A stretch of DNA of 64,000 nucleotides. Source: Cognatundibacterium rivi. GTDB lineage: Bacteria > Pseudomonadota > Gammaproteobacteria > Burkholderiales > Burkholderiaceae_D. The stretch covers positions 62,001 through 126,000 of the forward strand of contig NZ_JAGSPK010000006.1 of assembly GCF_018139565.1 (NCBI RefSeq), written 5' to 3'. A program made the translations under genes and the position numbers. Position 1 is the first letter of the stretch; the number at the start of each line of letters is the position of its first letter. The notes beneath the pieces are model-generated. The model was not told where the DNA came from. It made no database searches and was given only the letters and a program-made list of their open reading frames with translations. Below, one piece after another: positions 1-64,000 of this stretch.

Positions 1-417
1 CCACTTGTTTAAGATCACCTGAGCAAGATGCCCAAAATCTAAAAAGCCAAGAAGATCAGTTTTTTCACCTTCTAGCCATGAATCCTGATGGGCTGTTTGC
101 TGTCTAGTTTCAGCATGTTGTTTTACTTTTTGCGGCAGTTTATCAATCCAATCCACGCCTTCATTTTCAGATAATGTTTGCCTTATAAACTCTCGTACAT
201 GATTCTCGAAAGAGAATAGAACAGCATATAACCTAGCCATTTCAAGGGCATTGTTCCTTAAGTTAACTGGGAATGCTGCTAGAGCCTCCGCCAAAAGATG
301 CTCTTCAGTTTCTGTTTGATCTGCCCCAATTTTTATTCCTGCTTTTTGAAAAACAGATGCTTCAGCTTCAAACAATAATCCCCTAAATAGAAAGTCTCTT
401 AGCTCCTTGTGCTTCAA
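1..417 (-). CDS. Swt1-type HEPN domain protein (partial, runs off left edge)
   Basis: Reading leftwards from a TTG at 415-417, an open frame of 139 codons reaches the window edge without a stop. It contains a helix with FENHVREFIR, then a DW..KLP motif, and R105-QQTA-H110, which fits the Rx4-6H ribonuclease motif of HEPN proteins; the pattern ending in LDFGHL resembles the Swt1-type HEPN family. Its TTG overlaps the TGA of the upstream DUF5343 frame (TTGA), so the two are translationally coupled. HEPN domains of this type are often RNases in toxin-antitoxin or phage-defence modules; RNase activity here is an inference. The C-terminus is not visible, so the full architecture is unknown. Confidence 0.72.
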   Translation of the reverse strand, partial: MKHKELRDFLFRGLLFEAEASVFQKAGIKIGADQTETEEHLLAEALAAFPVNLRNNALEMARLYAVLFSFENHVREFIRQTLSENEGVDWIDKLPQKVKQHAETRQQTAHQDSWLEGEKTDLLGFLDFGHLAQVILNKW

Positions 418-1033
418 AATAGATGTTCCTTCAGCGACTTAAATATTGCGTTATAAACTTCAATATCCTTTGTTGCAGGCAAATGTACCTGAATGTTGTA
501 ATGCAACCCTGGCGTTTTGATGTGCACTGCCGGAGCACTTGTAGGAACCTCTGTTACAACACTCGCTGGTTCGTGGCTTTCTGTTGGTTCAGTTTTTTTT
601 TTGAGGATTGTTTTGCCTTTAAATCCGCCAAATCCAGGAGGGAAAAAAATGTTCGCCTCATATTCAAGGCCACATTATCACTTGCGTTGTGATAGCTCTT
701 AAACTTGCCCTCAATCGCAGAATGATCCGCTGATGTCGGATGTTCTTTTATAAGGAAAATGTCCGCATATGCTTCCTTTAAAGCTTCACCCATAATTTGT
801 TTGGATTGGGAGTGGTCTCGGTAATCTTTGTAGCGTGCTGTAGGCTTGCCGTCAGGCGTTAAAAAACCAAGAGCTTTTAGCAATGGTATGTATGCACGTT
901 GCTTGTTAGATTTAAATCCTAGGTCAATTAAGAATTGTTGTGTGAATTGAGGCGGAGCCTGTCCATCTCTTAGCTTGCTAAAAAAATCGCCTAGTTTGCC
1001 ATAAGCTTCTGTGTAAGCATTTGATAAAGCCAA
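414..1033 (-). CDS. DUF5343 family protein, frameshifted at a poly-A run
   Basis: The first frame runs from a TTG at 1033, six bases after a strong AGGAAGGAG site, and stops at about 554 soon after SSKKK. If one base is added to the A10 run (T10 on the plus strand, 593-602), the frame continues to a TGA at 414 and gains LHYNIQVHLPATKDIEVYNA, which looks like the conserved C-terminal segment of DUF5343 proteins. The restored protein is about 206 residues. The 414-1033 length is one base short of a multiple of three, as a single deletion predicts. Function is unknown. The gene overlaps a HEPN gene downstream. It may be a pseudogene, a sequencing error, a phase-variable gene or one read by transcriptional slippage. 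A TTG at 1051 is a less likely start. Confidence 0.75.
593..602. repeat. Ten-base homopolymer (T10/A10) in the DUF5343 gene
   Basis: Ten consecutive T on the plus strand (A10 in the coding direction) sit exactly where the DUF5343 frame breaks. A-runs of nine or more are known sites of polymerase slippage and of replication-slippage mutation. Eleven A would restore the full reading frame. Confidence 0.9.
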
Positions 1034-1052
1034 TTTCGTCTCCTTCCTCAAT

Positions 1053-1065
1053 TCACATAATGTGA
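1053..1065. promoter_or_regulatory. Palindrome TCACAT-A-ATGTGA upstream of the DUF5343/HEPN unit
   Basis: Two perfect six-base arms are separated by one base. The palindrome lies about 20 bases before the TTG start and just upstream of its ribosome binding site, where a repressor would block transcription. The binding protein is unknown; an operator role is inferred from position only. Confidence 0.4.
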
Positions 1066-1668
1066 TTTAATTTTCATTTTTGAAAGATAACTGACCACCA
1101 AAATAATTGCAATTTGTTTACGTCCTTTCGAAACCCGCATGACCTTTGATTGTTGTTGCTGATACCTGATCAATCGTAGGTATCACTGAATCGACAAAAA
1201 GCGCAGATCGAATCAACTCAACACGCATCGTGTCAGCACTAGGCAAGCAGTAAAAAAAATCAGCCAAAGCCCACGTTTCTCATCAAACCAAAAAATCAGA
1301 ACCTGACATTGCCCGGCGTAGGCGGAAACAGAATTACATCACTCTTCAAATCATGCCATTTTTGGCAAAAATAGGGGAGTATGTGCCAAAAATGCCTTTA
1401 TCTCTCAATAAAACAAAGGGGTTTTAAATATACTCCACCCAGTATATTTTCGACTCTGGCAGGCAAAAAAGAGGCAAAAAAGAGGCAAAAACAGCGAATG
1501 CTGGTCTCATTGTCCCAGCGATGTCAGTCATTTTTGAATGGTGAAAACGCCGCTGCGGGCGAGTGCGGTTTGTGGTGTGATGCCGATGCGCCATGATGCG
1601 CGTGATGTTGATGGCGGGTTTCTTCTGGTGATATCTAGTCGCGCCTGATCGTGAGTTGAATGTGATCG
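1066..1668. other. Gene-poor intergenic region
   Basis: No convincing gene. A 71-codon frame at 1381-1596 runs through the palindromic repeat and has no clear ribosome binding site or family features. The region holds the palindromic element at 1355-1450 and a direct repeat of aggcaaaaaag near 1459-1490. Confidence 0.6.
1355..1450. repeat. Dispersed palindromic element, copy 1
   Basis: Nested inverted repeats: GCCATTTTTGGCA (1355-1367) against TGCCAAAAATGCC (1384-1396), and AAATATACT-CCACCC-AGTATATTT (1426-1449) with perfect nine-base arms. An upstream GGAGTAT (1376-1382) can also pair with ATACTCC (1430-1436). The right part resembles the element at 35808-35890 (shared CCTTTATCTC, AAAGGG, AAATATAC and AGTATATTTT blocks), so this is a two-copy repeat within the window. 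Confidence 0.65.
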
Positions 1669-2670
1669 TCAGTTGTGGCTATGCCGGAGATGGTGATTGC
1701 GCTCGTGGATGGCGGCGTGCATTTGTGCGCGCATGGCTTCGGTCAGCGCGGCGCGGCGGCGATATTCGCTGCGTTTGTTGGACGGCCGGGATTCAATCGG
1801 CTTTTCATCTGTGGTGGGCGGGATCTCGAAATTTCCTCTCCAGTTTTGATATCCGCCAGCCAGCAACCATAACTGGTCGTACTCGGCGTGAATACATTTT
1901 TTCAGGCGATAACGCCATGCGCGGTGGATGTGGTTTTCTTTACTGACGCATTCTATTGTCGTGCAATGGATTTGCGAGGCGAGGTTGCGTAATACATCGA
2001 TCAATAGCAGGCGTGGCTGTATCCCATGCAAGGCGTTGGTGGCTGTGCGTGCCAGTTGGCGGCAATTGCCGCGATTTGACTGTATCCCGCCGACCTTAAT
2101 TGCATTGCCGTGGTGATTTTTTACCAGGGTGAACGTGACATAAAGCAGCGTCTCGTCATTCATGCTCAGTGCAAGTGTGAGGCCGCCTTCGCGTTTAAAG
2201 GCGTCATCCCGCAACAGGTGTATGGTGAAATGTTCCTCATTTTTTCCCGTAAACCGGGACAGTAAAAAACGATGGCCACTGACAATGTCTGCGGTATTTT
2301 TTGCACCCAACAGACTATGCAGTAATTCGAAATGGCAGGCGAGCATGTTAACCCGTTCCATTGCGCCGAGATTGCGATCAAAGAATGGGCGATGGATGAC
2401 ATCAAGCAGGTTGGCATCGCGCCCGACGAGCTGCCGTAAATAACTGCTTCTGACGAACTGATACCACGACAGGCTGGGTTTTAAATTGAGCAGCGTGCGG
2501 GCCACAAATTTACTTTTTCGCTCAAGGCTGACGGTGTCTGCGGCGGACGTCATTTTGTAGGCCCACGCCAGACTGGCTGTGACCTCATTTGTCCACTGAT
2601 AGCATCGCTTCAGATGGGCAACCAGGCCGGGCGTACATAAAGCAGAAATATTTTGTTCAATGTGTGACAC
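1669..2670 (-). CDS. VirK/YbjX family protein (DUF535)
   Basis: 333 residues from a GTG start, matching the VirK/YbjX (DUF535) family in length and pattern, including the central LLRDD, MNDETLLYVTFTL and GGIQSNRG segments. Family members in enterobacteria are linked to virulence-gene expression or to tolerance of envelope and peptide stress, but no biochemical activity is established. There is no signal peptide or clear membrane segment, so it is probably cytosolic. It stands alone, with long non-coding stretches on both sides, so the context adds nothing about its role. The C-terminal 50 residues are rich in Arg and His (for example HERNHHLRHSHN). Confidence 0.85.
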   Translation of the reverse strand: MSHIEQNISALCTPGLVAHLKRCYQWTNEVTASLAWAYKMTSAADTVSLERKSKFVARTLLNLKPSLSWYQFVRSSYLRQLVGRDANLLDVIHRPFFDRNLGAMERVNMLACHFELLHSLLGAKNTADIVSGHRFLLSRFTGKNEEHFTIHLLRDDAFKREGGLTLALSMNDETLLYVTFTLVKNHHGNAIKVGGIQSNRGNCRQLARTATNALHGIQPRLLLIDVLRNLASQIHCTTIECVSKENHIHRAWRYRLKKCIHAEYDQLWLLAGGYQNWRGNFEIPPTTDEKPIESRPSNKRSEYRRRAALTEAMRAQMHAAIHERNHHLRHSHN

Positions 2671-3025
2671 AGCGCGACCTAATCATGCAACATAATGTGG
2701 CTGATTGTAACTCAATGTATCCACATGAAAATTGGAGCGATGCTTCAGGATGAGTGAAAGCGCGGCACAAATCTGGTCGATTTCTACCGATTTAACAATA
2801 TTTATAGTTTTGAGCCCGCTTGGCCGTCACGTTTGGGGTAACGGTGTCCCGTTGATCTGGAATGTCGCAAGAACGAAGCGAGCGCGCCGGGCTTGATTCA
2901 CACCGGTAACAGCACCGGAAGATGGGTGCGCTGCCGTTTGGACAACGACGCCGCACTCCGGTTTAACGATGTTGATAGCGGGGAAAGCATCCCGCAATGT
3001 TGAAGCTGAAAAGACTGGCGTGCGA
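2671..3025. other. Intergenic region, nothing recognised
   Basis: About 355 bases between the VirK-like gene and a VOC gene, both read leftwards. No frame with coding character, no tRNA and no clear terminator was seen. It should contain the VirK-like promoter near its left end. Confidence 0.5.
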
Positions 3026-3412
3026 TCACTGGCCTGGCGGCGGTTGCCATAGTTCGACTTTATTTCCCTCGGGATCCATCACCCAGGCGAATTTTCCATA
3101 TTCGGATTCATCTGTCTGATCAAGCACGTGACAGCCTTCTTCCTTTAAAGCCTTGACTAATGCGTGCAGGTCTTCCACCCGGTAATTCACCATGAAAGGG
3201 GCAGAGCCCGGCGCGAAATGATCGCTGTTTTGCGGATGTATGGCCCATGCCGTGGTGCCTGCAACTGGCTTGCCATCGGCGTCTGCCCAGTCAAAAGCTG
3301 CGCCGCCCCAGACCTGCACATCGATTCCCAGATGTTGCTTGTACCACGCCTGCAATGCCGGTGCATCTTTGGCTTTGAAGAAAATACCGCCTATGCCTGT
3401 GACTCGTTTCAT
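3026..3412 (-). CDS. VOC (glyoxalase/bleomycin resistance) family protein
   Basis: 128 residues. It starts with the KRVTGIGGIFFKAKD strand and ends with FAWVMDPEGNKVELWQPP, the typical first and last strands of a vicinal oxygen chelate domain. The final Glu (KVELW) is a usual metal ligand; the first-strand ligand is not obvious. The family includes lyases, dioxygenases and resistance proteins, and the substrate cannot be told from sequence. Single-domain length fits the family. No operon partner is apparent; the upstream region is non-coding. Confidence 0.85.
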   Translation of the reverse strand: MKRVTGIGGIFFKAKDAPALQAWYKQHLGIDVQVWGGAAFDWADADGKPVAGTTAWAIHPQNSDHFAPGSAPFMVNYRVEDLHALVKALKEEGCHVLDQTDESEYGKFAWVMDPEGNKVELWQPPPGQ

Positions 3413-3908
3413 AGCAACTCCGCTGTGATAGTGGTGGATGAAATGTGTACTTAATCGCTGACCGTGATAGCGGTAAAACTGTACCGCAAAGATGCACTGG
3501 AAAGCTACGCATGCTGGCGTTGCAGATTCCGCTGCAACGAGAATTTATCATATCGATACCGTAAAAGGTATGCACCGATATATGCACGAGCGATTCCTGA
3601 AATATCGATCGGATTTCCATGACGACAGACACGACGATATTCACTTGCGCTCGCTTTCACGCGAGCAATCGAGTGTTTGACGGGGATGACTTCTGTTCCT
3701 GATCGATGATGGAAGACGACTAAATTTTTGACACTATCGAGAGTCACCATACATACGCTCACGAACGGACTGAAGCTGCGCAGTGATCTATCGGGAATCG
3801 ATTGGGATCAACTGGCGTGTACGAAAAAGGGAAGCCATTGATCTGATGCGCCTTGGCAGCCGAAATGCCGCCAGCAGGCGCATCTGCATTGAGAGAGCTG
3901 GTAACAGC
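3413..3908. other. Intergenic region with a small hairpin, no gene recognised
   Basis: About 500 bases. Short frames on both strands lack ribosome binding sites and family features. A perfect six-base hairpin GCTCGC-N6-GCGAGC lies at 3649-3666, without a T-run. Repeated ATATCGAT-like words occur near 3545-3610. Confidence 0.5.
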
Positions 3909-4259
3909 TTATTTTTTGACGGCAGGCAGATTGTATTTGGCGCGGCAGGATTGGCGCATTTCCATTTCCTGATTCAGGCTTTCCTGTAACGGTGTCTGGT
4001 TGGCGGCAGATTGCGATTTGAGTGCGCGTTCGAGAAATTTATCCGCAAAACATTTGCAATAATCATCCAGCTTAGGATTGCCTTTGAGGTCACTTTCACC
4101 CGTTGGCATATTCACAGAACGTTTGCACATATCAGCATAACCATTCGATGCCTGCACGAGTTGTGCGGCGGTCTGTGCGGATGCCGTGGCACTGAACAGT
4201 GCGGCAGCAGCGCAGGCAGAAACGATGGAAGCGAGGTGGCGAGCTGAAGGGCGGCGCAT
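3909..4259 (-). CDS. Secreted small protein of unknown function
   Basis: 116 residues with a clear Sec signal peptide: basic N-terminus, hydrophobic ACAAAALFSATASAQ and a probable cleavage after ASA. The mature part has four Cys (in MCKRS, DYCKCF and QSCRAKY), which may form two disulfides in the periplasm. There is no membrane segment after the signal. I do not recognise a named family. It stands alone between a long non-coding stretch and the hydrolase gene pair. Confidence 0.7.
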   Translation of the reverse strand: MRRPSARHLASIVSACAAAALFSATASAQTAAQLVQASNGYADMCKRSVNMPTGESDLKGNPKLDDYCKCFADKFLERALKSQSAANQTPLQESLNQEMEMRQSCRAKYNLPAVKK

Positions 4260-4415
4260 GAAATTTCCTTCTGATGTAGTTGAAGTTCAATTTTTGAAGT
4301 TCTATTTTAACTACGCACGCTTTTTTATCTCTTGATAAAAGTGTAAGTAAATGTATGCGTGGCGGCAGGTTGGTATGCTGCGTATGTCGCTGCTGAGGCA
4401 GCGCTGACGCAACGA

Positions 4416-5159
4416 TTAACCCAGCGTTTGCTGTATAACCCAGGCGGGATCGTCGAGTGGCAGATCGTGCCCAGCTTCAGGGTGGACGCGTAATTCGACC
4501 TGCCAGAGGTGAGCCAGAGTCGCGGAGCATTGCGGGCCGACGAGTGCATCGCGCGCACCAGTCAGCATCAGCAGCGGCACCTGCGGTGCCTGCGCTGGCG
4601 CGCGATAGCGCATCGCGGCGACCAATTGACGCAGAATGTTGCGGCGGCGAATAGGATATTGCTGCGCGTAATGAACCCAGTCGTTGAGCAGGCGTTCGGC
4701 ACTTGCGGCGTTGCTACGATGGCTGGTCAGGCGCAGGATCAGTTGCTCGCGCTGGCGCTGTGTTCCCGTCAGCATGGTGGAGATGATGGCGGGGTAATTG
4801 GCCGGGCGCAGGCGCTGATAAAACGGGTTGTGTGGCGCGAGGCTGGTGTTGATCAGCACCATGCGTTGCAGCTCATGCGGATAGCGCTCTGCCCACGCCA
4901 CGGCGACCATGCCGCCGAGCGAGATGGCGAGCAGTTTGATCTTGTCTTCGCTTTGCTGTTGTTGTTGTTGAACTTGCCCGCGTGCCTGTTCGACCATCGC
5001 GCCTATGCTGGTGGCGCTGGCTTGCTGATACAAAGCGCCATTGCCAGCGAAATCGAGAGTGATGATGTGTTCGTGCGGATGGGCTTGTGCAAACTGTTGC
5101 GTGAAGTTGCCCCAATGCCGTTGTTCGCGCATCAGGCCGCGCAGCAGTACCCAGGTCAT
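4416..5159 (-). CDS. Alpha/beta hydrolase
   Basis: 247 residues if started at the ATG at 5159, which overlaps the TGA of the upstream peptidase gene (ATGA); an in-frame extension to 5267 would lie inside that gene and is rejected. The nucleophile elbow is AISLGGMVA (Ser in G-x-S-x-G-like context with Ile before Ser), the acid is in LTGARDALVGP and the catalytic His in HPEAGHDLPLDDP. The N-terminal WVLLRGLMREQRHWGNF is the usual first strand with the oxyanion region. A run of six Gln lies around residues 60-66. Substrate is unknown. Coupling to an M14 peptidase suggests a shared degradative or modification pathway. Confidence 0.85.
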   Translation of the reverse strand: MTWVLLRGLMREQRHWGNFTQQFAQAHPHEHIITLDFAGNGALYQQASATSIGAMVEQARGQVQQQQQQSEDKIKLLAISLGGMVAVAWAERYPHELQRMVLINTSLAPHNPFYQRLRPANYPAIISTMLTGTQRQREQLILRLTSHRSNAASAERLLNDWVHYAQQYPIRRRNILRQLVAAMRYRAPAQAPQVPLLMLTGARDALVGPQCSATLAHLWQVELRVHPEAGHDLPLDDPAWVIQQTLG

Positions 5160-6196
5160 GGGCGATACCACCGTTGTACGGCGCGCTCTTGCAGGCGCAG
5201 ACGGGTCGGGCCTTGCGCCAGCCACTCCTGATGACCGCAGGTGGCGCGCATTAAAAAATCCAGCCACGAATTATGCCGTCGCAGCACACGATGCAGGCGA
5301 TGCTCTGCCACCGGATTAAACATGCCGTGACGCGAAAATAATTGACGCGGATTTTTTTTAACCCACAGCCACGAGCCCATTTCCAGCGTCAGTGGCAAAA
5401 AGGTTTTACCGGGCTGTTCTTGTGATTGCAAATACAGATAATCCCAGACGTCGCCATGCGTGCGGTATTGCAGGCTTTGCGGTTCAAACAGATAGCGATG
5501 ATTCGGATGAGTTTGCTGGAACAATTCTTCGAGTGACAAAATATCGGCCAGATGCGGAATCGGATGCACGCTGTGCGCATGTGGAAACCAGACGCGGTCG
5601 CGCAGACCAAAACCGGAATGGCAGTCGATCGCAATGCTGAATTGGCGTGATAATAATTCTTGCTGCACGGTGCGCACCAGCGCAATATTTTCGGCTTCCA
5701 TGTCAGCGCCCGCGAGCCCCCGGTACCACGGCAAGTGTTTACTGATGCGATGACCACCGAGCAGGAATGGCACTTTCTCGGTTGCTTCTACCGGCGCATT
5801 GCGCATCAGATCAACACCATTCGGATTGGCACGCGTCGCCTGCCACATGCCGCCGGGGTTCACCAGTGGCATGAATACCAGCCGCACTTCCTGCAGCATG
5901 TGTTGCAGACTTTTGTCCCACTTCAGGCGGGTCAGTAATCCGCGCAGAAAAGATAACAGCACTTGCGAACCTATGCGTTCCAGCCCATGGATGCCACCAA
6001 AAAAGCCTATCGCCGGTAAAGATGGGTCTGGGTTGCCCAGTGCCAGCTTATAGACCGGAAAGCGCTTGTGCTGGACATCGATCTCGCACAATACGTCAAC
6101 CTCCAGATGCGGCTGTCCGAGTTGAATGATGCGTTCGAGTTCTTTTAATTCAGGCAAGGCGGGCATGGAGGTGTGCTTGAAAATGGACTGTGCCAT
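5156..6196 (-). CDS. M14 family zinc carboxypeptidase-like protein
   Basis: About 346 residues from the ATG at 6196 (a second ATG at 6166 is also possible; neither has a good ribosome binding site). M14 features are visible: GGIHGLE with the zinc-binding H-x-x-E, ANPNGVDLMRN matching the N-G-x-D-x-N-R segment, DCHSGFG with the third zinc ligand, and LTLEMGSW with the probable catalytic Glu. There is no signal peptide, so it probably acts in the cytosol on an amide or peptide, like the succinylglutamate desuccinylase branch. Its TGA overlaps the ATG of the downstream hydrolase, so the pair forms one operon. The exact substrate is unknown. Confidence 0.85.
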   Translation of the reverse strand: MAQSIFKHTSMPALPELKELERIIQLGQPHLEVDVLCEIDVQHKRFPVYKLALGNPDPSLPAIGFFGGIHGLERIGSQVLLSFLRGLLTRLKWDKSLQHMLQEVRLVFMPLVNPGGMWQATRANPNGVDLMRNAPVEATEKVPFLLGGHRISKHLPWYRGLAGADMEAENIALVRTVQQELLSRQFSIAIDCHSGFGLRDRVWFPHAHSVHPIPHLADILSLEELFQQTHPNHRYLFEPQSLQYRTHGDVWDYLYLQSQEQPGKTFLPLTLEMGSWLWVKKNPRQLFSRHGMFNPVAEHRLHRVLRRHNSWLDFLMRATCGHQEWLAQGPTRLRLQERAVQRWYRP

Positions 6197-6443
6197 GCTA
6201 GGGGAGTGGCGGCAAGAATGCAAGAATATCCTTGCGCGTTGTACGCAGATCAGACGCTGACGGCCGATGATCGCAGGTGCTCAGAAAAACAGGTGCCGGA
6301 CAAGGAATCGAAGTGTTTTGTATCGCGGTATTTTCAGAAAAATATTACCGGGCGAAAAACTAGCATTCGCAACGGTGTTCTGGCTACAATGCCGCTCGCT
6401 GTGTTTTGCACCGGTCAACCTTTTTTCATCAGGAAAATTCATC

Positions 6444-7235
6444 ATGGCAATGGACGTTATTGATTATCAGATTTTCGGCGACGACATGCAGTTTGTCGAA
6501 ATTGAACTCGACCCGAATGAAGCGGCAGTCGGCGAAGCTGGTGCGATGTTTTACATGGAAGACGATGTGCAGATGGAGACGATCTTCGGTGACGGCTCTG
6601 CTGCGCAAAGCGGCATTTTCGGTAAATTGCTCGGTGCTGGTAAGCGTCTGGTGACTGGCGAATCCTTGTTCACCACGGTATTCATGAACGGCGGCAGACA
6701 AAAACGCAAAGTCGCTTTTGGTGCTGCGTATCCCGGCAAAATCATTCCTATGGATCTGTCACAACTGGGCGGCACTTTGCTGTGTCAGAAAGATGCTTTC
6801 CTGTGCGCGGCAAAAGGCGTGGCGCTCGGCATCGCGTTTCAGAAACGTCTGGGCGCAGGGTTCTTTGGCGGCGAGGGTTTTGTGTTGCAAAAGCTCGAAG
6901 GCGATGGCCTCGCATTTATTCACGCCGGTGGCGCGATCATAGAAAAGACTTTGCAACCCGGCCAGACCTTGCGCGTCGATAGCGGCTGCGTGGTCGCCTT
7001 TACGCAAGACATTGATTTCGATATTCAGTTTGTCGGCGGCGTGAAGACCGCCTTGTTCGGCGGGGAGGGCATGTTCTTTGCGACTTTGCGTGGCTCGGGC
7101 AAAGTCTGGCTGCAGTCGTTGCCATTATCCCGCCTGGCAAACCGTATCGTCGGTGCGTCTAAAATCGGCGGTGGTAAAGGCGCAGAACAGGGCTCCGTCC
7201 TTGGTGGCCTGGGTAATCTGTTTGAGGACGAATAA
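6444..7235 (+). CDS. TIGR00266 / AIM24 family protein
   Basis: 263 residues from the ATG at 6444, chosen because AGGAAAA precedes it at 6431; the frame is open further upstream but lacks family similarity there. The family (TIGR00266, AIM24 domain) has a double-stranded beta-helix fold, seen here in repeated Gly-rich beta segments such as [22 protein letters not shown] and [15 protein letters not shown]. The function is unknown in bacteria; the mitochondrial relative affects inner-membrane organisation. No signal or membrane segment. It is monocistronic and faces gshA across a shared terminator. Confidence 0.88.
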
Positions 7236-7251
7236 GTCGTTCTGTCTGAAT

Positions 7252-7291
7252 AAAAAAGCCGCCAGCAGTCTGATCTGCTGGCGGCTTTTTT
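7252..7291. terminator. Bidirectional terminator between AIM24-like gene and gshA
   Basis: Perfect stem GCCGCCAGCAG (7258-7268) and CTGCTGGCGGC (7275-7285) with a six-base loop, flanked by A6 on the left and T6 on the right, so it can end transcription from both convergent genes. Confidence 0.93.
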
Positions 7292-7321
7292 AATATTCAT
7301 CAAATCAGCATCGTTACATAA

Positions 7322-8914
7322 TCAGCTTTCGCAGCACAACTGACTGGACGTGCGGGAGCGGTAATCGGTGATGAATTCATCAAAGCTGCCGGTTTGCGAC
7401 CGCTCCATTTCTTCCTGTTCGGCGACCGAAACTCTGGCCAGTTCTTCGAAGTAACGGCGTTCTTCCTCGCTTGGCGGGCGGGCGCGGAATTGTTCTGCCA
7501 GCACCTTGCTTTGTTTCAGCGCAAATTGATAAAACGAATTATTTTCAGCGCGTATCGCTGTCATAACCTGCGCCGATGGCGTCAGATCGGGATCTTGCAA
7601 TTTTTCGCGCTGTACCTGCAGCGAATCAGCATGCACATGATCGCCGCGTTGTGCATCCAGCAGTGCAGCTACCGGTGCAATTTTTTCCAGTAATTCCAGC
7701 CCCCAGTTTTGCAGAGAAATTTCTTGCCCGCCATGACTCAGCATGAGGCCAGGGCGGCGTCCTTCTTTAACTGTCAGCGCGAAATTGCGGGTATTTTCCT
7801 CGCCTTCGGCCTGATTGGTCAGCGGGCTTTCATCCAGTGCACAGAATAATAAAAAAGCATCCAGAAAACGGGAAGTTTCCAGATTTATGCCCAGCGGATC
7901 AAATGGATTCACATCCATGCAGCGCACTTCGACATATTGCACACCACGTGCGCAAAGCGCTTCGATAGGACGTTCGCCGGTATGGATCACGCGTTTCGGG
8001 CGTATGGTCGCGTAAAACTCGTTTTCAATTTGCAGAATATTGGTATTGATCTGTACCCATTCACCATTGATTTGAGTGCCGATTTTTTCATACGCGGGAT
8101 ACGGTTTGCGGACAGCGATGGACAAGCTGCGCATGTAATCCATCAGGCTGTTATATGGCGGAACCAGTCCATCCTGCGCGTTATTCTGATAACCCAGATC
8201 GCTCATGCGCAGGCTGGTCGCGTAAGGCAGATACAGCGTATCTTCCGACAGGCTTTGTAACTGATGCGTACGGCCACGCAAAAATGACGTTGCCAGCGCT
8301 GGCGAGGCGCCGAACAGATACATCAGCAACCAGCTGTAACGTTTGAAATTGCGGATCATGGCGATGTAATTTTCTGACTGCACATACATCGCATCGCCGC
8401 TGGTGTTTTCCGCTTTTTGTAATGCCTTCCAGATGTTTTCAGAAATCGAGTAGTTGTAATGAATACCGGCAATGCATTGCATGCTTTTGCCATAACGCAG
8501 TGCCAGACCACGACGATACACATGCTTGATCATGCCGATGTGCGAGTTGCCATACCACGCGATCTGTATGTCTTTTTCGTCTGGCAAAGGGCAAGGCATG
8601 GACTGGCTCCACAGCATTTCATCGCCCAGTTTGGTGTAGGCGAAACGGTGAATCTGATCCAGTTTTTCCAATGCCAGCGAGATATCCTGTTCTGCCGGCG
8701 TGATGAATTCCATCAGGGACTCGGCATAGTCGGTTGTAATCTGTGGATGGGTCAGTGTTGCACCCAGCGCTGCTGGATGCGGCTTTGGCGACAGGTGCCC
8801 TGCTGCATCAACGCGCAGGGTTTCACGTTCTATACCACGCAAGCCCTGTCCGAGCAGAGGGCGGTACGTGTCGTTATCCAGTAGTGCCAGTCGTCGGTTT
8901 AACAAGTTGCTCAC
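7322..8914 (-). CDS. gshA: Glutamate-cysteine ligase
   Basis: 530 residues from a GTG at 8914 preceded by AGGA with six-base spacing; the frame is open to 9064, but the extra part is not conserved. The sequence follows the E. coli-type GshA family throughout: LGQGLRGIERETLRV with the catalytic Glu cluster, ITTDYAESLMEFITP, MQCIAGIHYNYS, TIRPKR and VEVRCMDVNPFDP. It forms gamma-glutamylcysteine from Glu and Cys with ATP, the first step of glutathione synthesis, in the cytosol. gshB is not in the window. The protein length matches the family. It ends at a strong terminator shared with the converging gene. Confidence 0.95.
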   Translation of the reverse strand: MSNLLNRRLALLDNDTYRPLLGQGLRGIERETLRVDAAGHLSPKPHPAALGATLTHPQITTDYAESLMEFITPAEQDISLALEKLDQIHRFAYTKLGDEMLWSQSMPCPLPDEKDIQIAWYGNSHIGMIKHVYRRGLALRYGKSMQCIAGIHYNYSISENIWKALQKAENTSGDAMYVQSENYIAMIRNFKRYSWLLMYLFGASPALATSFLRGRTHQLQSLSEDTLYLPYATSLRMSDLGYQNNAQDGLVPPYNSLMDYMRSLSIAVRKPYPAYEKIGTQINGEWVQINTNILQIENEFYATIRPKRVIHTGERPIEALCARGVQYVEVRCMDVNPFDPLGINLETSRFLDAFLLFCALDESPLTNQAEGEENTRNFALTVKEGRRPGLMLSHGGQEISLQNWGLELLEKIAPVAALLDAQRGDHVHADSLQVQREKLQDPDLTPSAQVMTAIRAENNSFYQFALKQSKVLAEQFRARPPSEEERRYFEELARVSVAEQEEMERSQTGSFDEFITDYRSRTSSQLCCES

Positions 8915-9190
8915 GAGAATTCCTTCTAAATTACGGTGTTTTGCATCATCTGCATCAATTTTCGAGCAAGCATAGCCGAAATTTGGATTTAGCATCGTGA
9001 CCCGCATCAGTGTTTGCTTTTCAGCGATTGATGAATCTGAAAATAAAAAAGCAAAACATTGCAATGTTGGTTATATTGTAATGATGATGCTGAGAAATTG
9101 TACGGTGGATATATTGCAGGCATATTTTATTAGGTGTGATCTGCTCTTTTTTTCCGGCGCCTAAAACAATATTCATGGGGGAGTCAGTTG

Positions 9191-9583
9191 ATGAAATTTG
9201 CTTACACGATTATTTATGTCCCTGACGTTGCCGCTTCGCTCAGTTTTTTTGAAAAAGCTTTTGGTTGTCGTCGTCGCTTTTTAGATGATTCAGGTATGTA
9301 TGGCGAACTCGATACCGGTGCAACCACACTGGCATTTGCGGTACATGAAATGGGGACTTTTAATTATCCCGGTGGCCATGTTGAAGCCCATAAATCTGCG
9401 CTACCACTTGGTTTTGAAGTCGCCTTCGTCACTGATGATGTGGCACAGGCACACGCGCACGCTTTGCAGAGCGGAGCCAGAGAACTCTCGCCGCCTTCAC
9501 AAAAACCGTGGGGACAGACGGTTTCTTATCTGCGCTGCCCCGATGGCATCATGGTTGAGTTATGCACGCCTTTGCCAGAATAA
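9191..9583 (+). CDS. VOC family protein (glyoxalase-like)
   Basis: 130 residues from the ATG at 9191, after a GGGGGAGT site about ten bases upstream. It has MKFAYTIIYVPDVAASLSFF at the start, GMYGELDTG and FAVHEMG in the middle and CPDGIMVELCTP at the end, the layout of a paired beta-alpha-beta-beta-beta VOC domain. The terminal Glu of VELC is a likely metal ligand. It is closer to lactoylglutathione-lyase-like proteins of unknown substrate than to true GloA. It is distinct from the VOC gene at 3026-3412 and sits beside gshA by position only; a functional link to glutathione is not shown. Confidence 0.85.
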   Translation: MKFAYTIIYVPDVAASLSFFEKAFGCRRRFLDDSGMYGELDTGATTLAFAVHEMGTFNYPGGHVEAHKSALPLGFEVAFVTDDVAQAHAHALQSGARELSPPSQKPWGQTVSYLRCPDGIMVELCTPLPE

Positions 9584-9690
9584 ATTTGTGAACGACCGAC
9601 GCCAGGAAGTGCTTAAAAAACTTGCAGATCTGTGGCGATAGTACAGAATACAGTGCTGTCCTCGTCGTAATTTTTCAGTCGGAGTCCGCC

Positions 9691-10194
9691 ATGATGACCG
9701 TGCCTATTGTGATCGCGTTTGAAGCCTCGGGTTTTGGCAGAGGCAGTTATCCGGTTGAAGTCGGTTTTTCTCAACGTCACGGCGAAGGCTGGTGTAGTCT
9801 GATCCGGCCGGAACATGACTGGAATCTGTGGGATGAGATTGCTGCTGGCTTACACCAGATTCCGCGTGAAATTCTGGTGGCAAATGGTAATCCCGTGCGG
9901 ATGGTGGCCGAACAGCTCAATAGCCAACTCGATGGATATACCGTATACACCGATGGCTGGGTGCATGATTACATCTTGATGGCACGTTTATTCGAGGCGG
10001 CGGCGTGTTCACCAAATTTCCGGTTAGCCGATCTGCGCGAAATTATTTCACCGCAGCAGGAATCCATGTGGCAGGCAACCAAAATACAGGTCGAGGATGA
10101 ACTCAATCTGGCGCGTCATCGTGCCAGCAACGAAGCGCGGATACTGCAATTGACATGGTTACGTACATTTGATGCCTGTCGCATCCTCCATTAA
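9691..10194 (+). CDS. DEDD-type 3'-5' exonuclease-like protein
   Basis: 167 residues from the ATG at 9691 (GGAG ten bases upstream). The first strand IAFEASGFGRGSYPVEVGF has the shape of the exonuclease I motif D-x-E of the RNase T/DnaQ fold, but the first Asp is replaced by Ala (A-F-E). Later segments VYTDGWVHDYILMARLF match the second and third motif region (two Asp). With the altered first acidic site, catalytic activity is uncertain. Homologous small proteins of this type are common in Burkholderiales without known function. It follows the VOC gene by 107 bases and converges on the large kinase gene. Confidence 0.6.
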   Translation: MMTVPIVIAFEASGFGRGSYPVEVGFSQRHGEGWCSLIRPEHDWNLWDEIAAGLHQIPREILVANGNPVRMVAEQLNSQLDGYTVYTDGWVHDYILMARLFEAAACSPNFRLADLREIISPQQESMWQATKIQVEDELNLARHRASNEARILQLTWLRTFDACRILH

Positions 10195-10232
10195 CGAACA
10201 CAGCGCCTTATTTTTGATGGGCGCGGTTCGTT
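10193..10232. terminator. Hairpin between convergent genes
   Basis: AACGAAC (10193-10199) and GCGCC (10203-10207) pair with GGCGC (10220-10224) and GTTCGTT (10226-10232), with small internal bulges. There is no T-run after it, but it lies between two convergent genes, so a termination or mRNA-end role is plausible. Confidence 0.45.
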
Positions 10233-10275
10233 GCAGATACTGGTCATCTTTTCTCTTTAACATCGGCCCGACAGG

Positions 10276-13200
10276 CTAGATGTCGATTCCATGTATCGCC
10301 ATCGCTTCTCGCAACTGATCTGCAGCAAAGGCAAAATTAAAATCATGTATGGCGGACGCAAGTGTCATAAAACGTTCGCCGAGCGCCGCCCGCATCAGCG
10401 CTTCGTGCTGATCAAAGGTATCGCTGCTGGAAAAATCATCCGCCGCAAGTTCTGCCGCGAGGCGGATGCCTATTTCACGTAGTTCGTCCAGATCGACCGC
10501 CGCAGTGGTTTGTACAGACTCTGCTACCGGGAAACGCTGATCGATTGCGCTAACGAGTTCCGCCAGCGGGGCTGGAATGCGTTCCAGTGTTGCTTGAATT
10601 TTCTCCTTCGGCTCTTGATTCCTGATGCACAGTTCAAGAGACTCGGCCATCGCGCGCAATTCTCCGGCACCAATTTGCCCGCATAAACCCTTGAATGTGT
10701 GTGCCAGACGCTCGGCCAATACCAGATCGCCTTGTGTCATTGCCTCTGTCAGCCGCTCCGGAAAATCTTGTTGGCCATCGCTGAACTTGCGTAGTAAAGA
10801 CGTGTACAGCGCTTCTTTTCCCAGCGCGTGATGTAAGCCGGCCTTCACATCAAGTCCCGCAACAGGCGCGATCGTGACAGCATCAGATTGCTTATGTACT
10901 GGTTTGATGGTGGCGACAGTTATCTCCCGCAATGGCTTAATCCAGCGCCGCAGAGTCATCCATAACTGATCAGGGTCGATAGGTTTGACGAGGTAACCAT
11001 TCATACCGGCTTCGATACAACGGTCACGGTCGCTCGCCATTGCATTAGCTGTCATCGCGACGATTGGCAACGCCGCCCACTTTGCCTGCTTACGAATTTC
11101 GCGGGTTGCGGTGACGCCATCCATGACTGGCATTTGCATATCCATCAGAACCATATCGTAGTTATGTTCCTGACGGTCGAGCATCGTCATTGCAAGCGCG
11201 CCATTCTCAGCAACGTCAACCAGAAACCCGGCTTGCTGAAGCAGTTCCATCGCGACTTCCTGATTCAGTTCATTGTCTTCAACCAGTAAGATGTGGGCGC
11301 CGGTAATCGCGGCCAGATCTGTTCCGGGCGCTGGATGTTCTGCCGAGCGCAACTGGCTGCTCTGAGTGGTGCCGAGGATGCGCATGGCGGTATCGAACAA
11401 GATGGATGAAGTCACTGGCTTGATCAGAACATCATCGATTTTTGCCTCGTCGGCAGCCTTCATGACTTCATCGCGACCATAGGCTGTGATCATCACCATA
11501 TGCGGCGCATTCGTCGGCATGCTTTCACTGATTTTTCTGGCGGTGGCAATACCGTCCAGACCGGGCATCTGCCAGTCAAGAAACACAATTTCATAGGGCT
11601 CGCCTGCGTTTGCAGCGCGTGCAATTTCGGCGATACCGGCTAAACCTGAAGGTGCGAGTGAAACAATAAATGACATATTGCTCAACATGTCGCCAATTAC
11701 TTCGCGGGCGTGATCGTTGTCATCAATCACCAATACGCGGCGGCCGCGCAGATCCGGTGCCGGTAGCAACTGTTGTTGTTTTCCCTCGCGATGACCAAGC
11801 GGAACAGTGAACCAGAAAGTGGAGCCGGTTCCCAGTTTGCTGTCGACGCCAACCTCGCCACCCATCAGGCTGACCAGTTGGCGCGAGATGGCCAGTCCCA
11901 GACCGGTGCCGCCATACTTGCGGGTTGTGGAGGAATCTGCTTGCTCAAAACTCTGAAATAAGCGATTACGTTGTTCTTCATCCAGACCGATGCCTGTGTC
12001 GCTGACTGAAAAATTGAGAATGAGCTCGTGGGACGAAGCGCGCGCAACGGCGACCCGGATCGCGATATTTCCTTTCTCAGTAAACTTGACGGCATTGTTG
12101 GCATAGTTGATCAGCACCTGACCGATACGCAGCGGATCACCGATCAGGCTGTGAGGAACATCGGCGTCAATTTCCAAGATCAGTTCGAGGTTTTTGGCAG
12201 CGGCTTTTTCGGAAATTAACCCGATCACATTTTCTACTACCTGATCCAGCTCGAAATCGATGGATTCGACCGTCATCTTGCCGGCCTCTATCTTCGACAG
12301 ATCCAGAATGTCGTTGATGATGCCGAGCAGGTGCTGGCTCGACCACTGTATCTTTTTCATGTAATCGCGCTGGCGTGGTGTTAATTCAGTCTTCATCGCC
12401 AGATGCGACATCCCGATAATCGCATTCATTGGTGTGCGGATTTCATGGCTCATGTTGGCGAGAAAATCCGATTTCATGCGCACTGCGTTTTCAGCCAGGG
12501 TTTTGGCGGCGCGCATTTGTTCTGTGGCGGCACGTTCGGCGGTCACGTCCTCGAAGACGATAACGTTGCCGCGCGTCGGATCTGCCGGATCAATGGCCCG
12601 GCTGAAGGTACGGCACCAAAGCGAGCTGCCATCTTTGCGTAACAGATTCATCTCGCGGACATCGATTTTTCCATGCATGATGTTTGGATAAATCTGATTG
12701 CCTGCGGTAATGTAGGCCGCGTCATCATGGAACCAGATGCGGGTTGATTGTCCGATCTGCTCGCCGAAGGCATATCCCAACATCTCATCCATGCGTCGGT
12801 TGCAGCGTATGATGATTCTGTTTTTGAGCAGGACAATGCCGGTACTTGCCGCATCAAACAACGCATCGCGCTCGTGTATCGTGGTATTTAATTCGGCGGT
12901 TCGTATCTCAATCAGTTGCTCAAGGTGTTCACGATGACGTTCCAGTTCATCAAGCATCGCTTTTTTCTCAGTGATGTCTTCCTTGATTGCAAGATAGTGC
13001 GTGATTTCGCCATTGGGTTGGCGTATCGGTGCAATGTTGGCGAACTCCACATATTCGCTTTGATCTTTGCGCCGGTTGACGAGTTCGCCGCGCCAGATTT
13101 CACCGCGCGAAAGTGTCGTCCACATGTCGTCGTAGGTTGATTGCGGTGTACGCCCGGATTTAAGGACCCGCGGATTGATACCGATCGCTTCTTCTTTTGT

Positions 13201-15252
13201 GTAACCGGTATTGCGCTGAAAGGCGTCATTCACATATTCGATCCTGGCATTGATATCGGTAATGACGATACTTTCCGGGCTTTGCTCGACCGCAAGAATC
13301 AATTTACGTAATTGATTTTCCTGTTGCTTCCTGACGGTAATATCCTCTTTGATCGCAACATAATGGGAAATGCTGCCATCCGGCTGGCGTAGCGGCACAA
13401 TAATCGCAGCTTCTATCTGTTCCCGCCCCGCGCGATCGAGATTGACGAATTCGCCGTGCCATGTTGTGCCGTTGGTCAGCGCCTGCCACATGGCATCATA
13501 GACTGTCGCCGTTGTCTTGCCTGACTTGAGCAAGCGCGGGTTTTTGCCGATCACGTCTTCGCGTCTGTAACCGGTATTACGGGTGAAGGCATCATTCACA
13601 TACTCGATGCGGCAATCCAGATCGGTGATGATGATGGAATTTGGGCTTTGTTCAATGACCAGCGATAGTTTCCGTATTTCTGTCGCCACTGCTTTCTCAG
13701 TAGTAATATCGCGCCAGATTGCGACCAGATAGTCGCGTTCTTTTTGCCGGATTGCCTTGACGTTGACCCGAACCTCGATGACCGAGCCATCTTTGCGCCG
13801 GTGACGATTTTCGAACTCGACGCGACCGTGGTCTGCGACGTTTTGCCTGAGCGCGGTGAACTTCTCTTCAGTGTCCATCGTTGCCTGCGTATCCGTCACG
13901 CGCATGCTGAGCATTTCTTCGTGCGTATAACCCAGCAGTTTGCAGCTCGTTGCATTGGCTTCGATAAAGCGCAGGGTTTCCATGTCTACGAGTTCAATCG
14001 CATCCGGCGCCTCAGCAATGACGGTGTCAATCAGTGCCTGCCGGTCTGCTTCCGCCGCAGCGATACGGTGCCGCTCAACGGCAGCGGCCATGTGGGTCGC
14101 GACGGCTTCTACCAGACTCTGTTCTTCGGGAATAAATGGCGCTCCCGCATCAGCCGGCAGCGCTGCGGTATAGACGACGGAGACCCGTGCATTTTGACCC
14201 TGGATTCCGATGAAAGAGGCACTCAGGCATTCCCCTGTGGCCTGTTGACCGTAATGCTTATTACCGCAATCGATGAACCCTGTTGCCATATCAGGAAAGC
14301 GCATCGCTGCCGGCAGCCGCGCCGCGACTAAATCAAACATGGTTTCAATACTGATGTCATCACGGATAGTGATACGCAGGATATCGAACAGACAGGACAG
14401 CTCTTTCATACGCTCGCCAAGATCGTACTGCGCTTGGCGGTGCGCCAGACTGGTCTCGCGAAAAGCAAGCACGGCACGCGCCAGATCACCCAGCAGACTG
14501 CCTCTTTTTTCTGCAATGACTTGTACGTCCGGCAGCAATTTCGGGGTCAGAACACCTTCTGATAAACCATCCAGAGCCGATGTCAGCATCGACAATCGGC
14601 CGGTCAGGCGCGTGATCAGGCGTAGCCATACGATGATCAGCATCATTATCAGCAGGCCACCGATCACAATATTCCGGATCGCATGTGTCTGAAAGTTTCT
14701 TTCCCGTGTCGCACTGCGCTGTGCCATCTGATCATTGAGGCCGGCAGCGATGATGCGCACTTGTTGTGAGATATGTTGCTGACTGAGCGTTGCCTGATAG
14801 GCTTGGCTCATCGCACCGGACGTATCGGTTACGGCCAACGTTGTCGCTGCAAGGACGGCGTCGCGATAATCCCGAAAATTTTGCTGCAAATCCCGCAAAT
14901 TCTTCTCATCCACCGCTTCTTTTGCTTTTACCAGCTGTTGTTCCATATCGCTCAACTGGTTTGCCAGCTGTTGATGAATACGGCTGGCAACCGCCTCATC
15001 AATCTTCTGCAAGCGGGCTTGCTCGATCAGCGTGGCAAGCTGAACCTGAATCGCTGTAATGCCGTTGTTGATATTCCTGTTGAGTTTCAGTTTTCTTTGA
15101 TCTTCAGCTGTTTCGGCAATCGCAGTCTGATGTTCCTTGCTTAATTCGCGGAAGGACAGCAGATTCAGCGTACCTGCTAACAGCACAAACAGTGCTACCG
15201 GCAAAAAAAAGCCCATTATGTAAGGTAGCATCGGGCTACGCAAAAGCTTCAT
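10276..15252 (-). CDS. Hybrid sensor histidine kinase with four PAS, two receivers and HPt
   Basis: About 1658 residues from the ATG at 15252, preceded by AGGA with good spacing (an ATG 18 bases upstream lacks one). Order: TM helix near residues 8-30, periplasmic four-helix-like sensor to about 190, second TM, HAMP-like linker, GAF-like domain near 290-390, four PAS domains to about 890, HisKA ([10 protein letters not shown], His near 934), HATPase ([16 protein letters not shown]), two receiver domains (FLDWQMPG near 1225, LMDMQMPV near 1370) and a C-terminal HPt ([10 protein letters not shown], His near 1517). PAS2 and PAS3 are close copies. It is an inner-membrane phosphorelay sensor; the ligand is unknown. 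The next gene upstream encodes an HD-GYP regulator, a likely partner. Confidence 0.93.
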
Positions 15253-15398
15253 TTGTAATCCTGACGTCATTGATGAAATGTTTCAGCACTTACTGCAATC
15301 CCGACAAATTCTGTGGTGTTGACCTATCACTGATTACCTCGATTAACTTGAGTGATAGTCGGTGCTGTTGGATCAGCTTCCATTGAACTCTTTTTGAC

Positions 15399-16571
15399 TC
15401 AGCTGTGCTCCGTGAGAGGATCAGCGTAGCGCGCAGCAATCTCGGCAAAGCGCTCGCGGCAAGCGACAAAAGCATCAACGACCGCCGGATCAAAGTGCTT
15501 GCCGCAGCCATCCAGAATGATTTTTGTTGCCTCGTCGAGCGTCATTGGCGGTTTGTAAACACGGCGCGTCATCAGTGCATCAAACACATCTGCCAGCGCC
15601 ATCAGTCTTGCCGAGACTGGAATCGCGTCACCAGCAAGACCGGCGGGATAGCCGCTGCCATCCCATTTTTCCTGATGGCTCAGGGAAATTTCGCGTGCTA
15701 CCTTGAGAAACGCAAACGCACTACCTGCAATTTCTTCCATCGCATCATCGGCACCAGCTAACGCCTGCTCCATCGCCTTGGTAATCGCATCGGCACCGAT
15801 CGTCGTATGCGTTTTCATAATCTCGAATTCCTCCACGGTGAGACGACCCGGTTTGAGGAGGATCGCGTCCGGTATGCCAACCTTGCCAAGATCGTGCAGC
15901 GGCGCTGCTTTGACAATCATGTTAAGTCTGGAGCCGGCCAGCGCATCGCGGAAACGTTCGTGTTCAGCCAGCTTGTGGGCAAGCAATTCGACGTAGATCT
16001 GGGTGCGCACAATGTGTTGCCCGGTCTCGTTATCACGCGCTTCAGCAAGACAGGCGAGTGCCCGCACACTCAAATCCTGTATCAGCAGATTTTCGCGCAT
16101 ACGACGCGCCACCTCGTGCTCGAGCCAGTCGTTTTCATTGGCGAGGCGATCACGCGCACGCTTCAGTTCCAGTTGCGTATGAACGCGCGCCAACACAATG
16201 GAAGGATTGAATGGTTTGGTAATGTAATCAACCGCGCCGAGTTCGAGGCCAAACTCTTCGTTTTCCGCTGTCGCCATGGCGGTGATGAAGATGACGGGTA
16301 TGTTTTTTGTATTTCCGTTAGCGCGCAGATGGCGCAATACTTCGTAGCCATTCATTCCAGGCATCATCACGTCGAGCAGAATGAGATCAGGGCGCGGGTC
16401 AGAGTCAGCTGCATGCAAAGCCCGCTCACCGGAGTTGGCGGCACGGATGTGGTAGTCCTGTTTCAGGAGTTCGCCCAGCACCTTGATGTTTTGTGGCGTA
16501 TCGTCGACGATCAGAATGGTGGTGGGTGACGAAGAGTCCGAAAGGGAACTTTGCGGTATGCTTTCATGCAT
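15399..16571 (-). CDS. HD-GYP response regulator (c-di-GMP phosphodiesterase)
   Basis: 390 residues. An N-terminal receiver has TTILIVDD and the phospho-acceptor Asp67 in LLDVMMPG; a C-terminal HD-GYP domain has HDLGKVGIP and HQEKWDGSGYP, with metal-binding His/Asp residues in place. The family hydrolyses c-di-GMP, here probably under phosphorylation control in the cytosol. It is in the same orientation as, and 146 bases upstream of, the hybrid kinase gene, an arrangement like RpfG/RpfC systems, so the HPt domain of the kinase may phosphorylate it. Start is the ATG at 16571, with a purine-rich AAGAGAATA just upstream. Confidence 0.93.
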   Translation of the reverse strand: MHESIPQSSLSDSSSPTTILIVDDTPQNIKVLGELLKQDYHIRAANSGERALHAADSDPRPDLILLDVMMPGMNGYEVLRHLRANGNTKNIPVIFITAMATAENEEFGLELGAVDYITKPFNPSIVLARVHTQLELKRARDRLANENDWLEHEVARRMRENLLIQDLSVRALACLAEARDNETGQHIVRTQIYVELLAHKLAEHERFRDALAGSRLNMIVKAAPLHDLGKVGIPDAILLKPGRLTVEEFEIMKTHTTIGADAITKAMEQALAGADDAMEEIAGSAFAFLKVAREISLSHQEKWDGSGYPAGLAGDAIPVSARLMALADVFDALMTRRVYKPPMTLDEATKIILDGCGKHFDPAVVDAFVACRERFAEIAARYADPLTEHS

Positions 16572-16881
16572 GACATTATTCTCTTATTGTGACTGGCGAT
16601 TGTAGGAGCCCCAAATCCAGTATATCTGAGATGCTTTGGTCTGGAAAGCATTGCATCTGCCACGTTTTATCGACTACCTGACCGCTACTGATGTTGATGT
16701 GTAAGACATATTCGCTGTATGTTTTCCCCTCGGCATGAGCATGCTTCCTCCTTCCTGTCTGCCGTTTCTGCATTTCATTCCTGGGTTTTGACACGCTGTC
16801 GCATGGCCATCGCTTCGTGCTGCATAAATCCGTATTCTGTTTCCATCGTATCCAGAAAAAGAATCAGGGAGGGAACATAGC
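16572..16881. other. Divergent promoter region, no gene recognised
   Basis: 310 bases between the HD-GYP gene and the DUF1700 gene, which diverge. Two leftward frames (16576-16794 and 16674-16883) overlap each other, have no family features and no good start context, so I do not call them. Promoters for both flanking genes should lie here. Confidence 0.5.
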
Positions 16882-17640
16882 ATGACTAAAGCCGATTATA
16901 TGAATGCACTCAAGCTGGCTCTGCAAGATTTACCGGGAGATATCCAGGAAGAGCTGTTATGGACGTATGAGGGAAAGTTTATTGATGGCATGGTTGCCGG
17001 AAAAAGTGAGCAGGAAGTGATTGCTCAGCTACCGGCTCCGGCGCTGGTTGCCAGCCAGCAAAAAGCAGCGATCCATTTTCGTCAGTTTAAAAATAAAGTC
17101 AGTGTCGGTAACCTCGCACGCTTAATTGTTGCTTTGTTTGGACTGGCGATTTTCAATTTGCTGATGCTGATTCCCGCACTGTGCTGTTTCGCCATGTTAA
17201 GCGCCGCTTTTATGACGGCATTATCTTTGTATTTCGCTGGCATTTTGCTGACCGCCGGCGGTATTACAGGTGTTGATGAATTGCATATCCATGACACACC
17301 ATCTCAGCTTGTGGTTGATCACTCACCTGCGACTGCAGATCGCCAGATAAATAAGCAAGCCCAGGTGGATATCTCAGCGTCCGGGATTCAGGTTCATGGT
17401 GAATCTGTTGCGGAAGACGTGCATCAGACAAAACGACTCAGGATCGTAGAACCGGTCGATATCCAAATTCATCTCGGCAAACAACTTGATCTCTACGATG
17501 TATTCAAGGGCATGAGCATGATCATAGGATCGGTGGCTTTACTGATGTTGAGTATGTTATTGACCGCGTTTAGTTTCCGTGGATTCAGACAGTATCTGCG
17601 TTGGAATTTTTCGCAACTCAGGCTCATCCCGGCGACCTGA
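16882..17640 (+). CDS. DUF1700 (HAAS) domain membrane protein
   Basis: 252 residues; GGGAGGGA precedes the ATG at 16882. The N-terminal part (MTKADYMNALKLALQDLPGD...EELLWTYEGKFIDGMVAGKSE) is the HAAS/DUF1700 helical motif, with the EVIAQLPAPA segment that follows. Two long hydrophobic segments lie near residues 78-130 and another near 212-232, so it is an inner-membrane protein. Such proteins usually sit with a PadR regulator and GIN or DUF4097 envelope proteins; here the GIN partner follows but no PadR gene is adjacent. Role is unknown, probably in envelope stress signalling or organisation. Confidence 0.82.
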   Translation: MTKADYMNALKLALQDLPGDIQEELLWTYEGKFIDGMVAGKSEQEVIAQLPAPALVASQQKAAIHFRQFKNKVSVGNLARLIVALFGLAIFNLLMLIPALCCFAMLSAAFMTALSLYFAGILLTAGGITGVDELHIHDTPSQLVVDHSPATADRQINKQAQVDISASGIQVHGESVAEDVHQTKRLRIVEPVDIQIHLGKQLDLYDVFKGMSMIIGSVALLMLSMLLTAFSFRGFRQYLRWNFSQLRLIPAT

Positions 17641-17722
17641 GATCAATGCGAAATCTGATGAAGATCATTCCCCGTTACTGTTACTAACAGCGATTTACCA
17701 GAACGACTGAAAGGATTATGAA

Positions 17723-18544
17723 ATGAAATACATACTTCGCACAGGAGCAGGCATGCTGGTGCTGGCAATCATCCTGACCGCTGTTTCGGCTTTTATCATG
17801 CAAGCGCATGCCACCACGCTGACAGAAGCGGCTGACGGCAATTTTTTTTCCGGTGACAGCAACGATACTCGTCCGGTGACAGCGCAGGTCACACAAGTAG
17901 TATTCAGTGGGCCGATTGATTTGCTGTTGCATTCGTCAGCTGTTCCGTCCTTGTCGGTGAGAGGTGACCCTAAGTTGACTTCAAGGGTGACGACCAGAGT
18001 TGACGGCAATACTTTATACATTGCGACGCGCGGTATTTTTATTACTTTAGGAAAATCCGAACCTATCAAGGTGGAACTGAATTTACCTGTGCTTGAAAAA
18101 CTACAGTTGTCTGGCAGCGGTGATGTGGATGTCAAAGGCTTTAAAGGAAAGAGGCTGGAATTCAGTATGCGCGGTTCCGGCGATCTGATAGTCGACGGCG
18201 ATTTCACCCAGATACTGGGGGCGATGAGCGGGAGTGGCAACTTAAATTTATCGCTGGCGAATAGCGAGCAAGTCACGTTAAGCATGCAGGGATCCGGTGA
18301 TGCGATGTTAAAAGGTCAGAGTACGGCGCTCAGCGCAAAACTGTCCGGCTCCGGAGATTTACATGCAGAAGCGTTGAAAGTGAAGCAGGCCGTTATCGAA
18401 TCCCGGGGCTCGGCAGACAGCAAGATTTTTGCGACTGAAGAGGTGAATGCGCGGCTGATGGGTAGCGGCGATCTGTTGGTACAGGGAAATCCGCCGCGTA
18501 GGAATGCTGAACGTCTGGGTTCGGGCGACATTATCTGGCGATAA
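17723..18544 (+). CDS. Secreted GIN-domain protein (DUF2807)
   Basis: 273 residues with a signal peptide (hydrophobic GMLVLAIILTAVSAF, cleavage probably after QAHA). The mature part is a right-handed beta-helix-like array of short strands punctuated by SGSGD-type turns: LSGSGDVDV, RGSGDLIV, SGSGNLNL, QGSGDAML, SGSGDLHA, MGSGDLLV and LGSGDIIW. This is the head GIN (DUF2807) fold of putative adhesin-like periplasmic or surface proteins. It follows the DUF1700 gene by 82 bases and is probably in the same operon. Binding partner is unknown. Confidence 0.87.
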   Translation: MKYILRTGAGMLVLAIILTAVSAFIMQAHATTLTEAADGNFFSGDSNDTRPVTAQVTQVVFSGPIDLLLHSSAVPSLSVRGDPKLTSRVTTRVDGNTLYIATRGIFITLGKSEPIKVELNLPVLEKLQLSGSGDVDVKGFKGKRLEFSMRGSGDLIVDGDFTQILGAMSGSGNLNLSLANSEQVTLSMQGSGDAMLKGQSTALSAKLSGSGDLHAEALKVKQAVIESRGSADSKIFATEEVNARLMGSGDLLVQGNPPRRNAERLGSGDIIWR

Positions 18545-18901
18545 AAGGGGGAAACGTCTGAAAAGTGTTGCAAATTGAACTCAAAATTTGCTTTGTTTTA
18601 GTGCGAAACAAAATTTTGAATGGTGCATTGAATTTTATGTAATTCAAAATATTGTTTAGTTGCCTGTATAGAAAATTAAATTGTATTTCGTCAGACTTGG
18701 TATTGAAACTCTATTTATCCCGAAAAAATTTCTGTAATAATCATTTCGGAAATGTAAATATTTGTTTCAATTTGATTGATGTAGCAACAAGTAACCGTAC
18801 AACTCAGCGTACCTAGGCTGTTTCCTTGTATCAGAGACAGTCGTGCTGGTGAGTTTCGCATGTGACCTGTTGTTGCCATCTGGAAAAGATGAAACGCCCA
18901 T
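18545..18901. other. AT-rich intergenic region
   Basis: About 360 bases, clearly AT-richer than the neighbours up to about 18780, with the self-complementary word CAAAATTTTG near 18607 and related ATTCAAAAT words. No gene was seen. It probably holds the promoter of the binding-protein gene at 18951. Confidence 0.5.
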
Positions 18902-18930
18902 CTGCGCAATTCTTGCGCAGTTTCGTTTTT
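18902..18930 (+). terminator. Terminator-like hairpin in the leader of the binding-protein gene
   Basis: CTGCGCAA (18902-18909) and TTGCGCAG (18913-18920) form a perfect eight-pair stem with a three-base loop, followed by TTTCGTTTTT. It ends only 20 bases before the ATG at 18951. It could be an attenuator or the end of a short leader RNA. No ribosome binding site is obvious between it and the gene. Confidence 0.6.
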
Positions 18931-18950
18931 AACCTGACCAACCAAGAACC

Positions 18951-20057
18951 ATGACTGCTAAGCTAAGTAAATGCCTGACCGTGTTATTTGTTGTGTTTAG
19001 TTTCATCACTGGCGCGACAGCCCAAGAGAACCCCGTGCAATTCATGAGCCGTGCCAACGCTAAAGTGGCTCGCGCCGCCGCTTTAAAAAACCGCTGGGAA
19101 GGGCCGGTGGATGGCCCGAAAATGCACAAGAAAAAGAAGATTATTTTTATTGCCGGTGATATGAGTGATGCAGCGATTGCCGGTGTCTTTCATGGTGTCC
19201 GTGAAGCCAGTGCGGCGGGTGCCTGGGAAACATTGTCGATTGATTGCCGTGGCCGCTGTAATCAGGGCGCAGCCATCATCTCACAGGCAATCGATATGAA
19301 AGCGGATGGCATTATTCTGGCAGGTGTCGATGTCGCGACGCAGGTCAAAGGAATCGCGGCAGCGGCAAAAGCGAAAGTACCTGTCGTTGGTTGGCATGCT
19401 TCTGTCAAGAGTGGCCCGACTGATGGTTTGTTCACGAATATCACCTCGAATCCAAAAGAAGCTGCGCAAGTAGCGGCCTTATTTACGGTTGTCGATTCGA
19501 ACAGCAAAGCGGGTATCGTCGTTTTCACCGATTCCAGTAATCCGTATATGGCGGCCAAGTCGGCGGCAATGATAGAAGCGATCAAGCAATGCGACGGCTG
19601 CCGTATCCTCAGCGTCGAAGACGTGCCGCTCAGTGACGCGTATCTGAAAATGAAAGGCGTGGTGGAGAGCGTCGTCAAACGTCACGGTGCGAAATGGACG
19701 CATGTGATGGCAGTGAATGACTTTTATTTTGATTTGCTGGATGCGTCCAGTATTGCACCGCTGGTGGCATCCAACAAACTCTCGGGTATTTCTGCCGGTG
19801 ATGGGTCGGCGACTGCTTACCGCCGTATCCGTAGCAAAGGAATACAAAGTGGCACAGTTCCAGAACCGCTGACTATGCATGCATGGCAACTGGTCGATGA
19901 ACTTAACCGTGCATTCTCAGATCAGCCGGCCAGTGGATTTGTGACGCCGGTACATCTGGTGACATCGCAAAATATTGCCTATGACGGTGGCGAGAAAAAT
20001 ACCTTTGATCCGGCCAACGACTATCGCACTCATTATCAGCAGATGTGGGCAAAATAG
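18951..20057 (+). CDS. Periplasmic sugar-type substrate-binding protein (orphan)
   Basis: 368 residues with a signal peptide (LTVLFVVFSFITGATAQ). The mature part follows the type I periplasmic binding-protein fold of sugar importers and LacI relatives: IIFIAGDMSDAAIAGVFHGV, QAIDMKADGIILAGVD, AKVPVVGWHAS, AGIVVFTDSSNPYMAAKSAAM and WTHVMAVNDFYFD. The ligand is unknown. No permease or ATPase gene is adjacent, so it may serve a distant transporter or act as a sensor partner for a kinase or chemoreceptor. It is monocistronic, with a hairpin in its leader and a strong terminator after it. Confidence 0.85.
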   Translation: MTAKLSKCLTVLFVVFSFITGATAQENPVQFMSRANAKVARAAALKNRWEGPVDGPKMHKKKKIIFIAGDMSDAAIAGVFHGVREASAAGAWETLSIDCRGRCNQGAAIISQAIDMKADGIILAGVDVATQVKGIAAAAKAKVPVVGWHASVKSGPTDGLFTNITSNPKEAAQVAALFTVVDSNSKAGIVVFTDSSNPYMAAKSAAMIEAIKQCDGCRILSVEDVPLSDAYLKMKGVVESVVKRHGAKWTHVMAVNDFYFDLLDASSIAPLVASNKLSGISAGDGSATAYRRIRSKGIQSGTVPEPLTMHAWQLVDELNRAFSDQPASGFVTPVHLVTSQNIAYDGGEKNTFDPANDYRTHYQQMWAK

Positions 20058-20126
20058 GCCGTAATAGGTCGTAATAGCTGGTAAGCACAGAGGCGTATCA
20101 TTACGCCATCAATTTACGTCATCAAT

Positions 20127-20156
20127 AAAAAAAGGCAGCGTACGCTGCCTTTTTTT
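20127..20156. terminator. Bidirectional terminator
   Basis: A7-GGCAGCG-TA-CGCTGCC-T7: a perfect stem with A and T runs on both sides, between the convergent binding-protein gene and efflux operon. Confidence 0.93.
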
Positions 20157-20177
20157 ATTATTCATCGGTTTTTTACA

Positions 20178-21452
20178 TCAATCAATCACCCATAGCTTGT
20201 GCGCATCCAGCTCCAGGCGGGCGTGGGCAAACAAAGCATCGATTTGTGCGGCTTCAGCGGCGAGTGTCGCGTCAATTGCATTGCGACGGATTTGCAGTGT
20301 ATCGCTGAGTGAGACCTCGCCCAGTTTATAGGCCGCCAGCGCCGTTGTTGCCTGCGCCTGGCTTTGCTGCTGTACTGCGTGCATGGTTTGCCAGATCGTG
20401 TACTGCTTCTGACTTTCCGATACCACGCGCTGCGCTTCACGCGTTACTTTGAGTCGTGTGAACTGGTATTTTTCTTCCGCCATTTTCGATTTCAGCGCCG
20501 CGGCACTGGCATCTGCTTTGCGCGCTGTGCCTGATAAGGGAATAGAGATGCTGATGCCGTAGATGCGTTCCTGCCCGCTGCGCTCGCGCGCTGCGCGTAT
20601 GCCCACGGTCGGGTCTGGCATCCTTTCGGCAGCAATTCTCGACGCCTGTAATTTTGACAGCGCCGCTTCGGCTTCGGCCAGTTCCAGCTCATGATTGTCG
20701 TCCATGATCTGATCAACCCAATAGCTATGGCTTTGTTCCGTTTTTAAGGGAGCAGGCAGTTGTTGCAGCTCAACTATTTGCAATCCTGAATACAAGGTGG
20801 CCAAGGCTTGTTTCTGTTGTTCTTCGCGCAGTTGCGCTTGCTGCAATTGGGCTTCCACCCGTTTCGCTTCGGTATCTGCCAGCATCAGTTCCAGCCGGGC
20901 GGCATCACCCGCTTTCACCCGTTTCTCTGCCATGCCGCGCAGTTGACCGGTAATGTCGGCTTGTTCCTGCAGGCGTTGGCGATAGGCGACCGCGCGCAAG
21001 GTGTCGAACCAGTCGTTGAGTAAGCTGCGGCCAGCTTCATGCCAACTGTCGGCATACGACAGTTGCGCCATATCGACAGTTTTTTCACCGATGGCGGCAT
21101 CTTTACTGGCTTTGCCAAACCAGCGCACGGGGCGTTCTATCGCAATTTCCTGATCGCGCAGGCTGTCGCCGCTTTGTTCGGTACGGCGCGCTTGCGAGAC
21201 CCGCATAAGCCATTCATGGCTACCGGCTTCCAGACGTTGCTTGCTGGCCTGCGCGAGTTCTTTATTCAGTGTGCCGGAACGCAGTTGCGGTAAATTTTCC
21301 AGCGTTTTTCTTACCACTTGCTCTGGCGGCAAAATGGCAGCGATATCTGCTGGCGTTGCCGGAGGCAACACATTGCTCGCTGCTGCGATTGCTGAATAAC
21401 TGGCGATGCTGATCAGCGCCAGACGTATGGTGGTAGGTAAGATGTGGTTCAT
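20178..21452 (-). CDS. TolC-family outer-membrane efflux protein (CzcC-like)
   Basis: 424 residues from the ATG at 21452, which overlaps the stop of the DUF3240 gene (ATGA) and has GGGAGA upstream; an upstream extension is rejected. It has a signal peptide and long amphipathic helices with heptad patterns (for example around RVKAGDAARLELMLADTEAKR and the matching second repeat ending YKLGEVSLSDTLQIRR), the TolC duplicated layout. It would form the outer-membrane channel for the RND pump encoded upstream. It is the last gene of the operon and is followed by a terminator. Confidence 0.88.
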   Translation of the reverse strand: MNHILPTTIRLALISIASYSAIAAASNVLPPATPADIAAILPPEQVVRKTLENLPQLRSGTLNKELAQASKQRLEAGSHEWLMRVSQARRTEQSGDSLRDQEIAIERPVRWFGKASKDAAIGEKTVDMAQLSYADSWHEAGRSLLNDWFDTLRAVAYRQRLQEQADITGQLRGMAEKRVKAGDAARLELMLADTEAKRVEAQLQQAQLREEQQKQALATLYSGLQIVELQQLPAPLKTEQSHSYWVDQIMDDNHELELAEAEAALSKLQASRIAAERMPDPTVGIRAARERSGQERIYGISISIPLSGTARKADASAAALKSKMAEEKYQFTRLKVTREAQRVVSESQKQYTIWQTMHAVQQQSQAQATTALAAYKLGEVSLSDTLQIRRNAIDATLAAEAAQIDALFAHARLELDAHKLWVID

Positions 21453-21772
21453 GACAGTCTCCCGAATTGCAAAACCGGGGTAATCCAATAGCTAATGTCC
21501 TGGCTTTTAATTTCCAGTGACAATTCTTTTAACAACTGGCGTAGTTTTTCCTGTTCGCCGACGACCAGGAACAGTTTGCGTTTGCAGCGCCCCTGCACCT
21601 GCTCCATAGAACTCAGCAGATTCGCGCCTTGTCCCATGCCTTGTGCTGCGACGATAGTAAAGCCGCTCGCCAATGCCGGGCGGAGTAATAAGAAGTCAGC
21701 AACCTCGTCCTCGAGTGTCACCGGGATCGCCAGATTCAGCAGGGCGTCCATGTTTTTTTCAGATTGAGTCAT
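21449..21772 (-). CDS. DUF3240 family protein
   Basis: 107 residues without a signal peptide. The pattern (LNLAIPVTLEDEVADFLL, GFTIVAAQGMG, LFLVVGEQEKLRQLL, ISYWITPVLQFGRL) fits DUF3240, a small PII/CutA-like ferredoxin-fold family often found beside CzcA-type pumps. It is probably a cytosolic regulator or metal-binding accessory of the pump. It lies 11 bases after the RND gene and overlaps the TolC-like gene by four bases. Confidence 0.82.
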   Translation of the reverse strand: MTQSEKNMDALLNLAIPVTLEDEVADFLLLRPALASGFTIVAAQGMGQGANLLSSMEQVQGRCKRKLFLVVGEQEKLRQLLKELSLEIKSQDISYWITPVLQFGRLS

Positions 21773-21783
21773 ACCATATCCGT

Positions 21784-24700
21784 TCAGTTTTGCTTCGCGC
21801 GTTTATCGGTGGGAATGCCGAAACGCTGGAATAGTATTGGTAACAGGATCAGGGTCAGCAGTGTCGCTGATACCAGCCCGCCGATCACCACGATCGCCAG
21901 CGGTTTCTGAATCTCAGAACCGGGGCCAGTCGCCATCAGCAAGGGAATCAGACCAAAACCTGTGATGCTGGCGGTCATCATGACCGGACGGAAGCGCCGT
22001 AAAGCACCCTCAGACACTACTTCTTTGAGGGCAATGCCACGCGCTACGAGTTGATTGAAATAGCTGATCATGACCAGGCCATTGAGCACCGCAATCCCCA
22101 TCAGCGCAATGAAGCCGACCGACGCCGGTACCGACAGATATTCGCCAGTGATGGCCAGCGCGATCACGCCGCCCAGCAATGCAAATGGAATATTCACGAA
22201 CACCAGTAAAGCCTGACGTATGCTGTGCAGGGTCGTGAACAGCAGCAGGAAAATCAGTGCCAGTGCGACCGGCACGACAACCGCCAGGCGCGCAGCGGCC
22301 CTTTGCTGATTTTCAAATTGTCCGCCCCAGCTCAGGCGATAACCCGCAGGCAGTTTGACTTGTTGCGCCACTTTTGCTTTCGCTTCATCGACGAAGCTGA
22401 CCAGATCACGATCACGGACGTTGGCTCGGACGACGGTCAGACGCGATGAATTTTCACGTTCGACTTTGACTGGCCCTTCGACGGTGCGCAGACTGGCGAC
22501 TTGCGACAAAGGGATAGACAGGTTGTCGGTCACCGGCAGACGCAATTGCTGGAACAATGACGGAGATATCTGCATCTGATCGCTGCCGCGTATCAGTAAA
22601 GGCAGACGTTGTCCTTCCTGTATCACGACGCCGCTGATCTTGCCTTCCACCAGCGTACGCAAATCATTTTGTATCTGCTCGACGCTGAGACCTAATCTGC
22701 CTGCGGCTTCGCGGTTGATATCGACTTGCAGGTATTGCACACCTTCATTCTTGACGCTGAGTACATCCTGACTGCCGCTGATACCCGAGACGACTTTTAC
22801 GATCTGTTCTGCCAGCCCACCAAGAATCTGAGTATTCGGGCCGTAAATTTTAATCGCCAGATCACCACGCACACCGGACAACATCTCGGATGTACGCATT
22901 TCGATCGGCTGCGTGAAACTGAAATTCACGCCGGAAAATTCTGCTGTGACCTTACGTAACTGATCGATCAGTTCGTCTTTGCTTTTAACCTTCCAGCTGG
23001 CGCGTGGTTTCAGTACCAGAAAGGTATCGGTTTCATTCAGTCCCATCGGGTCCAGACCGAGTTCATCGGAACCGGCGCGGGCGACGATGCTGGTGACTTC
23101 CGGCACTTTTTCCAGTATGCGCTGTTGTACCGCCATGTCGATGCGGGCGGATTCCTGCAGATTGATCGACGGCAGTTTCTCTATCTGCATGATGATGTCG
23201 CCTTCGTCCAGTGTCGGCATGAATGACTTGCCGATGAACGGAAACAGACAAGTGGTCAGCAGCAGGGCAGCGACAGAGGCAAATGCCACTTTACGTCCGT
23301 TTGCCAATGCCTTCGTCAATGTGGCGCGGTACATCGCTTCCAGCTTCAGTACCAGTTTAGGTGTGCCGCTATGGCCGTCTTTTAGCAGGAAAGAGGACAG
23401 TACCGGAATCACCGTCAGCGATAAAACTAATGATGAAGCCAGCGCAAAAATAATCGTCAGCGCGACTGGTATGAATAATTTTCCTTCCAAGCCCTGCAGT
23501 GACAACAGCGGTAAAAACACGATCATAATCACCAACATACCGGCGGTTACTGGTACTGCGACTTCTTTCACTGCGCGATAAATCACATGCAGGCGGCCAA
23601 GTTTAGGCTGACCGTGGTCGCCGCTATGCGCTTCAATATTTTCGACCACAACAACCGCCGCATCGACCAGCATACCAATCGCAATTGCCAGCCCGCCGAG
23701 CGACATCAGATTGGCGGTCAACCCGAAACTTTGCATCAGCAGGAAAGTACCGAGTGCAGATAAAGGCAGGATGCAAGCCACGACCAGCGCCGAGCGTACA
23801 TTACCGAGGAACAGATACAGCAATACCACGACCAGTATGGTTGCTTCCGCGAGTGCTTTGGTGACAGTGGAAACCGCGCGCTCCACCAGATTACCGCGGT
23901 CATAAAAAGGCTTGATGCTGGTGCCTGTTGGCAGCGTCTGATTAATCGTGACCAGACGTTCACGGATCTGATCAACAACTTGCTGCGCATTCGCACCGCG
24001 CATTGCCAGTACCAGCGCTTCGACCGCTTCGCCTTTACCGTCTTTCGTGACGGTACCGTAGCGGGTCAGCTGACCGATTCTGACTTTTGCCACATCGCCG
24101 ACTTTGATGGCGACACCATCTTTTTGTGCGATGGCAATCGCCCGCACGTCGTCAAGTGTGCGGATGTTGCCATCACTGCGCACCAGCAAGGATTCTTCAC
24201 CCGAAGATAAGCGACCCGCGCCGTCGTTACGATTGTTTGCCTCCAGTGCCGCTTGCAACTGGGCGAGCGAGATGCCGCGCGCAATCAATGCATCAGTATC
24301 GGGAACGATCTCAAAACTTTTTACCATGCCGCCAAGCGAATTCACATCCGCGACACCGGCGATATTGCGTAGTTGCGGACGGATAGTCCATTCCAGCAAA
24401 CTGCGTTTTTCCATCAGCGACAGCGGGCCTTCAATGGTGAACATGAAAATTTCACCGAGCGGCGTGGTGATCGGTGCCAGACCGCCGCTGACGGATGCCG
24501 GCAGATCTTTCATCACATTGCTGAGCCGTTCGCTGACTTGCTGGCGGGCCCAGAACACATCGGTACCGTCCTGAAAATCGAGCGTGATATCGGCAATCGC
24601 ATATTTGGATTGCGAGCGCAGTATCGCCTGTTTAGGAATGCCTAACAGTTCCTGCTCAATCGGCGCGACGATACGTGCTTCGATTTCTTCCGGGGTCATG

Positions 24701-24864
24701 CCCGGCGCTTTCATGATCAGTTTGACCTGTGTCGTCGACACATCCGGAAACGCGTCGATAGGTAAGCCCTTAAAGGCCTGATAACCGGCCGCGATCATCA
24801 GTATGCTGGCGACGATGATCAGCAGACGCTGAGCGAGTGAAAATGCAATCAGTCGGGATAACAT
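21784..24864 (-). CDS. Heavy-metal RND efflux permease (CzcA family)
   Basis: 1026 residues, the family length, with twelve predicted membrane helices and two large periplasmic loops. Starts MLSRLIAFSLAQRLLIIVAS. The TM4 signature reads GLAIAIGMLVDAAVVVVEN instead of the DFG...DGAVV of zinc/cobalt/cadmium pumps, closer to NrsA-like nickel or uncharacterised HME groups; the metal is therefore uncertain. It forms a proton-driven tripartite pump with the adaptor upstream (stop and start overlap as TAATG) and the TolC-like protein downstream. Expression is probably controlled by the divergent two-component system. Confidence 0.93.
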   Translation of the reverse strand: MLSRLIAFSLAQRLLIIVASILMIAAGYQAFKGLPIDAFPDVSTTQVKLIMKAPGMTPEEIEARIVAPIEQELLGIPKQAILRSQSKYAIADITLDFQDGTDVFWARQQVSERLSNVMKDLPASVSGGLAPITTPLGEIFMFTIEGPLSLMEKRSLLEWTIRPQLRNIAGVADVNSLGGMVKSFEIVPDTDALIARGISLAQLQAALEANNRNDGAGRLSSGEESLLVRSDGNIRTLDDVRAIAIAQKDGVAIKVGDVAKVRIGQLTRYGTVTKDGKGEAVEALVLAMRGANAQQVVDQIRERLVTINQTLPTGTSIKPFYDRGNLVERAVSTVTKALAEATILVVVLLYLFLGNVRSALVVACILPLSALGTFLLMQSFGLTANLMSLGGLAIAIGMLVDAAVVVVENIEAHSGDHGQPKLGRLHVIYRAVKEVAVPVTAGMLVIMIVFLPLLSLQGLEGKLFIPVALTIIFALASSLVLSLTVIPVLSSFLLKDGHSGTPKLVLKLEAMYRATLTKALANGRKVAFASVAALLLTTCLFPFIGKSFMPTLDEGDIIMQIEKLPSINLQESARIDMAVQQRILEKVPEVTSIVARAGSDELGLDPMGLNETDTFLVLKPRASWKVKSKDELIDQLRKVTAEFSGVNFSFTQPIEMRTSEMLSGVRGDLAIKIYGPNTQILGGLAEQIVKVVSGISGSQDVLSVKNEGVQYLQVDINREAAGRLGLSVEQIQNDLRTLVEGKISGVVIQEGQRLPLLIRGSDQMQISPSLFQQLRLPVTDNLSIPLSQVASLRTVEGPVKVERENSSRLTVVRANVRDRDLVSFVDEAKAKVAQQVKLPAGYRLSWGGQFENQQRAAARLAVVVPVALALIFLLLFTTLHSIRQALLVFVNIPFALLGGVIALAITGEYLSVPASVGFIALMGIAVLNGLVMISYFNQLVARGIALKEVVSEGALRRFRPVMMTASITGFGLIPLLMATGPGSEIQKPLAIVVIGGLVSATLLTLILLPILFQRFGIPTDKRAKQN

Positions 24865-26054
24865 TATTGAGCTCCGCCTTCTTCAGCGCCAAGTCCGGCA
24901 CGTGCGCCTTTCAGCTGAATAATGCCCTGTGTGGCAACCTGGCTGCCGACTTGCAATTTTGGATTGCTGCTGACCCACGCATGTTGCCCGACTGTGCTTA
25001 ACAGCTTGACTTTGACCGCTTCAAAACCCTGCGCATTTTTGACGAAGACATAGTGTTCGTTTTTGCTCTGGATCAGGGCTTTGGCAGGCACACCAATGCT
25101 ATTGGCAGGTATCACGCTGCTCTGGTGACGTGCATCAACGAATTGATTGAGTTTCAGACATTGATTGCCATCGATGACTTGTGTGCGTATCAGTGTGGTC
25201 TGGTTACCGCTCTGAATCTGGGATGAAATGGCGGTGACTTTGGCACTGGCGCAGTTATTCACCTGCATCAGATCGCCGATACGGATGCTGGATGCCTGCT
25301 GTGCCGATGCCTGCAATTCGACCCAGAACGCGCCGTCTTTGCTGATGCTTGCGATCGGTGTTCCGGCTTCTATCCGCTGACCCGGTTTGACATTGATTTC
25401 AGTCAGTATGCCGTTACTATTGGCACTGATTCTGAGTACCGGCGTCAGATTCTGATGACTCAGTAACTGACGAATCTGGGTTTCACCCATGCCCGCGCTG
25501 CGCAGTGCCTGATAACGTTCTCTGGCGGCGACATCGGCTTGTATCGCCGCGGCACGACTATCTTGCAGGCGGCTTTGCGCGATGATGCCTTCATTAAACA
25601 AGCCTTCATCCCGTTCGCGTTTTTCTTTCGCCAGTCTGGATTGGGTGGCGAGTTGTACGTATTCGCGCTGCATCTCCATCAGTTGCTGGCTGAAGATGGA
25701 CACAATGGGATTGCCGCTGCGTATCGCTTGCATAGACTGGTGCTGCACTTCCTGCACAACGCCGCTGACCATGCTGCTGATCATACTGACTGCATTGGGC
25801 GGTGCCACGACAGTACCGGATAAATGCTGACCTTCGGTCGCATTTGCTTTGCCGTCACTTTTGGCGGTATCTGCTGCAATCGCTGCTTCGGTTTTGATTC
25901 CTGCGCGCAGTATCTGCTCGTTTGTCAGTTTGATCTGGTTATTGGTTTCTGCGACTGCCGCGCCACAGCTCAATAACGCTGACAATGTACAGAAAATCAG
26001 TTGTTTGCGGACGCCGCTACGGTGTTGCAGTTGTCGTTTTTTCGTGATCATCAT
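24864..26054 (-). CDS. RND efflux periplasmic adaptor subunit (CzcB/CusB-like)
   Basis: 396 residues; signal sequence LIFCTLSALLSCGAAVA. The mature protein has the biotinyl-lipoyl-like half GTVVAPPNAVSMISSMVSGV, an alpha-hairpin around residues 120-190 (EMQREYVQLATQSRLAKEKR) and the second lipoyl half SANSNGILTEINVKPGQRIE, then beta-barrel and membrane-proximal domains. It links the RND pump to the outer-membrane channel. First gene of the efflux operon; its stop overlaps the pump start. The start has AAGGGTAC upstream. Confidence 0.9.
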   Translation of the reverse strand: MMITKKRQLQHRSGVRKQLIFCTLSALLSCGAAVAETNNQIKLTNEQILRAGIKTEAAIAADTAKSDGKANATEGQHLSGTVVAPPNAVSMISSMVSGVVQEVQHQSMQAIRSGNPIVSIFSQQLMEMQREYVQLATQSRLAKEKRERDEGLFNEGIIAQSRLQDSRAAAIQADVAARERYQALRSAGMGETQIRQLLSHQNLTPVLRISANSNGILTEINVKPGQRIEAGTPIASISKDGAFWVELQASAQQASSIRIGDLMQVNNCASAKVTAISSQIQSGNQTTLIRTQVIDGNQCLKLNQFVDARHQSSVIPANSIGVPAKALIQSKNEHYVFVKNAQGFEAVKVKLLSTVGQHAWVSSNPKLQVGSQVATQGIIQLKGARAGLGAEEGGAQ

Positions 26055-26096
26055 GATGTACCCTTGGCTTGAATAGACGTATTCTGGAATGAAGAT

Positions 26097-26112
26097 CTTA
26101 AGAACTCCTTAA
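26097..26112. promoter_or_regulatory. CTTAA-N6-CTTAA direct repeat, probable response-regulator box
   Basis: CTTAA at 26097-26101 and at 26108-26112, an 11-base period, lies between the divergent efflux operon and the regulator gene. This spacing fits the direct-repeat boxes bound by PmrA/QseB-type OmpR-family regulators. The neighbouring regulator is QseB-like, so autoregulation and control of the pump are inferred. Confidence 0.6.
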
Positions 26113-26166
26113 CAACTCGCCGTTACAATGCATTCGACAGTGACAGGAGGCTACAGGAGGTATGCA

Positions 26167-26853
26167 ATGCGCATATTATTAGTTGAAGATGATCCCCAAT
26201 TAGGTCGGGCGACACAAATCGGGCTGGATCAGTCCGGTTATGCCGTTGACTGGGTGCAGACAGCGGATAGCGCCTTATCTGCGGTAAAAACACATGACTA
26301 TGCTTGTATTCTGCTCGATCTCGGCTTGCCTCAGGTGGACGGCATGGTGGTGCTGACACGGCTGCGGGCATCCGGATTTGCCGGTGCGATACTGATCGTC
26401 ACGGCACGCGAACAGATTGCAGATCGCGTCGCTGGGCTTGATGCCGGCGCTGATGACTTTATTATAAAACCTTTCGATCTCGATGAGCTCGCGGCGCGTA
26501 TCCGTTCTGCATCACGCCGTAGCGGCGGGCGTACGCGAGAAGTGATTCATCATGGTGACATTGTGATGGATATTGCCGCCCGTTCGGTCACGCTTAAAGG
26601 TGTTCCTGTCGTTCTCACCGCTAAAGAGTTCCGGGTATTGTTGATGTTATTTGAACATCTGGGGCGCGTGCTCACCCGCGAACAACTCGAAGAAACGCTG
26701 TATAGCTGGGGTGAAGAAATCGAAAGTAATGCAATTCAGGTACACATTCATCATCTGCGCAAAAAACTTGGTAAGTACCTGATCCGCACGATACATGCCG
26801 TGGGCTATGTCATTGATAAGCCCGGTACAACTGCGCCAGAGGAGCCGCAATGA
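26167..26853 (+). CDS. OmpR-family response regulator (QseB/CzcR-like)
   Basis: 228 residues from the ATG at 26167; AGGAGG ends six bases before it, and an upstream in-frame extension is rejected. Receiver: MRILLVEDDPQLG with the acidic pair, phospho-acceptor Asp in ILLDLGLPQVDG and Lys in IIKPFDLDEL. DNA-binding winged helix: LTAKEFRVLLMLFEHLGRVLTREQLEE and NAIQVHIHHLRKKLG. It probably responds to metal through the kinase encoded next, with which it overlaps by ATGA, and controls the divergent efflux operon. Confidence 0.93.
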   Translation: MRILLVEDDPQLGRATQIGLDQSGYAVDWVQTADSALSAVKTHDYACILLDLGLPQVDGMVVLTRLRASGFAGAILIVTAREQIADRVAGLDAGADDFIIKPFDLDELAARIRSASRRSGGRTREVIHHGDIVMDIAARSVTLKGVPVVLTAKEFRVLLMLFEHLGRVLTREQLEETLYSWGEEIESNAIQVHIHHLRKKLGKYLIRTIHAVGYVIDKPGTTAPEEPQ

Positions 26854-28283
26854 ATATGAGCATGCCCGCGCGCTGGTCGCTACGCCGCACTTTACTGGCG
26901 CTGGTACTGACGCTGACGGTCAGTATCTGGTGCTTCAGCGCCGTGGTTGTGTATCTGGATGCCGATACCGAAAGCCGCGAACTGTTTGACCAGTCTTTAT
27001 CCGAAACCGGACACCTGCTGCTGGCGCTGGCCGATCACGAACTTGAAGAACATGTGGAGCTGGCGGCACCGACCCTGACCGAAATACATGACGGCAAACA
27101 TAGCAAATATCTGTTGTTTCAGATCTGGGACGGTAAGCATCGCCTGATCTATCGCAGCGCCGGTGCACCGGAAACCGCGTTCACATCGTTATCGCAGGAA
27201 AGCGATAATCAGTTCGGCTGGATACAGATGGAAGGGCAGGAATGGCGCACCTACAGCAGTTGGAACGCGCGTCAGAATATGCAGATACAGGTTGCCGAAC
27301 CTAGTAGTCATCGTAAGGAAATCAGCAGCCGTTTTGCGTATAAATTAATGTTGTTCGCCTTGTTGGTGGTGCCTTTGCTCGTCGTCGGCTTGTGGTGGAG
27401 TGTGAACCGTGTGTTTCGTAGTCTGCAAACGGTGGCGAATGAAGTATCTCAGCGCATGCCGGGTGATTTGCATCAGTTAAACCTGCGCGGTGCACCGACA
27501 GAAATTCACCCTTTGCTGCATGCGATTAACCGTTTGTTTGAACGTGTCAGCCAGACGCTGGAACGGGAACAGCGCTTCACCGCCGATGCCGCGCATGAAC
27601 TACGTACACCGCTGGCGGCGATTAAAACCAATCTGCAAGTCATACAGCGCGCACGTAACGATGAGGAAAGGGCAGAGGCAGCAGCCGGCTTGGGCACCAG
27701 CGTTGATCGTGCGACCCGGCTGGTCGGACAATTGATGACGCTGGCAAAGCTGGAGCCACCTTACGACAAAAACCTGATATTGCAGGAAACTGATCTGGCG
27801 AATTTACTGCAACCGCAAATGGCAGGTTGGCAGGCGCAGGCAGAAAAAGCGCAAATCAGCTTCAGCGCCGAGCTGCAGTCTGGTATTGCCTTGATCCATG
27901 CGGAAAGCATACTGATTTTATTCCGCAATCTGATGGACAATGCGCTGCGCTACACGCCGGTGGGCGGGCGTGTGCAAGTCTCTTGTGGTCAGACCGATAA
28001 TGGCGTGTATCTGCGTATTGCCGATACTGGTGCCGGTATCCCAGCGGAGATGCGTGAACGTGTATTCCAGCGTTTCGTACGCTTGTCCGACGCGACGATT
28101 CCGGGCAGCGGTCTGGGATTATCGATCGTCAAAAGTATCGCCGACAGTCATCATGCAACGCTGGCGCTGGCTGAGGGGCTGGATGAACGAGGCTTAGGCG
28201 TGACGCTGGTATTTCCGCTGTACGCTGCTGCGGTTCAGCCCGCTGCGCAATCGACAATACCGCCAACACTGTCAGCACAGTAA
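26850..28283 (+). CDS. Sensor histidine kinase (QseC/CzcS-like)
   Basis: 477 residues. TM1 is near residues 12-34, a periplasmic domain follows to about 160, TM2 is near 165-187 (LMLFALLVVPLLVVGLWW), then HAMP, HisKA with AAHELRTPLAAIK (phospho-His) and HATPase motifs NALRYTPVGG, ADTGAGIP and GSGLGLSIVKS. The periplasmic part has several His and acidic residues (for example ADHELEEHVEL) that could bind metal, an inference. It is translated from an ATG overlapping the regulator stop. Partner of the regulator at 26167-26853. Confidence 0.92.
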   Translation: MNMSMPARWSLRRTLLALVLTLTVSIWCFSAVVVYLDADTESRELFDQSLSETGHLLLALADHELEEHVELAAPTLTEIHDGKHSKYLLFQIWDGKHRLIYRSAGAPETAFTSLSQESDNQFGWIQMEGQEWRTYSSWNARQNMQIQVAEPSSHRKEISSRFAYKLMLFALLVVPLLVVGLWWSVNRVFRSLQTVANEVSQRMPGDLHQLNLRGAPTEIHPLLHAINRLFERVSQTLEREQRFTADAAHELRTPLAAIKTNLQVIQRARNDEERAEAAAGLGTSVDRATRLVGQLMTLAKLEPPYDKNLILQETDLANLLQPQMAGWQAQAEKAQISFSAELQSGIALIHAESILILFRNLMDNALRYTPVGGRVQVSCGQTDNGVYLRIADTGAGIPAEMRERVFQRFVRLSDATIPGSGLGLSIVKSIADSHHATLALAEGLDERGLGVTLVFPLYAAAVQPAAQSTIPPTLSAQ

Positions 28284-28418
28284 TTGCGTAGTAATAGCGC
28301 AGTAATAGTTTCTCCGGCTGCGCTGTGGCGGGCGTATCCAGCGTAAAATGTCGCCCGATCTCCTTTTTACGCCTCGTGCGGTGTCAGCGTTTTCAGCACC
28401 GCGCATGTTCAGCTATTC

Positions 28419-29696
28419 ATGTCTATCCAATCTGTTTCTCACTCCATCACTTCAACGACCGCCGCACGCGCACCTCATGTAATCGTGGTCGGTGGTGGTC
28501 CTGCCGGTCTGATGGCGGCAGAAACGCTGTCGCAGTGCGGTGTGCAAGTGGATCTGTATGATGCGATGCCGTCGGTGGGGCGCAAATTTTTGCTGGCAGG
28601 TAAAGGCGGCATGAACCTGACCCATTCAGAAGAATTTTCTGCGTTTGTCCAGCGTTACGGTAGCCGTGCCGCCGATTTACAGCCACTCTTGCAAGCGTTT
28701 GACGCGCAGGCATTGCGCGCCTGGGCACAGGGGCTGGGCGTAGAGACTTTTGTCGGCAGTTCCGGCCGGGTGTTTCCGGTGGATATGAAAGCCGCACCTT
28801 TGCTGCGCGCGTGGTTGCATTGCTTACGTGAACAGGGCGTGCGCTTTCACATGCGGCATCGCTGGACGGGCTGGGGCGATACGCCGCAGTCCTTACGTTT
28901 TCAGACACCTGAGGTTGAGTTGAATGTCAGCGCTGATGCAGTGATACTGGCGCTGGGCGGTGCCAGCTGGGCGCGGCTGGGGTCTGATGGCGCCTGGGTA
29001 CCGTTGTTTCAGCAACGCGGCGTTGATATCGCACCTTTGCAGCCTGCCAATTGCGGCTTTGATGTGCAGTGGACCGATTTTCTGAAAAACAAATTTGCCG
29101 GTCAGCCTTTGCTGACGGTGGCTGCCCGTGCTCAGGATGCCGATGTGCGCTCCAGCATGCGCAAAGGGCAATTCGTGATCACGGCCGGCGGTGTTGAAGG
29201 CAGCCTGATATACGCCTTGTCTGCGGCTTTGCGCGAGCAGATCAATCTTCGCGGCCACGCGGTGCTGGAACTGGATCTACTGCCGGATAAAAGTGCTGAC
29301 CGGGTGCTGAGTGAAGTCAGCGCAGGGCGTGGTTCACGTTCTCTATCGAGTCATTTGCAGAGCAAGCTCGGACTCGATGGATTGAAAATCGCCTTGCTGC
29401 ATGAAGTGTTGAGTAAAGAGCAAATGCAACAGCCAGATGTTCTTGCGGCCACGATTAAACAGCTGCCATTGCGGCTGATTTCACCGCGTCCGATTGACGA
29501 AGCCATCAGCACCGCCGGAGGTGTCCGTTTTGAAGCGCTCGATGCGAACGCTATGTTGCGCGCTTGTCCCGGTGTTTTCTGTGCCGGTGAAATGCTGGAT
29601 TGGGAAGCACCGACCGGTGGTTATCTGCTGACCGCCTGCTTTGCCAGCGGCCGCCATGTGGCGCAGGCGGTAATGCAGTATCTCGACGCCCGCTAA
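28419..29696 (+). CDS. TIGR03862-type FAD flavoprotein (HI0933 family)
   Basis: 425 residues. FAD-binding Rossmann motif HVIVVGGGPAGLMAAETL near residues 20-37, followed by the family signature GRKFLLAGKGGMNLTHSE, and the C-terminal CPGVFCAGEMLDWEAPTGGY that closes the FAD site. This is the HI0933/YhiN-like family of NAD(P)/FAD-dependent oxidoreductases, TIGR03862 branch; the substrate is unknown, though relatives have been linked to tRNA or queuosine-like metabolism only weakly. Cytosolic. It is not evidently part of an operon; a PilZ gene follows after 107 bases. Confidence 0.9.
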   Translation: MSIQSVSHSITSTTAARAPHVIVVGGGPAGLMAAETLSQCGVQVDLYDAMPSVGRKFLLAGKGGMNLTHSEEFSAFVQRYGSRAADLQPLLQAFDAQALRAWAQGLGVETFVGSSGRVFPVDMKAAPLLRAWLHCLREQGVRFHMRHRWTGWGDTPQSLRFQTPEVELNVSADAVILALGGASWARLGSDGAWVPLFQQRGVDIAPLQPANCGFDVQWTDFLKNKFAGQPLLTVAARAQDADVRSSMRKGQFVITAGGVEGSLIYALSAALREQINLRGHAVLELDLLPDKSADRVLSEVSAGRGSRSLSSHLQSKLGLDGLKIALLHEVLSKEQMQQPDVLAATIKQLPLRLISPRPIDEAISTAGGVRFEALDANAMLRACPGVFCAGEMLDWEAPTGGYLLTACFASGRHVAQAVMQYLDAR

Positions 29697-29803
29697 TACC
29701 CTCGCGCGTGGCAAGGTTGTCGCCAGTATTTTTCTGATTCATTGTTACAATTCATAAAGTTTCCATATAGTAATTTCTATTGCATCAGTTGCATTGTTTC
29801 TTT

Positions 29804-30130
29804 ATGAATGAATCCAGAAATACTCCGCGCCTTCCTGTGTCGTGGCGCGCTGCAATACAAGTTGTTCCCGGTCATATTGTTGCCGCCAAAGTTGTCAATT
29901 TCTCTGCGACTGGCATACAACTGCAAACGGGCGTGATGCTGAAAGAAAAACAGACGTATCAGATGATGATGGAAGTGCCCAGCACCAAAGATGCGTCCAG
30001 CCGTACCCAGGTCGTATGTAAAGCCAGTTGTGTGTACACGATACTCAGTGGTGACGCCTATCGCGCGGGTCTGAAGTGCACCGATTATCCGCCTGAACAC
30101 CGTCCTTTACTGGAGAGCTGGGGCGGCTGA
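29804..30130 (+). CDS. PilZ domain protein
   Basis: 108 residues from the ATG at 29804. The c-di-GMP-binding motifs are intact: R-x-x-x-R in SRNTPRLPV near the start and N-x-S-x-x-G in VNFSATGIQL. It is a single PilZ domain without other parts, likely a cytosolic c-di-GMP receptor acting by protein contact; the target is unknown. The window also encodes GGDEF, EAL and HD-GYP proteins that could set c-di-GMP levels. A TTG start eight codons upstream is less likely. Confidence 0.85.
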   Translation: MNESRNTPRLPVSWRAAIQVVPGHIVAAKVVNFSATGIQLQTGVMLKEKQTYQMMMEVPSTKDASSRTQVVCKASCVYTILSGDAYRAGLKCTDYPPEHRPLLESWGG

Positions 30131-30243
30131 TAGCCAGCTTCCTCGCTAGCGTTCTTACTACGTTTTCTGAGCGGATGTCCGGCGGCAGAGATGCGGCTGT
30201 GTTATAAACACTGCTTACCAATAACAGAATTTTGTCTCAGCAG

Positions 30244-30741
30244 ATGACTATGAGTACAGAGAATGCGCTTCCGGATACCGCGCAGCGCGTCGCCAGTTTG
30301 TTACGCGAATTAGGCCATGATCAGCCGGTGGTGATGCTGCCTGAGAGCGGCAGAACATCCGCCGAAGCTGCAGCCGGATTAGGTTGCAGCATTGCTGAAA
30401 TTGCCAAATCTATCGTTTTTCGCCGGGTTGCTGATGACGCAGCGGTGATGGTGGTTGCCAGTGGCAGCAATCGGGTTGACGAGAAAAAAGTAGCGGCGAT
30501 CGTTGGCGCGCTGGCGAAAGCCGATGCCCGTTTTGTCCGCGAAAAAATCGGTTATGCGATTGGCGGCGTCTGCCCTGTCGGTCACCTGCAAAAAAGTGTG
30601 ATGCTGATTGATCAGGATTTATTGCAATACCCCAAAGTCTGGGCGGCGGCTGGTCATCCGCACGCTGTATTCAGCCTGACCCCACAACAACTGGTTGCCA
30701 TGACCGCTGCGCCAGTTGCCGATATTGCCTTGCAAACATGA
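30244..30741 (+). CDS. YbaK/EbsC-type aminoacyl-tRNA deacylase
   Basis: About 165 residues from the ATG at 30244 (an ATG at 30250 is possible; the ribosome binding site is weak). Family features: GRTSAEAAAGLGCSIAEIAKS, the catalytic-type Lys in IAKSIVFR, NRVDEKKVAAI, YAIGGVCPVGH and PKVWAAAGHPHAVF. The family hydrolyses mischarged tRNAs, mostly Cys-tRNAPro or related, in the cytosol. Its stop overlaps the next ATG, so it is co-translated with the DUF1289 gene. Confidence 0.88.
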   Translation: MTMSTENALPDTAQRVASLLRELGHDQPVVMLPESGRTSAEAAAGLGCSIAEIAKSIVFRRVADDAAVMVVASGSNRVDEKKVAAIVGALAKADARFVREKIGYAIGGVCPVGHLQKSVMLIDQDLLQYPKVWAAAGHPHAVFSLTPQQLVAMTAAPVADIALQT

Positions 30742-30944
30742 GTATTTTGTACGATTTCGATCCTGATTCTGCCAGCCCTGAGCAGGCTATTCCCTCTCCG
30801 TGTGTCGGCGTTTGCCGCATGGATGAGAAAAAAGCCTGGTGTGCCGGTTGCTTTCGGACCATAGACGAACTGAAAGCCTGGAGCACGGCCAGTAACCCGG
30901 TCAAATTGCAGATCTGGCATCAGGTGAAAGAGCGGATGTTTTAA
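30738..30944 (+). CDS. DUF1289 family small protein
   Basis: 68 residues. It carries SPCVGVCRMDEKKAWCAGCF, with four Cys in the C-x3-C...C-x2-C layout of DUF1289, and the TIDELKAWSTAS segment that follows. The Cys set suggests a metal site. Function is unknown. Overlaps the YbaK-like gene by ATGA. Confidence 0.88.
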   Translation: MSILYDFDPDSASPEQAIPSPCVGVCRMDEKKAWCAGCFRTIDELKAWSTASNPVKLQIWHQVKERMF

Positions 30945-30964
30945 GCCAGCCAGAAAAAAATCCT

Positions 30965-31885
30965 ATGCCAGCCAAGCAGATTCAACTTCCTGACAGCATG
31001 CATGTGTTTGAACGTGGCTGGCTGTCATCGAACAATATCCTGTTCATCGATGACGATGCAGCAGCGCTGGTGGACAGTGGCTACGTGACCCATGCGCCGC
31101 AAACGCTGGCGTTGTTGCAGCATGCCTTGCAAGGCCGTGCACTCGATTTGCTGGTCAATACGCATTTACATTCAGATCATTGCGGCGGCAATGCCTTGCT
31201 TCAGCAGACTTATGACTGTCGCACTCTGATTCCTGTTGCCGACATGCCTGCAGTTGCAGCGTGGGATGAGGAGGCACTCACCTACGCTGCAACTGGCCAG
31301 CAGTGCGCTCCTTTTCGTTTTGATGGCAGTATTGCGGATGGTGATCAGCTGCGTCTGGGCGGGCTGGACTGGCAGGTGCTGGCTGCGCCCGGGCATGATC
31401 CGCATTCGATGATTCTGTATTGTCCGCAAGAAGGCATCCTGATTTCTGCCGATGCATTGTGGGAAAACGGCTTTGGTGTGATTTTCCCTGAACTAGAAGG
31501 GGAATCCGGCTTTACCGAGCAAGCCGCTATTTTGCAGACCATCAGCGAACTTGACGTGCGGCTGGTGATACCGGGTCACGGTGCGCCATTCAGCGACGTG
31601 CAGGGCGCATTACAACGCGCCCGTCAGCGCCTCGATTATTTATGCGCCGACCCGCAACGCAATGCCCGCAATGCGTTGAAAGTCTTGCTCGCGTTTATTT
31701 TGCTCGACACGCAAAAGCTGCATCTGGATCAGGCATTATTGCAATTTAACAGCAGCCGTCTGATGCGTTCTGCCGCCAGCCAGCTAGCCATGCCAGCGCA
31801 GGAATTGCTGCAACAGATCGCCGCCGAGCTGGTACGCGCTGGCGTCGCCCGCCTGGAAGACGGGCTGTTGCTGAATAATCGCTAA
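30965..31885 (+). CDS. MBL-fold metallo-hydrolase
   Basis: 306 residues. Metal-binding motif NTHLHSDHCGGN (H-x-H-x-D-H), a further His in AAPGHDPHSM, an Asp in ISADALWENG and the last His in VIPGHGAPF. This is the single-domain metallo-beta-lactamase fold with a C-terminal helical extension of about 75 residues (from ARQRLDYLC). Substrate unknown; it could be a thioester or lactone hydrolase. It is 20 bases after DUF1289 and possibly in that operon. Confidence 0.9.
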   Translation: MPAKQIQLPDSMHVFERGWLSSNNILFIDDDAAALVDSGYVTHAPQTLALLQHALQGRALDLLVNTHLHSDHCGGNALLQQTYDCRTLIPVADMPAVAAWDEEALTYAATGQQCAPFRFDGSIADGDQLRLGGLDWQVLAAPGHDPHSMILYCPQEGILISADALWENGFGVIFPELEGESGFTEQAAILQTISELDVRLVIPGHGAPFSDVQGALQRARQRLDYLCADPQRNARNALKVLLAFILLDTQKLHLDQALLQFNSSRLMRSAASQLAMPAQELLQQIAAELVRAGVARLEDGLLLNNR

Positions 31886-31899
31886 GGTCTGAAGCTGGC

Positions 31900-32754
31900 T
31901 TATTTCAACTGATAGTCGGCCTCAGTAAACGGATGCAGCGGTGCCAGATCGCCGAATTGCGTTGCGCGTCCCTGCTGTTTTGCCATAAACGCTTCCATCA
32001 GATTCGCACTTTGCCAGATTCCTGATTGCAGCCAACCCATTTGTTGCAAGGCATCATGGGTAGAATGATCGCGCGCATAATGTATTGCCTGCTTGCTGCC
32101 CCAGATCGCGACTGGTGGTTTTTCAGCAATTTCTTTCGCCATTTGCAAGGCTGCTTCCAGCATCGCTTCTTGCGTATCAAATACTTCATTCACCAGACCC
32201 ACCGCTTGCGCACGCTGGGCTGGCAAGCGCCGTCCGGTGTACGCCATTTCATGCACGATACCTTCCGGGATCAGTTTCGGTAAGCGTTGCAGTGTACCCA
32301 GATCGGCCGTCATGCCAATATTGATTTCCTGTATGCAGAAGAATGCGTCTTTGCTGGCAAGGCGGATATCGCTGGCGCAGATCAGATCGACACCACCACC
32401 GATGCAACCGCCTTGAATTGCGCTGATCACCGGCATACGCAATTGCTCGATCAGGTTGAATGACTGATGCATATCCTGCAGCACCAGCGCAATATTGGCG
32501 CGGCCGATTGCATTATGATCGTCCAGCGTGATGCCGTTACCGGAAAACACATCCAGTGCCATGCCGGCAGTGAAATGCTTACCCGTGGATGAAATAATCA
32601 GCACCCGCGCAGACGCTTCACGCTGTAATTTTTGCAGTATCTCGACCAGCTCGCGGAAAAAAACCGGTTGCATGGTATTCAGGCTGTCGGGGCGATTAAA
32701 GCGCAGATGGGCGATTTTCTGATCGATGCTGAAGTCAAAACATTGGTAAGTCAT
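31900..32754 (-). CDS. Enoyl-CoA hydratase/isomerase family protein
   Basis: 284 residues. Crotonase fold: KIAHLRFNRPDSLNTMQPVF, GKHFTAGMALDVF (oxyanion region), SAIQGGCIGGGVDLICASD and EINIGMTADLGTLQRLP. The residue at the usual first catalytic Glu position is not clear, while Asp in TADLGT sits where delta3,5-delta2,4-dienoyl-CoA isomerases have an acidic residue, so an isomerase role is possible. The TetR gene is 13 bases upstream in the same direction, so the two are co-transcribed and the repressor may sense an acyl-CoA. Confidence 0.87.
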   Translation of the reverse strand: MTYQCFDFSIDQKIAHLRFNRPDSLNTMQPVFFRELVEILQKLQREASARVLIISSTGKHFTAGMALDVFSGNGITLDDHNAIGRANIALVLQDMHQSFNLIEQLRMPVISAIQGGCIGGGVDLICASDIRLASKDAFFCIQEINIGMTADLGTLQRLPKLIPEGIVHEMAYTGRRLPAQRAQAVGLVNEVFDTQEAMLEAALQMAKEIAEKPPVAIWGSKQAIHYARDHSTHDALQQMGWLQSGIWQSANLMEAFMAKQQGRATQFGDLAPLHPFTEADYQLK

Positions 32755-32767
32755 CGTGTTTCCTTGT

Positions 32768-33409
32768 TTAGCCAGGTGGATGTTGAAGTGAGATCAAAAC
32801 GGCACGTACAGCAGATTGGAACAGCTCATCAGCATGTTCCTGTTTCAGATAAAAACCTTTCAGTTCCAGGCTGATAACGCCATGCATGGCGGCCCATAAC
32901 AGACGCGCGGCGGCACTCGGGCTGGAGGCGGGCAGACTGCCGGTTTGCATGCAGTGTTCAAATTCGGCGATCAGCGGCGTGAAGGATTCCCATGCGGCCT
33001 GGCGTGATTCCGGCGGCGGCACAAAACCGGCAATCGCATCGCCAAACATCACCATGTAATAACTCGGATAACGGCGCGCAAATGCGTGATAGTTATTCGC
33101 ATACAGCCATAAGCGCTGGATACCACGGGCTTTTTGTGCATCCGGCAAAGTCGCTTCGTAGCTCAGAAATTCACTTTTAAAACGCTCAAACCCTTCCAGA
33201 TACAGCGCATTCGATAAACCGTCTTTGCCACCGAAAATCGAATACAGCAAGGTCGTTGAGCAATTGACCGCTTCCGCTACTTTACGCACCGTCAGCGCTG
33301 CAGCGCTCTCGGTTTGCAGCAAATGACTGGCGGCATCCAGCATTCCTTCACGCAGCGAGTTGCGCAGCGCTTCCTGACTCTGGCGGAAATCAACGACTTT
33401 CGGTTTCAT
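32768..33409 (-). CDS. TetR/AcrR family regulator
   Basis: 213 residues from the ATG at 33409, with AAGTGA upstream. The N-terminal helix-turn-helix is LTVRKVAEAVNCSTTLLYSIFGGKDGL; the C-terminal part (RYPSYYMVMFGDAIAGF, LLWAAMHGVISLEL) matches the WHG-type (TetR_C_33) ligand domain. It is co-directional with an enoyl-CoA hydratase-like gene and divergent from a nitronate monooxygenase-like gene; a palindrome at 33484-33501 lies between them and is its probable operator. Confidence 0.9.
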   Translation of the reverse strand: MKPKVVDFRQSQEALRNSLREGMLDAASHLLQTESAAALTVRKVAEAVNCSTTLLYSIFGGKDGLSNALYLEGFERFKSEFLSYEATLPDAQKARGIQRLWLYANNYHAFARRYPSYYMVMFGDAIAGFVPPPESRQAAWESFTPLIAEFEHCMQTGSLPASSPSAAARLLWAAMHGVISLELKGFYLKQEHADELFQSAVRAVLISLQHPPG

Positions 33410-33483
33410 CGGTATCACTTAATGGCGGGTGGGCTTGCTTCTGACTCGGTTTACGCTGATGCTCATGAATAACAACGTTTTTT

Positions 33484-33501
33484 CTGATAACATCATATCA
33501 G
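33484..33501. promoter_or_regulatory. Palindrome CTGATA-N6-TATCAG, probable TetR operator
   Basis: Two perfect six-base arms with a six-base spacer lie in the divergent region between the TetR gene and the nitronate monooxygenase gene, about 70 bases from each start. Position and symmetry fit a TetR-dimer site that would control both directions; no second copy was found. Confidence 0.5.
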
Positions 33502-33571
33502 GCTTGTAAAAAAGTACCAAAAAAAAGCAGCAAAAATATCTACTACGATCTGTTCACCGGAGACCATCAGT

Positions 33572-34549
33572 ATGACCAGTACCTCTCATCTGCCGAAAGC
33601 CTTACAAAATCTGGCTTTACCTGTTATCGCCTCGCCGATGTTCATTGCCAGCGGCCCTAAGCTGGTCGCCGCACAATGTAAAGCGGGTATCGTCGGTTCG
33701 TTTCCTGCGCTGAATGCGCGTCCGGCAGAATTGCTCGATACCTGGCTGACCGATCTGCAAAACGAACTGGCCGCCTACCAAGCAGCGAATCCTGATGCGA
33801 AAGTTGGCCCGATTGCCGTGAATCAGATCGTGCACCAGTCGAATGACAGGCTCGCGCATGATGTCGAAGTCTGCGTCAAGCATCAGGTTCCCATTATCAT
33901 TTCGTCACTGCGCGCGCCACCGCCAGAAATGCTCGATGCGATCCACAGCTATGGCGGCATCGTGCTGCATGATGTGATTTCTATCCGTCACGCGCAGAAA
34001 GCGCTGGAAGCTGGTGTTGATGGCCTGATTCTGGTCGCGGCCGGTGCCGGTGGCCATGCGGGTGGTTTGTCGCCATTTGCACTGGTCGGTGAAGTACGTA
34101 AATTCTTTAAGGGGCCGATTGCACTGTCAGGTTCGATTGCGACCGGTGACGCGATTCTGGCGGCTCAGGCAATGGGTGCCGATTTTGCCTATATCGGTTC
34201 GCGCTGGCTGGCAACGCCGGAATCGAATGTGGACGAGGCTTATCGTCAGGCCATCATTGAATCGAGTGCGGCGGACATTGTGTACACGAACCTGTTTACC
34301 GGTGTGCATGGCAACTATCTCAGAAAATCGATTATCGCCGCCGGGCTTGACCCCGACAATTTGCCAGTCTCGGACAAATCCAAGATGAATTTCGGCTCCG
34401 GTGGCAACAGTGGTGCGAAAGCCTGGCGTGACATCTGGGGTGCCGGGCAAGGTGTCGGTCTGATGGATGATGCTCCGAGTGTTGCCGAAGTTGTACAGCG
34501 CTTCAGCGCCGAATACCAGGCGGCAAAAGCGCGTCTGCTGGCGCTGTAA
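33572..34549 (+). CDS. Nitronate monooxygenase (2-nitropropane dioxygenase family)
   Basis: 325 residues; GGAGA precedes the ATG. TIM-barrel FMN protein: PVIASPMFIASGPKLVAAQC, GAVNQ-like IAVNQIVHQSN, VAAGAGGHAGGLSPFAL (phosphate-binding loop and catalytic-type His) and IALSGSIATGDAILAAQAMGADFAYIGSRW. The family oxidises alkyl nitronates such as propionate-3-nitronate with O2; it may detoxify natural nitro compounds. It is divergent from a TetR gene and a crotonase-family gene, which suggests regulation by that repressor. Confidence 0.9.
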   Translation: MTSTSHLPKALQNLALPVIASPMFIASGPKLVAAQCKAGIVGSFPALNARPAELLDTWLTDLQNELAAYQAANPDAKVGPIAVNQIVHQSNDRLAHDVEVCVKHQVPIIISSLRAPPPEMLDAIHSYGGIVLHDVISIRHAQKALEAGVDGLILVAAGAGGHAGGLSPFALVGEVRKFFKGPIALSGSIATGDAILAAQAMGADFAYIGSRWLATPESNVDEAYRQAIIESSAADIVYTNLFTGVHGNYLRKSIIAAGLDPDNLPVSDKSKMNFGSGGNSGAKAWRDIWGAGQGVGLMDDAPSVAEVVQRFSAEYQAAKARLLAL

Positions 34550-34554
34550 GCCGT

Positions 34555-34629
34555 AATCCGTCCACAGATGGACAGACTGTCAGATTGGCTGGCGCAGTAT
34601 ATCTGTCGCCGGTCAGTCTGTGGCGGATT
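34555..34629. repeat. Long imperfect hairpin after the nitronate monooxygenase gene
   Basis: AATCCG-T-CCACAGA (34555-34568) pairs with TCTGTGGCGGATT (34617-34629) with one bulged base; an inner GGCGCAG...CTGTCGCC pair is also present. There is no T-run, so it may be an mRNA-end structure or a degenerate repeat rather than a standard terminator. Confidence 0.5.
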
Positions 34630-34706
34630 GTTAAATTGCCTGATGGAATTCAAGTTTAAACAGTGCAGGCCGTAAACAGACTATCCCGACCTGATTCCGT
34701 CTAATT

Positions 34707-35798
34707 ATGCGCCGCTGCTCTGCTCTCCTGATTTCCCTGATGCTTGCACTATCCGCTCAGGCGAATGACGCATCATCCCCACCGTCCAAGCCGATCAAAC
34801 AGGCATCTGCTTCTGCAAAAGAAGAGGCGTCTGCGCCTAAGGAAAAAGAAAAAGAGACGCGTAAATCTTCCAAAGAAAAAGAGTCGAAAGAAAGCAAAGA
34901 CGCTGCTAAAGATGCCATGGCTGCCGATGAGCTGGCGGTCAAAATTGCAGAACGTCTTGCCCTTTTACGTAAAGAAAAAGACGAAGTGGCACGCGCCTCA
35001 ACCCGCGCCATTCCTCGTTCTCCGGCGTATGTGGCACCAGCCAGAAAAGTCACACCAGCCAAACCGAAAGAAGGAAACGAACACGGTTCTTCGGCGATTA
35101 TCGCGGCGATGGGTGGACATGGTGCCGTGCATTGGAGTTACGATGGCGAAGGCGGCCCGACCAACTGGGGCAAGCTCAACTCAGCGAATGCGAAATGCGA
35201 TATCGGCGATCGTCAGTCACCGATCGATATCCGCGACGGTATCCGCGTCGATCTCGAACCAATCAACTTTGACTACAAGCCGTCCGGTTTCAGCGTGATT
35301 GATAATGGCCATACGATACAGGTTAATGTGGCAGCGGGTAATTACATCAGCATCATGGGTCGCAATTACGAATTGCTGCAGTTCCATTTCCATAAACCAT
35401 CCGAAGAACGCGTCAATGGCCGGAGTTTTGATATGGTCGTGCATCTGGTGCACAAAGATGCCGACGGCAAACTGGCGGTGGTCGCCGTATTGTTAGAACG
35501 CGGCAAAGCGCAAAACATCGTGCAGCAGATCTGGAACAATTTGCCGCTGGAAAAAAATCTGGCTCTGGCCGCACCGACAGCGATTGATATCAATCAGCTC
35601 TTGCCAGAGAAACGCGATTACTACACTTACATGGGTTCGCTGACCACACCACCTTGCAGTGAAGAAGTGTTGTGGATGGTGATGAAAGAAGCCGTGGAAA
35701 TTTCCTCTGAACAGATTGCGATTTTCGGTCGCCTGTATCCGATGAATGCCCGCCCTCTGCAAAAGACAGCAGGCCGCCTGATCAAAGAATCTCGCTGA
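34707..35798 (+). CDS. Periplasmic alpha carbonic anhydrase with charged N-terminal extension
   Basis: 363 residues: signal peptide (RRCSALLISLMLALSAQA), a Lys/Glu/Ser-rich low-complexity segment near residues 25-75, a helical stretch to about 105, then the alpha-class domain from about 140 (HWSYDGEGGPTNWGKL). Zinc ligands are His227 and His229 (QFHFH) and His246 (MVVHLVH), with bacterial-type spacing; the Cys pair is in NAKCDIG and TTPPCSEE. It interconverts CO2 and bicarbonate in the periplasm. The 120-residue extension is longer than usual and may bind the cell wall or a partner (inference). Confidence 0.93.
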   Translation: MRRCSALLISLMLALSAQANDASSPPSKPIKQASASAKEEASAPKEKEKETRKSSKEKESKESKDAAKDAMAADELAVKIAERLALLRKEKDEVARASTRAIPRSPAYVAPARKVTPAKPKEGNEHGSSAIIAAMGGHGAVHWSYDGEGGPTNWGKLNSANAKCDIGDRQSPIDIRDGIRVDLEPINFDYKPSGFSVIDNGHTIQVNVAAGNYISIMGRNYELLQFHFHKPSEERVNGRSFDMVVHLVHKDADGKLAVVAVLLERGKAQNIVQQIWNNLPLEKNLALAAPTAIDINQLLPEKRDYYTYMGSLTTPPCSEEVLWMVMKEAVEISSEQIAIFGRLYPMNARPLQKTAGRLIKESR

Positions 35799-35807
35799 GA
35801 ATTCAGC

Positions 35808-35890
35808 ATACTCCCCCCATATTTTATATAAAACCCCTTTATCTCCTTGAGAATAAAGGGCTTCAAAATATACCGGGGGGAGTATATTTT
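35808..35890. repeat. Dispersed palindromic element, copy 2
   Basis: Nested inverted repeats: ATACTCCCCCC (35808-35818) with GGGGGGAGTAT (35875-35885), perfect over 11 bases; CCCTTTAT (35835-35842) with ATAAAGGG (35853-35860); and AAAATATAC (35865-35873) with GTATATTTT (35882-35890). The right half resembles the element at 1355-1450. It lies just after the carbonic anhydrase stop. The 300 bases after it, up to 36185, hold no recognised gene. Confidence 0.7.
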
Positions 35891-36185
35891 TACCCCACCA
35901 TGCGTCGCGCGGCTCCCGGCTGCGCGCAGTCCGCTGAAGACCTTCTCTGATTCTTCCACGCAGATTCCGCCCGCACCGCTTATTTTTATGCGGAGAAGGC
36001 TGGTCCTCAGGTTGACACTGACGACCAGGTTAGCGCTTCCGGTGATGCGCGCATCGCATTGGAAGACATGACGATCGTACCGAATCGGGGTACCATGTTC
36101 TGCATAAAATCAGATGCGCCTGATGCCAGGCCACAAATAGCGTGCCTGAAGCGGCGCTGTTCTCACCAGAAAAAATAGGTTCGAT

Positions 36186-36965
36186 ATGAATTTGCATCCT
36201 CTCGCTCAGAGCAATACACCGTCGCCTGCTTGCCAGAAATGTAAAGAAGGTCAGCAGCTTGATTTTGATATTGCATTTGCTTACCAGCCCATCGTTGATC
36301 TGCGCAGTCGTACTATCTATGCGCATGAAGCGCTGGTGCGCGGGCCGAATGGCGAATCGGCATTTTCGGTGTTGTCTAAAGTGACGGATGAGAATCGTTA
36401 TTCATTCGATCAGGCGTGCCGGGTTGAGGCGATCCGGGGCGCAGCAGAACTCGGTTTGCAGGAATATTTGTCGATCAATTTTCTGCCAAACGCGGTCTAT
36501 CAGCCAGCCGCCTGCATACGCAGCACGTTTGAAGCGGCGCAGCGCTATCAGTTTCCTATCGAGCGTATTATTTTTGAAGTGACCGAAGGTGAGCGGGTCG
36601 ATGACCGGCCGCATCTGGTCAACATCTTCCGCGAATACAGCCGCTTCGGTTTCCGTACCGCGATCGATGATTTCGGTGCCGGTTATGCCGGTCTGAATCT
36701 GCTGTCAGAATATCAGCCGGATATTGTCAAAATCGATATGGATCTGATCCGCGATATCGACACCAGTAAGCCTAAACAAGTGATCGTGCATGGCATTGTT
36801 GCAATCTGTGCCGGCTTGAATGTGCGCGTGCTGGCCGAAGGCATAGAAACCAAAGCGGAGCGCGATTTCTTGCGCGCTGCCGGTATCGAGTTAATGCAAG
36901 GATATTTATTCTGCAAACCGGCATTTCGCGCAATCGGCGTGATCGATCCTGATGCCTGGGATTGA
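36186..36965 (+). CDS. EAL-domain c-di-GMP phosphodiesterase
   Basis: 259 residues, almost all EAL domain. Catalytic motifs look intact: HEALVRG (EAL), SINFLPN, FEVTEGE, AIDDFGAGYAG (DDFG), VKIDMDLIR, AEGIET and MQGYLF. It should hydrolyse c-di-GMP to pGpG in the cytosol. The sequence is closest to the free-standing or BLUF-associated EAL type (short LNLL after DDFG). A CQKC pair near residue 16 may bind metal or sense redox (inference). No sensory domain is present, and it is monocistronic. Confidence 0.9.
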   Translation: MNLHPLAQSNTPSPACQKCKEGQQLDFDIAFAYQPIVDLRSRTIYAHEALVRGPNGESAFSVLSKVTDENRYSFDQACRVEAIRGAAELGLQEYLSINFLPNAVYQPAACIRSTFEAAQRYQFPIERIIFEVTEGERVDDRPHLVNIFREYSRFGFRTAIDDFGAGYAGLNLLSEYQPDIVKIDMDLIRDIDTSKPKQVIVHGIVAICAGLNVRVLAEGIETKAERDFLRAAGIELMQGYLFCKPAFRAIGVIDPDAWD

Positions 36966-37084
36966 TCATTTAATCGTTGCAGCGCTATTACCTTAAGCAA
37001 CGTGACGCCCGCGTTTAGTTTTGTAGTTTAGTTCTGTGCGCGGTTTTTCTACCGCCTCCCTCTGCCCTGCATTCGCTCGCAGGA

Positions 37085-37181
37085 GCGTATCCGGGAATCA
37101 TCTGGCAATACGCTCTGGTGCGAGGTTTCTAGCCCTGATATTTCTCATATCTGAACGTATTGCTGGCAAACCCGGATACGC
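37085..37181. repeat. Nested inverted repeat between convergent genes
   Basis: GCGTATCCGGG (37085-37095) pairs with CCCGGATACGC (37171-37181); inside it CAATACG (37106-37112) pairs with CGTATTG (37156-37162). It lies between the EAL gene and trxB, which converge, so it may act as a transcript-end structure for one or both. No T-run. Confidence 0.6.
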
Positions 37182-37190
37182 GGTAAAACA

Positions 37191-39986
<2,796 letters not shown>

Positions 39987-39990
<4 letters not shown>

Positions 39991-40877
39991 TGTATTCTCC
40001 GAAAAATTTGACCTTCGTCATTGATGGCCAGGTAACTCATGCCGGAACGCTCGAGAAAGCCGAGCCCGTCTTTTTCCAGCAGCATCGTGGTTGTGGTACA
40101 ACTGCCTGCAGTAATTGCCAGCGGTGCCAGCACACTGACGGAACGCCAGTACGACACCGGCATGCCATTGTGCGGATTGAGCACATGACAGTAGCGCCTG
40201 CCATCGACTTCCATAAACCGTTCGTAATCGCCGCTGGTGGCCAGTGCGCCCCGGCTGACCGGAATGCTCGCCACCGTCGCATCGCCGGCACGTGGATCCT
40301 GAATGCCGATTTGCCAGCTGCTGCCATCAGGGCGCGGCCCCAGAAAACGCATATCACCACCGAGATTGACGTAGCCATGTTGCACACCCAGCCGCGTCAA
40401 CACTTCGGCCGCACGATCAACGGCATATTCTTTGCCGAAACCACCGAAATCCAATTCCATTCCCGCTGTGGGCAGAAAGACGCTTGCCTTGTCGCGCACG
40501 ACTTTTTTCCAGCCTATCAGCGGTAGTAATTTTTCCAGGTCGGCTGCAGGCGGTAGCGCGTTGTGGCGGAAATTCCAGGCCTGCCGCAGCACACCGGAAG
40601 TGATGTCAAAACGACCGTCACTCGCGGTATGCAGCATGTCGGCATACGTCAGCAGTGCCACAGTTTCTTCGTCACAGGCGACCGCGCGCAAACCCGCCGC
40701 CGCATTAATGCGGCTGAGCACACTGTCGCTCTGGTAACGGGAGTATTTGCGTTCAATGCGATGAACTTCCGCGATCGCCTGTGCCGCGAGGTGTTGCCCT
40801 TCAATGGCAGCCGCTGCAGCGATACGTATCTCGCAGCGGCTGCCCATGGCAATGAACGCGACAGTGTGCACCGGCAT
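39987..40877 (-). CDS. apbE: FAD:protein FMN transferase (ApbE family)
   Basis: 296 residues from the ATG at 40877, which overlaps the DUF3570 stop as TAATG; a long open upstream extension lies inside DUF3570 and is rejected. Motifs: IAMGSRCEI near the start, GRFDITSGVLRQAWNF, MELDFGGFGKEYAVDRAAE, YVNLGGDMRFLGPRPDG and GALATSGDYERF. ApbE attaches FMN to Thr or Ser of exported proteins using Mg and FAD. A standard lipobox or long signal is not obvious, so how it reaches the periplasm is unclear. The DUF3570 protein encoded just upstream is a likely acceptor. Confidence 0.92.
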
Positions 40878-42010
40878 TACCACAGTCGTGTGAATCCTAC
40901 TTGCAGGCTGGTCGCGCGTAGCGGTGCCAGACCCGGACTGCCGCTGCCGAACAGACGCCACGAGCCGCGTTGTTCGTAGCGTTCCAGTTTCATATCCACA
41001 CTCCAGTCCTGATTGATTTGCCGGGCAATTTTCAACCCGGCGGTGATCGCACCGAAGCCTGACAGACGTTGATCCGCCGAAGTCAGTGCGGAGCCACCGA
41101 AGACATAGCCGGGCGGGAATGGCGGGCCGATTCTGGCATCGTAGACCGGATCGAAATAGAAATTCGCAGCGCGCTGCGAATACCCCCGCAGTGCCGGTGT
41201 GATGGTCCAGCCGCCGGATAAGGACTGCACCCATTCTGCCGACACGGTGTTAGCACTGATGCCGAAGCTGTCGCGGTAATAGCGGTAGCTCAGGCGGCTG
41301 CTGGCATCGGCATTGATGAAGCGATGATTCCATTGCAGCAGCAAGGTGTTCTGATCACGCGTACGCGGGCGGTTGTCTGCCAGTTTGTACGGATCGGAAT
41401 AGTAGCCATGTCCGGCGCTGTGAGTGTACGTCAGTTGCGCAATATCGACCGGGGTAAGAACCTGCGTGATACCCGCGAGGACATTGATCGTCTGACGGCT
41501 TTCATTGGTGACGATACGGTTTGTTGGATTGATGGCATCGTCCGAGCCGCCAACGCCGAATGTCCAGGTCGTGTTTTTGTCTTCGCTGAGCAGGCTGCCT
41601 TGCAGCGACAGCGCACGTGAGCGATAGTCATGCTCGGTAGAGAAGGCCGCACCGACACTGATACTGCCTTGCGGCAGATAGCGCGTGACGGCAACATCGC
41701 CCGCTTTGCGTAAATCGGACATCCGTGAAGCACCTGAAACCGCGGTGTGATAACGCGGTGACGCGCCCGAAACTTCATCCGTGGTCACGCTGGCCGCCAG
41801 CGACCATTCACCGGCGATTGGTGCCAGCACCGACACCGCAGGCGCATGTACCCGTATTCTGTCCATGCCCGCCTGGTCTTCTTTGTATTGCAGGTATTTC
41901 ACACTGATGGCACCGCGTTCAGGTGCCGTTTCAGCGTGAACGACGCCTGGCAGCAGCATCGCTGCTGCCAGCAATGCCTGTCCTAAGGAGGGCTGTTTTT
42001 GTTGATCCAT
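40877..42010 (-). CDS. DUF3570 outer-membrane-like protein
   Basis: 377 residues with a signal peptide (ALLAAAMLLPGVVHA). The mature part has alternating beta-strands with aromatic ends and a final Phe/Trp (VGFTRLW), as in outer-membrane beta-barrels. It carries D78-EVSGAS and AVSGAS95, both like the Ser-Gly-Ala-Ser/Thr core of ApbE flavinylation sites. The gene lies directly before apbE, and DUF3570, DUF4266 and apbE genes commonly cluster. It may be a flavinylated barrel that moves electrons to the surface (inference). Confidence 0.85.
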   Translation of the reverse strand: MDQQKQPSLGQALLAAAMLLPGVVHAETAPERGAISVKYLQYKEDQAGMDRIRVHAPAVSVLAPIAGEWSLAASVTTDEVSGASPRYHTAVSGASRMSDLRKAGDVAVTRYLPQGSISVGAAFSTEHDYRSRALSLQGSLLSEDKNTTWTFGVGGSDDAINPTNRIVTNESRQTINVLAGITQVLTPVDIAQLTYTHSAGHGYYSDPYKLADNRPRTRDQNTLLLQWNHRFINADASSRLSYRYYRDSFGISANTVSAEWVQSLSGGWTITPALRGYSQRAANFYFDPVYDARIGPPFPPGYVFGGSALTSADQRLSGFGAITAGLKIARQINQDWSVDMKLERYEQRGSWRLFGSGSPGLAPLRATSLQVGFTRLW

Positions 42011-42021
42011 GGTAGTCCTTG

Positions 42022-42267
42022 TCAGTTACAGCCGCAGCCGCCACCGCCGACGGCACTGCCGCCGGATGCCGCTTCTTTGCTGGTGTAGATATGTTCATTG
42101 AAACGGGTGGCGAGCCCGTCGTTTTGCATCAGCATGTCGGGACGCGCCAGCTCGCCTTTTTCCCAGGCTTTCACCGGCGTCAGCGCACAGCCGGAAAGCC
42201 CGCTGACGATGGCGCACAGCAGGAGTGCCGGACGGATTGCCCGGCGAATCTGAATACAGCTGCTCAT
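42022..42267 (-). CDS. DUF4266 lipoprotein
   Basis: 81 residues. Lipobox L-S-G-C with Cys27 after a hydrophobic segment; the mature protein is about 55 residues with the family segment VKAWEKGELARPDM and a GGSAVGGGGCGCN tail. The tail has two Cys in a Gly-rich context. It is anchored in the envelope and is always seen near DUF3570/apbE-type genes; function unknown. ATG overlaps the fusion gene stop (ATGA); DUF3570 follows 12 bases on. Confidence 0.87.
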   Translation of the reverse strand: MSSCIQIRRAIRPALLLCAIVSGLSGCALTPVKAWEKGELARPDMLMQNDGLATRFNEHIYTSKEAASGGSAVGGGGCGCN

Positions 42268-44909
42268 TTGGCGACTCCCAGTGCTGTTTTGATACGGCTT
42301 TCCAGTTGCTCACGATCAGCTGCGCGGAAGCCACTGTGTTCATACAGCACCTTGCCATCCTGTCCTATCAATACGCTGCTGGGCATGCCCTTGATACCGT
42401 ACGCACGCGGTGCAGTACCGTTAGGGTCGAAAGCGATAACGAAGCGGGCAGGGGTGCTAGCAAGGAAGTTGCGGGCGTCATCCACTTTGGCATCGACGTT
42501 AATGCCGATGATTTGCAGACCCTGATTGCCGTAGCGAGCCTGCATTTCATTCATCCATGGAAAAGACTGGCGACAAGGGCCGCACCATGAAGCCCAGAAA
42601 TCGACGTAGATCAGTTTGCCCTGATACTGATCGAGTTTGACGCTGCCGTCAGGCCCATTCAGCGTGAAGGCTGGCGCCGGTTTGCCGGTTTCCAGTGCCG
42701 ATGCCGGTGCAGGCAATGCGAGTACGGCGCAAGTTGCAACACTGGCCAGCGTTGTCGCAATGGTCGCAGCGTTTGCGGCGCTGGCACGGCGACGTCGCCA
42801 CACCAACACACCTGCGGCCAGTGCAACGAGCACCGCTAACATCGGGTCATTGCCATCCTGTGCTACGGAGCAGCCGCCACCGCCACGATTCTGTGACTGT
42901 GCGCCCGTGTTATTCACCGGAGCAGCGGCCTCACCCTGACCGCTGAGAGCGATCGTCCAGTTGCCGTTGCTGGCCTGCAGTTGCAGACTGCCGCTGATGC
43001 TGCCAGCCGTTGATGGGACAAAACTGACAGGTAAATCGCAAGAGGCACCGGCAGCCAGTGTCAGCGGGAAGGAAGCACAGGCGTTACTGTCGCTGACGAT
43101 GGCAAATGGTCCGCTGAAGCTGGCGCTGTTGAGCGTCAGTGCGGCACTGCCGGTATTGGTCAGTGTGAAGCGTTTCAGTGCCCCCTGACTACCGATGGCA
43201 GCCTTGCCGAAATCAAACGACTGCGGGTTGCTGGTCAGGCTGGGTGTTGTTGTCGGTACGGCGATGCCGTTACCGCTGAGGTGCACGCTGAATTGTGCGC
43301 CGCTGTCTGTCACCAGCAACAGATCGGCGTTCCGGCTGCCGGTGGCCGTCGGCCTGAAGCTGGAATCAATGCTGCAGTTGCCGCCGGGGCTGACTGTGGC
43401 ACCGGTAACGCAACTGCCTGCCAGTGCAAAATCTCCGGTATGAGTGCCGCCGATGACCAGCGATGTGATCTTCAGCGCGGCATTGCCGTTATTGCTCAGC
43501 GTGGTGCGGTGTGCGCTGGCCTGTTGCCCTACCTGTGTATCAGCGAAGGCGATGGCAGCGGTATCCGACATCACAGGGCGTGCTACGGCAGCGGTGGTGC
43601 CTGAACCGCTGACGCTGACAGACAGATCCGGTGCATTGGAGCGTATCAGCAGTGTGGCGCTGATATTTCCTGTCGCCGTCGGTGCGAATAAGAGTGGCAC
43701 GTTGCAACTCGCCGCCACCGCCAGCGTTCCGGCGCAACCGCCGCTACCGATCGATACTGCCGGAGCGCCACTGACAGCAATGCTGCTGAAGTTGATCGGT
43801 ACATTGCCTTGATTGCTGATGCTGACATTTTGCGTTGTGGCAGTAGCACCTATCGTTTGTGTGCCAAATGACACTGCGCCCGGATTGGCTACCAGCGACG
43901 GTGCGGCAGCACTGGCACTGCCAGCCAGACTGACGGTGACATTATTGTTGCTGGCGTCTGAGACGAGATTCAGATTTGCACTGAATGCACCGGCAACAGC
44001 AGGATTGGCGGTGACGGTGACGGTGCAACTGCCGCCCGCTGCAACGGGAGCGGACGTTGCACACGTGCCGCCCAGTCTGAATATCGTGGCATTCGTACCG
44101 GACAGCGAGATGGCACTGAAATTCAGCGTTGCCTGCCCGGCGTTATTCACGGTGATGGTCTGTACCGGTGAAGTGCTACCGGTCAGCATTGAGCCGAAAT
44201 TCAGGGAGTTGGCAGAAATCGCAACCGTGGCCGTTGGTACGGCATTACCGGTGCCACTCAGCGGAATACTGCTGCTGCCACCCGTGGCGTTGTGATTAAT
44301 TGTCAGTGTGCCGCTGCGTGCACCGGCTGCCGACGGACGGAATACCAGTTGCACCTGACATGCAGCACCTGCAGCCAGTACGCTGCCTGCGCTACAACTA
44401 CCGCCGTTCATGACAAAGTCACTGGCATGATTACCGCCGACGCTGATAGCGCTGATGTTCAGCGTGGCATTGCCACTGTTGGTGAGCGTTGTACTGAGGG
44501 CGTTGCTGTTCTGACCGACGGTGGTGCCTGCAAATGACAGGCTGGCCGGTGCCAGCGAGGCGACTGCAGAGGCGGTCACATTCGGATTACCGATGAAGGC
44601 AGCAAGATCGGCAATCTCGGCGGCATTGAATTTGCCGTTGTAGAGCGACCCCATGCCACCACGGTTGGCGGCAAAAGCGCTGCTGATCACGCTTGGGTTA
44701 TTCGCGGCAGCGAGAATACCGCTTACGTTATTTGCGGGGGAGGCACTGTGACATGATGCACATGAGGTGCCGCCGGAAACGGGACCATTCAGATACAGGC
44801 TCTTCCCGTTGAGCGCATCGGCTGCCTGTGCTGCCGGGGCAAGGGCAAAGAAAGCCCACATGCCGGCTGCGTATAACGCATGAGGTTGTGGGGGGCGGAT
44901 TTTTTTCAT
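42264..44909 (-). CDS. Cytochrome c / choice-of-anchor D / JDVT-CTERM / TlpA fusion protein
   Basis: 881 residues from the ATG at 44909 (GGAG eight bases upstream; an upstream start at 44936 is rejected). Signal peptide; c-type heme site CASCH at 50-54 with a possible Met ligand near 86; about five repeats of the choice-of-anchor D (ASH-like) type, each with TLTNSGNATLNIS-like strands and Cys pairs; then the sorting signal GGGGCS (Cys680), a hydrophobic helix and RRRR; then a second signal-like segment and a TlpA thioredoxin domain with WASWCGPCR near 775. A sorting signal is normally C-terminal, so this is a true fusion. It probably carries electrons or thiols in the envelope and is cut by the MrtJ-like protease encoded upstream. 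Confidence 0.85.
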   Translation of the reverse strand: MKKIRPPQPHALYAAGMWAFFALAPAAQAADALNGKSLYLNGPVSGGTSCASCHSASPANNVSGILAAANNPSVISSAFAANRGGMGSLYNGKFNAAEIADLAAFIGNPNVTASAVASLAPASLSFAGTTVGQNSNALSTTLTNSGNATLNISAISVGGNHASDFVMNGGSCSAGSVLAAGAACQVQLVFRPSAAGARSGTLTINHNATGGSSSIPLSGTGNAVPTATVAISANSLNFGSMLTGSTSPVQTITVNNAGQATLNFSAISLSGTNATIFRLGGTCATSAPVAAGGSCTVTVTANPAVAGAFSANLNLVSDASNNNVTVSLAGSASAAAPSLVANPGAVSFGTQTIGATATTQNVSISNQGNVPINFSSIAVSGAPAVSIGSGGCAGTLAVAASCNVPLLFAPTATGNISATLLIRSNAPDLSVSVSGSGTTAAVARPVMSDTAAIAFADTQVGQQASAHRTTLSNNGNAALKITSLVIGGTHTGDFALAGSCVTGATVSPGGNCSIDSSFRPTATGSRNADLLLVTDSGAQFSVHLSGNGIAVPTTTPSLTSNPQSFDFGKAAIGSQGALKRFTLTNTGSAALTLNSASFSGPFAIVSDSNACASFPLTLAAGASCDLPVSFVPSTAGSISGSLQLQASNGNWTIALSGQGEAAAPVNNTGAQSQNRGGGGCSVAQDGNDPMLAVLVALAAGVLVWRRRRASAANAATIATTLASVATCAVLALPAPASALETGKPAPAFTLNGPDGSVKLDQYQGKLIYVDFWASWCGPCRQSFPWMNEMQARYGNQGLQIIGINVDAKVDDARNFLASTPARFVIAFDPNGTAPRAYGIKGMPSSVLIGQDGKVLYEHSGFRAADREQLESRIKTALGVAK

Positions 44910-44925
44910 CGATACTCCAATCAGT

Positions 44926-45312
44926 TTAAGAAACACACACGTCGATCACCAATAAATTGCACAGGCCATGTATCAGCGCACACAGTCGCCAGTCCCGCCA
45001 GCGCTGGTAAATCACGCCGAATAACAAACCCGGCCAGAACACCAGCATTGCTGCCGTCAGTCCCGCACTCAAGTGCAGGGTGCTAAAAACCAGTGCGCAG
45101 ACCAACAGCGCTGGCAGTGCTGTTGTCCGTTGCAGCAACCACGCATGCAGACCCGCGCGCATGATCCATTCCTCCAGCAGCGGAGCCACGAGAACGAGGC
45201 GCACAACGGTGCCCGCGTCAGGAAAGAGAAGGGCATGGCTGCAAAAGAAAGGTGGCGAGGCAAACACGTTGGTCGGGCAATCCGTTATTGTTGTGACGGT
45301 CAATACCCGCAT
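44926..45312 (-). CDS. mrtJ: CPBP-type intramembrane protease of the JDVT-CTERM system (MrtJ-like)
   Basis: 128 residues from the ATG at 45312; the true start may be further in, since a promoter-like sequence overlaps this region (a GTG at 45267 is an option). CPBP/Abi motifs are present: LLEEWIMRAG (EE-x3-R), a later His in FSTLHLSAG and HGLCNLL. The family is a glutamic-type membrane protease that processes JDVT-CTERM signals. The gene is 17 bases before the fusion protein with such a signal, which supports the call strongly. It is divergent from the ECF sigma gene. Confidence 0.8.
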   Translation of the reverse strand: MRVLTVTTITDCPTNVFASPPFFCSHALLFPDAGTVVRLVLVAPLLEEWIMRAGLHAWLLQRTTALPALLVCALVFSTLHLSAGLTAAMLVFWPGLLFGVIYQRWRDWRLCALIHGLCNLLVIDVCVS

Positions 45313-45330
45313 CTGTGAAAATGGTTCAAA
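45301..45330 (-). promoter_or_regulatory. Probable ECF promoter facing the redox operon
   Basis: Read on the minus strand: TTTGAAC (45330-45324), 16 bases, then GGTATTG (45307-45301) followed by ACCG. It matches the sequence at 45361-45390 facing the other way in both boxes and in exact spacing. Confidence 0.65.
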
Positions 45331-45360
45331 ATTGCGGCAAAAATTTATTTTTTTATTTGG

Positions 45361-45390
45361 TTTGAACTTTTCTCCTCCCGCCCGGTATAG
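45361..45390 (+). promoter_or_regulatory. Probable ECF promoter in front of the sigma factor gene
   Basis: TTTGAAC (45361-45367), 16 bases, GGTATAG (45384-45390), followed by ACG. It sits about 23 bases before the ATG at 45413. The AAC of the first box and the spacing resemble extracytoplasmic sigma factor promoters, which suggests autoregulation. Confidence 0.65.
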
Positions 45391-45412
45391 ACGTGCCAGA
45401 AGGAGAAATGGC

Positions 45413-45988
45413 ATGCGGACAGGCAGGAGCGCTGGTGTGGCGGATGAATTGGATGAGAATGCGGTATTACGGCGAATATCCGGCGGGGACAAACTCGCCT
45501 TTCAGGCGCTGTATCGCGTTTATTTCTCCCGTCTGGCACGTTTTCTGAACCGTCTGACACGCAATGTGCCGCTGATTGAAGAGATCATTAATGACACGAT
45601 GCTGGTGGTCTGGCAAAAGGCGGCGACGTTTGATGGCAGTTGCAAACCCTCGACCTGGATTTTTTCGATTGCCTACCGCCAGGGACTGAAAGCCTTACGC
45701 GGACTGGATGAGCCGCTGGAGCCGCAGGATGAACTGTCAGGCGAAACCGGAAATGGGCCGGAACATGCGATGGTGGCGCATCAACTGCGGCAAGGTGTGA
45801 GCCGGGCGATTGATCGCTTGTCAGTCGAGCAGCGCGTGGTCGTCAGCCTGACCTATTACCACGGCATGGCCTATCAGGAGATTGCTGACACGATGGGGTG
45901 CCCGGTAAATACGGTGAAAACCCGTATGTTCCACGCGCGCCAGAAACTGAAGGATATGCTGTCTGATCATATGGAAGAAATGGAATGA
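45413..45988 (+). CDS. ECF-family RNA polymerase sigma factor
   Basis: 191 residues from the ATG at 45413, with AAGGAG about seven bases upstream; a longer frame to 45080 is non-coding divergent DNA. Region 2 is ALYRVYFSRLARFLNRL...EEIINDTMLVVWQKAATFDG and region 4 is RLSVEQRVVVSLTYYHGMAYQEIADTMGCPVNTVKTRMFHARQKL. It directs RNA polymerase to stress or envelope promoters; a candidate site lies on each side of it. ATGA overlaps the anti-sigma gene, a standard pairing. Confidence 0.93.
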   Translation: MRTGRSAGVADELDENAVLRRISGGDKLAFQALYRVYFSRLARFLNRLTRNVPLIEEIINDTMLVVWQKAATFDGSCKPSTWIFSIAYRQGLKALRGLDEPLEPQDELSGETGNGPEHAMVAHQLRQGVSRAIDRLSVEQRVVVSLTYYHGMAYQEIADTMGCPVNTVKTRMFHARQKLKDMLSDHMEEME

Positions 45989-46623
45989 GCACCCCAATCA
46001 CAATGAGTGACGCAGAACATGAGGCACTGCAGGAATTGCTGCCCTGGTACGCATCCGGTGCGCTGAGCGAGGCGGATGCCGGTCGTGTGCAGGAACACCT
46101 GCGTCACTGCGCCGTCTGTCGCGAAGAACTCACCTGGCAGCGCAGTCTGCTGGCAACGGAGAGCCCTTTACCCGCAGGTCTTGATCCGGAACGTGCACTG
46201 GCGCGGCTGATGCCGCAGCTCGATGTCGTTGAATCCGAGCCGCCTGCTCGCCTGCTTACCCGCCTGCAGCGCTGGTTACAGGCAACAGGTTGGCAGGGAT
46301 GGGCGATGGCCGGGCAGTTTGCCGCCATTGTTGTGCTGGCAGTGCAACTCTTGCCGCATCAGGAAGCCCCGGTATATCAGGCTCTGGGACGTGGTGCCGC
46401 TGCCACGCCAGATGTGCTGGTCGTGTTCAGACCGGATGCCCGCCTGCAGGATGTGCAGCGTATTTTGCAGTCGCATGGGGCGCAGATTATCGGGGGACCA
46501 ACCGTAACCGGCGCTTATATGCTGGAAGTTGAACCGGAACATCAGGTGCCATTGCTGCAGGCATTACGCGCTGAGCGCTCAGTGGAAATGGCTGAATCGC
46601 TGACCGCCGGAAGCCCGCCATGA
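45985..46623 (+). CDS. Zinc-finger anti-sigma factor with periplasmic propeptide-like domain
   Basis: 212 residues. N-terminal zf-HC2 anti-sigma domain with HLRHCAVCREEL (H-x3-C-x2-C, zinc-bound), a membrane helix near residues 107-127 (AMAGQFAAIVVLAVQLL), and a C-terminal part from about 140 (VVFRPDARLQDVQRILQSHG, then GAYMLEVEPEHQVPLL) that resembles the prodomain fold of subtilisins. It should hold the ECF factor at the membrane until cleaved. Overlaps sigma (ATGA) and S8 protease (ATGA) genes; the protease may sense or cut it (inference). Confidence 0.87.
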   Translation: MSTPITMSDAEHEALQELLPWYASGALSEADAGRVQEHLRHCAVCREELTWQRSLLATESPLPAGLDPERALARLMPQLDVVESEPPARLLTRLQRWLQATGWQGWAMAGQFAAIVVLAVQLLPHQEAPVYQALGRGAAATPDVLVVFRPDARLQDVQRILQSHGAQIIGGPTVTGAYMLEVEPEHQVPLLQALRAERSVEMAESLTAGSPP

Positions 46624-47894
46624 TGCGGGTTCTGATGCTCGTGCTATGTCTGTTGTCCGGTGCGGAGATAGCAGCGGGCGAACAGGACTTACCCCAAATC
46701 CTCTCGCTGGCTGATGTGAAAGCGGAAGCGCCAGTAGTCGAACACGCGGAAATACTGGTGATGTTGCATCTGCCGGCGCCACACTTCCGTACAGATGCTT
46801 ATGGCAGCCTGAATTATCGTGAAGATGCGGGGCATGCAGCGCGTAAGCGCATTGCGCTTGAACTGGCGCAGGAATATCAGCTCGAGCTGATAGAAGACTG
46901 GGCAATGCCGGTGTTGAATGTCGATTGTTACCGCATGCGTCTGCCTGCTGATAAAGCAGCGGCACCTGTATTGGAAGCGTTGTTGCATGACCGTCGCATC
47001 GCGTGGGCGCAACTGATACAGGGATATGTCGCCCAGGCAGGAAAAGACCCCTTGTATCGTATGCAGCCTGCCGCTGAGCCGTGGCATCTGGATGAGGTGC
47101 GTAAAGTGGCAACCGGGCGTAAGGTGATGATCGCGGTGGTCGACAGCGGCGTGGAAAGCAGCCACCCGGATCTTGCAGGACAGGTGGCAGTAGAGGAAAA
47201 TTTTGTCGATGAACAGCAACGTGTTCCTGAGCTGCACGGTACGGCTGTCGCCGGGATCATTGTGGCGCGTGCTGGCAATGGTGTCGGTATCGAAGGCATT
47301 GCGCCAGATGCACGACTGATGGCTTTGCGTGCATGCTGGCAGACCGGGGCTGCGACCCGCTGCAACAGTTTTACGCTGGCCAAGGCGCTGAATTATGCGG
47401 TGTCGAAAGGTGCGCAGATCATTAATCTCAGTCTCTCGGGGCCGCCGGACAGGTTATTACAACAGTTGGTTGAAGTGGCGCAGGCGCGCGGAATCCGCGT
47501 GGTCGGTGCGGTGGATCCGGCGCGGCCAGACGGCGGTTTTCCCGCCAATATGCCGGGAGTGTTTGCGGTAGCGTCGGATGGTGGTGTGCCACGCCATGGC
47601 TTGCATCCCTTACTGGCTCCCGGAAGGGATATTCCGACGACGATGCCTGGCGGGCGCTGGGGAATGGTCAACGGGTCATCCTACGCGGCTGCGCATGTCA
47701 CCGGGATGCTGGCGCTGCTGGAAGAGCTCAGGCCTCAGTTTCCGGCCGCCAGATTGCATGATGCGATTGTACTGAATGAAGGAAGTGCGGCGTTGACGGG
47801 GATAGATCTTTGTGCAACCCTTATGCGTATTTCAGGAAAATGTTCATGCGTGTGTCTATCCAGTTCCGGCAGCCGGCTCTCACGCTCACCCTGA
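46620..47894 (+). CDS. S8 family serine peptidase (subtilase)
   Basis: 424 residues with a signal peptide (LMLVLCLLSGAEIAAG). A prodomain-like region is at about 40-130. The catalytic domain has Asp in AVVDSGVESSHPDL, His in ELHGTAVAGII and Ser in NGSSYAAAHVTG (the usual GTSMA is altered to GSSYA). The normal oxyanion-hole Asn (AAGN) seems to be replaced near VVGAVDPARPDGG. It would be exported to the periplasm. Its gene overlaps the anti-sigma gene and the next gene (49 bases), so all four are one operon. A role in sigma-factor release is inferred only. Confidence 0.85.
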   Translation: MMRVLMLVLCLLSGAEIAAGEQDLPQILSLADVKAEAPVVEHAEILVMLHLPAPHFRTDAYGSLNYREDAGHAARKRIALELAQEYQLELIEDWAMPVLNVDCYRMRLPADKAAAPVLEALLHDRRIAWAQLIQGYVAQAGKDPLYRMQPAAEPWHLDEVRKVATGRKVMIAVVDSGVESSHPDLAGQVAVEENFVDEQQRVPELHGTAVAGIIVARAGNGVGIEGIAPDARLMALRACWQTGAATRCNSFTLAKALNYAVSKGAQIINLSLSGPPDRLLQQLVEVAQARGIRVVGAVDPARPDGGFPANMPGVFAVASDGGVPRHGLHPLLAPGRDIPTTMPGGRWGMVNGSSYAAAHVTGMLALLEELRPQFPAARLHDAIVLNEGSAALTGIDLCATLMRISGKCSCVCLSSSGSRLSRSP

Positions 47895-48562
47895 GCAGTT
47901 TTCTCCTTTTTTCCGCACCTGCAGTGTACGCACAGATCAGCGGCAGCGCCGGTGTTCTTTCCAATTACATGTATCGCGGCGTCTCGCTCAGCGACGATAA
48001 AGCGGCAGCGCGTCTGGTGTTGAATTATGACGATCCGGCTGGCTGGTTCGCTGGCGGACAAGTTGTGTCGGGTCAGCTTTCCACGGAAAACAGTCGCCAT
48101 GCACAATGGACAGGTTATGCGGGCTATGCGCAGCGTCTGTCGTCTGGTCTGGCCTGGGAGACGGGCATGACGACCTATCTTTTTCCTGCCAGCCCGAACT
48201 GGAATTTTCAGGAAATTTATGCGGGGCTGTCTGGCGAAGTGCTGAATCTGCGCCTTCATTACTCTCCCGATTATCTGGGATTTGGCGAGCGCACACTGTA
48301 TGCCGAGCTTAACAGTGGATGGGCCTTGATGCAGCGCTGGCAGGCATTTCTGCATGGCGGCTATCTCTATTCCCGCGACAATGCGCGAAACAGTCTGAGC
48401 GAAGCACGCATGGGTCTTGCAACTTCGTACTATGGTTGGCAGGCACAGGTTTCCCTCGATCTGACCAGACTGCATGGCGCAAGAAAATCGGAATTCTATG
48501 GGACAGCAAGCAGCGGCGAATGGCACCGCAAAATCGTTTTCTCGGTAGGCCGTGCCTTTTAA
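47846..48562 (+). CDS. TorF-like putative porin (small outer-membrane protein)
   Basis: 238 residues from the ATG at 47846, within the end of the protease gene; upstream ATGs at 47840 and 47810 are possible. Signal peptide (LTLTLSSFLLFSAPAVYAQ), then GSAGVLSNYMYRGVSLSDDK, the start typical of the TorF/Gcw_chp putative porin family, and beta-strands ending in VFSVGRAF with a terminal Phe. It is probably an outer-membrane barrel. Last gene of the ECF operon; it may be a sigma-factor target that modifies outer-membrane permeability (inference). Confidence 0.78.
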   Translation: MRVSIQFRQPALTLTLSSFLLFSAPAVYAQISGSAGVLSNYMYRGVSLSDDKAAARLVLNYDDPAGWFAGGQVVSGQLSTENSRHAQWTGYAGYAQRLSSGLAWETGMTTYLFPASPNWNFQEIYAGLSGEVLNLRLHYSPDYLGFGERTLYAELNSGWALMQRWQAFLHGGYLYSRDNARNSLSEARMGLATSYYGWQAQVSLDLTRLHGARKSEFYGTASSGEWHRKIVFSVGRAF

Positions 48563-48671
48563 TCCAACTTATTGCCGCTGCTGCCATCTTTGATTTTCGT
48601 GTAGCGATGCATTTCTGATCAAGCCGCAGATGAGCGGCGTTGAATTGCATGACGTCGCCGGCACGACAGCT

Positions 48672-49130
48672 TTATTTATAAACGCCGCAAGCGAAAACCA
48701 GATCGCCTGCTTTTTCGTAATAAGTGGATTTCTGCTCGATTGCTTTGGTAGTTGGATTCGGCCATTTGTAATCAACCCAGCCCTTGCCTTTGGTGGCAAT
48801 CCCGGCCAGTACTTCTTCAACAAAGGCTTTGTTATCGACATCGCGCAGACTGCGCAAATCTTTACCGACCAGACGCGCATTGGCGCCGTGTGCCAGCGCC
48901 TTGCCATTCAGCTCAGTGACCCAGATGTACAAATCACGATCGACGAAACTGCCTTTAGGATTATTGAATTCGGCCAGTGCTTTTTCCTGACCATTCGCCT
49001 TCAGATAGGCGATTGCTTTTTTAACCAAGGCTTCCGCTTCCTGTTGTGTTCCATGTTCCGCCGCCATTACCGATTGGCTGATGAACAAAGAGAAAAAAGC
49101 AAAAGTAAAAAATTTCAATATTGAACGCAT
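48672..49130 (-). CDS. Secreted single-Cache-domain protein
   Basis: 152 residues with a signal peptide (FTFAFFSLFISQSVMAA); GGAGA lies upstream of the ATG. The mature part is one sCache-type sensor domain: EALVKKAIAYLKANGQEKAL, FVDRDLYIWVTELNGKALAHG, WVDYKWPNPTTKAIEQKSTY. Unlike most Cache domains it has no membrane anchor or signalling output, so it is a soluble periplasmic ligand-binding protein. No kinase or chemoreceptor gene is next to it. It converges on the ECF operon. Confidence 0.87.
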   Translation of the reverse strand: MRSILKFFTFAFFSLFISQSVMAAEHGTQQEAEALVKKAIAYLKANGQEKALAEFNNPKGSFVDRDLYIWVTELNGKALAHGANARLVGKDLRSLRDVDNKAFVEEVLAGIATKGKGWVDYKWPNPTTKAIEQKSTYYEKAGDLVFACGVYK

Positions 49131-49410
49131 AAACTTGTCTCCGGTTTCGAAATATAAGAATTATTTTTTTGAAAAATACTGAGCACGTCGCCAGACTTCA
49201 GCAGCTCAGATACCTGTTCATAATCAGCTTGCTACGATTAGTCACAGGGCATGAATGATCTTACTTCATGTACTACGGCTATCGCGCTATTTTTGCATCT
49301 CAGCGTCGCGTTTTCGCAAAGAAAAAGTATTTCAGGATTGAATTTGTTTTTTCGGCGTGAGACTTTTCCCCGTCGTGGAGTATTCGTCGAAAGTGAAGCA
49401 AATGAATTAG
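49131..49410. other. Intergenic region
   Basis: About 280 bases upstream of the Cache gene with no recognised gene. Two overlapping short frames on opposite strands (49251-49433 and 49238-49423) have no ribosome binding site or family features. Confidence 0.45.
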
Positions 49411-49450
49411 AAAAACGGCGCATCGCTGAGTGAGCCGATGCGCCGTTTTT
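49411..49450. terminator. Strong terminator
   Basis: A5-CGGCGCATCG and CGATGCGCCG-T5 with a ten-base loop between, perfect over ten pairs. It lies after the hydroxylase operon end and can work in both directions. Confidence 0.9.
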
Positions 49451-49503
49451 GAGGTAGTAACTAAGCGAGTATATTGCCCGCTTGATCTTTGTGGAAACCG
49501 GAT

Positions 49504-51747
49504 TTACGCCAGTTTAAAGGGCAGTTCGCGTAAGCGCTTTCCGTTCAGGCGTGCCAGTGCATTGGCAAACGCCGGGGCAAGTGCTGGCAAGCCTGGTTCA
49601 CCCATGCCTTTTGGTGCGTCGGCGCTTGGCACGATATGCACCGCAACTTTTGGCATGTCGGTAATGCGTGGCACGACGTAATCACCGAAATTGCTTTGTT
49701 CGACCACGCCGTCTTTCAGTGTGATTGCCGCGCCCGGCAGACACATGGACAAGCCCATCAAGGCGCCGCCTTGTACCTGTGCTTCCACGCTCTTAGGGTT
49801 GACGGCCAGATTGCAATGGACGCCAGCGGTGGCGGTCAGCAGTTTTGGCACACCATTTTTGATGGTGGCAGTGACAACGTAGGCCACCACGGATTCAAAT
49901 GATTCATGTACCGCAACACCCCAGGCCTGACCAGCGGGCAATTTCTTTTTGCCATAGCCGGATTTTTCCACCGCCATCTGCAGTGCTGCCTCGTGACGCG
50001 GATGTTTGCCTGCCATGAGTTTCAGGCGATAGGCGACCGGGTCTTGTTTTGTGGTGGCAGCGATTTCGTCGATCAGCGTTTCCATCACAAAGGCGGTATG
50101 GGTTGAGCCGACACTGCGCCACCACAATACCGGTACATTCTGTTTAGGATGATGCACGGTCAGGCGCATCGGCATGGTGTACGGTTCTTTCATGCCTTCA
50201 ACCGCGGTGCCATCGATACCGTCTTTGATCATCATGGATTCGAACAGTGTCCCGGCAACGATCGATTGCCCGACAATCACGTGATCCCAGCCGAGTATAT
50301 TACCGCTCGCATCAAAGCCCAGATGCGCGGTATGCAGATGCATAGGGCGGTAGTAGCCGCCTTTGACGTCATCTTCGCGGCTCCATACCGTACGTACCGG
50401 TGCTGTCAGACCAGCGCTCTGCGCAGCCTTGAGCACCTGACAGGCTTCGCTGACGTAATCGCTGGTGGTGACACCGCGTCGGCCAAAACCACCGCCCGCC
50501 ATTTGTGTATGTACCAGCACTTTTTCTGGAGCGATACCAAGTATTTTCGCTGCCGCCATGCCATCGAAACCAGGCATCTGCGTGCCTGTCCACACTTCCG
50601 CGCTGTCGCCTTTGATGGCGACGGTGCAATTCAGTGGCTCCATCGGCGTGTGTGCCAGATAAGGGAAGACGAATTCAGCTTTGATCTGATGCGGCGCGGT
50701 TGCCAGTGCAGAAATATCGTCTTTGTATTTCTGATTGCCGCCTTGTTTTGCCAGCGCTTTGTAGCTCGCTAATTGCGCTACGCTGTCGACTTTTTCAACG
50801 GCGCTGGTATCCCAATCAATTTTCAGCGCATCGCGGCCTTGCTTTGCCGGCCAGTAGCCATTCGCAATGACAGCCACAGATTCGCCGCCTCGGTCGCCGG
50901 GAATGCGCACTACAGTCTGCACGCCTTTGATTGCTTTGGCAGCGCTGTCATCAACAGATTTTATTTTGGCACCGAAGACAGGCGGACGGGCGATGACAGC
51001 GGTCAGCATGCCGGGCAGATGGACGTCGATACCGTAGTCTTGTGTGCCGGTCGATTTAGCTTTTGCATCCAGACGCCCGATCGGCTTGCCGATCAACTTG
51101 AATTGTTTTGGATCTTTCAGTGTTACGGTGTCCGGCACGGCTTGCTGCATCGCCGCTTCTGCGAGTTCACCGTAGCTCAGTTTTTTACCGCCCGGCCCGA
51201 CGACAACACCATTTTCAGTGACTAAACTGGTGGCGTCCACTTTCCATTGCGCAGCCGCGGCATTCACCAGCATGGCCCGGGTACGGGCGCCGAGTTCGCG
51301 ATACTGCGTGTAAGAATTTTTAATCGAATTTGAGCCGCCGGTCAGGTGAATGCCAAAAGCCGGATCAGCATAAGCGGGATTATTGGTACCGTGGACGCTG
51401 CGGACTTTCGACCAGTCGGCGTCGAGCTCTTCCGCCAGAATTAAAGGCAGGCCGGTTTGCACGCCCTGACCGAAATCGAGACGATTAATCGTCACAGTGA
51501 CGACGCCATTGTTGTCTATGCTGACAAAAGCGCCGGGTTGCTGTGTCGGTTTCAGTGTCGCAGTCTGCGTTGTTCCGGGCGCGTCTGCGGCACTGGCGAA
51601 AACAGGATAGCAGCCGAGCGCAAAGCCAGAAGCACCAGCCATCTTCAGGAAAGTACGGCGCGGCATAGATTCTGTCCGCGGCGACAGCTTTTCGGCGAGC
51701 GCGAGCAGGTGTTTAGGAATTTCCAACTGATGAGATTCAAAATGCAT
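49504..51747 (-). CDS. Molybdopterin-binding subunit, xanthine dehydrogenase family (IorB-like)
   Basis: 747 residues from the ATG at 51747 (AGGAGAACAAC upstream); the longer frame to 51861 enters the upstream gene and is rejected. A twin-arginine signal-like segment is at residues 29-48 (PRRTFLKMAGASGFALG). The molybdenum-cofactor domain shows GGGFGRRG, and the final catalytic-type Glu is in MGEPGLPAL. It resembles isoquinoline 1-oxidoreductase beta subunits, which act in the periplasm on N-heterocycles or aldehydes. Paired with the 2Fe-2S subunit encoded 13 bases upstream. Substrate unknown. Confidence 0.9.
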   Translation of the reverse strand: MHFESHQLEIPKHLLALAEKLSPRTESMPRRTFLKMAGASGFALGCYPVFASAADAPGTTQTATLKPTQQPGAFVSIDNNGVVTVTINRLDFGQGVQTGLPLILAEELDADWSKVRSVHGTNNPAYADPAFGIHLTGGSNSIKNSYTQYRELGARTRAMLVNAAAAQWKVDATSLVTENGVVVGPGGKKLSYGELAEAAMQQAVPDTVTLKDPKQFKLIGKPIGRLDAKAKSTGTQDYGIDVHLPGMLTAVIARPPVFGAKIKSVDDSAAKAIKGVQTVVRIPGDRGGESVAVIANGYWPAKQGRDALKIDWDTSAVEKVDSVAQLASYKALAKQGGNQKYKDDISALATAPHQIKAEFVFPYLAHTPMEPLNCTVAIKGDSAEVWTGTQMPGFDGMAAAKILGIAPEKVLVHTQMAGGGFGRRGVTTSDYVSEACQVLKAAQSAGLTAPVRTVWSREDDVKGGYYRPMHLHTAHLGFDASGNILGWDHVIVGQSIVAGTLFESMMIKDGIDGTAVEGMKEPYTMPMRLTVHHPKQNVPVLWWRSVGSTHTAFVMETLIDEIAATTKQDPVAYRLKLMAGKHPRHEAALQMAVEKSGYGKKKLPAGQAWGVAVHESFESVVAYVVTATIKNGVPKLLTATAGVHCNLAVNPKSVEAQVQGGALMGLSMCLPGAAITLKDGVVEQSNFGDYVVPRITDMPKVAVHIVPSADAPKGMGEPGLPALAPAFANALARLNGKRLRELPFKLA

Positions 51748-51760
51748 GTTGTTCTCCTGA

Positions 51761-52219
51761 TTAAGCCAGCATGCTGGCAGCATCGTGAATCGCCGCGCGG
51801 ATGCGAACATAGGTGCCGCAGCGGCAGATATTGCCTGCCATTGCCGCGTCGATGTCGGCATCAGCAGGTTTTTTATTGGTTTTAAGCAAAGCCGTGGCGC
51901 TCATGATCTGGCCGCTCTGGCAATAACCGCATTGGGCGACATCGTGTTTAATCCACGCTGCCTGCACCGCTTTGCCGACCTTATCGTTGGCTATGGCTTC
52001 AATCGTCGTGATTTTTTGTCCGGCGACCGCGGAAACCGGCGTCACACACGAGCGTGTTGCCTGACCGTTGATGTGAACAGTACAGGCACCGCACAGCGCC
52101 TGACCGCAACCGAATTTCGTACCGGTCAGACCCAGTGCGTCACGTAATGCCCACAGTACGGGCGTGGATGGATCAACGTCCACCTGATGTTGTTTGCTAT
52201 TGATATCGAGCGTCGTCAT
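51761..52219 (-). CDS. 2Fe-2S subunit, xanthine dehydrogenase family (IorA-like)
   Basis: 152 residues from the ATG at 52219. Two 2Fe-2S sites are visible: plant-type FGCGQALCGACTVH with a later Cys (TRSCVTP), and the second CGYCQSGQ with NICRCGTY. It passes electrons from the molybdenum subunit to an acceptor. A FAD subunit gene is absent, as usual in the IorAB type. Located at the start of a two-gene operon. Confidence 0.92.
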   Translation of the reverse strand: MTTLDINSKQHQVDVDPSTPVLWALRDALGLTGTKFGCGQALCGACTVHINGQATRSCVTPVSAVAGQKITTIEAIANDKVGKAVQAAWIKHDVAQCGYCQSGQIMSATALLKTNKKPADADIDAAMAGNICRCGTYVRIRAAIHDAASMLA

Positions 52220-52337
52220 GGAATGGGTCTCCGGCCAGATGAGGGTAGGGAATATTAAAAACGGGCAAAAAAGCGTTCCGTACGGATGCGCTTTGGGATG
52301 CACTATAGAATATTTTCAACTTTTCTGTGCGGGAGCG

Positions 52338-52362
52338 AAAAAAAGGGCGCTGTTCAGCGCCC
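52338..52362 (-). terminator. Terminator for the acyl-CoA ligase/ABC operon
   Basis: GGGCGCTG (52345-52352), TT, CAGCGCCC (52355-52362), with A7 just left on the plus strand, hence a T-run on the minus strand. It lies after the end of the leftward ligase gene at 52429. Confidence 0.88.
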
Positions 52363-52428
52363 TGCACAGGGGAACAATCAGTTCAACAGGATAAAAAAAT
52401 GTGCGTTCTGAGTGAGCAACAGTAAGTG

Positions 52429-53676
52429 TCATTCATAGCGGCGTGTGTCGTCGATGACCTTGCCATCATTCGGCAGACTGCCCGCCGCGACAAACAGTAC
52501 CTCGCCCCGTAATTTGGTTACGTCGCGCAGAGTGGCGATGATACTGGCTTGCAGTACATCGCTGTGATCCGGCGTTTCACAATGGAGGGTCATCACGTCA
52601 TTTGCCATTTCACCGCTGACGACTAAACGCGCTTTTTGTACTTGTGGATGGCGTTTGACGACTTCCGCAATTTGTGACGGATGAACGAACATGCCTTTGA
52701 CTTTAGTGGTCTGATCGGCACGTCCCATCCAGCCTTTGATGCGTTGATTCGTGCGGCCGCAGGGCGAAATGCCTGGCAGGATCGCTGACATATCGCCAGT
52801 GGCGAAACGTATCAGCGGGTAATCCGGGTTGAACGAAGTCACGACAATTTCACCGACTTCACCTTCCGCGACCGGATCACCAGTGCCCGGACGCACAATT
52901 TCGAGAATGATCTCTTCATCCAGCACCATTCCCGGATTCAGCACACCATCGCTCATGGTTTCATAGGCGATATTGCCGATATCGGCGCTGGCGTACATTT
53001 GCAATACATGCGGCACGCCATGATCTTTCAGCCATTGGCGCAATGAGGGAGGCAAGGCTTCGGCACCGACCAGCGCCTTTTTGATGCTGGAAATATCGGT
53101 ACCGCTATCGGCCGCTTTTTCCAGAATAATTTTCAAAAAACTCGGAGTACCGATATACGCATCGGGGCGCAGTTCTGCGATTGCCTGCACCTGCATTTCT
53201 GTCTGCCCTATACCCGCCGGAATCACGGTGCAGCCGAGCCTGGCCGCGGCGCTTTCGACCATGAATGCCGCCGGGGTGAAATGGTAGGAAAAGCAATTCT
53301 GTATCAGATCACCGCTGCGCAAGCCCGCCGCATACATAGGTCGCGCAAAGCGCCACCAGTCCGGTGATTTTCCCTCTGGGTCAAAAATCGGGCCGGGGGA
53401 CATGAAGATTCTGGTGAGCGAGCGCGGCGGCGTGGTTGTTAAACCACCGAATGGCAACTGTTGCTGCTGCAAGGTTTTGAGGTCTGACTTCCGTGTCACT
53501 GGTAGCTGCGCGAGTGCTTGCCGTGAGTTGATGTCATTTGCCGACACCTCTTTCAGTATCGTGGCCCATCCTGCGGCGGTTTGCGCCTGTGCAATCAGTA
53601 GTGGCAGCCGCTGCATCAGCGCCTGTTCGCGGCTCTGCGGGGTACGGGTTTCCAGCGCGTCCAGATATTCAATCAT
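52429..53676 (-). CDS. Phenylacetate-CoA ligase family protein (PaaK-like)
   Basis: 415 residues. Adenylate-forming core: SRIFMSPG-like TRIFMSPGPIF, QNCFSYHFTPA, LVGAEALPPSLRQWL, MYASADIGNIAYE and the ATP hinge IRFATGDMSAIL, then a C-terminal domain with GRADQTTKVKGMFVHP. It activates an aryl or short acyl acid to its CoA thioester. Last gene of the operon with an ABC importer and a second ligase, so it may act on the imported acid. The acid is not known. Confidence 0.87.
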   Translation of the reverse strand: MIEYLDALETRTPQSREQALMQRLPLLIAQAQTAAGWATILKEVSANDINSRQALAQLPVTRKSDLKTLQQQQLPFGGLTTTPPRSLTRIFMSPGPIFDPEGKSPDWWRFARPMYAAGLRSGDLIQNCFSYHFTPAAFMVESAAARLGCTVIPAGIGQTEMQVQAIAELRPDAYIGTPSFLKIILEKAADSGTDISSIKKALVGAEALPPSLRQWLKDHGVPHVLQMYASADIGNIAYETMSDGVLNPGMVLDEEIILEIVRPGTGDPVAEGEVGEIVVTSFNPDYPLIRFATGDMSAILPGISPCGRTNQRIKGWMGRADQTTKVKGMFVHPSQIAEVVKRHPQVQKARLVVSGEMANDVMTLHCETPDHSDVLQASIIATLRDVTKLRGEVLFVAAGSLPNDGKVIDDTRRYE

Positions 53677-53737
53677 GACGTTCTCTTCGTAATAGGAATG
53701 GGGAGGCCGATGTTCTGTGATGTTCAGCGATGCTTTG

Positions 53738-54580
53738 TTACGCCAGCCAGCGCTTGCGACGACGATAAAATTTCATGTCGCGGAAACTTTTACGACCAGC
53801 ACCGGAAACACCGAGATAAAACTCTTTCACGTCTTCATTACTCGCGAGATCGCTGGCGTCCCCCTCCATCACGACGCGACCGTTTTCGAGGATGTAACCG
53901 AAGTCGGCATAACGTAGTGCGATGTTGGTGTTTTGTTCGGCCAGTAAGAAGGAAACCTGTTCCTGCTGATTCAGGCTTTTGACGATCTCAAAAATTTCTT
54001 CCACCAGTTGCGGTGCGATACCCATCGATGGTTCATCCAGCAAAATCATGCTGGGCTTGGCCATCAGCGCCCGGCCGATCGCGCACATCTGTTGTTCGCC
54101 GCCAGAGGTGTAGCCCGCTTGCGAATTGCGGCGTTCACGCAGGCGTGGGAAGTAGTGATAGACCTTTTCCAGTTCGGCTTTCAGATCAGTCCGGCTGAGT
54201 GTGCGTGTGTATGCGCCCGTCAGCAGATTCTCTTCCACGCTTAAATGACCGAAACAATGGCGTCCTTCCATCACTTGTGACAGACCGCGTTTCACCAGTT
54301 CGTTCGGCGTCAGATGATCGACACGTTGCCCCTGAAACGTAATGTCACCCTTGGTGATGTCGCCACGTTCGTTTTTCAGCAAAGTGGAAATAGCCTTCAG
54401 CGTGGTTGACTTTCCGGCGCCATTCGCACCCAGCAGTGCAACGATTTTTCCTTGCGGTACTTGCAGGGAAATGCCTTTCAATACCAGAATCACATGATCG
54501 TAGATCACTTCGATATTGTTGACACTGAGATAGGCTGGGTTGTTGATCGCGCTCTCAGACGAAATGGAATGTATGCTCAT
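53738..54580 (-). CDS. ABC importer ATP-binding protein (LivF-like)
   Basis: 280 residues. Walker A is GANGAGKSTT, signature TSGGEQQMCAIGRAL and Walker B MILLDEPSMG, with AEQN as the switch region. Family is the HAAT (branched-chain) importer ATPase of LivF type. The C-terminal tail (GRKSFRDMKFYRRRKRWLA) is more basic than usual. Works with LivG-like ATPase and the two permeases at the inner membrane. It lies 69 bases after the binding-protein gene across a hairpin. Confidence 0.92.
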   Translation of the reverse strand: MSIHSISSESAINNPAYLSVNNIEVIYDHVILVLKGISLQVPQGKIVALLGANGAGKSTTLKAISTLLKNERGDITKGDITFQGQRVDHLTPNELVKRGLSQVMEGRHCFGHLSVEENLLTGAYTRTLSRTDLKAELEKVYHYFPRLRERRNSQAGYTSGGEQQMCAIGRALMAKPSMILLDEPSMGIAPQLVEEIFEIVKSLNQQEQVSFLLAEQNTNIALRYADFGYILENGRVVMEGDASDLASNEDVKEFYLGVSGAGRKSFRDMKFYRRRKRWLA

Positions 54581-54610
54581 AATATGCCTGTATTGACGGT
54601 CGGCGTAACA

Positions 54611-54634
54611 GAGATATCCGTTGCCGGATATCTC
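54611..54634. repeat. Intercistronic hairpin between binding protein and LivF genes
   Basis: GAGATATCCG (54611-54620), TTGC, CGGATATCTC (54625-54634): ten perfect pairs, no T-run. Such stems often follow an abundant binding-protein gene and stabilise its mRNA relative to downstream genes (known for other importers; inferred here). Confidence 0.75.
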
Positions 54635-54649
54635 CTGATTCAGGAAAAA

Positions 54650-55951
54650 TTACTTCAGACAAGCCGGTGTGATTTTTTTCTCTGCGGCATATTTATTTGA
54701 AGACTCTTCCAGCATCGCGCGGGTCAGCGCTTTATCACCGACCACCCAGTTCGGTGTGATGGCTTTCCACTTGTCGCCGGTCCACTGCTGCACTTTGACG
54801 GCACCTGAACCTTCATGGTCTTCACACGAGGTTTTTACTGGTGGGAACATACCAAGTGCACCAAGAGCTTTCTGACGTGCTTCATCGACATTCAGATTTT
54901 CAAAACCCCAGCGTATCTGCTCTGAAGTCATCTGCTTGCCTTTACCGTATTTTTCCTGCGCTTTCAGTATCGCTTCCGACCACAAGATCGCGGCAGTCAC
55001 ACCACGCATGTGATACACCGAGCCGATACGGGTTTTATCGCTGAGATTACCTTTACCGGCCGCATACACTTTGCTGCGCAATTCATCGAGTACAGGATAA
55101 TTGCCCGGTGTGTTAAAGGTCATCGAGGTGTAGCCTTTTGCCGCATCACCTGCAGGCACTGCATCTTCCTCAGAGCCTGCCCACCAGACACCCAGCATTT
55201 TTTCACGTGAATAACCGTTGCGTTGTGCCGTTTTAATCGCAACCGCATTCATCACGCCCCAGCCCCACAGAATCACATAATCAGGATTGGCCTGACGGAT
55301 TTGCAGCCATTGTGATTGCTGTTCATTGCCAGGGTGGGCGACCGGGATTTTGATCAGTTCAAAGCCATATTGTTTGGCCTGGGCTTCGAGGACAGGAATT
55401 GGTTCTTTACCGAAAGCGGAATCGTGATACAGATGCACGATTTTCTTCCCTTTGAGCTTATCCATTCCACCGGATTTGTCACCCAGATATTTCGTCATCG
55501 CCGCTGCCTGATTCCAGTAACTGGTGATCAGCGGGAAAATATACGGGAACACTTTACCGTTGGCCGCGTCGGAACGGCCATAGCCCAGCGTTGTCATTGG
55601 AATTTTATCTTCAGCAACGCGATCGAGAATGCCGTAAGCGATGCCGGTGGACAGCGGCTCAACTAATGATGCGCCGCCCTGGGATTTTTTCAGTCGCTCA
55701 TAGCATTCAACACCGCGCGAAGCATTGTATTCAGTCTCGCACTCTTCCCATGTGATCTTGACGCCATTCAGTCCGCCTTTGGCATTGATCAGGTTGAAAT
55801 AATCGATGACGCCGCCGTAAAAGCCGGAGCCGCCCGCCGCATAAGGGCCGACGCGGTATGACAGCAGTGGAATGTACTGGTCATCTGCCTGCGCGACATT
55901 CACGGCACCTATCATTGCCGATGCCAGTAGTATTGATTTCATCAGTTTCAT
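54650..55951 (-). CDS. Periplasmic substrate-binding protein of branched-chain type
   Basis: 433 residues; GGAGACAAT precedes the ATG. Signal peptide SILLASAMIGAVNVAQA, then the LivK-like fold with YRVGPYAAGGSGFYGGVIDY, YNLINAKGG-like NLINAKGGLNG, MTTLGYGRSDA and a C-terminal region with EDHEGSGAVKV. Length is greater than LivK (about 370), as in aromatic-acid or urea-type members. It delivers the ligand to the importer. Confidence 0.9.
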   Translation of the reverse strand: MKLMKSILLASAMIGAVNVAQADDQYIPLLSYRVGPYAAGGSGFYGGVIDYFNLINAKGGLNGVKITWEECETEYNASRGVECYERLKKSQGGASLVEPLSTGIAYGILDRVAEDKIPMTTLGYGRSDAANGKVFPYIFPLITSYWNQAAAMTKYLGDKSGGMDKLKGKKIVHLYHDSAFGKEPIPVLEAQAKQYGFELIKIPVAHPGNEQQSQWLQIRQANPDYVILWGWGVMNAVAIKTAQRNGYSREKMLGVWWAGSEEDAVPAGDAAKGYTSMTFNTPGNYPVLDELRSKVYAAGKGNLSDKTRIGSVYHMRGVTAAILWSEAILKAQEKYGKGKQMTSEQIRWGFENLNVDEARQKALGALGMFPPVKTSCEDHEGSGAVKVQQWTGDKWKAITPNWVVGDKALTRAMLEESSNKYAAEKKITPACLK

Positions 55952-56033
55952 ATTGTCTCCTGTTGGTTGGATGGGTAGAACGGCGCCTTCATCTTGGCGC
56001 TCTGTATTGATAAAAAACGACGACGGTAAAAAC

Positions 56034-57092
56034 TTAATGCGGGAAAGGCCACAGTCTCAGTTTTTCTTTCGTGATCTGCCACAAACGTGCAAGCCCATGT
56101 GGTTCAACAATCAGGAAGAAAATAATCAGCGCGCCGAATACCATTAATTCGAGATTCGATGCGATGTTGGTCGGTAGCGATAAGAAATGGGCGATCAGAT
56201 TCAGAAACACCGGCAGTAAAACAATAAATGCGGACCCAAGAAATGAGCCGAGAATAGAGCCGACGCCGCCGATGATGATCATGAACAAAATACGGAAAGA
56301 CAGATCGAGGTTGTAGGCTTCCGGTTCGACCGTGCCCAGATAAGCATACGCATATAAAGCACCCGCAATGCCGCAATAAAACGACGACACCGCGAACGCC
56401 AGCAACTTGGTGCGCATCAGGCGAAAGCCAATCACTTCAGCTGCCACGTCCATGTCACGCACCGCCATCCACGAACGACCGACATTCGAGCGCACCATAT
56501 TTTTTGCCAGTAAAGCCATCACACAGACGATGGACAGGGTCAGCAGATATTTTTTGACCGGTGTGTTGAAGCTCATACCCATGATCACAATTTCCTGCGC
56601 GGTGATCACACCGGAAGAACTGTAATTGGTGAACCATTGGATTTTAGTCAGACACCAGACCACAAAAAACTGCGTTGCCAGCGTCGCGGCAGCCAGATAA
56701 AAACCACGTATGCGCAGCGACGGCAAACCGAAAGCGATACCGACCATTGCCGCTGAAATACCACCGAGTACAAATGCCAGCAGGATTGGAATGCCAGGTA
56801 CACGCAGCATGAAATTGTAGGAAGCAAACGCACCGACTGCCATGAACGCAGCCGAGCCTAACGATAATTGGCCGGCATAGCCGGTCAGGATATTTAAGCC
56901 CAGTGCCGCCAGTGAAAAAATCAAAAACGGAATAAAAATCGCAGAAAAAGCGTAATCAGATGCGAGTAATGGCACCGCAAAAAAAGCGGCGCACAGCAAC
57001 AGCGCAACGCCGATTCTGTCCTGGCGCAGTGGGAATATCTGATTGTCTGCCTGATAGCTGGTTTTAAATTGTCCTGCTTCACGATAGAACAT
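56034..57092 (-). CDS. ABC importer permease (LivM-like)
   Basis: 352 residues with about nine hydrophobic segments. Family motifs: LNILTGYAGQLSLGSAAFMA near residue 70, ALRENE-equivalent AVRDMDVAAEVIGFRLMRTKLLAFAVS, and GGVGSILGSFLGSAF. Inner-membrane half of the transport channel. The last 30 residues include HGLARLWQITKEKLR. Located between LivH-like and binding-protein genes. Confidence 0.92.
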   Translation of the reverse strand: MFYREAGQFKTSYQADNQIFPLRQDRIGVALLLCAAFFAVPLLASDYAFSAIFIPFLIFSLAALGLNILTGYAGQLSLGSAAFMAVGAFASYNFMLRVPGIPILLAFVLGGISAAMVGIAFGLPSLRIRGFYLAAATLATQFFVVWCLTKIQWFTNYSSSGVITAQEIVIMGMSFNTPVKKYLLTLSIVCVMALLAKNMVRSNVGRSWMAVRDMDVAAEVIGFRLMRTKLLAFAVSSFYCGIAGALYAYAYLGTVEPEAYNLDLSFRILFMIIIGGVGSILGSFLGSAFIVLLPVFLNLIAHFLSLPTNIASNLELMVFGALIIFFLIVEPHGLARLWQITKEKLRLWPFPH

Positions 57093-57122
57093 AGTGTTTC
57101 CTTAAGTCTTATTATTCATGCG

Positions 57123-57150
57123 CCTTTCCAGCCATTTTTGTCTGGCAAGG
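57123..57150. repeat. Small hairpin between LivH- and LivM-like genes
   Basis: CCTTTCCAG (57123-57131) and CTGGCAAGG (57142-57150) pair with one mismatch around a ten-base loop. The role is unknown. Confidence 0.45.
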
Positions 57151-57186
57151 CAGAATATGATTGGGGTTTGCTCAGCGCAATATGGT

Positions 57187-58089
57187 TTAAATCCTGCGTA
57201 TGATTTTTTCGCCAAACAAACCTTCCGGCCGCACCAGCAGAAACAGCAATGCCAGTACATACGGGAACCAGCCCTCGATACCGCCACCGACCAGCGGGCC
57301 GATATACACTTCTGCCAGTTTTTCTGAGGCACCGATAATCAGACCACCAACGATTGCGCCGGGTACGGAGGTGAAGCCACCGAGGATCAATACCGGCAAG
57401 GCTTTCAGCGCAACAAACGTCAGTGCAAACTGCACGCCATTGCGGGCACCCCACAGCAAACCTGCCACCAGTGCGACAAAACCGGCAACTGCCCAGACGA
57501 TGCCCCAGATTTGTTGTAGCGGAATGCCGACTGCCAGTGCGGCCTGATGATCGTCCGCGACTGCCCGCAGCGCCCGCCCAATTTTTGTTTTGGAAAACAG
57601 CAGTGCCAGACCGGTGACGAGAATGGCGCAAATCAGGGCGGCAATCACGTCGAACTGCGACACCAGAATATTGAATTTTTCCATCAGAAATTCTATGGGC
57701 ACGTCTTCGATTGGCAGTGTCAGTTTGTGCGGTTGGGAACCCCACAATAATTGCGCCAGCCCTTCGATGAAAAAGGTCAGACCGATGGTTGCCATGAAGA
57801 GCGTGATTTCGGGTTGATTGACCAGTGGCCGTAACACGATTCTTTCTATAGCCAGACCCAGTACGATCATCACTGCCATCGTCAGCGGTATGGCGACCCA
57901 CATCGACAGATCAAATTTTTCACTGAGACCAACACAGGTCAGCGCAGCAAAAAACACCATCGCACCCTGTGCGAAATTAAACACGCCGGAGGCTTTGTAG
58001 ATCAGCACAAAACCAAGTGCAACCAGTGCATACATCACACCTGACAACAGGCCACCGATGAGCACTTCAAAGAAAAAACTGAGATTCAT
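57187..58089 (-). CDS. ABC importer permease (LivH-like)
   Basis: 300 residues, eight or so membrane segments. Starts with FEVLIGGLLSGVMYALVALGFVLIYKASGVFNFAQG, the typical LivH opening, and has RAVADDHQAALAVGIPLQQIWG (the EAA-like loop) and PGAIVGGLIIGASEKLAEVY. Inner-membrane channel half, partner of the LivM-like protein. It is 24 bases downstream of the LivG-like gene. Confidence 0.92.
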   Translation of the reverse strand: MNLSFFFEVLIGGLLSGVMYALVALGFVLIYKASGVFNFAQGAMVFFAALTCVGLSEKFDLSMWVAIPLTMAVMIVLGLAIERIVLRPLVNQPEITLFMATIGLTFFIEGLAQLLWGSQPHKLTLPIEDVPIEFLMEKFNILVSQFDVIAALICAILVTGLALLFSKTKIGRALRAVADDHQAALAVGIPLQQIWGIVWAVAGFVALVAGLLWGARNGVQFALTFVALKALPVLILGGFTSVPGAIVGGLIIGASEKLAEVYIGPLVGGGIEGWFPYVLALLFLLVRPEGLFGEKIIRRI

Positions 58090-58113
58090 TTTGTTTTCCT
58101 CAAGACGGTGGTG

Positions 58114-58905
58114 TCAGTGTGCAACGCCAAGATAGGCATTGATCACTTCCTGATTTGCCAGCACTTCTGCCGGTGTGCCATCGCCGATTTTCTTGCCGTA
58201 ATCGAGCACCACCACGCGGTCAGAAATATCCATCACGACACCCATGTCATGTTCAATCAAAACGATGGTGGTGCCGAGCTGATCATTCACATCGAGAATG
58301 AAGCGGCTCATGTCCTGCTTTTCCTCGACGTTCATGCCTGCCATCGGTTCATCCAGTAATAAAATTTCAGGTTCAGCGGCGAGCGCACGGCCGAGTTCAA
58401 CCCGTTTTTGCAAACCGTAAGACAAGCGTCCTACCGGTGTTTTGCGGATGTGCTGAATTTCCAGAAAATCGATGATTTCTTCGACTTTTTCTCGGTGAGC
58501 AATTTCCTCTTTGCGAGCTGAACCCAGATACAGTGCCTGCATAAGAAAATTACATTGCATTTTCAGATTACGCCCCGTCATAATGTTATTGAGCACGCTC
58601 ATACCTTTAAACAAAGCGATGTTCTGAAACGTACGGGCGATGCCGCTTTTCGCAGCCGCATAGGTATTCATGTCTTTGCGCTGGCGCCCGCGATAGGTGA
58701 TCTGCCCTTCCTGTGGCCGGTAGACGCCGTTGATCACATTCAACATCGAGCTTTTACCGGCACCATTCGGGCCGATAATCGCGCGGATTTCATGCTCTCT
58801 GACATTGAACGAAATATTTGTCAGCGCTTTGACGCCACCGAACGACAAGGAAATGCCTTGCAAATCAAGAATGACTTCACCGGTTTTTCTTTTATTGGTC
58901 ATCAC
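58114..58905 (-). CDS. ABC importer ATP-binding protein (LivG-like)
   Basis: 263 residues. Walker A GPNGAGKSSML, signature LSYGLQKRVELGRAL (degenerate LSYGxQ), Walker B EILLLDEPMAGMN and H-loop VLIEHDMGVVMDIS. The LSYG-type signature is normal for LivG. It is six bases after the AMP-ligase gene, so translation is tightly coupled. Confidence 0.92.
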   Translation of the reverse strand: MMTNKRKTGEVILDLQGISLSFGGVKALTNISFNVREHEIRAIIGPNGAGKSSMLNVINGVYRPQEGQITYRGRQRKDMNTYAAAKSGIARTFQNIALFKGMSVLNNIMTGRNLKMQCNFLMQALYLGSARKEEIAHREKVEEIIDFLEIQHIRKTPVGRLSYGLQKRVELGRALAAEPEILLLDEPMAGMNVEEKQDMSRFILDVNDQLGTTIVLIEHDMGVVMDISDRVVVLDYGKKIGDGTPAEVLANQEVINAYLGVAH

Positions 58906-58911
58906 TGTTCC

Positions 58912-60858
58912 TTATGCCACATGCTGCTGGGCTGCAAATGTCTTGACATCACTGATGTGCAGATCTGCACTGACAGTACCCTGGCGGCCATCTTCAAATT
59001 TGACTTGCGTTTCTATGTATTGCGAGCGTTTGGCTGAGTACAAAGCTTCTATCAGTACCGCATATTTTTCTGCGATAAATTTGCGCCGGACTTTGCGTGT
59101 GCGGGTCAGCTCGTCGTCGTCCGGATCAAGCTCTTTGTGCAGGATCAGGAAGCGATGTATCTGTGTGCCTGCCATCAACGTTTCATTCGCCAGATCGGCA
59201 TTCACCTTTTCTATGCACGACATAATCAGCTGATACGTCTCTGCTTTTGCGGCCAGATCGGTGTAACCGGCATAGGCGATGCCGCGTCGCTCAGACCAGT
59301 TTCCGACGGCTTCCATATCAATGTTGATGAAGGCGCAGACATGGTCTCTGTCATGACCAAAGGCGACGACTTCTTTGATGAAAGGGAAGAACTTGAGTTT
59401 ATTTTCTATGTAGTTCGGTGCAAAGATATCGCCATTGGTGAGCTTGCCGACGTCTGCTGCGCGGTCGATGATTTTCAGATGCCCTTCGGTGTCAAAGATG
59501 CCTGCATCGCCCGTATGAAAGTAGCCTTGGTCATCAATCACTTCGGCGGTGGCATCCGGCCGTTTGTAGTAACCGGTCAGCATCGCGCTTGATTTCACCA
59601 GCACTTCACCATTCTCTGCCAGTGTCACTTCCACGCCAGGCGCTGCCTGACCGACGCTGTCAAATTTGATGTTGCCATCCGGTTGCAGACAAACATAGGC
59701 ACAGGTTTCGGTCGAGCCATACAACTGCTTCAGATTGATGCCGATAGAGCGATAGAAGCGGAACAGATCCGGGCCTATCGCGGCACCCGCGGTATAAGCG
59801 ACCCTGACCCGAGATAAGCCGAGTACATTTTTCAGCGGCCCGTAAATCAGGAATTCGCCAATCCGGTAATTGAGTCTGGCGAGGGTTGGAACCGGCTTGC
59901 CATCAAGAATGTCAGCACCATACTGCCGTGCGATTTCCATGTAATACTGAAACAGATGCTGTTTGACAGCGCCTGCATCTTCCATGCGTATCATGACGGT
60001 GGTCAGCATGTTTTCGAAGACACGTGGCGGTGCGAAATAATAGGTAGGGCCAACTTCACGCAAATCGGTCAGCACGGTTTCGCTGGATTCCGGGCAGTTC
60101 ACAGTAAAGCCGGTGACCAGCGCTTGCGCAAACGAGAATAAGTGATCGCCTACCCAAGCCATCGGCAGATAAGAGAGAATATCTTCGTTGGCGCTCAGTT
60201 GATCAAAGCCTGCGCCGCCGATAGCGGCCGCCATGAAAGAGCGATGACTCTGGCATACGCCCTTTGGTTTACCGGTCGTGCCTGAGGTGTACAGCATGAC
60301 CGCGGTATCTTCTGGTTGCCCGAGTTCGATCTGCTGCATAAAAAACTCAGGATGGGTACGGTCATACATGCGCCCGGTTTCCTGCAAACTGGCGTAAGAG
60401 ACCAGCTCTGGCTGATGATAATGCCGCATGCCGCGTTCATCCTCAAAACAGATGTGCTGTATGCCGGCATAGTGCTGTTTGATGTCGAGTAATTTATCGA
60501 CCTGTTCCTGATCTTCAACAATCGCAAAAACAATCTCGGCATTCTCAAGTACATACGCCATATCGGCTGCCGGCGCGTCCTGATACAAGGGTACCGGAAT
60601 ACCACCGAGGCACTGCGCTGCCATCATTGCCCAGTAAAGGCGCGGCCGGTTGTCACCGATAATCGCGAGATTCATGCCGCGCTGAAACCCTTGCGCTGCG
60701 AGACCGCAGGCGAGTGCGCGCACTTCCTCGTTGACCTGTTGCCAGTTCCAGGTTTGCCAGATACCCAGATCTTTTTCACGGAACGCCGGGTGCTGCGGGC
60801 GCGTTTTTCCGTGTTCCAGCAGTAATCTCGGGAACGTTGTGTTCTCTGTTTTTGTCAT
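58912..60858 (-). CDS. Long-chain-type acyl-CoA synthetase (AMP-forming)
   Basis: 648 residues. ATP-binding motif MLYTSGTTGKPKGVCQSH; QLYGSTETCAYV; YFHTGDAGIFDTEGHLKIIDR; and the C-terminal catalytic-type Lys region TRKVRRKFIAEKY. Activates a carboxylic acid to acyl-CoA with ATP in the cytosol or at the membrane. First gene of the operon, before the ABC importer. A group-translocation-like uptake of fatty or aromatic acids is plausible. It is divergent from a Crp/Fnr regulator gene. Confidence 0.9.
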   Translation of the reverse strand: MTKTENTTFPRLLLEHGKTRPQHPAFREKDLGIWQTWNWQQVNEEVRALACGLAAQGFQRGMNLAIIGDNRPRLYWAMMAAQCLGGIPVPLYQDAPAADMAYVLENAEIVFAIVEDQEQVDKLLDIKQHYAGIQHICFEDERGMRHYHQPELVSYASLQETGRMYDRTHPEFFMQQIELGQPEDTAVMLYTSGTTGKPKGVCQSHRSFMAAAIGGAGFDQLSANEDILSYLPMAWVGDHLFSFAQALVTGFTVNCPESSETVLTDLREVGPTYYFAPPRVFENMLTTVMIRMEDAGAVKQHLFQYYMEIARQYGADILDGKPVPTLARLNYRIGEFLIYGPLKNVLGLSRVRVAYTAGAAIGPDLFRFYRSIGINLKQLYGSTETCAYVCLQPDGNIKFDSVGQAAPGVEVTLAENGEVLVKSSAMLTGYYKRPDATAEVIDDQGYFHTGDAGIFDTEGHLKIIDRAADVGKLTNGDIFAPNYIENKLKFFPFIKEVVAFGHDRDHVCAFINIDMEAVGNWSERRGIAYAGYTDLAAKAETYQLIMSCIEKVNADLANETLMAGTQIHRFLILHKELDPDDDELTRTRKVRRKFIAEKYAVLIEALYSAKRSQYIETQVKFEDGRQGTVSADLHISDVKTFAAQQHVA

Positions 60859-61277
60859 GTCTCCACCACCAGCCTTATTTGTATTGGCCTGTCTGGTCAG
60901 CTGTACGATACTTTGATCGTTTAAGCAGCCAGTATGATTGTGTCTTTTTTATGAGTTTCTTTACTGCGTCTTACATCAGACTTACTGCAGGTGTCATCTG
61001 CTGCTATTGAAACTGTCTGGCATTGTTGATACCGGTCTGTGTATAGCAATCAACGATGTTTAAGTGGCTCGATTGCGTGTCAGCTCGCTTACAATGTCTC
61101 CAACAGGATTCAGGCAATTGATTCCGGCGTATCAGTGTATTGATGCCGGATGCTTGTTTGTCAGTCCTGAATCATTATTTTTGTTGATCAGATACTAGTT
61201 GCTTGTACCCGCTGCGGCTGTCGTTTAACTGACAATCTGACGGAATGAAGCAACTTTCGGTGGTGCGTTGCACAAAT
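60859..61277. other. Divergent regulatory region
   Basis: About 420 bases between the ligase operon and the Crp/Fnr gene with no gene seen. It holds TTGATC-type words (near 60914 and 61182) and a TTGTTGAT/AATCAACG pair near 61023-61055 that could be Crp/Fnr-like half-sites, but no perfect TTGAT-N4-ATCAA site was found. Confidence 0.4.
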
Positions 61278-61976
61278 ATGGCGAATATAAAAAGTGAACT
61301 GAAACAAGGCTTGGCAAAGACAATGTGGGCGCACATGCTGGCGCCGGATCACGTGCAAAAAGCCGAGGATGAGATCGTCGAGCGTTTTATCCCGGCCGGT
61401 GGTTATGTTTGCCGCAAAGGCGATCCTGTCGATCATTGGATGGGGGTGCTCGATGGCTTTCTGAAAATGAGCAGTATTTCACCGGAAGGAAAAACGGTGA
61501 CTTTTAGCTGTATGCTGGCTGGCGGCTGGTTTGGCGAAGGTTCCTTGTTAAAAACAGAGCCGCGCCGTTACGACGTAGTTGCACTGCGTGATACCCGAGT
61601 CGCATATATGCCGCGCAGCACCTTCACTTTTTTGCTGGATAACAGCATTCCATTCAATCGCTTTCTTTTACATCAGTTGAACGAACGGCTGGGATTGTTT
61701 ATTTCTCTGGTTGAATATGATCGTATGCTTGATCCGGACACCCGTGTCGCGCGTTGCCTCGCAGCGATGTTTAATCCCTATCTGAATCCCGGCAGCAGTA
61801 TGCAATTGCAGATATCGCAGGAGGAGATTGGCTATATTTCCAGCGTGTCGCGGCAAAGAGCGAATCAGGCCTTGCAACTGCTCGAAAAGAAGCAGTTGCT
61901 GTCCGTTGATTATGGTGGCATCACGATTTTAAATCTGGAAGGTCTGCGGCGTTATCCTGAACCGGTGGCCGCATGA
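61278..61976 (+). CDS. Crp/Fnr family transcriptional regulator
   Basis: 232 residues from the ATG at 61278 (ATG at 61245 also possible). Cyclic-nucleotide-type beta-barrel: FIPAGGYVCRKGDPVDHWMGVLDG, FSCMLAGGWFGEGSLLK; C-terminal helix-turn-helix ISQEEIGYISSVSRQRANQALQLLEKKQLL. No Fnr-type Cys cluster, so not an iron-sulfur sensor. It may control the divergent ligase/ABC operon. Overlaps the DUF2520 gene (ATGA). Confidence 0.9.
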   Translation: MANIKSELKQGLAKTMWAHMLAPDHVQKAEDEIVERFIPAGGYVCRKGDPVDHWMGVLDGFLKMSSISPEGKTVTFSCMLAGGWFGEGSLLKTEPRRYDVVALRDTRVAYMPRSTFTFLLDNSIPFNRFLLHQLNERLGLFISLVEYDRMLDPDTRVARCLAAMFNPYLNPGSSMQLQISQEEIGYISSVSRQRANQALQLLEKKQLLSVDYGGITILNLEGLRRYPEPVAA

Positions 61977-62806
61977 AGACGTTGGCGATAGTTGGTGCGG
62001 GTAAAGTTGGGCAGGTATTTGGCCGCTGTTTTCAGCAGCAAGCCGTATTTTCAGTTACGCAGATATTGAACCGGACATCTGCCAGCGCCCAGGCTGCCCG
62101 GGCGTTTATCGGTGCTGGTGCGGCACTTGCCAACTGGCAGGAGTTAGTTGCAGCGGATGTCTGGATGCTGGCGGTCGGTGATGATCATATTTCCGAAGTT
62201 TGCAACGCCTTAAGCGAACGAGGACTGATCAATGAACATACCACCGTGTTTCATTGCAGCGGCTCGAAGGCATCCACTGAACTTGCTGCAGCTGCCTCAT
62301 CTGGTGCTGCGGTGGCCAGCGTACATCCGGTGCGCAGCTTCGCAGATCCGCAAGCAGTAGCGGATCATTTTGCCGGAACCATATGCAGCCTTGAAGGTGA
62401 TCGCCGGGCGCTTGCTGTGTTGCTGCCAGCGATGCAGGCTATCGGTGCACAGACGGTAGAGATCAGCGCTGAATCAAAATTGTTGTATCACGCGGGTTCG
62501 GTGTTTGCCAGCAATTATCTGGTGAGTCTGATGGACGTTGCATTGCGCACTTATGAGTCGGCAGGAATTCCACCTGAGCTGGCGCGGGCAATGGCGGCGC
62601 CACTTGCCAGGCAGTCACTGGAGAACGTATTTAAGCTGGGAGCACCTGCAGCACTGACCGGGCCGATTGCGCGTGGTGACATGGCTACGGTCAGTAAGCA
62701 GCAGGAGGTCGTGGCGCAATGGGATCATGCTGCGGGTGATTTATATCAGGCGTTCGTTGCACCCACCGTTGAATTAGCCACCCGCAAACATCATTCAGAG
62801 AAATAG
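61973..62806 (+). CDS. Rossmann-like and DUF2520 domain protein
   Basis: 277 residues. N-terminal NAD(P)-binding motif TLAIVGAGKVGQVFGRCF, then the DUF2520 helical domain (LLYHAGSVFASNYLVSLMDV, GPIARGD). The family resembles F420-dependent or hydroxy-acid dehydrogenase-like enzymes; substrate unknown. Co-translated with the Crp/Fnr gene by ATGA overlap. Its end overlaps the convergent GGDEF gene by 16 bases. Confidence 0.88.
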   Translation: MKTLAIVGAGKVGQVFGRCFQQQAVFSVTQILNRTSASAQAARAFIGAGAALANWQELVAADVWMLAVGDDHISEVCNALSERGLINEHTTVFHCSGSKASTELAAAASSGAAVASVHPVRSFADPQAVADHFAGTICSLEGDRRALAVLLPAMQAIGAQTVEISAESKLLYHAGSVFASNYLVSLMDVALRTYESAGIPPELARAMAAPLARQSLENVFKLGAPAALTGPIARGDMATVSKQQEVVAQWDHAAGDLYQAFVAPTVELATRKHHSEK

Positions 62807-64000
62807 ACACTGTTACGTCCATTCGCTTTTGCCTGATACAAAGCCTGATCCGCACGCTCGAACACACTATCCTCGGTTTCGTTGCTCCGGCATTCTGCAA
62901 CGCCCATACTGACAGTGACGCCGAGTCGTGTGCGGGTGAGGTCGGTGGTGCGCGAAAAATCATTGTTCTCAATGGTACTGCGCAGGTTTTCTGCAATTGA
63001 GGTTGCTTTTTCGAGTGTGCAGTTTTTCAGCAGAATAAGAAATTCTTCGCCGCCCCAGCGACAGAGAACATCACTCTCGCGTAAGGAACGTTTCGCGATC
63101 GCAGCGATTTCTTTGAGCACGTGATCACCGACCAGATGCCCGTGCTTATCATTCACCTTTTTGAAAAAATCAATATCCAGCAAAATCGCGCACATAGGTT
63201 GGCGTGTGCGCTCGGCGTCGAGCAGGCTTTGCTGAAAGACGAAATCAAATGCATGACGGTTCAGCAGATTCGTCAGAGAATCCGTTGATGCCGATTTTTC
63301 CAGGCGCTTCTGATAGCGGCGTACTGTGAGCAAAACCATGACCATGATCAGAATGGTGACGGCAGCGCTGATACTGAGATTCAGCAGGAACACATTTTGA
63401 ATCGGTCTGATGCCAGAGTTCGCCTCTTGTTCCACCAGTAAATGCCAGCCGAGTTCCGGAATATAACGGGAGTTGACCAGCACGGTTCCGTTATCGCCCT
63501 GATATTCCAGATGCATGGATTCACTTTGGCGATTCGCCAGAATTTTCTCTGAGATACTTTGGATGCCGCTGATCGTCTGGATGTTGTCACCGCGCTTACT
63601 GAAATTACTTCCGGTCAGAGTGACTTTACCTTTCTGATCGGCGAAGTAAATCTGGCGATCAAAACGCTTTTGATAGCTGTCAATCAGATGTTTCAGGGTA
63701 TTCAGCGTCAGCCCTATGCCGGTGGCGCCGATGAATTGACCCTGATAGTCGAGAATCCGGTAATTGACGAAGATCGTGACCGCGTCGTGATTGGCGAGAT
63801 CCAGATCGACATTGGTTTCGTAGGCGGATTTGAGATTTTTTACACGAAAAAACCAGGTGTCACGCGGTTCGCCATCTTTGATTTGCTTTAACAAGCCGTC
63901 GGCGTGGTAGTAATTGCGGGATTTATCTGAAATCAGAAAACTGGATATCGCTTTATTCTTGAGTTTGATTTCTTTCAGATATTTCGTGATCTTTTCCTGC
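62791..64000 (-). CDS. Cache-GGDEF diguanylate cyclase (partial, runs off right edge)
   Basis: The frame is open to the window end; the true start lies outside. Visible part is 403 codons: a periplasmic Cache-type sensor with YFADQKGKVTLTG, a membrane segment near 62.65-63.35 kb (LNLSISAAVTILIMVMVLL), and a GGDEF domain with CRWGGEEFLILL and the R-x-x-D (RESD) inhibitory site five residues earlier. It makes c-di-GMP from two GTP. N-terminus is missing, so another TM helix is expected outside. Confidence 0.92.
   Translation of the reverse strand, partial: QEKITKYLKEIKLKNKAISSFLISDKSRNYYHADGLLKQIKDGEPRDTWFFRVKNLKSAYETNVDLDLANHDAVTIFVNYRILDYQGQFIGATGIGLTLNTLKHLIDSYQKRFDRQIYFADQKGKVTLTGSNFSKRGDNIQTISGIQSISEKILANRQSESMHLEYQGDNGTVLVNSRYIPELGWHLLVEQEANSGIRPIQNVFLLNLSISAAVTILIMVMVLLTVRRYQKRLEKSASTDSLTNLLNRHAFDFVFQQSLLDAERTRQPMCAILLDIDFFKKVNDKHGHLVGDHVLKEIAAIAKRSLRESDVLCRWGGEEFLILLKNCTLEKATSIAENLRSTIENNDFSRTTDLTRTRLGVTVSMGVAECRSNETEDSVFERADQALYQAKANGRNSVYFSE

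Follow-up and report, generated by a model that had tools for sequence, protein, structure and literature searches.

The window analyzed here, a stretch of DNA of 64,000 nucleotides, carries a fused gene whose product is probably (about 0.7) a precursor that is cut twice. The protease MrtJ would cut it at an internal JDVT-CTERM sorting signal and signal peptidase I behind a second signal peptide, and the products would be a cytochrome-like protein that is anchored and a TlpA in the periplasm. From an ATG at 44909, the reading frame of this gene stays open for 881 codons without interruption. The features of the gene and of its upstream neighbor are as follows.

42264 to 44909, minus strand: fused gene (881 aa), in the order signal peptide, CxxCH, five ASH repeats, JDVT-CTERM, second signal peptide, TlpA-like domain.
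44823 to 44909, minus strand: N-terminal signal peptide, site between AQA and AD, read from the sequence by eye.
44748 to 44762, minus strand: CASCH heme-binding motif, read from the sequence.
42942 to 44546, minus strand: five choice-of-anchor D / ASH-like repeats (five stretches with NF012200; five each with PF22073 and PF22544).
42786 to 42887, minus strand: internal JDVT-CTERM signal with GGGGC, helix and RRRR (NF033191), Cys codon at 42870 to 42872.
42696 to 42785, minus strand: second signal-peptide-like segment, site between ASA and LE, aligned with split TlpA relatives.
42267 to 42695, minus strand: TlpA-like thioredoxin domain (PF08534, 81.9 bits), CGPC at 42573 to 42584.
44926 to 45492, minus strand: mrtJ, glutamic intramembrane protease of the JDVT-CTERM system, domain at about 44944 to 45204 (NF033192).

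The first-pass annotation had described GGGGCS, a helix and RRRR followed in frame by a second signal-like segment and a thioredoxin domain, and had held that JDVT signals normally end a protein. Both statements are borne out. NF033191 matches residues 675 to 708 of the whole protein at 54.3 bits (cut-off 27) and the JDVT segment alone at 60.6 bits, and the invariant Cys, hydrophobic helix and basic cluster are all present (GGGGCS...DPMLAVLVALAAGVLVWRRRR). JDVT matches elsewhere are terminal in 62 of 66 cases in one search and 28 of 29 in another, match counts being at-least values from the best 20 first-look candidates per genome in one search and the best 18 in another, whereas 173 residues follow the signal of the fused protein. 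After RRRR, the second signal-peptide-like segment reads ASAANAATIATTLASVATCAVLALPAPASA, with LE beyond the cleavage site. Its basic n-region is the Arg cluster of the JDVT signal itself, and its ASA-LE site aligns with the matching sites in split TlpA relatives.

The Redoxin/TlpA-like domain with its WCGPC motif lies well above the PF08534 gathering value of 26.6 bits and keeps 64 of the 68 columns that are invariant in nine split relatives. We call it TlpA-like because the NCBIfam ResA and TlpA models score below their cut-offs on the fused protein (93.9 bits against 170 and 65.3 bits against 230, respectively). On the CASCH half, the cytochrome model PF13442 gives a weak match of 15.8 bits (cut-off 27); on the G1158 relative it reaches 30.3 bits, above that cut-off. 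The midcut-by-XrtH model NF033207, whose name presumably implies a sorting signal cut mid-protein in an exosortase system, scores 31.1 bits over the ASH region, below its cut-off of 45.

A whole-genome search returned the fused protein as the sole JDVT match above the cut-off (60.7 bits, E 6.7e-16). The mrtJ gene adjoins the fused gene directly upstream, and its product scores 77.8 bits with NF033192 against an equivalog cut-off of 75 (80 bits in the genome search). GspD of a type II secretion system is also present. These signal and protease families, as adjacent genes with one substrate above the cut-off in the genome, match the two-gene JDVT-CTERM/MrtJ system (NF033191, NF033192; Haft 2024, via PMC11980579) as far as the available part of that source describes it. 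There, the signal is C-terminal, whereas that of the window is internal, with another signal peptide and the thioredoxin domain behind it. In our literature searches, we found no cleavage, lipidation or localization data for any JDVT protein and no experimental test of JDVT/MrtJ sorting.

A frameshift artifact at the junction is disfavored because both other frames of the window gene are free of stops from the Arg cluster to the mature TlpA and the spacer and ATG start of the split relatives are missing. A hidden frameshift was rejected as a candidate on the stop-free frames, and the same observations speak against the joining of two genes by a sequencing error, which had been raised earlier as the refuting case. 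That an assembly or sequencing error created the fusion is extremely improbable: the species is represented by one genome in the set examined, and only 1 of the 10 loci of its genus is fused, but the loss comprises a spacer plus a start codon, more than one base, and six other genomes carry fusions, among them the complete single contig of G685.

A comparison with relatives that have the halves as separate genes, proposed as a check in the first-pass annotation, yielded 21 split loci beside 7 fused ones among 28 resolved loci. All nine other loci found in the genus of the window carry the pair as separate genes, with an MrtJ-like frame upstream in eight and a contig end at the ninth. Three congeners with open-frame lengths of 925, 921 and 919 aa were rejected as fusions, since stop codons in their DNA make them split. 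A second family of the same order contributed 6 fused loci and 12 split ones, through a search that is not a census: 49 of its 399 genomes gave 53 match rows, and the 30 rows with loci were checked. In nine split loci of this family (L241, L247, L251, L253, L254, L256, L262, L267 and L268), the JDVT protein ends just upstream of TlpA, and the signals score 33.5 to 48.5 bits, all above the cut-off, as do the signals of all seven fused loci. Of the loci in a 19-row set, 16 have an MrtJ-like frame upstream and two stop at a contig end. In the last, G685, the nearest MrtJ above the cut-off is about 8 kb from the fusion, and the MrtJ-like protein beside the G1158 fusion scores 61.1 bits, below the cut-off of 75. 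One genome (G1031, locus L273), with TlpA at a contig edge, was left out of the counts, and in G1207 we looked for a JDVT upstream of TlpA and found none. In G433, a JDVT pattern match (L085) within the TlpA frame proved false, the true JDVT of this genome being split, as did pattern matches in some off-frame stretches.

The fused state recurs on the trees. The minimum number of switches between fused and split is 3 on the 19-row TlpA tree and 4 on both the 19-row concatenated tree and the 28-row tree, counts that do not distinguish fusion from fission. A single clade of all seven fused rows is rejected on the 19-row concatenated tree (p about 1e-108), as is a single clade of the six fused loci of the second family on the 28-row tree (p about 3e-51). 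Grouping the window with G685 is not rejected on the TlpA tree (p 0.07), nor is grouping it with G685 and G1158 on the 12-row tree of the N-terminal half (p 0.265). A large TlpA tree took in 55 of 59 attempted rows. In an all-fused group of three species, dN/dS is 0.15 to 0.24 for JDVT (35 codons) and 0.13 to 0.24 for TlpA, and the second-signal stretch is just 26 to 52% identical. As judged from these ratios, the internal JDVT is still constrained after fusion in this group.

The genes downstream of the fusion are as follows.

42022 to 42267, minus strand: DUF4266 small secreted protein ending in GGGGCGCN (PF14086, 74.8 bits).
40877 to 42010, minus strand: DUF3570 protein (PF12094, 214.8 bits) with two SGAS flavinylation-type motifs read from the sequence.
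39987 to 41234, minus strand: ApbE FMN transferase (PF02424, 257.3 bits), true start probably within the frame.
38170 to 39990, minus strand: DsbD thiol:disulfide transporter (NF001419, 581 bits, cut-off 330).

The available part of PMC8238504 describes a flavinylation cluster of DsbD, a thioredoxin-like protein, DUF4266, DUF3570 and ApbE, all of which are together at the window locus. Within the limits of that source, the downstream genes, including a DUF3570 protein with two SGAS motifs, are the cluster members, and the difference is that the thioredoxin-like member of the window is joined to a JDVT-sorted cytochrome-like protein.

Since related bacteria carry the pair both fused and separate, the sequences suggest that cleavage separates the two halves once the joint protein has been made. 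In the route that we infer, an in-frame fusion of two adjoining envelope genes would make one precursor and from it two proteins. The N-terminal signal peptide would export the CxxCH/ASH half, and the JDVT helix would span the membrane, leaving RRRR on the cytoplasmic side. These arginines would at the same time form the positive n-region of the next hydrophobic segment, which would recross the membrane as an internal signal peptide and bring the TlpA-like domain to the periplasm. A cut by signal peptidase I after ASA would free TlpA, which may join the DsbD/DUF4266/DUF3570/ApbE electron-transfer cluster. MrtJ would cleave the JDVT signal close to the Cys and leave the cytochrome/ASH half anchored, probably via a lipid on this Cys, and this half may reach the surface. 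Both cuts together would leave a short two-helix piece. The first-pass annotation had proposed that cleavage at the JDVT signal could release two products. Split orthologues, recurrent fusion, constraint on JDVT and an adjacent MrtJ with a sole substrate above the cut-off are consistent with two products, but the JDVT cut would be insufficient to free TlpA: after this cut alone, the second hydrophobic segment would still tether TlpA to the membrane, so that signal peptidase I would be needed too. One precursor is likewise separated at an internal signal peptide in FbcH, the cytochrome b/c1 precursor of Bradyrhizobium, which, unlike the window protein, has to our knowledge neither a sorting signal nor an intramembrane sorting protease. 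Literature searches on midcut proteins and on fbcH found nothing useful.

We consider it unlikely that signal peptidase I alone cuts, freeing TlpA while an inactive MrtJ leaves JDVT as a two-helix anchor of the cytochrome/ASH half. A small-x-small site stands immediately ahead of the mature TlpA in all seven fused proteins, signal peptidase I is general, and the tolerance of MrtJ for a following helix is an assumption of the two-cut route. Against this stand the low dN/dS of JDVT in the all-fused group and the retention of mrtJ beside the gene in a genome with a single JDVT match above the cut-off. An uncut bifunctional protein, with a membrane hairpin linking cytochrome and thioredoxin domain, seems improbable. 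The frame is continuous in seven loci, and electron exchange between a cytochrome and a TlpA-like domain could be envisaged in a DsbD/DUF3570 cluster such as that in the available part of PMC8238504, but most orthologues (21 of 28) are split, the JDVT Cys and the cleavage sites are kept after fusion, and linker length ranges between zero and over 70 residues.

TlpA might also be made from an internal start, for example the GTG at 42801 to 42803 (MWRRRRASAAN...), in which case the fusion would be apparent only or account for part of the output. An in-frame GTG/TTG/GTG run precedes RRRR with a weak AGG upstream, and a start at that GTG would yield a standard signal peptide. Better candidates occur in fused G1214, where a GTG after AGGA would give MRRSAVVAATTLSLLAPAAHA ahead of a site before VE, and in fused G1158, with a GTG after AGGAGG and ATGs further on. 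We nevertheless regard such a start as an improbable source of TlpA: the window has no ATG there, the Shine-Dalgarno match of the window extends over just 3 bases and G685 has no such match, and fused G1208 lacks any ATG, GTG or TTG from its Arg cluster to the mature TlpA.

Cutting at both signals, our preferred reading, places the fused protein beside known internal sorting signals, for which there are already precedents in the available parts of two reports. HVO_0405 of Haloferax volcanii is an archaeosortase substrate cut centrally (PMC7157517). It too fuses two once-separate genes, there in a strain-specific manner, and its central sorting signal is experimentally cleaved, but the ArtA protease and its signal are unrelated and archaeal. 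A recurring series of fused and split forms is seen here, and the available part of PMC7157517 gives no account of one for HVO_0405. MXAN_5598 of Myxococcus xanthus has an internal MYXO-CTERM, is a possible two-gene fusion, and has been proposed to be processed (PMC11980579). The parts of this source at hand show the same internal placement and a related system, MrtX, and describe cleavage by MrtX of TraA bearing a C-terminal FLAG tag; the differences are MYXO-CTERM in place of JDVT and a partner other than TlpA.

The 7 fused and 21 split orthologues form a natural experiment on whether the signal of a sorting protease must be terminal, and the series bears on how bacteria might hold two envelope proteins at equal amounts. 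The chances are even, in our judgment, that JDVT and the signal peptide behind it serve bacteria as a reusable polyprotein joint, at which MrtJ and signal peptidase I would produce two envelope proteins in equal amounts, that lineages switch repeatedly between this joint and two separate genes, and that the joint is used both with TlpA-like proteins and with OmpA-type barrels, partners unrelated to each other. If true, MrtJ would need no free C-terminus. Because the halves differ greatly in size, cleavage would be easily visible with an internal signal, which could reveal it as HVO_0405 did for archaeosortase. The barrel partner occurs at 10 loci, in proteins that combine an adhesin, an internal JDVT, a signal peptide and an OmpA barrel, an order equal to that of adhesin, CTERM, outer-membrane barrel and OmpA in MXAN_5598, as given in the available part of PMC11980579. 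MrtJ was looked for in the ten genomes; it is above the cut-off in eight and was not found in two, and the barrel loci show what reads as the same device with another partner.

The gene in the window that joins a cytochrome-like, ASH-rich half to a TlpA-like domain is one open frame, directly downstream of the gene for its putative processing enzyme:

42264-44909, minus strand: fused gene, open frame of 881 codons
44926-45492, directly upstream of the fused gene: MrtJ, intramembrane protease of the JDVT-CTERM system, 77.8 bits against a cut-off of 75

The encoded protein begins with a signal peptide, CASCH, and five choice-of-anchor D/ASH repeats, continues through GGGGCS, a hydrophobic helix, RRRR, and a second hydrophobic segment ending in PAPASA/LE, and closes with a Redoxin/TlpA-like domain containing WCGPC. 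Residues 675-708 are assigned to JDVT-CTERM by NCBIfam with 54.3 bits (cut-off 27), the sole match over cut-off in the whole genome. The first-pass annotation, which had described GGGGCS, helix, and RRRR followed in frame by a second signal-like segment and a thioredoxin domain, is thus borne out.

The genes downstream encode DUF4266, a DUF3570 protein that carries two SGAS motifs, ApbE, and DsbD, a combination described in PMC8238504 as a hybrid thioredoxin/flavinylation cluster. The C-terminal end of DUF4266 (42022-42054; GGGGCGCN) resembles the GGGGC start of the neighboring JDVT signal, with no helix after it. By eye, a thioredoxin reductase-like gene (37191-38138) directly follows DsbD, perhaps completing a route for electrons that leads from NADPH to the TlpA-like protein. 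A divergent cluster at 45400-47894 appears by eye to contain ECF sigma factor-, anti-sigma factor-, and subtilisin-like protease genes.

A sequencing error joining two genes had been named as an outcome that would undo this reading. From the Arg cluster to mature TlpA, however, both alternative frames are free of stops, and therefore a single-base insertion or deletion cannot conceal a split; a hidden frameshift is disfavored. The stop, spacer, TlpA ATG start, and TlpA basic n-region are all absent from the junction, and RRRR occupies the place of the n-region. The fused TlpA retains 64 of the 68 columns invariant among nine split relatives.

These relatives come from the suggested comparison with genomes carrying the halves as separate genes. 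Among 43 genomes searched in the genus, 21 (the window's included) contain a TlpA match, and the JDVT and TlpA pair occurs at nine other loci, split in all nine; rechecking the remaining genus loci for JDVT upstream of TlpA yielded no further case. The JDVT proteins of the split loci stop 3-11 residues past the Arg/Lys cluster, and after 55-96 nt a separate ATG opens a TlpA that has a basic signal peptide of its own. G433 also has an earlier in-frame TlpA ATG, which overlaps the JDVT gene; there the start that yields a signal peptide lies 91 nt further on. By eye, the gap of several split loci contains an inverted repeat that is GC-rich and has T's after it.

We surveyed how often the signal is internal, scoring at most 20 JDVT candidates per genome in a class sample (369 genomes) and at most 18 in an order sample (399 genomes). 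The class sample gave at least 66 matches besides our own; among those listed, 62 end within 25 residues past the domain, three run on for 351-368 residues, and one leaves its contig. The order sample gave at least 29, of which 28 end within 19 residues and one, in G685, is followed by 163 further residues that reach into a TlpA domain.

Sampling was then extended to 399 genomes of the G685 family and to two genera. In 16 genomes of g545, a genus of the G685 family (same order as the window, different family), eight loci carry the pair: five fused (G1158, G1215, G1211, G1208, and G1214) and three split (G1213, G1209, and G1217). Nine further split pairs were found among the loci checked in the G685 family, which cover 30 of its 53 match rows. 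In total, 28 loci were resolved, 7 fused and 21 split. JDVT segments exceed the family cut-off in all seven fused loci (37-61 bits). Within the first 19 resolved loci, the DUF4266 motif is next in every case, CxxCH is present in 18 (the nineteenth is truncated where its contig stops), and 16 have an MrtJ-like frame upstream.

Trees of 19 and 28 rows each require at least four switches between fused and split, with fusion and fission indistinguishable as the direction. In the larger tree, the window falls inside a 10-row clade of its own genus (100/100), away from the other fused loci, and split lineages surround both groups. A common origin was not rejected in two smaller tests (p 0.07 and p 0.265).

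G1158, G1215, and G1211 form a supported group in the trees, all fused. Their dN/dS values are 0.15-0.24 for JDVT (35 codons) and 0.13-0.24 for TlpA, and the second-signal-peptide stretch retains only 26-52% identity. Such JDVT values within an all-fused group argue that the signal has been kept despite its internal place, provided that the common ancestor of the three was already fused. All seven fused proteins have a small-x-small site immediately before mature TlpA. The corresponding G1208 stretch, from Arg cluster to mature TlpA, contains no ATG, GTG, or TTG, and therefore a separate TlpA start there is hardly possible. Plausible internal GTG starts occur in fused G1214 and G1158, and the window has a weak candidate at 42803. 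Long JDVT-TlpA linkers are seen in G1215 (L294), with a repeating AASVSSN unit, and in G1158 (L272; LTPRPLPRCGRGG), the latter presumably resembling a translated dispersed palindromic repeat.

In the processing we propose, the chain would cross the membrane twice in opposite directions, with RRRR separating the two passages, and both domains would lie in the periplasm. MrtJ would cut at the JDVT signal, signal peptidase I would cut between ASA and LE, and the products would be a free TlpA and a cytochrome-like protein that stays anchored. Two published cases support the ability of sorting enzymes to act on signals short of the extreme end: the fusion protein HVO_0405 has its archaeosortase site in a central position (PMC7157517), and MrtX cleaves TraA carrying a C-terminal FLAG tag (PMC11980579). 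The latter paper also proposes processing of MXAN_5598 (internal MYXO-CTERM, barrel, OmpA). Since a GspD secretin scores over cut-off in the window's genome, surface export via type II secretion would be possible. Internal sorting signals as such are already known. The partial texts searched on JDVT-CTERM and MrtJ, a set outside which the founding paper (Haft 2024) falls, describe no internal JDVT; within this literature, an internal signal in the JDVT/MrtJ system appears to be new, as do its coupling with a second signal peptide and the series of fused and split loci.

The four class-sample exceptions represent another fusion: a large adhesin with DxDxDG-type repeats, JDVT, a second signal peptide, an outer-membrane barrel, and OmpA (Pfam scan of two of the four). 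The layout is TraA/TraB-like, and the order matches that published for MXAN_5598, but the sorting signal differs (JDVT versus MYXO-CTERM). Scanning the GTDB genome collection with the barrel-fusion region returned 17 loci, 10 of them fused, including these four:

L185, L186, L187, L191-L197, L200, L201, L203: barrel fusions, ten distinct loci

Some are truncated by contig ends, with the junction readable in all ten. JDVT exceeds its cut-off in nine; the tenth, L201, scores 23.4 bits. MrtJ is over cut-off in eight of the ten genomes; searches of the remaining two, which are metagenome assemblies, did not find it. One fused locus, L203, is from an isolate, Granulosicoccaceae sp. 1_MG-2023.

The adhesin/barrel pair is split in L198, with a terminal JDVT, and in L199, L202, and L204, which have terminal sorting-signal-like tails without the motif Cys; L205-L207 are other barrels without JDVT. 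The L202 tail scores 16.4 bits against GlyGly-CTERM (cut-off 15.5), and neither the L202 nor the L204 genome yielded an MrtJ. Because three split versions carry a terminal signal lacking this Cys, different sorting enzymes may act on the pair. A lipobox-like IASC closes the second segment in L201 (6001-6777), and the second product of this fusion may therefore be a lipoprotein.
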